From: a virus
Virus record (IMG/VR): IMGVR_UViG_3300025874_000045
Span: 1-32,308 of that record
Length of the DNA: 32,308 nucleotides
Direction: 5' to 3' (one strand)
This document shows, in pieces, positions 1 to 32,308 of the stretch. The position numbers were made by a program, and so were the translations under genes. Under the pieces are notes generated by a model. The model was not told the origin of the DNA, did not search any database, and saw only the letters and a program-made list of their open reading frames with translations. The first letter of the stretch is position 1, and every line of letters begins with the position of its first letter.

Positions 1-610
1 CCGCGCCTGATTTGTCTTGCAATCGGTCTAAGACGTATTTAGCCGCTACATAGTTGATATGCTCGTTCCAAGTATGCTCTAGCAACCGAGGTAGTCTAAT
101 ATTGTGAATGTGTATTCCATCATCTTTGAAGGCCCTTGCAACATCGCCTGCTGGTGAGCCTAGATAGATTTTAAATACACCCTTCTTGCTCTCTGCAACA
201 ATAGCGTCACTTAACTCAGACTTAGCCCCTGCGTATGTTGGTGCGCCCTCAAGAACTGGAATGTTTAAGCGGAGCTCTTTTATAGCGTTAATTGTCGGCT
301 GCTTATTTACCCCATGCTCACCACATGAGACTCCAATAAAGGCGGGTTTAGTGCCTGTTTCGGATATTAAAAGATACAACTGCGCCTGTACGTCTTGCGC
401 TCCGTTAGTCTCGCGCCCTGCTGCTATTTCTGGCGTACATTCATCAATGATGCAGTAATTACCAACTGGTAAATCTGCGATTGATGGCGCTGGTTTTGGA
501 GTCTCGCGCTCGTTGAACTCTTTGCGCTCTTTATCTTTCTTGCGGTTCTGTGTGAACGCCCACACACCCCCAACAATAACTAACGCTATAAGGATATTCT
601 CAATACTCAT
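1..610 (-). CDS. Membrane-anchored nucleoside-hydrolase-like protein (partial, runs off left edge)
   Basis: An open frame runs from ATG at 610 to the window edge, giving about 203 residues without a stop. Its ATG overlaps the TGA of the upstream lipoprotein gene (ATGA), so translation is probably coupled. Residues 5-19 form one hydrophobic membrane segment, followed by a charged linker and a Pro-rich stretch. The remainder has a mixed alpha/beta pattern: an acidic segment starting CIIDECTPE, then NGAQDVQAQLYLL, FIGVSCGEHG, NAIKELRLNIPVLEGAP and IYLGSPAGDVARAF. The order (acidic N-terminal loop, GV strand, NAI.L..IPV.EGAP, later GSP..) resembles nucleoside hydrolases and the related DUF1593 fold, but the classic DxDxxxDD calcium motif is not intact. 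The fold assignment is inference from pattern memory. It may instead be an unrelated phage membrane protein. Confidence 0.45.
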   Translation of the reverse strand, partial: MSIENILIALVIVGGVWAFTQNRKKDKERKEFNERETPKPAPSIADLPVGNYCIIDECTPEIAAGRETNGAQDVQAQLYLLISETGTKPAFIGVSCGEHGVNKQPTINAIKELRLNIPVLEGAPTYAGAKSELSDAIVAESKKGVFKIYLGSPAGDVARAFKDDGIHIHNIRLPRLLEHTWNEHINYVAAKYVLDRLQDKSGA

Positions 611-846
611 TTAAATTCTCCAATACATTTCCTTGCGTTCTCGTATTTCTGGCTAAAAATTAGAGCCTCTTCAGTTCTTACTCTTGCCGCTTCGTAATAA
701 TCGTCTTTAGTGGCAATGCCTTTAGGTGGCACGCTGAGCGTATTCAAAACTAACTCTTGACCGAAGCACTGATTCAAAAGTCTGTTGCCTGTGGTGACAC
801 AACTACTGGTTAATAAAGTCATTGTTAGGATCATTATCAATCGCAT
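607..846 (-). CDS. Candidate outer-membrane spanin (Rz1-like lipoprotein)
   Basis: A 79-residue lipoprotein whose start overlaps the end of the inner-membrane spanin candidate in another frame, the classic Rz/Rz1 overlap. I chose ATG 846 rather than the upstream TTG at 903 because an AGAGGAGG Shine-Dalgarno sits six bases before it and because it places a signal peptide at the N-terminus: MRLIMILTMTLLTSSC, with Cys16 as the probable lipidated residue. The -3 residue is Thr rather than the usual Leu, so the lipobox is imperfect. The mature part (about 63 residues) is not proline-rich as in lambda Rz1 and ends in a charged helix. Known role of the family: with the inner spanin it fuses inner and outer membranes in the last step of lysis of Gram-negative hosts. 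Confidence 0.6.
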   Translation of the reverse strand: MRLIMILTMTLLTSSCVTTGNRLLNQCFGQELVLNTLSVPPKGIATKDDYYEAARVRTEEALIFSQKYENARKCIGEFK

Positions 847-1063
847 CTTTAGCCTCCTCTTTAATAGTTTGCTCCGTCGTTGCGTCTTTCTCTCTACGCT
901 CAACTGTAGCTTCTATTTGGTTCTCGAGTTCCTTGTCTTCTTTGTAATCTTTATACTCAGACCTAACACGACTGATACCCATATAGGCTGCGAGTGCGGC
1001 TAGGGCCAGAGCTAATCCATTATTCCAGAGCGTATCCAGAAAGAATGTCTTTATAATGTTCAT
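803..1063 (-). CDS. Candidate inner-membrane spanin (Rz-like)
   Basis: An 86-residue protein with one N-terminal membrane segment (about residues 14-31, rich in Ala and Leu) followed by a strongly charged helical stretch (SEYKDYKEDKELENQIEATV and onward) that could form a periplasmic coiled coil. This is the topology of inner-membrane spanins, though it is shorter than lambda Rz (153 aa). Its last 15 codons overlap the lipoprotein gene in another frame. Its ATG overlaps the TGA of the holin-like gene (ATGA), and GAGGTG lies upstream. The assignment depends on topology, overlap and neighbours, not on sequence similarity. Confidence 0.6.
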   Translation of the reverse strand: MNIIKTFFLDTLWNNGLALALAALAAYMGISRVRSEYKDYKEDKELENQIEATVERREKDATTEQTIKEEAKDAIDNDPNNDFINQ

Positions 1064-1269
1064 TTAGCACCTCGCAGTATGGCGATGCTAATTGCACTGA
1101 ATGTAGTTAGAACCACTTGAACATCCTCATTAGGAACCAACCAAACAGTCAAAATAATAATGATTGCCAGCCCTCTAATTTTCTGGTTAGGGAACAGCTT
1201 CTGGTCTATCTTGCGTACTTTCTCAAGAAACCCGCCTAAACCAAACATGGCTTTAATTTTATCTTTCAT
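1060..1269 (-). CDS. Small membrane protein, candidate holin
   Basis: A 69-residue protein with a basic amphipathic N-terminal half and two hydrophobic segments: IRGLAIIIILTVWLVP (about 32-47) and VVLTTFSAISIAIL (about 52-65), separated by a short acidic turn (NEDVQ). This hairpin topology fits class II holins. The gene lies directly between the endolysin and the spanin pair, and both its ends overlap the neighbours by four bases (ATGA at 1266-1269 and at 1060-1063). Two other small membrane proteins in this block compete for the holin role, and sequence alone does not decide between them. Confidence 0.5.
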   Translation of the reverse strand: MKDKIKAMFGLGGFLEKVRKIDQKLFPNQKIRGLAIIIILTVWLVPNEDVQVVLTTFSAISIAILRGAK

Positions 1270-1673
1270 TTGTATGCCCTTTTAGGTAATTGAAAATGAG
1301 GGCCATCTGGGAAACTTTTCCAGTCTCCGCCCCACTCTATAGGGATGTCGAGCTCTTTAGCTACTTCTTTAAAAGCTTCTGCTATCTTATGATACAAAGG
1401 CCAAGACCAATCTACCTTCCCGTCCAAGTAAGCTACTACATCGATCGCATGACATAAGCCTTGATCATTAGGAACGTGTCGAGAGCTCTTAGGATCCTTT
1501 AAGCTGGATGCCCCAGAAGCCATGAGCTTCTTTTGACGTTCTACAGTACGTATTCCTTCTGTTACTGCAAAGTCTACTTCTGTACGCTGTATCGCTAAAG
1601 CACATACTAATACTAAGTCAGGGTGCACATGCTTTAGCCGCTCTCTCGATTTCTTGCTTAGCTTAAAGACCAT
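1266..1673 (-). CDS. Endolysin, M15 family L-Ala-D-Glu / D-Ala-D-Ala peptidase
   Basis: A 135-residue zinc peptidase of the M15 (VanY/CwlK-like) family that cuts the peptide part of peptidoglycan at lysis. Visible motifs: SRH with His66, HAIDVV with Asp78, and DGPHFQL with His126. These three are the expected zinc ligands, and the E-W-G-G segment near residue 113 supplies the catalytic acid. The extra residues between His66 and Asp78 (PNDQGLC) occur in the phage branch of this family. There is no signal peptide, so export should depend on a holin. The start ATG 1673 lies inside the end of the small overlapping ORF upstream, and the stop overlaps the holin candidate. Size matches single-domain phage enzymes. 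Confidence 0.9.
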   Translation of the reverse strand: MVFKLSKKSRERLKHVHPDLVLVCALAIQRTEVDFAVTEGIRTVERQKKLMASGASSLKDPKSSRHVPNDQGLCHAIDVVAYLDGKVDWSWPLYHKIAEAFKEVAKELDIPIEWGGDWKSFPDGPHFQLPKRAYK

Positions 1674-1791
1674 AGCAACTATCCCTAGGTTCCTCTATAT
1701 AAATCGTTAATCCCCATAATAGCAAATAAAAGGCGCCTAGTAAACACATAGCCGCCAACAATATATAACGAGAGAGGCGTAAAAGTATCAC
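1663..1791 (-). CDS. 42-residue single-pass membrane protein overlapping the endolysin start
   Basis: A short frame starts at GTG 1791, whose GTG overlaps the TGA of the preceding gene (GTGA), and ends with TAA at 1663-1665, ten bases inside the endolysin gene. It encodes 42 residues: a short basic start (MILLRLSRY) then a long hydrophobic stretch containing LLAAMCLLGAFYLLLWGL, and a polar tail. No good Shine-Dalgarno is present, so expression would need coupling to the upstream gene. It exactly fills what would otherwise be a 114-base gap. A hydrophobic peptide directly before an endolysin suggests a holin or lysis regulator, but this is inference from position. Confidence 0.5.
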   Translation of the reverse strand: MILLRLSRYILLAAMCLLGAFYLLLWGLTIYIEEPRDSCYGL

Positions 1792-2384
1792 CTAATAAGG
1801 CTCTTAATTTTACACGCTGCGAGTTTTGCGTTGAATAAAGTCTCTGCATCCATAACCGCGCTGGTCGTTGCCTGTGAAATAAAGATAATGCTGTTCCCCC
1901 TGATGCCCGCCAGAGAAACCAATGAGTACTTGACCTCTTCTTGCTTCGATGTGTAAATGTCTTTTAGTAAGCAATCTGGCATCTCAGCCACATTCAAAAG
2001 TATGTGGTCTTTCTTGAGTAAATCTCTCAGCATGTAGATGTAATGGCTGTCTACTGGCATATTAGAGTATTTCTCTTTAATCTGGTCTGCGGTTAAGTGT
2101 CCTTTTAATGCCGTCGTTCTTGGCTGGATAACATCTACAAAGTAAGGCTGGTCTGGACTAGGTGGTCCACCACAATTATGCCCTTCAAACATTATTGCTC
2201 TATCTATGCCGCTATCAGCATTGGACACTTGATGTTCTAAGATAGACATCCCATCGGCAAGCCTACCCATATCTTGATACATACGCTCTTTTGCAGTAAA
2301 AGCAATCTTACCTTTAGATATTAGAGCAACTACTATAGCGGTAAATCCTGCTATTAATCCTGCAATAATTTCTGAACTTAACAT
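1788..2384 (-). CDS. Membrane-anchored hypothetical protein, possibly GAF-like sensor domain
   Basis: A 198-residue protein with one N-terminal membrane segment (MLSSEIIAGLIAGFTAIVVALI) followed by a basic stop-transfer region and a cytoplasm-sized alpha/beta domain. Recognisable stretches are RAIMFEGHNCGG, a central YIYMLRDLLKK, EVKYSLVSLAGIRG and IIFISQATTSAV. Proteins of this type are common beside lysis genes in marine phages, and their domain looks GAF-like to me. No catalytic residues are obvious. It sits within the lysis block, upstream of the endolysin and coupled to the 42-residue membrane ORF. Function unknown. Confidence 0.65.
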   Translation of the reverse strand: MLSSEIIAGLIAGFTAIVVALISKGKIAFTAKERMYQDMGRLADGMSILEHQVSNADSGIDRAIMFEGHNCGGPPSPDQPYFVDVIQPRTTALKGHLTADQIKEKYSNMPVDSHYIYMLRDLLKKDHILLNVAEMPDCLLKDIYTSKQEEVKYSLVSLAGIRGNSIIFISQATTSAVMDAETLFNAKLAACKIKSLIR

Positions 2385-2409
2385 TTTTTCTTTCTCACTT
2401 TTGTATTTT

Positions 2410-2432
2410 AAGTCTACACAATGTATAGACTT
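2410..2432 (-). terminator. Small intergenic hairpin, weak terminator candidate
   Basis: AAGTCTA and TAGACTT form a 7-bp stem with a 9-base loop in the 60-base gap between two lysis-block genes. On the minus strand it is followed by AAAATAC rather than a U-run, so it is more likely an mRNA structure than a real terminator. Confidence 0.25.
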
Positions 2433-2444
2433 ACTTGTGGGGTA

Positions 2445-2645
2445 TTAATTTTTTTCCACTTCTGCATGCTTCTTCTCTAACCCAATTAAACGGTGCATAG
2501 CTACTGCTGTGGTTGAGACTATTCCCACTACAGCCGCTACGACCCATGTTATATTCTTTAACAGCAACGCTGTTAATCCTGTTTCTGCTGGCATATCCAT
2601 CCCAATAAAATCTATTATTTGTTCTTCTGCATACTTGTCACTCAC
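2445..2645 (-). CDS. Small membrane protein, second holin candidate
   Basis: A 66-residue protein starting at GTG 2645. It has an acidic N-terminus, one hydrophobic segment (about 24-50, including ITWVVAAVVGIVSTTAVAM) and a charged helical C-terminus (LEKKHAEVEKN). This single-pass N-out/C-in pattern with a charged tail is common in class III holins and in proteins called phage holin-like. It is the first gene after the tail fibres and opens the lysis block. The start is weakly supported: the Shine-Dalgarno is poor (AAGATAAG). Confidence 0.55.
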   Translation of the reverse strand: MSDKYAEEQIIDFIGMDMPAETGLTALLLKNITWVVAAVVGIVSTTAVAMHRLIGLEKKHAEVEKN

Positions 2646-2675
2646 CTTATCTTTAAGCTCAACAAGGGATTGTCA

Positions 2676-5054
2676 CTATCTAACCCTCTCTAAATTAATT
2701 TCAGATCGTGAAAGCACTACAGATATTTCAGTAAGCCCATTGTCAGAAGCAAGCGGAGGATTGTTTGTCCCTGCCCCAGTAACCTCAACAGCCGCGATGG
2801 TAACGTAGTCACCAGCAGTAAGCTGTAGCGGCTTTGATGCTACCGACATAGGCCAATGCGCCCAAGTGTTAGAGTTGCTTCTAATATATGTTGCGCCTAG
2901 CCAACTTGCCCCAGAAACATCTACTCCATTAACTTGTATCTTTGCTGTACCTTGCGCCCTAGTTGATGTAGAGTAAAAGTCTAATGTGCCACTGATGCGA
3001 TATATACCAGTCTCCGTTACAGTTAGCCTTTCAGGATTAGTGCCTGACCAAGTTATGCCAGTTCCATAATTATCAACAGCCGTAGCCCAAGTCAAATCTG
3101 TCCATGCGTTTTGTACTAATGCTAATGACCCTGTGCCTGTGCGGGTAACAAATTCGTAACTATCAGCAGAAGTTAGCCCTGCGTCAACGTAAGCCTTGAC
3201 CGATTGTTGTGTGGGAAGTCTGGTTGCTGAATCGCTAACCATATCATCTTCGTCAACAACGAAAGCACCAGAAGCACCTGTTGAATTAAAAGTAGCAAAA
3301 GGAGTACCGATTGCCGCACCAGCAATATCAACAGATTCATTACCAAATCTAATCTGAGAATGGACTGTAGTTCCAAGATAATCCAATGCAACTACACGCT
3401 TGTCTGTCAAGTCAGAGCGCATTCGATATTGGACTATGCCACTGTCGGTACTTACTACATCTGCGACCTTCGTGCCAGCACCGAACACATTAAGCCCTAA
3501 GCCTCCTGCCGTGCTTACTACAATAGAACCATCTGCCGATACTGTGATTCCTGAAGTGCCACCATTACCTACTATGCTGTGCGTCTGTAAGTCTAAGTTG
3601 CCACCTAGCTGTGGAGTAGTATCTTCTACTAAGTTTTGTAGAGCATTGTCAGCCGTTGTTCCTTGCGCTGATGTTGCGTAGTCAGTAGTGTCGAATGCTT
3701 TAACTTGAGCAAGATTAGTAACCTCACTATTGCCCAACTTGCCATCTAAATCTGCTTGTAAGCCTGTAGTATCTGCAACAACTAAAGCTCTAGCAGCTGA
3801 TTGATTACTAGCGTTACCAATGAATACATTGCCCTCATCCAAGTTAGGAGTAGCGTTAGAACGCCCTGCGCCACCCACTTTAATAGTGCCATTACTTGAG
3901 TGTACTCGTTCTACAGTACCTATGTTTTGTATCTTAGCCGCCTCTCCTGTAGGAGGAACATTAGTTAATGTACCAGCAGTTGTAGCCACATAAATAGGTT
4001 GTCCAACCGCCCAACCAGCGTAATCTGTCTGAATACCTTTAAGAGAACCAAAGGTTACAATTTCTAAATCGTTGTTATCTGAAGCTGTTGTAGCAGCTAA
4101 ACCAAAGGCTGGCATAGTAGCAGCATCAGCATCCGCTAGGGTTACTTCAGGAGTATTACCAGAGATTCCTGAGATGGCTATAGCCTGTCCCTTAGTAATT
4201 GTACCACCTGATCTATTCTTAGCTGTAAATTGAACAGCCCCGTTTAATGGGCCAATGAAATCAGTAGCAGTGACTGTACCTGTAAAGGTTGCGCCAGTGA
4301 GCATTGCTGCACCGGCAGCGGTTACATTAGTGGTATCCGTTACATCAGCAAGAGCTTCGATACCATCGAGCTTTGAATGATCCGCGTTTGTAAAGTTTTG
4401 ATCGGTCTTAACGTACGTTGCGTCAACTACATAGTTTGCGTTGTACGCCTGAACACTAACCCCTATGTCAGCGTCTTTAAGTATAGTTGCATCAGAGGGT
4501 TCGTAGGCACTAGGGTCGAAGGCTTTAACGGCTGCGAGGTTTGTAACCTCACTATCCATTAACGCGCCAGCAGCTGTTACATTTGCTGTATCGGCTGTAA
4601 GTTTTGCGTCTAAGGCGGACTGTAGGTCGGCTTGTGCAGACAGGGTTCCCGTTATGCTGCCCCAAGCGCCGCCACCCCCTCCACCCAAGGCGGTTATTCT
4701 TTCGTCTATGACCGCTTGAGATAAAGTACCGACGACAATCAGTTGCTTGCTTGAATCAAAATCTAAATCTGCGACCGTCATAGCTCCGCCTTGAAGCTTT
4801 GTTCTGACCGTGGACTGTCTGATCAGCTTTCCTGTATCAACCTCAAAAATAGCTGTGGTCCAAGAAGTGGAATATGCCTGATCAGCATAGCGAACCACCA
4901 GCTCAACTTGGAAACCTTCAGAGCCAGCTCCGCTTGCCTCATCAACGCCCTCTAGTATTGATTGAAACTCTGGGAACTCTGCGCCCAGAGTCAGCTCGCC
5001 AGCGACCAGCATTTGGCACTGTTGTTTCGCGGTTGATATTATTTGAATAGCCAT
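2676..5054 (-). CDS. Long tail fibre with C-terminal C1q/TNF-like domain
   Basis: A 792-residue, Ala/Thr/Asn-rich protein that probably forms a trimeric receptor-binding fibre. Residues 1-120 are an attachment-like domain shared with the next gene upstream (LISTAKQ/IISTAKQ start, LTLGAE, STSW, IFE.DTG, DLDFDS). A poly-Gly linker follows near residue 125. Then come repeated fibre motifs (NVTAAGALM, SEVTNLA.VKAFD several times), a module common in marine phage fibres (about 275-400: SGGTITKGQAIA, VGQPIYVATTAGTLT, IGTVERV), and TRLPTQQSVKAYVDAG, a frequent fibre element. The last 145 residues, starting near YEFVTRTGTG, have the pattern of a C1q/TNF jelly roll (GIYRISGTLDF, TAKIQVNG, LTAGDYVTIAAV). 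No intramolecular chaperone is seen after it. Confidence 0.85.
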   Translation of the reverse strand: MAIQIISTAKQQCQMLVAGELTLGAEFPEFQSILEGVDEASGAGSEGFQVELVVRYADQAYSTSWTTAIFEVDTGKLIRQSTVRTKLQGGAMTVADLDFDSSKQLIVVGTLSQAVIDERITALGGGGGGAWGSITGTLSAQADLQSALDAKLTADTANVTAAGALMDSEVTNLAAVKAFDPSAYEPSDATILKDADIGVSVQAYNANYVVDATYVKTDQNFTNADHSKLDGIEALADVTDTTNVTAAGAAMLTGATFTGTVTATDFIGPLNGAVQFTAKNRSGGTITKGQAIAISGISGNTPEVTLADADAATMPAFGLAATTASDNNDLEIVTFGSLKGIQTDYAGWAVGQPIYVATTAGTLTNVPPTGEAAKIQNIGTVERVHSSNGTIKVGGAGRSNATPNLDEGNVFIGNASNQSAARALVVADTTGLQADLDGKLGNSEVTNLAQVKAFDTTDYATSAQGTTADNALQNLVEDTTPQLGGNLDLQTHSIVGNGGTSGITVSADGSIVVSTAGGLGLNVFGAGTKVADVVSTDSGIVQYRMRSDLTDKRVVALDYLGTTVHSQIRFGNESVDIAGAAIGTPFATFNSTGASGAFVVDEDDMVSDSATRLPTQQSVKAYVDAGLTSADSYEFVTRTGTGSLALVQNAWTDLTWATAVDNYGTGITWSGTNPERLTVTETGIYRISGTLDFYSTSTRAQGTAKIQVNGVDVSGASWLGATYIRSNSNTWAHWPMSVASKPLQLTAGDYVTIAAVEVTGAGTNNPPLASDNGLTEISVVLSRSEINLERVR

Positions 5055-5075
5055 TTTATATTCCTGCGCCGAGCG

Positions 5076-5942
5076 TTAACCGTCGATCTCTTGGTATCGC
5101 ACCCAGACGTTGCTTAAGTTCGATGAGAAATTGCCGTTAGTGCCCTTGTGAAAAGGGAACGTTACCCAATCCCCGCTTGCGTTGTAGTTGGTGTTGTCAA
5201 GCAAGAAAGTTGTGGTTACGCCCATTTCGGCATAGCCGTCAACCACCGAATACTGAGGGTTGCTGATGACAGAACAAACTTGCCCGAACTCAGTGTCAGT
5301 TCCAGAGCTATTAACATAGCCACCGCGCATTTCTGCCGCGATCAAGCCAGCACTTCCAGAAACTCGATCAACGCGCATATCCCCACTGATAGTGACTAGC
5401 AGTTTAGTTGTGCCGCTGTATGGAGTAACTGGTACGCTGTCCGAAGTGCCGCGCAAAAATCCGCCTGTTGAATTAGCTCCGTTCGATGTTAATACTTCAA
5501 GCCCAACGCTAAACCGATTTATATACGCAACTAGGGTTGCCTCTAAAGTGGAAATATCGGTGGCAATTTTAGCCCCAACCATATCGTCTAGCGCATTTTG
5601 TGACATTGAGCCGAACACAAGCAGATCTTGCCCGCTATCAAAATCAAGGTCCGCGGTTGTTTCAGCGCCTCCCTCTTCCTTGGTTCGAAGGGTAGCCTGT
5701 CTCACTAAAGTTCCTGTATCGATCTCAAAGATAGCTCTGGTCCAAGACGTTGAGAATGATTGATCCTTGTACCGAACCAGTAACTCTAGGAACAGCCCCT
5801 CGGTTGCGCCCCCTCCCACTGCCTCAGAAGCTCCCGCGAGGATACCCTGTACCTCTGGGTACTCTGCACCCAAGGTAAGAGTTCCCGCAACAGCCATAGT
5901 ACACTCTTGCTTGGCTGTTGATATTAGTGTAATTACGGGCAT
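5076..5942 (-). CDS. Short tail fibre / receptor-binding protein sharing the attachment domain of its neighbour
   Basis: A 288-residue protein whose first ~120 residues are clearly paralogous to the N-terminus of the long fibre downstream: both carry ISTAKQ, LTLGAE, VRY.DQ.(Y/F)STSW, AIFE.DTG, RT (K) and ADLDFDS. The rest is different: a beta-rich domain of about 150 residues (FSVGLEVLTSNG through the C-terminal VWVRYQEIDG) that I do not recognise. Its ATG lies ten bases inside the preceding tail gene with GGAG eight bases upstream. The two genes look like alternative or co-assembled fibres mounted on the same base. Confidence 0.75.
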   Translation of the reverse strand: MPVITLISTAKQECTMAVAGTLTLGAEYPEVQGILAGASEAVGGGATEGLFLELLVRYKDQSFSTSWTRAIFEIDTGTLVRQATLRTKEEGGAETTADLDFDSGQDLLVFGSMSQNALDDMVGAKIATDISTLEATLVAYINRFSVGLEVLTSNGANSTGGFLRGTSDSVPVTPYSGTTKLLVTISGDMRVDRVSGSAGLIAAEMRGGYVNSSGTDTEFGQVCSVISNPQYSVVDGYAEMGVTTTFLLDNTNYNASGDWVTFPFHKGTNGNFSSNLSNVWVRYQEIDG

Positions 5943-6721
5943 TGGTTGTTCTCCATCAAGGTCAATTGGACCGAGTATTGTTGGTATCTAGTGGGTGTTA
6001 TACTGGTACTTGAAACGGACCCCAAGAACCAGTGTTGATTGGTTGTCTGATCTTGTTCGAAAAGACAGTACCCACGAACTAATTTATTCTTAATAAAGGT
6101 TCTTAACGCCTCTACGTTGGCCTCACTCATACCCTCTAGGCGTAGGTTCCTAGAACGAACGCTCGTGCGCAACCTAGCAGAGGAACCACCCTTGGTTTTA
6201 ACCTGCTCTAGTTCAGGCATATCTGCGTAGGTAGCTCCCCAAGAGTAGTTGTAATCAGCTTCGAAGCTCTCCGCGCCCAACATCAAACCCTCTATCTGCA
6301 TCGCCTCAGTGAAACCTGTTACCTCAATGTCATAGGTGGTGGCGGCTACTGGAGTAGCTATTCTTATCAGTATATTCGCAACACTATCGCCGTGTGGCGC
6401 GGTAATAGCGGTACTACTAACTATCTCCGTCATACTGGTACCATCTCCCCTACTAAGAGTGTAAGTTAATCCAGTTAGCTGAGTTATGCCCTCTAGAATA
6501 ACTCTGTCCGCGGCCCTAGCTTCTGGTAGAGTTATTCTTATACGAGCAGTGTGCGCGTTGGGGTACGTTACGGCGTCACTACTAGGTACTTGGTGGGTAG
6601 CGTCTATATCCGCTAGTGCTCTGACCAGTGTACCCTGCGCCACCATACCCGCGCCAGTATCCAGATACTCTGTTACTACTCCATCAAGGTAGGGCACGGT
6701 TAATCTTGCTTTATCATCCAT
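5933..6721 (-). CDS. Tail protein, probable fibre base or distal tail component
   Basis: A 262-residue protein without a family I can name. The N-terminal half is beta-rich (ARIRITLPEAR, DRVILEGITQL). A middle part reads FTEAMQIEGLMLGAESFEADYNYSWG, and the C-terminal 100 residues (ELEQVKTKGGSSARLRTSVRSRNLRLEGMSE and a final SITPTRYQQYSVQLTLME) look like a domain seen in tail-tip or distal tail proteins. The gene overlaps the tail-tip gene upstream by eight bases and the short fibre downstream by ten. This chain of overlaps fits a tail-tip assembly operon. A role as adaptor between hub and fibres is inference from position. Confidence 0.6.
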   Translation of the reverse strand: MDDKARLTVPYLDGVVTEYLDTGAGMVAQGTLVRALADIDATHQVPSSDAVTYPNAHTARIRITLPEARAADRVILEGITQLTGLTYTLSRGDGTSMTEIVSSTAITAPHGDSVANILIRIATPVAATTYDIEVTGFTEAMQIEGLMLGAESFEADYNYSWGATYADMPELEQVKTKGGSSARLRTSVRSRNLRLEGMSEANVEALRTFIKNKLVRGYCLFEQDQTTNQHWFLGSVSSTSITPTRYQQYSVQLTLMENNQCP

Positions 6722-9700
6722 CTGGCTGTTGCCTTTTTATGTTGTACGTGTTGACGGTTATGTCCTGTTGACGCTCCTGTAGCTTCTCAGTGATGCTAAC
6801 GATCTCCGAGGTGTAACCGTTAGTTCCTTCTGCATAGACGTAGCCCGCTAATCCCACTACTGCATCGGGGTTAAGGCTACTCTCAGAAAACGTATACTCG
6901 CTACTTCCGTAAACATCCCTTATGTCTCTGTTAGCTAGGTACTGTGCGTCGGACCCCTGAACCACATAGCTAAAGATCTCTTTCGGCTTGTCGATTGTTA
7001 AATACTCGACGGACCCGTTCTTGCTATCGATCTCCGCGGTATCATCACTTGTATTATCGTAGTAGGTTACTCTGTAACCTACTTGCGCGGGAGTGCTTCT
7101 GGTCCTTTTAACAACCAACCCCTGAGAGTCTATTACGAACGTATCACTATATAGACGGTACTCCGCGGGGTTACCTACGCCCGACCATCTTTGAGAAAGG
7201 TCTATTGAACCCTCTTGCTCGCTCGGCAGGTAGTACATATCCACACTAGAAGCAATAGCGTCTATCCACTGTATCAAGGGCTTTCGTTGCGTAAACGCTA
7301 CAGCCACGCTCATACCTTCTGGCTTAGTCGAAACCTTGTCTTCGCCAGTAGCCTTTTTGGTGATGTAACTGAGTACCTCACCCGCATAGGTCAAGCCAGT
7401 AATGCCGTCTTCGTTAAGCCTAACAACTGGACCAGTTTTGACTCCGTCGGCAAAGCCAAAAGCACCGAAAACAAGATAGGTCAAATCATCTATTGGCTCA
7501 ACGCCAATCACGGGAGAATCAAAACCATTCGGCATAAAGGTTTCATCGAAAGAGCCGTCAGAATTGAATCGGCAGACATAGTTTACAGAGTGAAGTCCGT
7601 TCACCTCCGTGAAGTTGCCAAAAACAATCATAGACTCACCGTCAAAGCTGATAGCTGCCTGAGCATCGTTGTTGAAAGTGTTGCTTGAGAAAGAGCCTAC
7701 CTCAGTGCCGTCAGCTTGAACGAAAGCCGCCCTAGCGACGTCCGCATCTAGATCGTAACCAGTCACCAAAAATAGATCAGGGTTTATTTCAATCATGGAT
7801 TCAAAGGTACTGATTCCAGTGCCATGAATAAAGTCTGAATCATAAACGCCATTGGAGGTGAGAATCTTCTCCTCATAAGGCAGGCATATCCGCCCATCAG
7901 AATACTGGCTCGCAAAAATAGGCAGTAGCCCTAGCGTGTAATTGAATGTTCCGTCAGGCGCGTTATCTTGGTCGAAAAGCATAAGACCTTCATAGGCGGC
8001 ATCACCGAGATAATCGGAGAAGGTTCCGTATGCCAGAGTTTCGCCTCCGAGGGTTTTTATCGTTCCCGCGACATAATAATTGGTGTCACCATCCATGCTA
8101 TCTGGCGACAAGCTTCCATCAGAAAGGATCGCGGCAATTTTTGTTTGAGATACTCCAGCATACTCATTAAATCCACCTGTAATGTGCATCACGCCGTCAG
8201 CGGCTCCAGATATTTTTTGTATTACTGGGTTGCTAACTCCTGTGTCAACGGCCCCACCATCAATCGCGAAAGTTTTGTCAACGCGACCATCTGGTGTTAT
8301 TTTAGCTATACAGCTCACTGGGACTCCGTCTATTTCAGTAAAGTTCCCAACAAGCACGACCGATCCGTCTGAGCCATAAACTGCATCAGCAACAATTCCA
8401 ACAATGTCAGTATAAACCGAGCTTAATCCAACCGACGTTATGCCGTGAAACTTGCCTGTAATCGACTCAAATGTTTCGTGGCTTTTTGCCTTTCCCTTTG
8501 AGTCGTATAGCGCGATGGATTTAGGGCATTTAGGCATTTCAAAAACATCTGGAACTTTAAAAGTTGGCAAGAACTCAAAGCCGTCGCCAGCAGGGTCAAG
8601 CACCTTGATTTTTTTGGCGTAATTTTGCGGTTCTGTAGGTTCGTGAATCGTGTCCCTTATCTTGCTTATCAAAACTGTGCAAGGAGAGGTTCCGTAATTT
8701 ACGGGAACTAATCTCACCCCCATTCCAAACGAAGCATTATAACCAGTCAGGCTTGGCCCCCCATGTTTGGCAGACCCTTCGGTAAAAGTTACGTCTTGCC
8801 AATCGTTTGACAGCTTAATCATTGGAGCACCCGAAATTTCAGCAACCGCGCTCCATTTCAAATAAATCTCACCAACTATTCCACCCGCAAGCTTGGCTCT
8901 GTATTCAATGATTCTATAGTCTGGTGTGTCGTCGCCCGTGTCCAAGTCTTTCATATTCATGATTACTTGAGGCTCTTCAGTTTCATCTGCCGCAGAAAGC
9001 CGAATTAAGCCGTCTTCAAAAAAGGCTCCATAAACACCGTCGCCTAGTTGCGCCTCGGTTGCTGTTATGGTTATTTCGCCCGAACCAGTACGCCACTCAA
9101 TTTCAAGCTCTTTTGAGTTGAACTCGTCGAAAGTTGCAATGGTGGTGCCTTGACCGATTGCGTCACCCGTCAGAACAGGGTCGACCGACCAGTTGATAAC
9201 TTTCTCGCCTGAGTTTGCGACAATCTCAAGAACGATCTTTTTTTGCAACAAATCAAACTCTAAAAGCGATTTAACTTTTCTTGGCTTGTATAGCGTGACC
9301 TCTTCAATCCAAAATGCCACAAGGTTTCCAGAGGGGAAAACTCCGTTGCCTTTAAAATCAAACTCTATGTATTTTTCTCCAACATCATCTATTGTGATTA
9401 GGCTGTTAATACCTAGACCATAGGCTGGCTCAGTGCTGGTCGGAGACTTGCTGAAATTATCTATCGTTATGGTCCCGCCACTCTGATTGACGTTTCGAGC
9501 CATGAGTTTAATAGTGCCAATCTTTTTGTCGAACTCCATTCTTACTCTTGACGCGGTCGCGTTTGGTCCTGTAATTTTGAACCAGTACGAAGTTTCTGGT
9601 CGAGCGGCAGCAGAACCAACTATTGTGACAACAACTGGCGCGTTTCCGCCTGACGTTATTTCGCTATCGCTTACGGTCGTGAACTTGAAGTTGCCAGCCT

Positions 9701-10616
9701 GAAAAGTGCCAACATCAGAAGCTTGCTTTATTCTAAAGCTCTCGCCTCCGCTGTTAGCCTTAACGGACATCGGTGACTCAACAGTGAATGTCGCGTCAAC
9801 ATCTGCACCCGCGCTTGTGACAACCTTGTCGTTTGTGGTTTTCCAATCAAAGCCAGCCGTGTAATAAGTCGTTCCCGCGCCAGCATCGCCAGAGAGGGTC
9901 ACGTTGCCAAAAAGCTCACCATCTTCTAAGCCGTTAAACGGAAAGTAATTTAGCTCTGTATCTGTATTAGGACTAATCTCGCCATCGTGAAAATCGTGTA
10001 CACCGTCGCCTATGTACTTGGGTGAGTGATTCCTGTGAGACTGACCGATCAGAAAATGTTTTGCACTTCCGTCGTCATGATAATTAAGGGGGAAGTGCTT
10101 TAATAAATCTCTGGGAGTTCTTGAGGCTGCGAGTCGCAAAACGTCGCCCACATCAAAGTTCTCAATAAGACCCTCGGACCATACCTTATAGTCGTTCCAA
10201 TGAAGTAACTCCTCCTCCGCTTCTCCGACGTAGATCCTTCCCCCAACCTTCAGAGTATAGTTTGCCCCGTCGAATATCTTCTTATCTAGTTCTAGGAGAT
10301 CCGCTGCTAGGGATATATCGAAAGCCGCTACCGTAGATCCGCCCGCCTTACCGCTGAACGAGGCGGGTAGGGATGTAGTGCCTTGTATGGAAGGGAGTAG
10401 CTTCTTGTGAGTGTTCAGCCCCTTAACAGGATGCGTACTGAAATAAAGGTTGCCATTAGACACATACCCGTGAGAAACATCGTTACCGTCGTGCCCCTCA
10501 AGTCCACCCACCATACCGAAGTCCGTTTCTCCCGAAGGAAGGGTGTTGTGGGTATGTATTTCCAGCACACAGATCAATGGCTCCGCGTGCTTTAATATCT
10601 CTTTAAGTGTAGCCAT
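6714..10616 (-). CDS. Giant tail-tip protein with an inserted module containing DUF5122-type beta-propeller repeats
   Basis: A 1300-residue protein immediately after the tape measure, the position of the tail-tip or hub proteins. Residues 1-205 (MATLKEILKHAEPLICVLEI onward) and about 1100-1300 (PLIQWIDAIASSVDMYYLP to ITVNTYNIKRQQ) look like two halves of one tail-hub domain. Between them lie about 900 residues of beta-rich sequence: carbohydrate-binding-like segments (250-700) and then, at roughly 735-1085, repeats of the form DGSVVLVGNFTEIDG..., ITPDGRVDKTF, FNSDGSFDETF, characteristic of delta-60/DUF5122 beta-propeller repeats. The same coding style does not run evenly through the gene, which suggests the middle was inserted. 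No enzymatic residues were identified. Attachment to host surface glycans is a reasonable guess. Confidence 0.7.
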   Translation of the reverse strand: MATLKEILKHAEPLICVLEIHTHNTLPSGETDFGMVGGLEGHDGNDVSHGYVSNGNLYFSTHPVKGLNTHKKLLPSIQGTTSLPASFSGKAGGSTVAAFDISLAADLLELDKKIFDGANYTLKVGGRIYVGEAEEELLHWNDYKVWSEGLIENFDVGDVLRLAASRTPRDLLKHFPLNYHDDGSAKHFLIGQSHRNHSPKYIGDGVHDFHDGEISPNTDTELNYFPFNGLEDGELFGNVTLSGDAGAGTTYYTAGFDWKTTNDKVVTSAGADVDATFTVESPMSVKANSGGESFRIKQASDVGTFQAGNFKFTTVSDSEITSGGNAPVVVTIVGSAAARPETSYWFKITGPNATASRVRMEFDKKIGTIKLMARNVNQSGGTITIDNFSKSPTSTEPAYGLGINSLITIDDVGEKYIEFDFKGNGVFPSGNLVAFWIEEVTLYKPRKVKSLLEFDLLQKKIVLEIVANSGEKVINWSVDPVLTGDAIGQGTTIATFDEFNSKELEIEWRTGSGEITITATEAQLGDGVYGAFFEDGLIRLSAADETEEPQVIMNMKDLDTGDDTPDYRIIEYRAKLAGGIVGEIYLKWSAVAEISGAPMIKLSNDWQDVTFTEGSAKHGGPSLTGYNASFGMGVRLVPVNYGTSPCTVLISKIRDTIHEPTEPQNYAKKIKVLDPAGDGFEFLPTFKVPDVFEMPKCPKSIALYDSKGKAKSHETFESITGKFHGITSVGLSSVYTDIVGIVADAVYGSDGSVVLVGNFTEIDGVPVSCIAKITPDGRVDKTFAIDGGAVDTGVSNPVIQKISGAADGVMHITGGFNEYAGVSQTKIAAILSDGSLSPDSMDGDTNYYVAGTIKTLGGETLAYGTFSDYLGDAAYEGLMLFDQDNAPDGTFNYTLGLLPIFASQYSDGRICLPYEEKILTSNGVYDSDFIHGTGISTFESMIEINPDLFLVTGYDLDADVARAAFVQADGTEVGSFSSNTFNNDAQAAISFDGESMIVFGNFTEVNGLHSVNYVCRFNSDGSFDETFMPNGFDSPVIGVEPIDDLTYLVFGAFGFADGVKTGPVVRLNEDGITGLTYAGEVLSYITKKATGEDKVSTKPEGMSVAVAFTQRKPLIQWIDAIASSVDMYYLPSEQEGSIDLSQRWSGVGNPAEYRLYSDTFVIDSQGLVVKRTRSTPAQVGYRVTYYDNTSDDTAEIDSKNGSVEYLTIDKPKEIFSYVVQGSDAQYLANRDIRDVYGSSEYTFSESSLNPDAVVGLAGYVYAEGTNGYTSEIVSITEKLQERQQDITVNTYNIKRQQPDG

Positions 10617-10622
10617 TAATCA

Positions 10623-13600
10623 TTATCTCGAGTAAGCGGAGTTGCTTCTAAATAGTGCCGCTGTCATTTGATTGGTTTGTTTAATTTCGTTCAACAAGCT
10701 CTTCATAACAGAAACCATTTCGTTTGTTCCGCTAGAGGACCCAGAACGAAGCAACCCATCTAGCTTGCTCTCTATTCTTTCTATCATTCCCTTGCGATTA
10801 ACCGTAACCGATTCCTGACCATTAACCCCTATGGAGTACATCTGGTCCGAGGAAGAACTTATTATACCACTAGGGAGCACCGTTTCGCTACCACTAAGTG
10901 CGCTAGAGAATACCCCTAGGCTCGGGATGTTCAAGGAGTTGGTTGTTATACCCATGCCCTGAGTAGTTACCCCGAGTCTCCTTAGCTGCTCTAAGTAATC
11001 ACCTACCGCGGACCTTCCCTGTTCAGATATTGTCCTTGATAGATCCCCGAAGCGATCTGCAATACCCCCAACGGTTAGTTCTCCTATCTCTCCTATCGCC
11101 CCCATTGTGCTCTCGAAGGAAGTGATACCGTCATCGTTAAAATCAAAAAGCTTTTGCAGGTTCTCATCGCTCGCAGTAGAGAAGTTGTTCGTCCATTGAT
11201 CAATGGAAACACCCGATTGCTCTACGAAATACTTCGCATCCTCTAGAGCTATACCGTAGTGCTCACTGATAGACTGGAAGAGTGCATCCGTAGAAGCCAT
11301 GCCATTCTCTGATAACTCATCAAAGCGTGCGTCTATTAAACCTAGGCTGTCCCTTGCATCGAAATAAGATTGACCAAAACCTGTAGAGAAGTTCTCAAAG
11401 AAAAGGTTGCTCGGTTTAACCAAACCGTTCTGAACGGCTGTCTCAAACACCTCTCCATAGCTAACAGCCTCATCCAATCCGTCACGATAGGTCTGCCAAA
11501 CTTCCATTATGTCTTCGACAGTCTTGTCTTTATCCAAGACGCGCAGAGTACCGAAATCGGAGTTCAGGCTCTCGAAGCCCGCAGCTCTTAATGCTTCCTC
11601 GAAACCATCCAGTGAGCTCTGCGCCCCAGTGAAGAAGCCGCCATTACCGTTGGCCCCCCCATTCGCTAGGAATTGGGCATTTAGACCAGATCCTCGTACA
11701 CCAAAATCGGAACCGAACACACCTGTGTTGTTACCCGCCGCGGAACCCTTCTGGACCCCGAACAAATCAGGCAAATAATCCTCTTGGAGAATTTGATCGT
11801 AGTCTCGCGCTCCACCCATACCCGCTAGAGTGAGTACAGCCATTGCCGCCCAACCTGCTGGTCCCATAGCACCGAGTACAGCAGAAGCTCCACCTGTTAG
11901 AGCGGCAGTTCCCGCATATGCTCCGATAGCACCAGCACCGAATGTGGCCGCTCCACGCGCTCCACCCTGCTCGATGCCTGAATACATTCCGTATAATCCG
12001 CCAGCAACACCAGCGACAGCTCCCGCAGTACCTAATGCGCTTAGACCGTTACCAGTTTGTGATGCTCCTTGCTGGGCGGCGAGCTGAGAGGCATCAATTC
12101 CCATACCTGCAGTGCTCATGTTCGGAGGAACATACCCTGAGAAGTTTGTGTATTGTCCGAGGCTCTGAGCATAAGGAGTTGCTGCTAAATTAAGGCCGCT
12201 CGCGGTTGATCCGTAGCTTGCGGCCAACGCACCCGATAGACCTGTAGCCCCGTTAACACCGTAACTCGCGGATAAGGCTGTTCCCAGCTGTGATGCGCCT
12301 CCCCACCACCCAGCCGTTTGCCCCACTCCATAAAGCTGCGCAGCGTTCATAGCAGCCGAGCCGTAGCCCATCACGCCGCCCTGCTTAATACCGTTGTATA
12401 TTCCGAAAGCGTTGCCCGCGGCACCAAGGTATGTTCCCGCCATACCCGTATATTCTTGACCGCCTGTGAATTTCTGGTAAGCGTTATACGCGCCAAGCCC
12501 TGCGCCGCCCATCTGGACCGCACCAGAAACCTTATTGCCTCCCGTTATCTGCTGGTACCCCGCATAGAGACCAAAGGCTGCTGCCGCTCCTCCTAATACC
12601 GCGCCCGTTTGTTGCTCACTCAGACCAATATAAGAACCAAAGTCCTTCGCTAATCCTCCGAGTGAGTTGTTTCCTGTACCGCTATTTCCGCCTAGGTTGA
12701 AGCCTCCTGTGTTACCGCCAGCGTTGTTCCCCCCGAAACCGCTATTGTTAAAGTAGTTTCCTATACTGAAACCACTAAAGTCTAGGGTGCCTCCGTTGAA
12801 GAACGAGCGAAGTAATTGAATTAAACCAGAGGCTAAGAAATCCTTAACCATCCTCTTCCAGAGGTCCTTAAAGAAATCCTCTACGCTCTCACCATCAACG
12901 ATCGTGTCTATCAGTCCCTTGCTGAAACCTTCGATAGCAGAGTTGAGTTTTTCGATACCCTCTCTCTGGGCAATGAACTCCGCTTGCTGAGCTACTAGTG
13001 CAGGGTACTTCGTCTCTAGTTCCGCGATACTAATGCCGTACTTATCAGCAACGTCCTTAAGAGTCTTGTAAACCTCCGCTGCAACAGCTCCCTCACTAGC
13101 GGATATTCTTTGTATTTTTAGCTGGTTCTGCTGGTCTATGTTAAGCTCTTTCAGAGCCTTCCCCGCGAGCTCCGTAGCCGCTCCGCTGGAGCGCATTGCT
13201 CCCTCAACCTGAGCCTGTGTTAAGCGTAGAGCCTTGAGTGCTTTCTCATACTGAGCGACGTCGATCTCTCCCGACTTATACTTACCGCTTAGCTCCTCTA
13301 CAGCCTTCTCTACATCCTCAGTGGCTCCAGTGTGCTTAGCGAGTTCTGTGCGCAGCGCCTTTAACTTAACACTATAAACACTTACTTCCTTACCAGAAGC
13401 TTTGTGAGCTGCGTCGAGTAAAGCAATCTCTTTTCGAAGATCGGCTTCCTTTTTCTCCAGCTCCTCTGTTACAGAGAGCTCTACCTTTTTCTTCTTAGAG
13501 CTCTGATCTATTTTCTTGTTGAGCTCCTCTATATCGTTGGCGAGTGCCTTCTTGCCGTCCGCCCCGATCTTATCCATCGCGACAGAATCTTTCTGGAGCG

Positions 13601-15518
13601 CGAGTAACCCTTCTCGTTGAGTACGGAGCTTCGCTATCTCACCCGCTTCCGCGATGTAGAGGGACACTAGTTCCTCTGTTGACGCAGTGTCCCCCTCACT
13701 CGCTTTACGCTTCCGTTCCTGCACAGCTGAGAGATTTTCATAGGCTGCTAAAACAGCATCCGAAGCAATCTTTAGGTCCTTACTGGCTTTTAGCTCCCCG
13801 TAAATAGCGTGGTTGTTCTCGAAGCGGGCTTCTGTTTCGGCAAGTTTTTTCTCCGCAAGTTGTGCCGTTGCTATCGCTTCTTGGACCGCCGCCTCCGCTC
13901 CCGCCTCCGTTTGAAGGATCGCTGCTGCGACAAGCTTCTCCTTCTCGGTCAGCAACTTCAGCTCCTGTAAAGAAGCCTCCGATTGGAGATCGTCTAGCTC
14001 GATGCGCTTGATTCTGTTCTGAATCAGTTCCTGCTCTTGGAGCAGTGTCTGGTAGCTTTGCTCGGTCAGCGCTTTCTCAGCGGCGGCGAGTTTATTTAAC
14101 GACTCTGTGGTGAGGTCTATGTTGTCTACCCCATCACCAAAAACATCAAACATGTACGCCGCCTGTACCGCGAGCATAACAAGTCCTAGTGGTCCACCTA
14201 GGAACGCCATTACCCCCTTAAGGCGTGTCATCGCAGCGCTAACGAAACCAGTGGTTGCTGCTAGTGTTCGGTTAGTTGCCGCCTGCGCTGCTTGTGCCGC
14301 AGTGAGCGCTCCCGTAGCGGCTGTTAGAGAGGCTCTGTTAGCGGTCGCCTGCTTCTCTAAAACGGTTAGTCGAGCTGTTTGGGTAGCTACCGCAGCTTCT
14401 GTCTTAGCCCTTGTTAGGTTAACCTCGATCTGACGTATCTTTACCGCCAGTGATTCGCCTTCGGCAACTAGGCTCGCCCTTACAGCAGCGGTTCTTCGAA
14501 CCATCGTGGCTTGCTCCGCCACCATCGCTTTCTGGTTCTCTAGTGTTGCTGCTTTCTGTGCTCTGGTAGCCGCAATATTGGAGGCGATACTTTTCCCCCA
14601 ACTATCCATAGTCTTAGCGACCTTTATTGAAACCAGCCCGATAAAAGCCTGCCCCAAAAGATCCGCGTTTTCCGTCAGAGCACCTATAATAGACACAACC
14701 TTATCGGTAGCCCCGTACTCCTTATTGATGCTTTGGATGCCTGTGATAACAACGTTCTGTGCGCGTTGTAAAGCATCGCCAACCGTAACAGGGATCTGCT
14801 CGAACTGTCTGCGGATCTCTGGAGCGGATTTGGCGAGAGCTGACATTATCAGCTCGGTGGTTAGCTTACCCTCGATAGACATAGCACGGAGCTCTGCCTG
14901 TGTCTTGTTGGCACCCTTAGCGATCGCGTCCATAAGACCAACCGCGTTCTCAGATAGAGAACGGAATTCGTCGCCGCGAAGCAAACCAGATGAAAGCGCT
15001 TGGCTTAACTGGAGAAGGGAAGAAGAGGTTTCTTTGGCGGAGGCACCACCAATTTTTAGAGACTTGGACACAAGCTCTGTGATTTCCGAGAGCTGCAATG
15101 AGCCCGTCGTGACGTCCCCTAATCGTTGCTTTAAGCGAACGTAAAAGGAGGTAGTGGCCTCGATCGAGGCGCGAGAATCTTGGGAGACAGCGAGTAGCTC
15201 TCTCTGAGTTGCGACCAGATCAGCGTTACCGCTGGAGACTAGTCTTAAACGACCCTCTAATAGGGTCATTGAATCGGCGGCACGTATAGCCTCTCTTGCT
15301 AAGAGACCAATGGAGATACCCCCAAACGCTTTAGCAAAAGCGCTGGAGGCATTCGTACCCACCTGCATCGAACGATTATATCTATCTAAGGACTTTTGCC
15401 CCTTTCTAGATGATTCGTCAAGCCTTTTGATTGCTGCGGTAGATCCATCTGCCGCTCGCACCATACTTGCGTTTTCCCCCGTTAATCGAAGGAGGTGCTC
15501 GTATACTGTTCTACTCAT
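10623..15518 (-). CDS. Tape measure protein (gpH-like)
   Basis: A 1631-residue protein that sets tail length and is ejected with the DNA. The N-terminal domain (about 60-260) is of the tape_meas_nterm type: LLAREAIRAADSMTLLEGRL, SQDSRASIEATTSFYVRL, ALSSGLLRGDEFRSLSENA. A hydrophobic patch near 435 (AFLGGPLGLVMLAVQAAYMF) is followed by long coiled-coil helices (470-880), a Gly/Asn-rich linker (near 930-970), a Gly/Ala-rich hydrophobic tract of tandem-like units (GAYNAYQ, GIYNGI, GLYGMYSGIEQGG) and a C-terminal region with DFNDDGITSFES, similar to a calcium-binding loop. By the usual ratio of about 1.5 angstrom per residue the tail should be roughly 240 nm, well above lambda's. The ATG overlaps the end of the T frame. 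Confidence 0.93.
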   Translation of the reverse strand: MSRTVYEHLLRLTGENASMVRAADGSTAAIKRLDESSRKGQKSLDRYNRSMQVGTNASSAFAKAFGGISIGLLAREAIRAADSMTLLEGRLRLVSSGNADLVATQRELLAVSQDSRASIEATTSFYVRLKQRLGDVTTGSLQLSEITELVSKSLKIGGASAKETSSSLLQLSQALSSGLLRGDEFRSLSENAVGLMDAIAKGANKTQAELRAMSIEGKLTTELIMSALAKSAPEIRRQFEQIPVTVGDALQRAQNVVITGIQSINKEYGATDKVVSIIGALTENADLLGQAFIGLVSIKVAKTMDSWGKSIASNIAATRAQKAATLENQKAMVAEQATMVRRTAAVRASLVAEGESLAVKIRQIEVNLTRAKTEAAVATQTARLTVLEKQATANRASLTAATGALTAAQAAQAATNRTLAATTGFVSAAMTRLKGVMAFLGGPLGLVMLAVQAAYMFDVFGDGVDNIDLTTESLNKLAAAEKALTEQSYQTLLQEQELIQNRIKRIELDDLQSEASLQELKLLTEKEKLVAAAILQTEAGAEAAVQEAIATAQLAEKKLAETEARFENNHAIYGELKASKDLKIASDAVLAAYENLSAVQERKRKASEGDTASTEELVSLYIAEAGEIAKLRTQREGLLALQKDSVAMDKIGADGKKALANDIEELNKKIDQSSKKKKVELSVTEELEKKEADLRKEIALLDAAHKASGKEVSVYSVKLKALRTELAKHTGATEDVEKAVEELSGKYKSGEIDVAQYEKALKALRLTQAQVEGAMRSSGAATELAGKALKELNIDQQNQLKIQRISASEGAVAAEVYKTLKDVADKYGISIAELETKYPALVAQQAEFIAQREGIEKLNSAIEGFSKGLIDTIVDGESVEDFFKDLWKRMVKDFLASGLIQLLRSFFNGGTLDFSGFSIGNYFNNSGFGGNNAGGNTGGFNLGGNSGTGNNSLGGLAKDFGSYIGLSEQQTGAVLGGAAAAFGLYAGYQQITGGNKVSGAVQMGGAGLGAYNAYQKFTGGQEYTGMAGTYLGAAGNAFGIYNGIKQGGVMGYGSAAMNAAQLYGVGQTAGWWGGASQLGTALSASYGVNGATGLSGALAASYGSTASGLNLAATPYAQSLGQYTNFSGYVPPNMSTAGMGIDASQLAAQQGASQTGNGLSALGTAGAVAGVAGGLYGMYSGIEQGGARGAATFGAGAIGAYAGTAALTGGASAVLGAMGPAGWAAMAVLTLAGMGGARDYDQILQEDYLPDLFGVQKGSAAGNNTGVFGSDFGVRGSGLNAQFLANGGANGNGGFFTGAQSSLDGFEEALRAAGFESLNSDFGTLRVLDKDKTVEDIMEVWQTYRDGLDEAVSYGEVFETAVQNGLVKPSNLFFENFSTGFGQSYFDARDSLGLIDARFDELSENGMASTDALFQSISEHYGIALEDAKYFVEQSGVSIDQWTNNFSTASDENLQKLFDFNDDGITSFESTMGAIGEIGELTVGGIADRFGDLSRTISEQGRSAVGDYLEQLRRLGVTTQGMGITTNSLNIPSLGVFSSALSGSETVLPSGIISSSSDQMYSIGVNGQESVTVNRKGMIERIESKLDGLLRSGSSSGTNEMVSVMKSLLNEIKQTNQMTAALFRSNSAYSR

Positions 15519-15885
15519 GGCTTGCTCTTATATATTCGTTTTCGATTACCTGTATGTCCTCCATAATTTCTTTACGAAGTTTTTTAACAGGGTAAAAAGC
15601 TTTTAGGTAAGCTAACACCGCGCTATAATCTAGTCCCGTAGGAACCGTCCTCTTGGTCCCAGATACATAGCGCATTTGTGTCATTACCTGCTTGAACGCC
15701 ATAAAGGATTCAAGGTTTTCCTCATATAGTTCGAAATCCGTGAGGGCCTTTCGATCCGTTTGCTGAGCACGATAAGTTTCCTCATCCGCACCCATAAATA
15801 CCGCTTCCTCGAGTTCGTCGTCCAGTTCCTTCTCTCGGGCTCGGTTAACAGCGGCTCCGCAGAGGAAGCGTGCCGCCCCTGCTAG
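15511..15885 (-). CDS. Tail assembly chaperone T part (DUF1799-like), reached by -1 frameshift from G
   Basis: The T frame is open without interruption from the base 15885 at the slippery site to its TAG at 15511. The first 30 codons (LAGAARFLCGAAVNRAREKE...) precede the first ATG at 15795. From that ATG onward the 94 residues (ENLESFMAFKQVMTQMRYVSGTK, TGLDYSAVLAYLKAF) match the style of DUF1799 proteins found between G-like genes and tape measures. The GT fusion would be 265 residues. The ATG at 15795 has only a distant GAGGA, so the frameshifted fusion is more plausible than an independent product. In lambda the T domain binds the tape measure while G binds the tube protein. The tape measure gene starts inside its last codons. 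Confidence 0.8.
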   Translation of the reverse strand, partial: LAGAARFLCGAAVNRAREKELDDELEEAVFMGADEETYRAQQTDRKALTDFELYEENLESFMAFKQVMTQMRYVSGTKRTVPTGLDYSAVLAYLKAFYPVKKLRKEIMEDIQVIENEYIRASHE

Positions 15886-16307
15886 TTTTTTAAGCGTTCA
15901 CCAGTAGCACTCCAGAAAGCCGCATCAAATGCGCGGTAATATGCTGGGTGATCCATGAACTGTTTTAAAATAGCTCTACTAAAAGGAACCTCTTTATCAT
16001 CAGCATCGTAATACTCTTTCCAACCAACGACACCATCCATAATGAACTTCTGTCCCTCCACACCGAGCTTCTCAATATCTTTATTGATCTCCATTCTAGC
16101 CTTCTGATCGGAAGCCAGTATTTTCTTCTGCTCCAGATCTCTTGCCCGAACCGATAGCTCCTGTGTATCTCGAACAACTTCTTCCAAGCGTTTCCGATCC
16201 ACACGTTTAAAGGTTACAGTGAACTCCACGGTCTTATCTTCCGCGAGCTCAACCGTGACAGGAACATTTACATGCTCCTCAAATCCACGTAATTTAAATT
16301 TTGACAT
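15882..16307 (-). CDS. Tail assembly chaperone G
   Basis: A 141-residue protein in the position of lambda gpG, between tail tube and tape measure. It has an N-terminal beta segment (VNVPVTVELAEDKTVEFTVTFKRV), a long charged helix (about 38-75) and a C-terminal helical part (FSRAILKQFMDHPAYYRAFDAAFW). It ends ...GERLKN with its TAG directly after an A AAA AAC heptamer, so a minority of ribosomes should shift -1 and extend it into the T frame. Known role of the family: coats the tape measure and recruits tail tube subunits, then leaves. It is not part of the virion. Confidence 0.85.
   Translation of the reverse strand: MSKFKLRGFEEHVNVPVTVELAEDKTVEFTVTFKRVDRKRLEEVVRDTQELSVRARDLEQKKILASDQKARMEINKDIEKLGVEGQKFIMDGVVGWKEYYDADDKEVPFSRAILKQFMDHPAYYRAFDAAFWSATGERLKN
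15885..15891 (-). promoter_or_regulatory. Programmed -1 ribosomal frameshift site A AAA AAC
   Basis: Read on the minus strand the G frame ends CGC TTA AAA AAC TAG. A AAA AAC is a classical X XXY YYZ slippery heptamer in the correct register, and the stop codon follows immediately. After a -1 slip the next codons are CTA GCA GGG GCG..., open through to the T stop at 15511. No clear downstream pseudoknot was found by eye, though the following 40 bases are GC-rich. Confidence 0.85.
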
Positions 16308-16344
16308 AACAACACCGTTTACCGTTTGACCGTGAAATAAGGAT

Positions 16345-16381
16345 GTGGGAGGAGTGTCACGGTCAACAACACTCCCCCCAC
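16345..16381 (-). terminator. Long hairpin between tail tube and G genes
   Basis: GTGGGAGGAGTGT (16345-16357) pairs with ACACTCCCCCCAC (16369-16381) at 12 of 13 positions around an 11-base loop. On the minus strand it follows the tail-tube stop by about ten bases and is followed by ATCCTTATTT, too weak a U-tract for full termination. It may attenuate transcription or protect the abundant tube mRNA. Confidence 0.5.
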
Positions 16382-16391
16382 TCTACACTAC

Positions 16392-17384
16392 TTACGCGGC
16401 GTAGAAACCAAAATCAATCGTGTCATCTTGAACTTCAATCTGACCCTGAAGACCAACATTACCATCCTCTAGAGCGACCTCAGAGAGACCCATCAATTTG
16501 CCAGTTGCGTTCAACTTGAAGATATGCCCAACACGATTATCCATGCTCAATACAAGATCATAGAAGTTCTGTTGGATGTGATCCTCTGCCCACTCAAAAG
16601 GATTAGCTACACCATCAAAATCAAGTTGCTTGAAGGTAATATCGATTAAGATCTTCTCTTCTTGCAGACTAATATCGGCGCAGTTAGGCTTATCGATCGG
16701 AACAACCGACCAACCAAGATTAGGTATGTTGAAAGAGTGTACGCAGAGCGTCTCACTATTAAAGGTCAGAGTATTAAATGATCCGTTAGTGAACGTTACT
16801 GGGCTAGCTGTGATAGCTGGAACAGTGGTTCCTAAAGGAGTAGAGGCAACCTCTACAGGTCGCTCATAAACACCCGTCATGTCCGTAACAACGAACTTAG
16901 GGCGATCATCACTCAGACTAATACCCAGTTGTCCGCGAGCATTGTATGTGTCGTAGCGGTAAACCTTGTAATCTCCCACACCGTTAGTAGCTACTCGTCG
17001 AACCATGCCGAGGCTAGCCATATCGATGTTAGATCGATCCGAAGGTGTGAACACCGCTTCGCCCGTAGCGAGAGCCATATCGTAGCCACAAGCTCGGATA
17101 ACGTCAGCTGCAGGTGGATCATTAATCTCACCCGCGCCAGCATCGCCGCCACCAATAAGATCCATTTCAAAACTGAACTTATTGTATTGGGTAGTGTGCT
17201 TGGTTAGTGCGTTACGACCAGAGCCGCCGTCATAATCGATAGTAACTGTCTCACCATCATAGATGGTCGCTTCGAGATTAGAGGTACGGATAATGTCCGT
17301 CGCATCAAAGGTCTCTTTGACGTCAACAGCTGCTTGGTTTTCGAAGTACAGTGCCTTCGACTTATCATTTATATTGGTTGTCAT
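16392..17384 (-). CDS. Major tail tube protein (gpV-like)
   Basis: A 330-residue protein that should polymerise into the tail tube. It lies between the tail terminator region and the G chaperone, as gpV does in lambda. It is larger than lambda gpV (246 aa). Visible features are a beta-rich N-terminal half (LEATIYDGETVTIDYDGG, NKFSFEMDLIGG), a central VVPIDKPNCADISL and a C-terminal domain (LKLNATGKL-type strand, VGLQGQIEVQDDTIDFGF). A good Shine-Dalgarno (AGAGGTAAGTA) precedes the ATG, which overlaps the stop of the previous gene as TAATG. The strong RBS and the hairpin after the gene fit a highly expressed structural protein. Confidence 0.8.
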   Translation of the reverse strand: MTTNINDKSKALYFENQAAVDVKETFDATDIIRTSNLEATIYDGETVTIDYDGGSGRNALTKHTTQYNKFSFEMDLIGGGDAGAGEINDPPAADVIRACGYDMALATGEAVFTPSDRSNIDMASLGMVRRVATNGVGDYKVYRYDTYNARGQLGISLSDDRPKFVVTDMTGVYERPVEVASTPLGTTVPAITASPVTFTNGSFNTLTFNSETLCVHSFNIPNLGWSVVPIDKPNCADISLQEEKILIDITFKQLDFDGVANPFEWAEDHIQQNFYDLVLSMDNRVGHIFKLNATGKLMGLSEVALEDGNVGLQGQIEVQDDTIDFGFYAA

Positions 17385-17584
17385 TACTTACCTCTTTTAG
17401 TAGTGGCTGACTTGGTTTTTTGAGAGGCGTCTTCAGACAACTCTGATTTATTCTCGGAGACCTTTGCTTCCACAACTGGTTCCTCGATCTTGGTGGCTGC
17501 AACGATATCAAAACCGCACTCTTCGCAACCTAGGGTGCTCTCTTTAACAAGTACCCCCTTTTTGTTTCTATAAATTTTTGGCAT
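17384..17584 (-). CDS. Small hypothetical protein with a single CxxC
   Basis: A 66-residue protein. The first 30 residues are basic and contain CEECG (Cys20, Cys23), which could be half of a zinc site. The remainder is a low-complexity charged tail rich in Glu, Ser and Lys. It is joined by TAATG overlaps to the tail-terminator gene upstream and the tube gene downstream. I do not recognise a family. The position between terminator and tube genes is not occupied by a named gene in lambda. Confidence 0.7.
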   Translation of the reverse strand: MPKIYRNKKGVLVKESTLGCEECGFDIVAATKIEEPVVEAKVSENKSELSEDASQKTKSATTKRGK

Positions 17585-18000
17585 TAACAGCCTCCTAGTG
17601 AATAAGTTTTATAGACCTCAACCCAGTGATAGGTTGATCCCCTTACTGTGACGATATCCCCCGATACGTAAACCATCGCGTGGTTAGGGATATCCGTCTG
17701 CTCTGGGTTGGGACGAATCCCACTAGCCCGAACAACCTTGTTTAGGTGTTTTCGTGCGTGGAACAAATCCCCCACCTTGCAGAAAATTATAAACGCTACA
17801 TTGTCCTCGCTCGCTTGCTCCTCAGTACCGTCATACACCGTCATACCTCTCGGTACGGAAGAAACGGGCTGCATATAACAGGCTGGCAGGTCTCTCATGA
17901 CCGACTCCGCGGGCTCCTGAAAAGTAGCTAGATCGAAGACCTTGAAGTACTCCTCCATGTCCGCCCGAATCTCTTCTGCAAAGCTATAGTTATCTAACAC
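17584..18000 (-). CDS. Tail terminator (gpU-like)
   Basis: A 138-residue protein in the place of lambda gpU (131 aa), between gpZ-like and tube genes. Its layout fits the tail-terminator fold: an N-terminal helix (YSFAEEIRADMEEYFKVF), a DLPACYMQPV strand, a central NVAFIIFCKVGDLFHARKHL strand-helix and a C-terminal YHWVEVYKTYSL strand. Known role: a hexameric ring that stops tail polymerisation and joins the tail to the head. The start is GTG 18000, overlapping the TAG of the upstream gene as TAGTG. Confidence 0.7.
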   Translation of the reverse strand: MLDNYSFAEEIRADMEEYFKVFDLATFQEPAESVMRDLPACYMQPVSSVPRGMTVYDGTEEQASEDNVAFIIFCKVGDLFHARKHLNKVVRASGIRPNPEQTDIPNHAMVYVSGDIVTVRGSTYHWVEVYKTYSLGGC

Positions 18001-18560
18001 TAGGTTAACCCCAACCGTCTTCTAAAATGATAATCAAAACGACTATCGTAGTGTGCCTGTATATCCTTCTGAAGGACCCCTCCTCCCGATAAAGAACGAA
18101 CCATTTCTGGTACCGCTATCGTTCTGAGAACCTTGATCTTAACCTTCCTTCCAGCGTACTTCGGAGAGGCTGCTTCGGCTGCGCTCAAGCGCTTCCAAAT
18201 TAGCTCATCCGTTCCTCTTCCGAGTAGTCTAAAACCACCCTTAACAACCTTCGTGCCACCCGTCTTCTTAATCTTAACCCGAGGGCTTGACTTGGCGGCG
18301 GTCCCGAACCTACCTAGGTTCGGTCGGTTATCTTTATAAACAAGATCTACTTGTTCTTTTGTCCCGTAGCTTCTAGCCAAGAAGGATTTCTCCCTAACCT
18401 TAGCTGCCGAAACATTATATACTTTACGGACCTCTTTACTTACAGCTGTCCTAGTCTTATTGCCAGTGTCTCTCAAGGCGCGTCGACTAACGTCGCTCAC
18501 ATTCTTAGCGCCATACAACTGCACCAATTTCTTTGTGTCGTCTGCCCTGAACTGAAACAT
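18000..18560 (-). CDS. Minor tail protein Z family
   Basis: A 186-residue basic protein. I chose ATG 18560 because it overlaps the TAA of the upstream gene (TAATG), the junction type used throughout this operon. An in-frame start at 18647 would add 29 residues that overlap that gene's end. The sequence has the gpZ pattern: VSDVSRRALRDTGNKTRTAVSKEVRKVYNV then AKVREK, an RVKIKKTGGTK segment, and a C-terminal KIKVLRTIAVPEMVRSL. gpZ is needed for joining the finished tail to the head, and its order between head connector and tail terminator matches lambda. Confidence 0.8.
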   Translation of the reverse strand: MFQFRADDTKKLVQLYGAKNVSDVSRRALRDTGNKTRTAVSKEVRKVYNVSAAKVREKSFLARSYGTKEQVDLVYKDNRPNLGRFGTAAKSSPRVKIKKTGGTKVVKGGFRLLGRGTDELIWKRLSAAEAASPKYAGRKVKIKVLRTIAVPEMVRSLSGGGVLQKDIQAHYDSRFDYHFRRRLGLT

Positions 18561-18868
18561 TACGTTGGCTCTACCTCGATGGTTCGAATATACCCATCGT
18601 CCATCACCTCTCTTCCCAGTGTGTAATCCTTGCCTGTTTCTAAACAAGTGATTCTGGATCTAGAGGTATCATGTTGGGGAAGCTCCTCTGTCAGTACCTG
18701 TACCATATCAGATTGATAAATCATTTCTTGGTACTCTCCATCAAGAGTAATCGACACCTGCGTAGTTATACGAACAGGTGTCTCCTCCCCATCACGATCA
18801 ATGTACACGCCCTGAGTGCTATGTTGCCTAAAGACACTTCTAGCTACCCTTCTCTCACGGCGTGCCAT
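18560..18868 (-). CDS. Head-tail connector, stopper-like (gpFII position)
   Basis: A 102-residue protein directly downstream of the major capsid gene. It is rich in beta strands (GEETPVRITTQVSITLDG, SDMVQVLTEELP, RSRITCLETGKDYTLGREV) and close to lambda gpFII (117 aa) in size and position. gpFII caps the filled head and docks the tail. No separate FI-like gene is present between capsid and this gene. Identity rests on position and size more than on sequence. Confidence 0.65.
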   Translation of the reverse strand: MARRERRVARSVFRQHSTQGVYIDRDGEETPVRITTQVSITLDGEYQEMIYQSDMVQVLTEELPQHDTSRSRITCLETGKDYTLGREVMDDGYIRTIEVEPT

Positions 18869-18874
18869 TATTTA

Positions 18875-19894
18875 CTACCAAGCCGCAACTACAGCAGCGT
18901 TCTGACCACCACGGACAACCGCGTTAGGACGAGTATTTAGAACCAACGGGTTGCTCTGCGTCTCGATAGTGATACCCTTGTCGAAAGGCATCGGCTCAGA
19001 CTTAGAGTAAAAATCAATACCCATAGTGTTCGCAGCTTCCATGTAGTCCGCTGGCGCATAGCGCTCAATGAACATACCCTGAACGCCCTCTGGGAAACCC
19101 CAAGCTTCGTCCGCCTCGATAGTAACGCCTTCACCACCACGATACTCTTCGAACGTAATGCCCGCATAAGTAAAGCCGTTACGAAGATCATCGCGCTGCA
19201 TAGAGGACTCGTTAAAACGATTCCAAGAAGCTACGACCAATGGGTGAGAGGTGAACGCATCGAAGAAATCAGCGCCACAAAGAACCCGAAGACCTCTGTA
19301 ACCGACCTTACCTAGCTTAGACTCAACCAAGCGCTTGAAAGCCATACATTGGTTACGAATGTCTGTGGCGTCCGTATCAAGATCCCAGTCAAACTGAGTC
19401 TCGGTAGTACCCATAGCATTATGGATATCCAAGATAACAGAAGAGCCGTCCGCGTCGAGCAACGTACCCTTAATGGCGCCTAAACGAAGGTTCTCCATTG
19501 TTAGGTTGATGTTACTTACGTGATCCATCAACAGCTCATCGATCTTAGCCTGAAGAGCTGCGTTTGATGGACCGCCTTCCTCACCGAACAAACGGATATC
19601 TTGAAGCTGTGCTGCAAGAATATTCGAACGCTGTGGTAAGTGGATCGTGCTGAAAGGACGAGACTCGTACTTAGTGCCTACAACAGTAGTAGGCGTTGAA
19701 CCGCGAGCTTGCGAGGGTACTAAACGAACCGCATCCTGCGCAATGTCGATAGAGACAGTAGTGGTATCAATACCACGGGCCTCAAATAAATTGAGCTCCG
19801 ACAATCGAGTCGGAACATACGTTTGCTTCTTGATAGCAAGCGTAAGTGAACGCATGCTAAAAGCATCATTATTAAAAATGTCTGGTTGTGCCAT
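18875..19894 (-). CDS. Major capsid protein (gpE family, HK97 fold)
   Basis: A 339-residue protein, almost the same length as lambda gpE (341 aa) and carrying family-typical sequences: FSMRSLTLAI near the start, YVPTRLSELNLFEARG, SRPFSTIHLPQRS, IDELLMDHVSNINLTMENLRLGAIKG, then CGADFFDAFTSHPLV and RGGEGVTIEADEAWGFP, and a C-terminal NPLVLNTRPNAVVRG. It assembles the T=7 icosahedral shell over a scaffold. It follows the gpD-like gene by 15 bases. Confidence 0.95.
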   Translation of the reverse strand: MAQPDIFNNDAFSMRSLTLAIKKQTYVPTRLSELNLFEARGIDTTTVSIDIAQDAVRLVPSQARGSTPTTVVGTKYESRPFSTIHLPQRSNILAAQLQDIRLFGEEGGPSNAALQAKIDELLMDHVSNINLTMENLRLGAIKGTLLDADGSSVILDIHNAMGTTETQFDWDLDTDATDIRNQCMAFKRLVESKLGKVGYRGLRVLCGADFFDAFTSHPLVVASWNRFNESSMQRDDLRNGFTYAGITFEEYRGGEGVTIEADEAWGFPEGVQGMFIERYAPADYMEAANTMGIDFYSKSEPMPFDKGITIETQSNPLVLNTRPNAVVRGGQNAAVVAAW

Positions 19895-19909
19895 TAGATT
19901 TTCTCCTTG

Positions 19910-20272
19910 TTAAACTACTTTGATGCCCTGCGCTTCAAGGCGCACGGTAGCAGCTGTTATCTTGCCCGCATCAAATCCTGATGGGAATGTTAGTCTGCCG
20001 AGGGCTACCTCAGCATCCTTATCGATCACAGCAACTTGGACCAAAGTCTCGCCCTGTGGGATAGTTGTGTAGAGCACGCCAACTGGGTCCGTATCTAAAT
20101 CCACAACAGCCTTCCACTCGCCCGCTGTTAATTGTACGACAGTGCCGCTAACTACTTTCGCAGCTGGTGCGTCGAATGCCGCCTCTGGAGCGCCTTCCGT
20201 AAAGGAACGCTTTCCGTTCGCAAGTGATACAACAAACTCACCCTCATGATTACTTTCTGTTAGAACAGTCAT
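19910..20272 (-). CDS. Head decoration protein (gpD family)
   Basis: A 120-residue protein similar in length and pattern to lambda gpD (110 aa). It opens with a flexible Ser/Glu-rich segment (TVLTESNHEGEFVVSLANG), then SGTVVQLTAGEWKAV, DPVGVLYTTIPQGET, VAVIDKDAEVALGRLTFPSG. gpD trimers sit at the capsid three-fold axes and stabilise the expanded head. Located just before the major capsid gene, as in lambda. Confidence 0.93.
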   Translation of the reverse strand: MTVLTESNHEGEFVVSLANGKRSFTEGAPEAAFDAPAAKVVSGTVVQLTAGEWKAVVDLDTDPVGVLYTTIPQGETLVQVAVIDKDAEVALGRLTFPSGFDAGKITAATVRLEAQGIKVV

Positions 20273-20289
20273 TTATTTTCTCCGTCCGA

Positions 20290-20748
20290 TTACTTGTTAG
20301 TTTTGTTTTGGAAGCTGTACAAAAGAGCTGTCTCTTGTGCGGCAGTCATTCCAGTGTCAGCATTCTTTTTGTCCGCTTCCGCTTCCTCTGAAATAGCTGT
20401 ACTGATATCAGCTTCCTCTTTCAAGGAATTGATGATAGCGCCCGCTAGTTCCGCTGGATCAGCAAAATGCGCAGAGATAGCGGCTACTTGTGCAGCATCC
20501 ATCCCAGCGGCAGTAAGCTTATCGCTCAACTTACCTAACGTGTCTAAGGAAGCCTTTACGGTATCCTCACTAGCGCCCTGCTTAATGAAGTAGCCCGCGA
20601 GGTGACTCGCTGATTTTTCTTCACATAGGTTCACGATAGCCATTGCATCGAACGCCTTGCTTGTTTGTATGGGAGCGTCTTCAGCTGCGTTCGCGCCAGT
20701 AATAGCGGTATTAGCGGCTTGGTCGCCCTGATTAGTTTTCTTAGTCAT
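20290..20748 (-). CDS. Candidate internal scaffold start (Nu3-like) within the protease gene
   Basis: An in-frame ATG at 20748 (MTKKTNQGD...) lies exactly where the protease domain ends and would give a 152-residue scaffold. Lambda Nu3 is made this way from inside gene C. GAGG is present upstream but at 11 bases, slightly far, so the internal start is plausible rather than certain. Confidence 0.45.
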   Translation of the reverse strand: MTKKTNQGDQAANTAITGANAAEDAPIQTSKAFDAMAIVNLCEEKSASHLAGYFIKQGASEDTVKASLDTLGKLSDKLTAAGMDAAQVAAISAHFADPAELAGAIINSLKEEADISTAISEEAEADKKNADTGMTAAQETALLYSFQNKTNK

Positions 20749-21597
20749 AGTTGTAATAACCTCGTTAAATGACATAATTTCGTCAGCCAAGCCAAGCTCA
20801 ACTGCTCTCGCTCCAGTGTACACCTGCGCCTCTGTGTCCATCACAGTCTGCGTAGGTAGTCCACGGTTTGTTGCAACCAGCTCAACGAACATTGATCTCG
20901 TTTCGTCAATCCTAGTCTGTATCGAGGCTCTCACCTCGTCGGACAATGCTTCGAACGGATTAGCATCAACCTTGTGCTTTCCTGCATGAAGGAGAGTTAC
21001 CTTAACTCCCTCATTAGCCAATTTCTCGGACATATCTTGGTGAGCTACTACCACACCAATAGAACCTACTACCCCCGTTCGGGGCATATAGATCGTCTCC
21101 GCGGAGCACGCTATAGCGTACGCTGCTGAGCAAGCTGTCTCTCCCACATAAGCGGCGATAGGCTTCTCGTCTCTAGAGACCGCGATAAGATCGCAGAGCT
21201 CAAATAAACCAGCAACCTCTCCTCCGCTTGAATCGATATCTAATACAATCGACTCTACTCTTGGATCGTTCAGTGCGCTCGAGAATAATCCGAGTATCCC
21301 ATTGTATCCTTGCATACCCGAGATACTGGGTATCTGACTGCCCTTATTAACCAGAGTCCCGCTGATAGGGATAACACCCACACCTTCGTGTACCGTGTAA
21401 CTCTCCGCTCTTGATCTTTTCGGAGCACCGTGCATTGCTTCCATAGGAGTCAATTCGGTTCCATCAGATAGAGCGATTGTTTCTAGATTATAATCTGGTT
21501 GTTTCGCCGCAAAAGCTGCGACGAACGTTGCTAGGTATCCCTGCTCAACCAACAAAGGGGTGTTAAAGATCCGCCCCGCTAAATTAAGGTTCTTCAT
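20290..21597 (-). CDS. Capsid maturation protease (S49/SppA family) with C-terminal scaffold region
   Basis: A 435-residue protein combining protease and scaffold as lambda gpC/Nu3. Residues 70-270 are an S49 peptidase: GVGVIPISGTLV, IVLDIDSSGGEVAGL, ACSAAYAIA with the probable nucleophile Ser157, GVVGSIGVVVAHQD, then HAGKHKVDANPF with the general-base Lys (207 or 209). Residues from about 285 to the end are Ala/Glu-rich, helical and charged, as expected for an internal scaffold removed during maturation. The gene abuts the portal gene (TAAATG). Confidence 0.92.
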   Translation of the reverse strand: MKNLNLAGRIFNTPLLVEQGYLATFVAAFAAKQPDYNLETIALSDGTELTPMEAMHGAPKRSRAESYTVHEGVGVIPISGTLVNKGSQIPSISGMQGYNGILGLFSSALNDPRVESIVLDIDSSGGEVAGLFELCDLIAVSRDEKPIAAYVGETACSAAYAIACSAETIYMPRTGVVGSIGVVVAHQDMSEKLANEGVKVTLLHAGKHKVDANPFEALSDEVRASIQTRIDETRSMFVELVATNRGLPTQTVMDTEAQVYTGARAVELGLADEIMSFNEVITTMTKKTNQGDQAANTAITGANAAEDAPIQTSKAFDAMAIVNLCEEKSASHLAGYFIKQGASEDTVKASLDTLGKLSDKLTAAGMDAAQVAAISAHFADPAELAGAIINSLKEEADISTAISEEAEADKKNADTGMTAAQETALLYSFQNKTNK

Positions 21598-23112
21598 TTA
21601 TTTCTCCTCGTCCTCTTCGGCGGGTTCTTTCTCCTCTACAAGGAGATCGTTCTCGCTCATCAATTGTTTTTTACGAGTGGCGTGAGCTATGTTAGCCTCG
21701 AGTACTTTCGAAGAATCGCAATTAAGCTTTCGAGCTTCTTTCTCGTGAGTACTTAGGTCCGCCCCTATTCTTGCTACAGCTGCCTGAGCATCCTGTAAAG
21801 GATGTACATAAGCCCAACCCTGCGGGCGCCAGTCTGTGGCTAGATATTCTTTTTTCTTGTTCGCGTAATCTGGAAGACTGATAGCTCCACTAAACACCGC
21901 CTCATCCAACCACCATTCAGCGATCTTCTCAAGAACCTGTTGTATTAAATAAATCTCTTGGACTGCCTCAATCTCTCTCTGGAAGTCATTAAGTATCGCT
22001 CTTAAAATACGATCATTAACGCTCTTCCAATCACCCGTAACGAGCTCATAAGGGACACCGAAAGATGCAGAGATAGCCATAAGCTGCTGTCTCATATAGT
22101 CCGCGTAGAACTCTCCTCCCGACTCACCATCAAATAGGTTCAGGTTCTCACCATCACCTAACTGGGTTATTGATCCCGCCTGAAAAGACACCGATGGTAA
22201 GGGCTCATCCCCCATATCAAATGGTATTCCTGTTAAAGGATCTATCTGTACTCCAGTCGCTGGGTCGTATCTCGCTTCGCGCTCAATGGTACCCGTGAAG
22301 GATGCTTTGTTTTTCTTGCGCTCCAACTCATAATCATCATACGCTTCGAGGTTAGAGTTCTTGAATATACCCGAAGAAAACACGGGTAACGCTCTAAGCT
22401 GACCTGCTCGCAAGGGTATGTAGTGATGGATAACATCCTTCGCTAATATCCTTACTCTCTGGGTACCCTCACTAGTGAAGGTACCAAATGTTCTGTCCGA
22501 GGGATGCTTCTTAAAGAAGTGGTAAGCTATCCTCTCGCCGCTAGTATTCATTTCTATACTAGATATAATCTGGTTGCCGTTATTAAGAGTTCTGTTGAAC
22601 GTTGGGTCCAACATGTCTGACTCAAGTAACTGGCACTGCATAGGAACAGCCATTCCTTTATAAGCGGGTCTTCTGCGACGTCTTATAAAGATCTCCCCTA
22701 CCTCATTTCTGCCCCGACTTATTAGTCTCTGTGCAGCGTACAAGTGCCCCACATGTTCCGCGAACATAGTAGGTATGCTTTCCTTCCACAAGCTGTTAAG
22801 CTCGTCCCGAAGGTTCTCGTCCTCATTCTCAAACGTACAAGTTATACCTGTGCCGATCTCGTGCTTAACTAGGGACCGTAATCCGTTGCTAATATAAGGA
22901 CCATTTCGAACCGCGTCTCTAGCTCTATCCTGAGATAGTCGAAGCTCAGGGCTAACCGCCGAGTTCGGGCCCGCTGGCTTGCCTGCCATTACTGCAGAGC
23001 GTGTTCCTCTACTAGCTGATACGTTATGCGTGCTACGAGAGTTCTGCTTGGGGGTCTCCTCAACAGCTGCTTCTGCAGAGCGTCCGAGAATATAATCCGC
23101 TATAACACCCAT
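21598..23112 (-). CDS. Portal protein (gpB, lambda family)
   Basis: A 504-residue portal protein, close to lambda gpB (533 aa). Typical segments: SPELRLSQDRARDAVRNGPYISNGLRSLVKHEIGTG early, RGRNEVGEIFIRRRRRP, QLLESDMLD, AKDVIHHYIPLRAGQLRALPVFSSG, MRQQLMAISASFGVPYELVTGDWKSVNDRILRA, and WRPQGWAYVHPLQDAQAA. It ends in an acidic tail (VEEKEPAEEDEE). It forms the dodecameric ring through which DNA enters and leaves. Three bases separate it from the gpW stop. Confidence 0.95.
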   Translation of the reverse strand: MGVIADYILGRSAEAAVEETPKQNSRSTHNVSASRGTRSAVMAGKPAGPNSAVSPELRLSQDRARDAVRNGPYISNGLRSLVKHEIGTGITCTFENEDENLRDELNSLWKESIPTMFAEHVGHLYAAQRLISRGRNEVGEIFIRRRRRPAYKGMAVPMQCQLLESDMLDPTFNRTLNNGNQIISSIEMNTSGERIAYHFFKKHPSDRTFGTFTSEGTQRVRILAKDVIHHYIPLRAGQLRALPVFSSGIFKNSNLEAYDDYELERKKNKASFTGTIEREARYDPATGVQIDPLTGIPFDMGDEPLPSVSFQAGSITQLGDGENLNLFDGESGGEFYADYMRQQLMAISASFGVPYELVTGDWKSVNDRILRAILNDFQREIEAVQEIYLIQQVLEKIAEWWLDEAVFSGAISLPDYANKKKEYLATDWRPQGWAYVHPLQDAQAAVARIGADLSTHEKEARKLNCDSSKVLEANIAHATRKKQLMSENDLLVEEKEPAEEDEEK

Positions 23113-23114
23113 CC

Positions 23115-23336
23115 TTATAACCCCGAGCTGATGTTAAGTCTAAAGGACTGCACGCGACTCTTAGATGGAGAATCCTTACTCTGTAGAGAAGCAATAATTC
23201 TCTGCTCAATACGAAGCATTTCATCCAGATCTCTATACTCTACATACCGATCCTGATGCTTTGACTTAAGTTCACCAGCAGCTATTGCCTCTTGGAGATA
23301 CCTTAAATCCGACTCAGTATAATTATCTACCTGCAT
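23115..23336 (-). CDS. Head-tail joining protein gpW
   Basis: A 73-residue protein between terminase and portal, where lambda W (68 aa) lies. The pattern matches gpW: YTESDLRYLQEAIAAGEL, then a DRYVEYRDLDEMLRIEQRIIASL beta-turn-helix part and a basic tail. Known role: binds under the portal after packaging to form the platform for the stopper. Its start lies 14 bases inside the large terminase gene. Confidence 0.85.
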   Translation of the reverse strand: MQVDNYTESDLRYLQEAIAAGELKSKHQDRYVEYRDLDEMLRIEQRIIASLQSKDSPSKSRVQSFRLNISSGL

Positions 23337-25392
23337 TATGTACCCTCCTATAAGGTCGCGCCTTCACACTTCGCCTAACTCCAGCGGAGACTACGTTACT
23401 GTTTTTTTCCATGTCCGCCGCCCATAAGGGAGGTCTGTTCCACGAAATACTATGTCCGCCGAGTTGGTGCCAAGCGGCTAGTGCATAAACGAATAAATCC
23501 AGTGACTCGTTTGCCTTGCCTCTTATCTGTACCCAACCCTTCGCTTCTCGAATCTCCGCGTTAAGCAGCTCTTCGTAGTGTCTGTCTTTGAAATACTTGG
23601 GGAACTGTACGAACCCCCAACCATCGAAATCTCTGTCCAACTGACCAGCAATGTCGTCCTTAAAACGATCCGTATTGATCATCAGAACTGGCACATCGCC
23701 CTTACTGGAAACGTTCCTCTGTCCAGTTTGCTTTCGGGAATCAGGCCAGCTTAGAATTACCTTGTCCTGATTCTCTTTAATATTCTTCTTAACGCTGTCC
23801 CCGCCCATACCTCTGACCAGAAAACACTTTCTTTTCAAGGACATAGGGAGCTTTCTGTACCAGCTAAGAGCGTTATCATAAACACCCGCTTCGCCGCCAC
23901 AATCCACAACTAGGAAGTGATTCATCAACTCCTTGCCGTCCTTAAGTTTATAAGTAGCGTTGATCTTTGCGTCTAGCAGGGACCAATCCTCTTCGTAAAC
24001 CGCGGGCTGTATTCTGTCCGTCTTGCCTTCTCGATCGGTCTCGGTCAGGGTGTACCTATCAAGGTACCACGCCCTGTTTTCTGTTCCCATCCCGAACATA
24101 CCAAACTCGAATCTAGATCCCTTACCACCCTGTACATCGACAGCTGTGATCAGGGTCCTAACTCCGTCTGGAACAGTGAACCTCTCTATATCCAAGGCAC
24201 GTTCCTTAAGCAGCGCGAAATCCGTAGATTGTGATCTTCTAGATTTCGGTACATAAGGGTGAACGAACTCTTGGTTGTAAACGTTCTTAAGCGAGTCTTC
24301 GTCGCCCGTTCTTTCGTACTGATCCTCTGCTCTGGCGTAGGTTAACCCTATGTCAAACCAGCTATTAAAACTTGCGAACCATCCAGCGCACCAGAAGCTT
24401 GCTCTCTTAGAGACTCTTCCTTCTCCGTGCTTAACACCCTCCGAATCAATCGTCTGCCCTTCCTTTAACCAAGTTCCTGTTAAACGAAAAGCCTTCTCTT
24501 GGTCACGGGTTATGTGTTCTCCGCACAACGCGCATATCAAAGCTATTCCTGCCGCACGCTCCTCTACTGATTCATGAGGGGGTAAGTACATCGACTCATC
24601 TGGATCAGGGCTCGGTCTAAAGTACTCCTCGCAATGAGGGCACTTAGCGTAAACCATTCTACGGTCTCCCGTATTGTACAAACCAAGGATACCCTTGGTT
24701 GGTGGTGCCTCGTGAGGTCTATCCTCGGAGGGCTTCCATGTAGGATCATCAACCTCCTTAGAAGGCGTGCTCTCTACTGCGCACATGGCTTTACTCATGT
24801 ACGTGGTCGTACGTTTCTGCATCTGATCGAAACCAGATCCTTCTCCGCCGATATCATCAGGCCACCGATCGTAATCGGTTCCTAGCATAAAGCCAATAGG
24901 CTTGCCCGCTAGCTGATTCTTACTGGGCCAACCAACGTTAAGTAGCTGCCCCGTCTTAAACTTCTTCCGCCATGTTGTATCTGCTGATCTACCAGCAAGT
25001 AACAGGCTCTTTAATTTGTCGGAGTTTGCAATCATCCGATCAAGGCGCCTTACAGAGAAATCCCCTGCGGAAGCCATATCTTTTTCAATGATCATCGCAT
25101 CCATTGGATCCGCTATGATCTTGTGTGCGGCTCCATTAAGGATCACCGATTGAGTCTTACCGTTCTGTACACCCGCCGCTAGAATCACGCTATCGTAAAA
25201 CCTAGAGGTCAAGGCGTCCGCTGGTTCCCTCATCAAGGGAGCTAGTCTAGAATTGTAATAACCTGTGTACGCCTCATCCTTAAGATAAACGTACTCTTCA
25301 GCACACTCTGTAACTGTTAATCTCTTCGGAGGACGTATTACGTCGACCGTTCTGGCTAGGGTTGCCCTAGCTGTGGCGAAGCTATTAATCAC
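23323..25392 (-). CDS. Terminase large subunit (GpA family)
   Basis: A 689-residue packaging motor and nuclease. The start GTG 25392 is preferred over the in-frame start at 25473: GGAGG lies nine bases before it and it overlaps the small-subunit stop by only eight bases. Counting from there: ATPase P-loop-like AAGVQNGKT (about 72-80), Walker B region MLGTDYDRWPDD (about 169-180), a zinc-ribbon pair CPHC (251-254) and CALC (287-290), and a C-terminal nuclease with acidic residues in TAVDVQGG (Asp419), LVVDCGGEAG (Asp497) and SLDLFVYALA. It cuts cos and drives DNA into the procapsid. Confidence 0.95.
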   Translation of the reverse strand: MINSFATARATLARTVDVIRPPKRLTVTECAEEYVYLKDEAYTGYYNSRLAPLMREPADALTSRFYDSVILAAGVQNGKTQSVILNGAAHKIIADPMDAMIIEKDMASAGDFSVRRLDRMIANSDKLKSLLLAGRSADTTWRKKFKTGQLLNVGWPSKNQLAGKPIGFMLGTDYDRWPDDIGGEGSGFDQMQKRTTTYMSKAMCAVESTPSKEVDDPTWKPSEDRPHEAPPTKGILGLYNTGDRRMVYAKCPHCEEYFRPSPDPDESMYLPPHESVEERAAGIALICALCGEHITRDQEKAFRLTGTWLKEGQTIDSEGVKHGEGRVSKRASFWCAGWFASFNSWFDIGLTYARAEDQYERTGDEDSLKNVYNQEFVHPYVPKSRRSQSTDFALLKERALDIERFTVPDGVRTLITAVDVQGGKGSRFEFGMFGMGTENRAWYLDRYTLTETDREGKTDRIQPAVYEEDWSLLDAKINATYKLKDGKELMNHFLVVDCGGEAGVYDNALSWYRKLPMSLKRKCFLVRGMGGDSVKKNIKENQDKVILSWPDSRKQTGQRNVSSKGDVPVLMINTDRFKDDIAGQLDRDFDGWGFVQFPKYFKDRHYEELLNAEIREAKGWVQIRGKANESLDLFVYALAAWHQLGGHSISWNRPPLWAADMEKNSNVVSAGVRRSVKARPYRRVHNAGR

Positions 25393-25900
25393 CCTGAACT
25401 TCCTCCGACACTTCCTCCCCATCGGGATCAAGGAAGTGCTGAAGGTTATGTGCCAAAGATTGTCTTGCGTCATCTACCGATGCAAGGAACACCTTTAACT
25501 GATCAGGCTGTAACCCAACCTCATGCTCTACTCTGTCTGGAAGCGTATCTAGTGCGAACACTAACATCTTAAATGCTTCCGCTACTACGTCCCGTACTTC
25601 TTCCGCGGGTATCAATTCCCCGCAATGCTTCTCGTACGCGAGGCGCTTGTTCTCTGCGTCGTACCAATCCTTACGGTCCTTAGGATCCATCTTATCTGGA
25701 TCATTCTCTATTCCCCCAGCGTCTGCTCCCTTGACCTTCCAAGAGGGCATAACGGATAGTGCTATAGCGACTGTCTTAAACGAGTACTCTTCCCGCTTCG
25801 CAGACTTTTTGTCTGGAGCGTATCCTACAAGATACTTGATTAATGTTCGTCTATCTACTCCAGTTAGCTGGGCTAACCTGTTGACCGAAAAAGTTTCCAT
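25385..25900 (-). CDS. Terminase small subunit (Nu1-like)
   Basis: A 171-residue protein, near lambda Nu1 (181 aa). The N-terminus is a winged helix-turn-helix (FSVNRLAQLTGVDRRTLIKYL) that in lambda binds the R sites of cosB. The middle reads DRKDWYDAENKRLAYEKHCGELIPAEEVRDVV, the typical Nu1 helical segment, and the C-terminus is helical and acidic for contact with the large subunit. The RBS is weak. Two 28-bp direct repeats about 460 bases upstream are candidate binding sites. Confidence 0.9.
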   Translation of the reverse strand: METFSVNRLAQLTGVDRRTLIKYLVGYAPDKKSAKREEYSFKTVAIALSVMPSWKVKGADAGGIENDPDKMDPKDRKDWYDAENKRLAYEKHCGELIPAEEVRDVVAEAFKMLVFALDTLPDRVEHEVGLQPDQLKVFLASVDDARQSLAHNLQHFLDPDGEEVSEEVQGD

Positions 25901-25920
25901 ACATGACCGTGTGTTGGATG

Positions 25921-26304
25921 TTACGCTGCTCCCTGACTTACGCTAACAATGTAAGTCCATGTCTTATCAAAAGTATCAGCGCTGTCTGTTCCGTCTGCTT
26001 CGACGTACGGACCAACTACTCTCACATCAATTAAAACACTGGGTTCTGCGGGGACCTCCGTGGTGTCCACGGCAGGTAGGTTTAGATCGATGACCGATAT
26101 ATCCCAGTCATCCTCCCGATTAGCGTTCTTAGTTAATGTGCGCCAGTCGGTGTAAGCTAGCGTGCCAACGGTAGCTCTAATGCGAGCAGTGACTACTGCG
26201 TTATCGCTTATCTTAAACTGCTCCCCTTTAACTAGGAGTCCTGTCAAGACCACCCTTTTTTGGTAGGGTTGTCCTGTAACTAGTTTATCCAAGCTGTATT
26301 GCAT
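25921..26304 (-). CDS. Hypothetical beta-rich protein, first gene of the late operon
   Basis: A 127-residue protein that I do not recognise. It is predicted beta-rich (KRVVLTGLLVKGEQFKISDN, VVTARIRATVG, PSVLIDVRVVGPYVE, KTWTYIVSVSQG), without membrane segment or signal peptide. It resembles in style small virion or fibre-attachment proteins. It lies 20 bases upstream of the small terminase and just inside the candidate cos region, so it would be the first late gene read. Its leader, AAGGGCACTGATT before ATG, is nearly the same as that of the gene starting at 31237. Confidence 0.7.
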   Translation of the reverse strand: MQYSLDKLVTGQPYQKRVVLTGLLVKGEQFKISDNAVVTARIRATVGTLAYTDWRTLTKNANREDDWDISVIDLNLPAVDTTEVPAEPSVLIDVRVVGPYVEADGTDSADTFDKTWTYIVSVSQGAA

Positions 26305-26363
26305 AATCAGTGCCCTTGTGGTGTAAGGTGGTAACGAGACAAGTCATCAAGCATAAGGCCCAT

Positions 26364-26436
26364 AGCCTTGGCAATCCATTACCTCGGGTTATTCCATTAA
26401 AGGCGCAGAGCCTTGGCAATCCGTTCCCTCGGGTTA
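26364..26436 (-). repeat. Two 28-bp direct repeats, cosB-like candidate
   Basis: AGCCTTGGCAATCC-(A/G)TT(A/C)CCTCGGGTTA occurs at 26364-26391 and 26409-26436, 26 of 28 identical, period 45. They lie between the small terminase operon and a GC-rich dyad, the relative place of the R sites in lambda cosB. Function inferred from position. Confidence 0.55.
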
Positions 26437-26478
26437 GACCTTTCTATTCTTGGCAGTGTCTGTTACCACCTAACTTGT

Positions 26479-26492
26479 GCGCGGTACCCCGC
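26479..26492. other. GC-rich dyad, cosN candidate
   Basis: GCGCGGTACCCCGC is symmetric at six of seven pairs around GGTACC. It lies 43 bases beyond the direct repeats on the side away from terminase, as cosN does relative to cosB in lambda. No other support; the true cut could be elsewhere. Confidence 0.35.
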
Positions 26493-26510
26493 TTTATTTG
26501 TTCTTCCCCC

Positions 26511-26546
26511 AGAAACAGAAAACCCCCGCTGCGCGAACAACGAGGG
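26511..26546 (-). terminator. Rho-independent terminator on the minus strand
   Basis: CCCTCGTTG and CAGCGGGGG (minus-strand reading, 26546-26538 and 26531-26523) form a 9-bp stem, including two G-U pairs, around a UUCGCG loop, followed by UUUUCUGUUUCU. It stands about 150 bases downstream of the promoter at 26678-26705 and upstream of every late gene, so late transcription must pass it. Confidence 0.65.
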
Positions 26547-26568
26547 TGCCTGTACAAGGAGGAGTCAT

Positions 26569-26601
26569 ATGAAAGAGCCCATTATGAGCGGTCTTTGGTA
26601 G
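26569..26601 (+). CDS. Ten-codon ORF with a perfect Shine-Dalgarno (possible leader peptide)
   Basis: AAGGAGG lies six bases before ATG, and the frame encodes MKEPIMSGLW then TAG. The stop overlaps the first bases of an inverted repeat (26600-26629), and another hairpin (26523-26546) lies just upstream. The strong RBS on the strand opposite the late genes is unexpected. It could be a real micro-ORF, an attenuator leader, or chance. Confidence 0.35.
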   Translation: MKEPIMSGLW

Positions 26602-26629
26602 GAATACCCGTATATATGTGGGTATTCCT
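26600..26629. repeat. Perfect 10-bp inverted repeat
   Basis: AGGAATACCC (26600-26609) and GGGTATTCCT (26620-26629) are exact reverse complements around a 10-base AT-rich spacer. No T-run follows on either strand. It lies in the untranslated leader of the putative late transcript and could be an RNA hairpin or a protein-binding site. Confidence 0.6.
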
Positions 26630-26677
26630 TCATAGAACCATATTAGAGCACGGTTTGTTACTCGATGCAAGTGATTG

Positions 26678-26705
26678 ATTATAAAAGGTTTATGTTTTTG
26701 TACAA
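26678..26705 (-). promoter_or_regulatory. Candidate late promoter (minus strand)
   Basis: TTGTAC (minus, 26705-26700), a 16-base spacer and a consensus TATAAT (26683-26678). The -35 box is weak (3 of 6), as often seen where an activator or antiterminator acts. It is the only clear promoter between the 27-29 kb cassette terminator and the terminase genes. Confidence 0.5.
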
Positions 26706-26945
26706 TTTATTTCTAGGTCCATGGCGGACCGCGGGTTCTCGGGAACTGGCGTGCCTGCTGATTTCTAGGTGGGCTGTAAATCCTTGATTCATAAGGGCTT
26801 TTGAGGTGGTACCATGAGAGCGCCAAAAATATTGAGAGATCGAGCTCAATCTGCGCCCACGATCGAAAAAAAAATTTCAGGGTCCCTCTACTTGACACAT
26901 GTCCATTATTTCTTTTTTGCCAGTTCGCGGCCCGTTTTGGTCCAA
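26706..26945. other. Non-coding gap, nothing recognised
   Basis: No frame here has a credible start. The sequence is GC-rich near 26720-26770 and contains an A9 run near 26867. No tRNA fold is seen. A plus-strand TTGACA at 26893 lacks a fitting -10 box. Confidence 0.4.
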
Positions 26946-26959
26946 TTACGGGCCCGTAA
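26946..26959. repeat. Perfect 14-bp palindrome
   Basis: TTACGGGCCCGTAA reads the same on both strands. It lies ten bases downstream (minus direction) of the cassette terminator and could be a protein-binding site. No partner copy was found nearby. Confidence 0.5.
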
Positions 26960-26968
26960 ATTTTAGGC

Positions 26969-26994
26969 AAAAAAAACCGCCCAAATTGGGCGGT
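26969..26994 (-). terminator. Rho-independent terminator of the small-gene cassette
   Basis: On the minus strand ACCGCCC and GGGCGGT form a 7-bp GC-rich stem with a 5-base loop, followed by eight T. It lies 31 bases after the stop of the last cassette gene. Confidence 0.9.
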
Positions 26995-27024
26995 ATAGGT
27001 TAAAACATTTTAGCGCTTGGTTAT

Positions 27025-27150
27025 TTATTCACGCGGGCGCATGCCAAGCAATGCGAGTAATACCCAAATAAATATTAAAAGTATGCCCTCAATTATGCCC
27101 ACGTTCCCGCCCTTCTCTAAGTTTGGCGGGCGCTTGTTTTGGCGCTTCAT
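27025..27150 (-). CDS. 41-residue single-pass membrane protein
   Basis: ATG 27150 overlaps the TGA of the upstream gene (ATGA), which supports translation although the ORF is short. The product has a basic N-terminus (MKRQNKRPPNLEKGG), one membrane segment (IIEGILLIFIWVLLALLG) and a basic end (MRPRE). It is the last gene of the cassette, followed by a strong terminator. No family recognised. Confidence 0.65.
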   Translation of the reverse strand: MKRQNKRPPNLEKGGNVGIIEGILLIFIWVLLALLGMRPRE

Positions 27151-27761
27151 TGTTTGGCCCACTTTTCGCGAATTGTTAGCCAAATAGTAGCTTGAATAAT
27201 ATACGCGGGTACATTATGAAAACGCGCTATATCCGCCGTTATACTTTCGATACGCTTGTATTGTTTGGCAGTGGGCGCTTCTACTACGTCACGGCGTCGG
27301 GCGCTTGCTGATACCGTGCAAGCTCGCATATGCCATCGGTCAATTGTTACGTGATCCCGTGCTAGGTGCGCTATATTCTGCGCGAAGGCATATGTTTTGT
27401 ATGATACGGGCGCCAATATATTTCCCGCCGTTAATAGTTTGATAGCTTTCGATTTATTAGCGCCGTAGGTAGAAACAACAACGGCGTTAACATCAGGCCC
27501 GTATCTATACGCGTGCAACAAGTTTTTTGCGTCAATTTTGTTTCGTTCCCATGTTACCGACGGCGATAGAATAGAAACAATACAAGCTGCGATATAAGGA
27601 GGCACGCTATAATCACGCGCTAAATTTGCACAGAAATATTGAGCTTCTTTATACCATTCCGCGCCGCGGATCCGCTGGTCATCGGTCGCATAGGCTAGCC
27701 ATGAATTAAGACGGTTTCTGATTTGACGGTCGCTTAAGTCTACTATTGATAGTTTTTTCAT
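27147..27761 (-). CDS. Phage protein of the 'LSPSVTWERNK' type, possible HhH/DNA-glycosylase-like fold
   Basis: A 204-residue, mostly helical protein. Motifs typical of a widespread phage family are visible: IAACIVSILSPSVTWERNKIDA (about 58-79), TYGANKSKAIKLL, a KTYAFAQNIAHL helix, VTIDRWHMRA (about 137-146) and PAYIIQATIWLTIRE near the end. The order of helices and the conserved V-T-I-D-R-W recall the helix-hairpin-helix/GPD glycosylase layout, where an Asp follows the hairpin, but that fold is my inference. It is linked by ATGA overlaps to both neighbours. Enzymatic action on phage or host DNA is possible but unproven. Confidence 0.65.
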   Translation of the reverse strand: MKKLSIVDLSDRQIRNRLNSWLAYATDDQRIRGAEWYKEAQYFCANLARDYSVPPYIAACIVSILSPSVTWERNKIDAKNLLHAYRYGPDVNAVVVSTYGANKSKAIKLLTAGNILAPVSYKTYAFAQNIAHLARDHVTIDRWHMRACTVSASARRRDVVEAPTAKQYKRIESITADIARFHNVPAYIIQATIWLTIREKWAKQ

Positions 27762-28192
27762 TTTGCGGCTCCAATTGTCAAAAAATAGTCGTTGTTAAAA
27801 GCTTGTTTTTCGCCGTCATAAATAGGCGAATAAACGAGAGCGCTTATTCCGTCGCTATACTGCAGCGCTATACACTCTTGATCTAGTGCGAGCGCTAACA
27901 AGCGAAGCTTCGTTTGAATTGTTATCATGTCGCTTTTAACGTAAAGCTTGATAATTAGTGTACGCTCAAGCTCGCCATTATACGTGCCGTTCTCTATTCT
28001 ATGGCTATGCGCTTGCGAGTCGAAAAGTACCCCTGTATAACAAACAACGTAGGCCGCTGCGAGTGAGTTATTTTCTAGCCCAATATTTAAGGTGATATAT
28101 TCGCGCTTATTTTCTGCTATTGCTCGGGCGGTAGCTGTTGCTTGAAAGCTCGAGCGGGCTGCGATTCCGTTATAATTTTCTAATTTTGACAT
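27758..28192 (-). CDS. Hypothetical cassette protein (144 aa)
   Basis: Not recognised. It looks like a globular alpha/beta protein: IAENKREYITLNIGLENNS, AAAYVVCYTGVLFDS, ERTLIIKLYVKSDMITI, LRLLALALDQECIALQYSDG. There is no membrane segment. The RBS leader TTAAAGGTAAAAAA before ATG is shared with two other cassette genes. It overlaps the next gene by four bases. Confidence 0.65.
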   Translation of the reverse strand: MSKLENYNGIAARSSFQATATARAIAENKREYITLNIGLENNSLAAAYVVCYTGVLFDSQAHSHRIENGTYNGELERTLIIKLYVKSDMITIQTKLRLLALALDQECIALQYSDGISALVYSPIYDGEKQAFNNDYFLTIGAAK

Positions 28193-28206
28193 TTTTTTAC
28201 CTTTAA
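28193..28206 (-). promoter_or_regulatory. Repeated RBS leader, copy 1
   Basis: TTAAAGGTAAAAAA directly precedes ATG 28192. Copies with the form TTAAAGGTAAAACAAA stand before ATG 28886 and ATG 29063. Confidence 0.6.
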
Positions 28207-28219
28207 GTTAATTGATTAA

Positions 28220-28747
28220 TTATTTGCTTAGTTCGATTCCATTTAGTTCAACTAATTCCGAATTAGAATCAAACCAAACGGAGTCACCTTTCAAGGTGCT
28301 TAGAACTGCATCGGTTATTAGCTGAGCGCTTGTACCTTGTACTAGGTTCTCCATTATATAAACGAGCTCTATAAGAGAGCCACCTAGTGCGAGCGCTTTT
28401 AAATCTAGCAATAGATGCTCTCTGAATAACTTGCATGTAATGTTAGCAGAAACAAAGCGCCGCGCTTTTTCAATCTCGCGAGCGCTAAAATTTTTGTTTC
28501 TTATAATTGGCGTAGTTAATTCTAATCTCGCTCGCTCTTCGTTAAGGCGTGATATTACGCGAGCATTTTGGCATATCTCCGAATTGACGCCAATCGCGAG
28601 CATAATTTTAGCGGTATCTTTGAAAATTTTTGCCAGTTCTGCGCGTGTTCCGCCATGCATCAACAAATATTTTTGCAAATTCAAAAAAGCCATTTCGCAA
28701 TTGTTAAGCTCTTCAAAAGTATATAGATTGATTGTTTTGGTTTTCAT
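28220..28747 (-). CDS. Hypothetical helical cassette protein (175 aa)
   Basis: ATG 28747 is chosen over an in-frame start at 28771 because GGGAG lies seven bases before it. The protein is almost all helix: LYTFEELNNCEMAFLNLQKYL, AELAKIFKDTAKIMLAIG, ISRLNEERARLELT, EIEKARRFVSANITC, IELVYIMENLVQG. No motif is recognised. It overlaps the end of the 45-residue gene upstream by no more than a few bases, so they are co-translated. Confidence 0.65.
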   Translation of the reverse strand: MKTKTINLYTFEELNNCEMAFLNLQKYLLMHGGTRAELAKIFKDTAKIMLAIGVNSEICQNARVISRLNEERARLELTTPIIRNKNFSAREIEKARRFVSANITCKLFREHLLLDLKALALGGSLIELVYIMENLVQGTSAQLITDAVLSTLKGDSVWFDSNSELVELNGIELSK

Positions 28748-28748
28748 T

Positions 28749-28886
28749 TTATGCTCCCGTGTATACGTCAATTGATTTTTGAGCTAGTTCTAAACTGTAG
28801 ATATTCCGCTCAATTAAACAAGCGCCTAAATATATAGAATAGTAACTACCGTTTTTTTGGATTTTATAGCCCTTATAATTTCTCAT
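28749..28886 (-). CDS. 45-residue small soluble protein
   Basis: A short frame from ATG 28886 with an AAAGG Shine-Dalgarno in the shared leader. It starts MRNYKGYKIQKNGSYYSIYL and ends SIDVYTGA. The Tyr/Lys-rich start with G-Y-K-I-x-K-N-G resembles small phage proteins with a two-stranded sheet, without known function. Its stop lies one base before the next ATG. Confidence 0.55.
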   Translation of the reverse strand: MRNYKGYKIQKNGSYYSIYLGACLIERNIYSLELAQKSIDVYTGA

Positions 28887-28902
28887 TTTGTTTTACCTTT
28901 AA
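28887..28902 (-). promoter_or_regulatory. Repeated RBS leader, copy 2
   Basis: TTAAAGGTAAAACAAA precedes ATG 28886, identical over 16 bases (apart from one extra A) to copy 3. Confidence 0.6.
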
Positions 28903-29063
28903 ATTAATATTATTAGTTTAATAATGGCAGCGACCAAAACCGCTATCACGCCACCGCCCGTTATAGCTGCAGCCGCTATAATATAAAACGATTTTATGCG
29001 CTCTAATGTTTCTTTGCGCTTAGTTATTGTTTTACGTTCCTTACTTGTTTGGAATTTTCTCAT
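28899..29063 (-). CDS. 54-residue single-pass membrane protein, first cassette gene
   Basis: A frame from ATG 29063, preceded by the shared AAAAGGTAAAACAAA leader, encodes a strongly basic N-terminus (MRKFQTSKERKTITKRKETL) and one Ala/Ile-rich membrane segment (YIIAAAAITGGGVIAVLVAA) with hydrophobic C-terminus. It is the first gene after the promoter at 29111-29138. Function unknown. Small basic single-pass proteins of this sort are often host-takeover or exclusion factors in phages, but nothing here proves that. Confidence 0.6.
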   Translation of the reverse strand: MRKFQTSKERKTITKRKETLERIKSFYIIAAAAITGGGVIAVLVAAIIKLIILI

Positions 29064-29100
29064 TTTGTTTTACCTTTTAAGTTAGTTAGTTAGTTAGTTA
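29064..29100 (-). promoter_or_regulatory. Repeated RBS leader, copy 3, with a TAAC tandem tract
   Basis: TTAAAAGGTAAAACAAA (29080-29064 on the minus strand) is preceded by five tandem copies of TAAC (29100-29081). The tetranucleotide tract lies in the 5' untranslated region. Confidence 0.6.
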
Positions 29101-29110
29101 AGATATAAAC

Positions 29111-29138
29111 ATAATACACGAATATCCGTAATAGTAAA
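29111..29138 (-). promoter_or_regulatory. Promoter of the small-gene cassette
   Basis: TTTACT (29138-29133), 16-base spacer ending in ATTCGTG, TATTAT (29116-29111). The plus-strand promoter at 31923-31950 has the same TTTACT box, spacing and TTCGTGTAT sequence around the -10 box. Confidence 0.65.
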
Positions 29139-29160
29139 TAATTATTTTACTTATTTACTA
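29132..29160. promoter_or_regulatory. Operator-like perfect inverted repeat
   Basis: TAGTAAATAA (29132-29141) and TTATTTACTA (29151-29160) are exact reverse complements separated by nine bases. The proximal arm covers the -35 box of the cassette promoter, so a bound dimer would block transcription. Confidence 0.6.
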
Positions 29161-29315
29161 AATTATTTTTTGGTGCGCGTATAAATAGGAACTTGCGCGA
29201 GTAGCACAGAAACGGGCTAAAAACAAGCTTTTAACATTCACTCAAACTATAATTACTATTCACTAACTAAATGCGCTTGGGGTTGCTCTTTATGTTTAGG
29301 TGTGCTCAGACCACT

Positions 29316-29361
29316 ATTCACCAAATGAATGTCAAAGCCTGACCCCATTCACCAAATCAAT
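29316..29361. repeat. Direct repeat ATTCACCAAAT(G/C)AAT
   Basis: Two 15-base copies, 29316-29330 and 29347-29361, 14 of 15 identical, period 31. They lie in the 29.1-29.5 kb non-coding stretch next to the iteron-like repeats. Confidence 0.55.
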
Positions 29362-29393
29362 AGTCCTCACGAACTCACTTCCGCCCGTATTTC

Positions 29394-29493
29394 CACAGAT
29401 ACAAGTTGCACTTTGCCCCCACCGAAGTTGCACTTTCGTTGCCGCGGCGCCACAGATACAAGTTGCACTCTGTGTTCGGATCGAAGTTGCACT
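29394..29493. repeat. Iteron-like repeats of AGTTGCACT (four copies)
   Basis: AGTTGCACT at 29404, 29426, 29461 and 29485, all in one orientation. They form a two-unit compound repeat: CACAGATACAAGTTGCACT at 29394 and 29451, and GAAGTTGCACTTT at 29424 and 29483. The units look like a tandem duplication of about 57-59 bases. Candidate binding sites for a replication initiator or a regulator. Confidence 0.7.
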
Positions 29494-29505
29494 TTATTGT
29501 GGGCC

Positions 29506-29538
29506 AAAAAAAGCCCTCTCTGAATTAACGGAGAGGGC
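29506..29538 (-). terminator. Rho-independent terminator after the 29.6-31.2 kb operon
   Basis: On the minus strand GCCCTCTC and GAGAGGGC form a perfect 8-bp stem with a 10-base loop, followed by seven T. It ends transcription from the four genes to the right. Confidence 0.9.
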
Positions 29539-29588
29539 GAACGTGCTCTTCAACAAAACACAAAGGTAAAACTTTTCTTGAAAATAAA

Positions 29589-29999
29589 CTATTCGTGATC
29601 GATTACTGCTATTAGGTGCTTAGCTAGATCATCTTTGATCAGTGATATCATCTTTCGATGAGCGCCGTGGGTCCTGTTTGTTGCCGCTAACCAATCCTCT
29701 CTTCTCTTGGACCTAGTTTTTCTGGGCGAGAGATACTCAACAAACAGGGCTGATCTTCTTTCCTCAGACAAGGTCCTTATTCTGTCCTCGAGAGCTGTTA
29801 CCAGTTCCTGTTGCCTGTCCGTAGGTACTGGCGGAGGAGTGTAAACATTATTCTGGGCGTTGTTGTTCTTAACCAGCTCTCCTAGCCAAGATCTATGCCC
29901 CAGCTCTCTTAAAGTGCCTCTGTTAGAGCTCAGTACCTGATGCGACCACTCCTCCAGAAGATCGTTCAAGAGTCGCTTGACGGGGTCCTTACTAGTCAT
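29589..29999 (-). CDS. Possible Q-type late antiterminator / late regulator
   Basis: A 136-residue basic protein. The N-terminus (LLEEWSHQVLSSNRG) recalls the W-xx-W-x-xxNRG start of lambdoid Q proteins of the phage_antitermQ type. The centre (DRIRTLSEERRSALFVEYL) and the C-terminal helices (NRTHGAHRKMISLIKDDLAKHL) have the layout of the sigma-region-4-like helix-turn-helix part of that family. It is the last gene of the leftward operon and precedes the late genes, which is where Q sits. Against this, no zinc site is visible and the motifs are only approximate. It abuts the previous stop (TAGATG). Confidence 0.45.
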   Translation of the reverse strand: MTSKDPVKRLLNDLLEEWSHQVLSSNRGTLRELGHRSWLGELVKNNNAQNNVYTPPPVPTDRQQELVTALEDRIRTLSEERRSALFVEYLSPRKTRSKRREDWLAATNRTHGAHRKMISLIKDDLAKHLIAVIDHE

Positions 30000-30293
30000 C
30001 TACAGCGATTGGGTTCTGGTAATGACTTCAGCGCTGTCCTCAGACTGACCAGATCTTTTGCGATAATGTATATCAACATGGTGCACACACATACCGTCGG
30101 ATATTCGAGTGAACTTGTTCACAGCATCCGTGATCGCTTGATCCATTTCGGCCTTCGCTCTACGAACCACCCTCAATGACACGAGGTCAGGTTGGGATTT
30201 GGTTTTTGGTTTTTCGATTTCCGAAAACGAATTTCGAATTTCTTTTTTTGAATTTCGAAAATCTTTTTCGGTTTTTTGAATTTCAGATTTCAT
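30000..30293 (-). CDS. Hypothetical protein with low-complexity N-terminus (97 aa)
   Basis: Two parts are visible. Residues 1-35 are Lys/Glu/Phe/Asn-rich and derive from a GAATTTC-repeat DNA tract. From residue 36 the protein is an ordinary small domain (VSLRVVRRAKAEMDQAITDAVNKF, then CVHHVDIHYRKRS). I do not know the family. AGGA lies nine bases before the ATG. It directly precedes the Q-like gene. Several in-frame repeats suggest that the N-terminal part grew by replication slippage. Confidence 0.6.
   Translation of the reverse strand: MKSEIQKTEKDFRNSKKEIRNSFSEIEKPKTKSQPDLVSLRVVRRAKAEMDQAITDAVNKFTRISDGMCVHHVDIHYRKRSGQSEDSAEVITRTQSL
30229..30284. repeat. Low-complexity tract with four GAATTTC repeats
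   Basis: GAATTTC occurs at 30229, 30236, 30250 and 30278 within a tract of T-runs and GGTTTTT units that reaches from about 30200 to 30335, covering the gene start and its leader. Confidence 0.6.
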
Positions 30294-30337
30294 TTTTGGT
30301 TTTCCTAATTTGGTTTTTGTGATTCGAGTTTCGAAAA

Positions 30338-30463
30338 CTAATGGCAGTTATCGTCGTCGTTGTTCGAGTGTATCCAATAACTGATACACCAAGCCGCGCC
30401 AAACCAAACAACAGCTGCATATGGGCCTACAGTAATAAAAGAAACATAATCTAGACCGTTCAT
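30338..30463 (-). CDS. 41-residue membrane protein
   Basis: ATG 30463 has a strong Shine-Dalgarno (GAGAGGAAGTT before ATG). The frame continues upstream to a TTG at 30613, but no RBS supports that start. The product has one membrane segment (about residues 8-31, SFITVGPYAAVVWFGAAWCI) and an Asn/Asp-rich tail ending NNDDDNCH. No family recognised. Confidence 0.6.
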   Translation of the reverse strand: MNGLDYVSFITVGPYAAVVWFGAAWCISYWIHSNNDDDNCH

Positions 30464-30619
30464 AACTTCCTCTCTTTGCGTAACAAACGCTACGTGTTTT
30501 GAGCTATATATAAACCACAAACAGCTCATATGGTATTCGTCCGCCCCATGATAACGGTCGGGCGGTTGACCGATCTGACTTCCCCTCGGATACGCCAAGA
30601 GGTCGGCTATCAATGCCAG

Positions 30620-31237
30620 TTAGATTCCTTCTTTTGATTCTTTCGGATACATCCTCTCAGCAGCACTCATCTTTTTAGCGGCCTTTTTCTTCTGCCAAGT
30701 TTTGTAGGGCAGGTCGTTTCCTTCCTGATAAACCCTAGCGTAGAGCATGAGCATCTGCAGGTTGCATATTACGTGCGCCCAGTGAGGTTGCCCACTATCC
30801 TCATCATTCTTGTAAGGATCATCCTTCATCTTCAGAAGGTGTCTCGCGGCACAACCAAACGGAACGCTCCACGGCATCCCCTTCGCCCAGTTCCAAGCTT
30901 TGTATTTTCGTTTACCGAACTCCCAAACGTGCGCTACCGAGTCGTACCCAGAGTATTCAGATATTGTTAGGTTTGATTTTGCTGCGAGCTGGAGCATTAT
31001 TTTGTCTCCGAGTACTCTAATGAACTCAATATCTCCAGTGAGCTGAAAGTCCGATAGGTTCCTCCAACACTCGCGGAGCACAGGATCCTTGAACTGGGGC
31101 CCGCCCATATCCTTGAGTATGATCAACGAGTAGTCTGGTTTACCAGAGTTGTATCTGGCTCCAGTACCGATATCATCCGAATCGATATCCCCAACACAGT
31201 TCTCTTTGTTCCAAGCTTCTGCTGTCTCTGAATCCAT
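30620..31237 (-). CDS. DUF5664 family dATP/dGTP pyrophosphohydrolase (MazZ-like)
   Basis: A 205-residue protein with the DUF5664 pattern: GARYNSGKPDYSLI (about 26-39), VAHVWEFGKRKYKAWNWAKG (about 101-120), CAARHLLKM (about 129-137), then DEDSGQPHWAHVICNLQML (about 146-164). The paired acidic and His residues of the last two motifs are the expected metal site of an all-alpha NTP pyrophosphohydrolase. Some members (MazZ) remove the pyrophosphate from dGTP/dATP in phages whose DNA contains 2-aminoadenine; most members are in ordinary phages. No PurZ or DatZ gene lies in this window. It is the first gene of the leftward operon. Confidence 0.75.
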   Translation of the reverse strand: MDSETAEAWNKENCVGDIDSDDIGTGARYNSGKPDYSLIILKDMGGPQFKDPVLRECWRNLSDFQLTGDIEFIRVLGDKIMLQLAAKSNLTISEYSGYDSVAHVWEFGKRKYKAWNWAKGMPWSVPFGCAARHLLKMKDDPYKNDEDSGQPHWAHVICNLQMLMLYARVYQEGNDLPYKTWQKKKAAKKMSAAERMYPKESKEGI

Positions 31238-31316
31238 AACTAGTGCCTTTATGTTTTGAAGGAGAGTAGTTTACAACATTACTCTGCCCGCGGCAACCAA
31301 AACCTTCTCTGATCCC

Positions 31317-31689
31317 AGAGTACAAAACTCGTTTTTCAAAAAAACCTTTTGAAATCAATGACTTACGTAAGAATTACCTCTCAAAGTACACAAAGTACAA
31401 AAGTACAGGAAGTTTTGTACTCGTTTTGTACTCTCTTTTTCCCTTTAAAATCAAGGACTTACGAGCGCAAAACCGCCAGAGTACAAAACTTTTCGAAAAA
31501 AGCCCAAAAAAGTTTAAATTCTAGATTCTGTTTATAGAACCCTATAACCCTTATTATATATTTCTAAAGTTTAAAAGTAGTAATAGAAGTGTACTCTATG
31601 TCCTCGTTCCCCTAACCCCTTGATTTTAAAGGGTTTTTCGAGAGTACAAGAAGAGTACAAAAGTACACGAAAGTTTTGTACTCTTGTAC
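31317..31689. repeat. Array of GTAC-centred repeats in the divergent intergenic region
   Basis: GTAC occurs 13 times between 31320 and 31689 (31320, 31386, 31395, 31403, 31417, 31428, 31481, 31591, 31644, 31655, 31663, 31678, 31686), mostly as GAGTACAAAA or its complement TTTTGTACTC. About one or two would be expected by chance. Two clusters (31386-31431 and 31644-31689) have the same internal layout. The rest of 31238-31996 holds no gene; CTCGGACCAA is repeated at 31780 and 31857. Confidence 0.8.
31412..31663. repeat. Long imperfect inverted repeat (arms about 45 bp)
   Basis: The arm 31412-31456 (TTTTGTACTC, TTTTGTACTCTC, then CCCTTTAAAATCAAGG) is the near-exact reverse complement of 31618-31663. 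The inner 16 bases match perfectly (31441-31456 with 31618-31633). The arms enclose about 160 AT-rich bases. Confidence 0.75.
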
Positions 31690-31922
31690 TCTAATGGACA
31701 AATGTCAGCTAAAACCCCTCACAAACATAAACTCGTTGTAATAAACCATACACATGTCCAGTAGCCAAGAATCAAGGACCTCGGACCAAAACTCAAAAAA
31801 GGAGCTCCGATTTCCAAAAAACTTGTCCCAAGCACCCCGCAGCCAGTCATAAGAAACTCGGACCAAGAACCACTTTTTTACCAAAAAGAACCAAGAACCC
31901 TGAAATAATAGTAAAACAGTTC

Positions 31923-31950
31923 TTTACTTAAAGTAAGCTTCGTGTATACT
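31923..31950 (+). promoter_or_regulatory. Rightward promoter with operator-like dyad
   Basis: TTTACT (31923-31928), 16-base spacer, TATACT (31945-31950). The -35 box is part of TTACTTAAAGTAA, an inverted repeat of 6-bp arms with one base between. The gene start follows 46 bases after the -10 box. Confidence 0.65.
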
Positions 31951-31996
31951 GTACCCCCAGTCGAGATTCATTGAACCAACCAGAACGGAGAAACAA

Positions 31997-32251
31997 ATGA
32001 AGAGATTGACCAGCCACAGAATCAACACTGCTATAAAGGAAGTAACGGGTGTTGATGCTAAGGTATTTCTAGAGCCGAACGTGAGCGCACATTTCTACAG
32101 TGACGACGAGCGCACCTCGGAGATCTTATCTAGGACCGATACGGGTGTTATGGTAGCTCGTTACTCCCACCTAACTCTAGAGCAGTGGGTTGATAGCTTT
32201 AAACTAATCTGGAACAACGCACAGAACGTGTTAAAAGGAGAATCAGAATGA
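31997..32251 (+). CDS. Hypothetical protein, first gene of the rightward operon (84 aa)
   Basis: An 84-residue acidic alpha/beta protein: LTSHRINTAIKEVTGVDAKVFL, SAHFYSDDERTSEIL, TGVMVARYSHLTLEQWVDSF, KLIWNNAQNVL. Small proteins of this kind are frequent in early phage operons. There is no helix-turn-helix, so it is not an obvious Cro-like regulator. Its ATG has CGGAGAAACAA upstream and its TGA overlaps the next ATG. Confidence 0.75.
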   Translation: MKRLTSHRINTAIKEVTGVDAKVFLEPNVSAHFYSDDERTSEILSRTDTGVMVARYSHLTLEQWVDSFKLIWNNAQNVLKGESE

Positions 32252-32308
32252 ACAGAGTATGGATAGAGTTAGAGATTCAGGACAGCGATGAGAAGAACCA
32301 CTCGGTCG
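32248..32308 (+). CDS. Start of a further rightward gene (partial)
   Basis: ATG 32248 overlaps the previous stop (ATGA) and AAGGAG lies seven bases before it. Only 20 residues (beginning MNRVWIELEIQD) are in the window, too few to identify. Confidence 0.7.
   Translation, partial: MNRVWIELEIQDSDEKNHSV

What the first reader, a model, noticed from the sequence alone, without database searches (positions are those of the whole stretch)
31317..31690. Thirteen GTAC-centred repeats in a long inverted repeat between divergent operons
GAGTACAAAA/TTTTGTACTC words are crowded into 370 bases, far above chance, in two mirror-image clusters whose inner arms include a perfect 16-bp match (CCCTTTAAAATCAAGG). 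The layout suggests a large multi-operator switch, a cruciform-capable origin, or a centromere/partition-like site. A third, degraded copy begins at 31317, followed by a related GAAATCAATGACTTACG sequence.
Basis: seen in the sequence. Interest (0 to 1): 0.75.

Follow-up and report, generated by a model that had tools for sequence, protein, structure and literature searches.

The report
Likely phage DNA replication start site
Between the two opposing gene blocks of an uncultured tailed phage sits a mirror-image cluster of short repeats framed by binding sites for the host's DNA-bending protein IHF, which looks like the site where the phage starts copying its DNA; the mirror layout is kept in a distant relative although the repeat word itself has changed.

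Summary
In detail: 13 GTAC-centred repeats in 374 bp (at most 6 in any window to the left), two mirror-image clusters and a perfect 16-bp inner arm match. The window is the late-gene half of a siphophage. A 53-kb near-twin carries the repeat word only here, and the array is 99.5% identical while flanking ORFs are 92.7%. A 59-kb relative (TerL 76%) has the same geometry at the same late/early junction (iteron-IHF 21/21 bp, IHF-IHF 164/166 bp, AT-rich centre), but its repeat word has changed. The phage encodes an NrS-1-type primase-polymerase/SF3 helicase with a predicted C-terminal winged helix, polymerase A, and no detected integrase, repressor or ParAB. Iterons plus IHF-type sites also lie just upstream of related primase-helicase genes in many viral contigs (44 of 77; 4.5 expected). 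Best reading: a replication origin, with iterons bound by a phage initiator, IHF bending and an AT-rich unwinding element, possibly also controlling early promoters. A multi-operator switch remains open. A separate cos-like site at about 26.7 kb argues against packaging. Function and the binding protein are inferred, not shown.

The parts
31317..31691 (.). whole iteron/IHF array (candidate replication origin) between the leftward late operon and the rightward early operon
   Evidence: 13 GTAC iterons, 3 IHF-consensus sites; 2 differences in 375 b to near-twin G001 against 120 in 1649 b of flanking ORFs
31318..31368 (+). outer unit: iteron GAGTACAAAA (31318) and IHF-consensus site AATCAATGACTTA (31353-31365)
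31384..31434 (.). left iteron cluster, GTAC at 31386, 31395, 31403, 31417, 31428
31441..31461 (+). inner left IHF-type site CCCTTTAAAATCAAGGACTTA (consensus core 31449-31461)
31478..31489 (+). single iteron on the inner side of the left IHF site (GTAC 31481, 53 bp from GTAC 31428, opposite orientation)
31500..31585 (.). AT-rich centre, candidate unwinding element (up to 78% AT in 60-bp windows, top 0.3% of near-twin genome windows; TTATATATTT and GCCCAAAAAAGTTT conserved in relative G003)
31588..31597 (-). single degenerate iteron on the inner side of the right IHF site (GTAC 31591, 53 bp from GTAC 31644)
31613..31633 (-). inner right IHF-type site, AATCAAGGGGTTA on the minus strand, mirror of 31441-31461
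31640..31691 (.). right iteron cluster, GTAC at 31644, 31655, 31663, 31678, 31686
31923..31950 (+). sigma70-like promoter TTTACT-16-TATACT of the rightward early operon, outside the array (one found, 1.1 expected by chance)
   Evidence: consensus match only
30620..31237 (-). first leftward gene: protein with dATP/dGTP diphosphohydrolase N-terminal domain (PF18909, phrog_801)
31997..32251 (+). first rightward (early) ORF, 84 aa, no family

Best explanation
It is most likely the replication origin of a siphophage that replicates with an NrS-1-type primase-polymerase/SF3 helicase. Shown: two mirrored iteron clusters, three exact IHF-consensus sites and a central AT-rich segment lie in fixed register at the late/early gene junction. 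Inferred: a phage initiator binds the iterons on both sides and host IHF bends the DNA, bringing the arms together; the AT-rich centre then melts and the primase-helicase loads, giving two divergent forks. The initiator may be the primase-helicase itself through its C-terminal winged helix, or a separate early DNA-binding protein. The same complex probably also tunes the divergent early and late promoters.
For: 1) Word confined to this site: all six exact GAGTACAAAA of the 53-kb near-twin G001 are here. 2) Array 99.5% identical to G001 while flanking ORFs are 92.7% and the adjoining right intergenic stretch 93.1%. 3) G003 (59 kb; TerL 76%, primase 79% identical) has the same layout at the same junction: inner GTAC to IHF 21/21 bp, next GTAC 32/33 bp further, IHF-IHF 164/166 bp, AT-rich centre; the iteron word has changed and there is a 29-bp perfect inverted repeat. 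4) AT-rich centre in the top 0.3% and 0.02% of genome windows; cumulative GC-skew minimum at the array in both genomes. 5) Phage replisome: Prim-Pol + DUF5906 SF3 helicase, DNA polymerase A, SNF2-like helicase; helicase matches NrS-1 primase-polymerase 6k9c/6k9e, E 2e-18; C-terminal domain modelled as a winged helix (helix-strand-helix-helix-strand-strand, block pLDDT mostly 78-90). 6) Independent recurrence: 44 of 77 viral contigs coding a related D5_N/DUF5906 primase-helicase have an IHF-consensus site within 700 b upstream (4.5 expected, 0 in coding control), 28 have iterons above shuffles; after clustering 14 of 32, against 0-5 for permuted patterns. L187, L204, L207 and L215 show iterons on both sides of a T/A-tract core with an IHF-type site beside them, in front of the gene. 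7) Precedents: plasmid iteron origins using IHF (pSC101, R6K; PMC5043065); P4 alpha, a primase-helicase whose winged helix binds origin repeats (PMC4234260).
Against: No experiment, no read coverage, no mapped start. In this phage the primase-helicase gene is about 13 kb from the array. GC skew and AT-richness are expected at any divergent promoter region. In the D5_N/DUF5906 set, sharing an iteron word did not go with extra similarity of the C-terminal winged helix (residual +0.01), so the primase-helicase is not shown to be the iteron binder. IHF-type element plus iterons also occur in contigs where DUF5906 was not found (17 of 20 contigs searched, many of them fragments), so the cassette is not specific to this replicase. 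The DUF5906 protein here and those of the 77 contigs are only distantly related. Closest structure matches of the winged helix are weak (E 0.04 in PDB, 0.016 among viral models).
Confidence: 0.6

Rival explanations
1. Multi-operator transcription switch: a phage regulator binds the GTAC iterons and IHF loops the DNA to control the divergent late and early promoters, without being an origin.
For: It sits exactly between divergent operons; operator words also turn over between phages; in L157-type relatives a near-perfect sigma70 promoter (TTGACA/TATAAT) abuts the IHF site; iteron/IHF arrays occur in contigs without a detected DUF5906 replicase.
Against: In the window the only promoter-like site lies 230 bp outside the array; Pfam finds no repressor-like or HTH regulator among 44 G001 ORFs, mostly early; a two-fold symmetric array around an AT-rich core and its position in front of primase-helicase genes in other phages are more origin-like.
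Confidence: 0.25
2. Packaging (cos) site: the iterons would be terminase small-subunit binding sites and the IHF sites the counterpart of lambda cosB I1.
For: The TerL belongs to the phage family phrog_15; Enc34 and Seifer, named relatives by TerL, have IHF-consensus sites about 59 bp from their annotated or shared cos end.
Against: A better cos candidate lies just upstream of the terminase genes at about 26.65-26.80 kb: CCGCGGGTTCTCGGGAACTGGCG, like Enc34 cos AGCCGCGTTCTCGGAAATTGCG, with IHF-consensus sites on both sides. In Enc34 and Seifer the iteron array is a separate element 200-500 bp from cos.
Confidence: 0.08
3. Partition/centromere site for plasmid-like prophage maintenance.
For: Clustered repeats with IHF recall P1 parS (from memory).
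Against: Pfam finds no ParA, ParB, integrase or repressor among 44 G001 ORFs, mostly from the early region; nothing points to lysogeny.
Confidence: 0.03
4. Repeat decay or expansion with no function.
For: Short repeats can arise by slippage.
Against: Array far more conserved than neighbouring genes; geometry kept across a large divergence; three exact IHF sites against 0.04 expected.
Confidence: 0.02

Closest known systems
Bacteriophage P4 alpha protein with its origin iterons (from memory and PMC4234260)
   Same: Primase fused to a helicase with a C-terminal winged helix; short repeats at the origin; phage context.
   Different: P4 alpha primase is Toprim-type, here Prim-Pol (AEP); P4 uses iterons at ori plus a distant crr (memory), here one mirrored array with IHF-type sites; binding not shown here.
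NrS-1 phage primase-polymerase (PMC7102993, PMC8718748)
   Same: The helicase domain of the phage protein matches it (6k9c, E 2e-18).
   Different: NrS-1 starts at an 8-nt template motif TTTGGTTA, two copies in its genome suggested as origin (PMC7102993); no iteron/IHF array is described in the passages read.
Iteron plasmid origins with IHF (pSC101, R6K gamma; PMC5043065)
   Same: Iterons, AT-rich unwinding region, an IHF requirement, initiator-specific repeat word.
   Different: There the iterons are mostly direct repeats and DnaA takes part; here they are mirrored on both sides, and DnaA boxes were not searched for.
Casjensviridae (Enc34, Seifer, AH2)
   Same: TerL about 37% identical; each has an iteron array near its primase gene.
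   Different: Different genome order; the Enc34 and Seifer arrays lie near cos; the window's phage is not placed in the family here.
pRN1-type AEP-SF3 replicons and phage BIP-1 (PMC4234260)
   Same: AEP primase + SF3 helicase + winged helix, origin suggested at a large inverted repeat.
   Different: Those authors found a stem-loop 3' of the replication gene and no iteron origin in BIP-1; here there are explicit iterons and IHF-type sites away from the gene.

Membership tests
Iteron-type replication origin | Multiple short specific repeats clustered at one place in the replicon | tested here: met
   13 GTAC iterons in 374 b; exact word only here in the 53-kb near-twin
Iteron-type replication origin | Adjacent AT-rich unwinding element | tested here: met
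   AT-rich centre in the top 0.3% (G001) and 0.02% (G003) of genome windows
Iteron-type replication origin | Binding site for a nucleoid protein (IHF) | tested here: met
   three exact WATCAANNNNTTR sites; binding itself not tested
Iteron-type replication origin | Cognate initiator that binds the iterons | tested here: inconclusive
   Primase-helicase with predicted C-terminal winged helix, but no coupling of C-terminus and iteron word in a related set
Iteron-type replication origin | Replication starts here / autonomous replication | not testable with these tools
   needs infected cells or a plasmid assay
IHF binding site | WATCAANNNNTTR core with A/T-rich 5' flank | tested here: met
   the sites of the related set share an extended form AATCAA[GT][GCA]ACTTA that is tighter than the textbook consensus
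cos / cosB site | Lies at the virion DNA ends, next to the terminase genes | tested here: not met
   array is 5 kb from the terminase genes; cos-like sequence with IHF sites at about 26.7 kb; virion ends themselves not known
parS/centromere | Cognate ParA/ParB encoded | tested here: not met
   none among 44 G001 ORFs by Pfam; late genes and short ORFs not covered
Operator array of a repressor | Operators overlap the promoters they control and a cognate regulator is encoded | tested here: inconclusive
   promoter-like site 230 bp outside the array; no regulator found by Pfam, but consensus promoter scans are weak evidence
Casjensviridae | Shared gene order and core proteins of the family | tested here: not met
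   TerL about 37% identical but replication genes lie in a different place

The most novel reading that the evidence does not exclude
A widespread origin module of bacterial phages: an extended IHF-type element (roughly CCTTTAWAATCAA[GT][GC]ACTTACG) at a near-fixed distance from iterons whose sequence is replaced from phage to phage while spacing, symmetry and AT-rich core stay. It would be used mainly by phages with AEP primase-SF3 helicases and would allow origins to be found in very many uncultured phages.
Probability: 0.35. Interest if true: 0.7.

Novelty: new variant of a known kind. Interest (0 to 1): 0.52.

Why it matters
Origins of phages that replicate with primase-polymerase/SF3 helicases are hardly known; a study of one such system found no iteron origin and proposed a stem-loop (PMC4234260). 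This array gives a compact, conserved and testable candidate, and the IHF-plus-iteron signature recurs in front of many related replicase genes, so origins could be predicted across uncultured phages. It also shows replacement of the recognition word under constant geometry, a good system for studying initiator-origin coevolution.

Tried and rejected
- cos site at the array: rejected after finding a cos-like sequence with IHF sites upstream of the terminase genes and separate cos and iteron arrays in Enc34 and Seifer. A direct search for the Enc34 cos core with up to 4 mismatches gave only chance-like hits, so the cos match was made by eye.
- Partition site and lysogeny switch: no ParAB, integrase or repressor by Pfam.
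- Prim-Pol C-terminus as the determinant of the iteron word: tested on 51 relatives with repeats, no signal.
- Full-length primase-helicase model from two sequences: useless (pLDDT 33); only the C-terminal domain modelled well. Structure searches gave winged-helix proteins but no match with E < 0.001.
- DNA similarity of the intergenic region to named phages or plasmids: only short pieces.
- G004, L165, L263: related contigs that do not contain the array, so the direct comparison rests on two lineages.
- A TerL search of bacterial genomes found nothing; the host is unknown.
- Simple repeats in G001 at 52.47 kb (TTAG)n and G003 at 56.8 kb: microsatellite-like, not a second iteron array.
- The literature library was searched by words only; no paper describing this array was found.

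Full report
WHAT IS THERE. The window is a 32,308-bp virus record. It holds leftward siphophage late genes: TerL 23323-25473 and portal 21598-23112, and a 1631-aa ORF 10623-15518 that by size and position should be the tape measure. At its right end an intergenic region (31238-31996) separates a leftward protein with a dATP/dGTP diphosphohydrolase N-terminal domain (30620-31237) from the first rightward ORF (31997-32251). In this gap 13 GTAC-centred repeats lie in 31317-31690; no other 374-bp window to the left has more than 6. GAGTACAAAA-like words occur 10 times in the window against 2.5 expected, 9 of them here. Two clusters are mirror images and the inner arms share a perfect 16-mer.

THE MISSED PART: IHF SITES. 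The inner-arm element and the 'GAAATCAATGACTTACG' of the outer unit match the IHF consensus WATCAANNNNTTR exactly, three times (31353 +, 31449 +, 31613 -), against 0.04 expected in a sequence of this composition. Both inner sites have their A/T-rich side towards the adjacent iteron cluster, and each is flanked by oppositely oriented iterons 53 bp apart (GTAC 31428/31481 and 31591/31644). Between them lies an AT-rich segment.

THE PHAGE. A near-twin, G001 (IMGVR_UViG_3300025637_000017, 53,098 bp), overlaps the window at both ends and shows the rest of the genome: a rightward early operon starting at the array and meeting the late genes head-on at about 24.2 kb. The early arm encodes a Prim-Pol + DUF5906 (SF3) protein, DNA polymerase A, a SNF2-like helicase and Pam3 gp33/gp34-like proteins. 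Of 44 G001 ORFs scanned with Pfam, mostly early, none is an integrase, repressor, ParA or ParB. The primase-helicase matches NrS-1 phage primase-polymerase (6k9c, E 2e-18). Its C-terminal 100 residues are modelled as a winged helix; structure searches return winged-helix proteins, though weakly.

CONSERVATION. All six exact GAGTACAAAA words of G001 lie in the array. Window and G001 differ at 2 of 375 positions in the array, but at 120 of 1649 in the flanking leftward ORFs and 21 of 305 in the right intergenic part; the short rightward ORF is also nearly identical (1 of 255). A more distant phage, G003 (IMGVR_UViG_3300002038_000009, 59,401 bp; TerL 76%, primase-helicase 79%), has an array at the same late/early junction. 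Its iteron word differs (CAGTACGTTTT, CAGTACACTTT), but the geometry is the same: inner GTAC to IHF 21 bp in both, then 32/33 bp to the next GTAC, IHF to IHF 164/166 bp, right IHF to GTAC 31/30 bp, and an AT-rich centre. One of the two G003 inner sites departs from the IHF core by one base (ATTTCAA for AATCAA). Both arrays fold back strongly as single strands (z -8.4 and -7.7), as expected of inverted repeats. Cumulative GC skew has its minimum at the array in both genomes when G001 is read as a circle, but divergent transcription alone could do that.

WIDER PATTERN. In L126, L155, L157 and L130 the next large gene is a D5_N/DUF5906 primase-helicase. As an independent test I collected related primase-helicase genes by protein: 44 of 77 have an IHF-consensus site in the 700 b upstream, against 4.5 expected from shuffles and 0 in a coding control; 28 have repeated 8-mers above shuffles. 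After clustering similar upstream regions, 14 of 32 representatives have the site, while ten permuted or respaced patterns give 0-5. Several (L187, L204, L207, L215) show iterons on both sides of a T/A-tract core with an IHF-type site beside them, right in front of the gene. Caveat: of 20 pattern-hit contigs searched, only 3 had DUF5906 (many are fragments), so the cassette is not tied to one replicase. The sites share an extended form, AATCAA[GT][GCA]ACTTA, tighter than the textbook IHF consensus; host IHF binding is inferred.

MECHANISM. Shown: parts, register, conservation, co-occurrence with replicase genes. Inferred: iterons bound by a phage initiator, IHF bending, melting of the AT-rich core, bidirectional start. 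Who binds the iterons is open. The winged helix of the primase-helicase is the natural candidate, because P4 alpha works that way (PMC4234260), but in the related set sharing an iteron word did not go with a more similar C-terminus.

RIVALS. A multi-operator switch fits the divergent position and remains possible. A cos site was considered because Enc34 and Seifer have IHF-consensus sites near their cos ends, but the window has a cos-like sequence with IHF sites at about 26.65-26.80 kb, just upstream of the terminase genes, and in Enc34 and Seifer iteron arrays are separate from cos. Partition lacks its proteins.

KNOWN OR NEW. Iteron origins that use IHF are known in plasmids (pSC101, R6K; PMC5043065). 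AEP-SF3 replicons have been suggested to start at large stem-loops (pRN1, BIP-1; PMC4234260). What I did not find described is a mirrored iteron array with embedded IHF-type sites, constant geometry and changing repeat word in phages of this type: a new variant of a known kind, pending experiment. The literature library is partial, so absence there is weak evidence.

Noticed in passing
window 26655-26800: CCGCGGGTTCTCGGGAACTGGCG resembles the cos region of Casjensviridae (Enc34), lies just upstream of the terminase genes and has IHF-consensus sites on both sides (26668 -, 26777 -): probable cos.
   Followed up: partly
window 29395-29500: Four copies of AAGTTGCACTTT-like repeats (GATACAAGTTGCACT, CGAAGTTGCACTTT) in a noncoding stretch.
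   Followed up: no
window 29075-29105; G001 52,470-52,535: (TTAG)n microsatellite, longer in G001, near the end of that contig.
   Followed up: partly
L051, L072, L093, L141: The IHF-type element ATCAAGGACTTACG follows directly on what looks like the CCA end of a tRNA gene in several viral contigs, perhaps part of attachment sites.
   Followed up: no
L046, L081, L145, L152: The same element lies just upstream of TGGCACG-N4-TT motifs that resemble sigma54 promoters.
   Followed up: no
L097, L117, L050 (TTGTCTTAT); L048, L067, L101 (TAACATT); L071 and others (GGTAACGTTACC): Other viral contigs with strong repeat arrays around the IHF-type element, next to terminase or AAA+ genes rather than DUF5906.
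   Followed up: partly
L256 49,535-49,905; L164 230-515; L257 235-500: Casjensviridae AH2, Enc34 and Seifer carry arrays of different repeat words (GGTCCGAA, TTTGTAATAAA, GGTTACAAG) near their primase genes: candidate origins not marked in the records.
   Followed up: partly
L254 3050-3550 (phage 9NA): AGCAGCAT-type word repeated about 24 times in 400 b overlapping gene 10.
   Followed up: no
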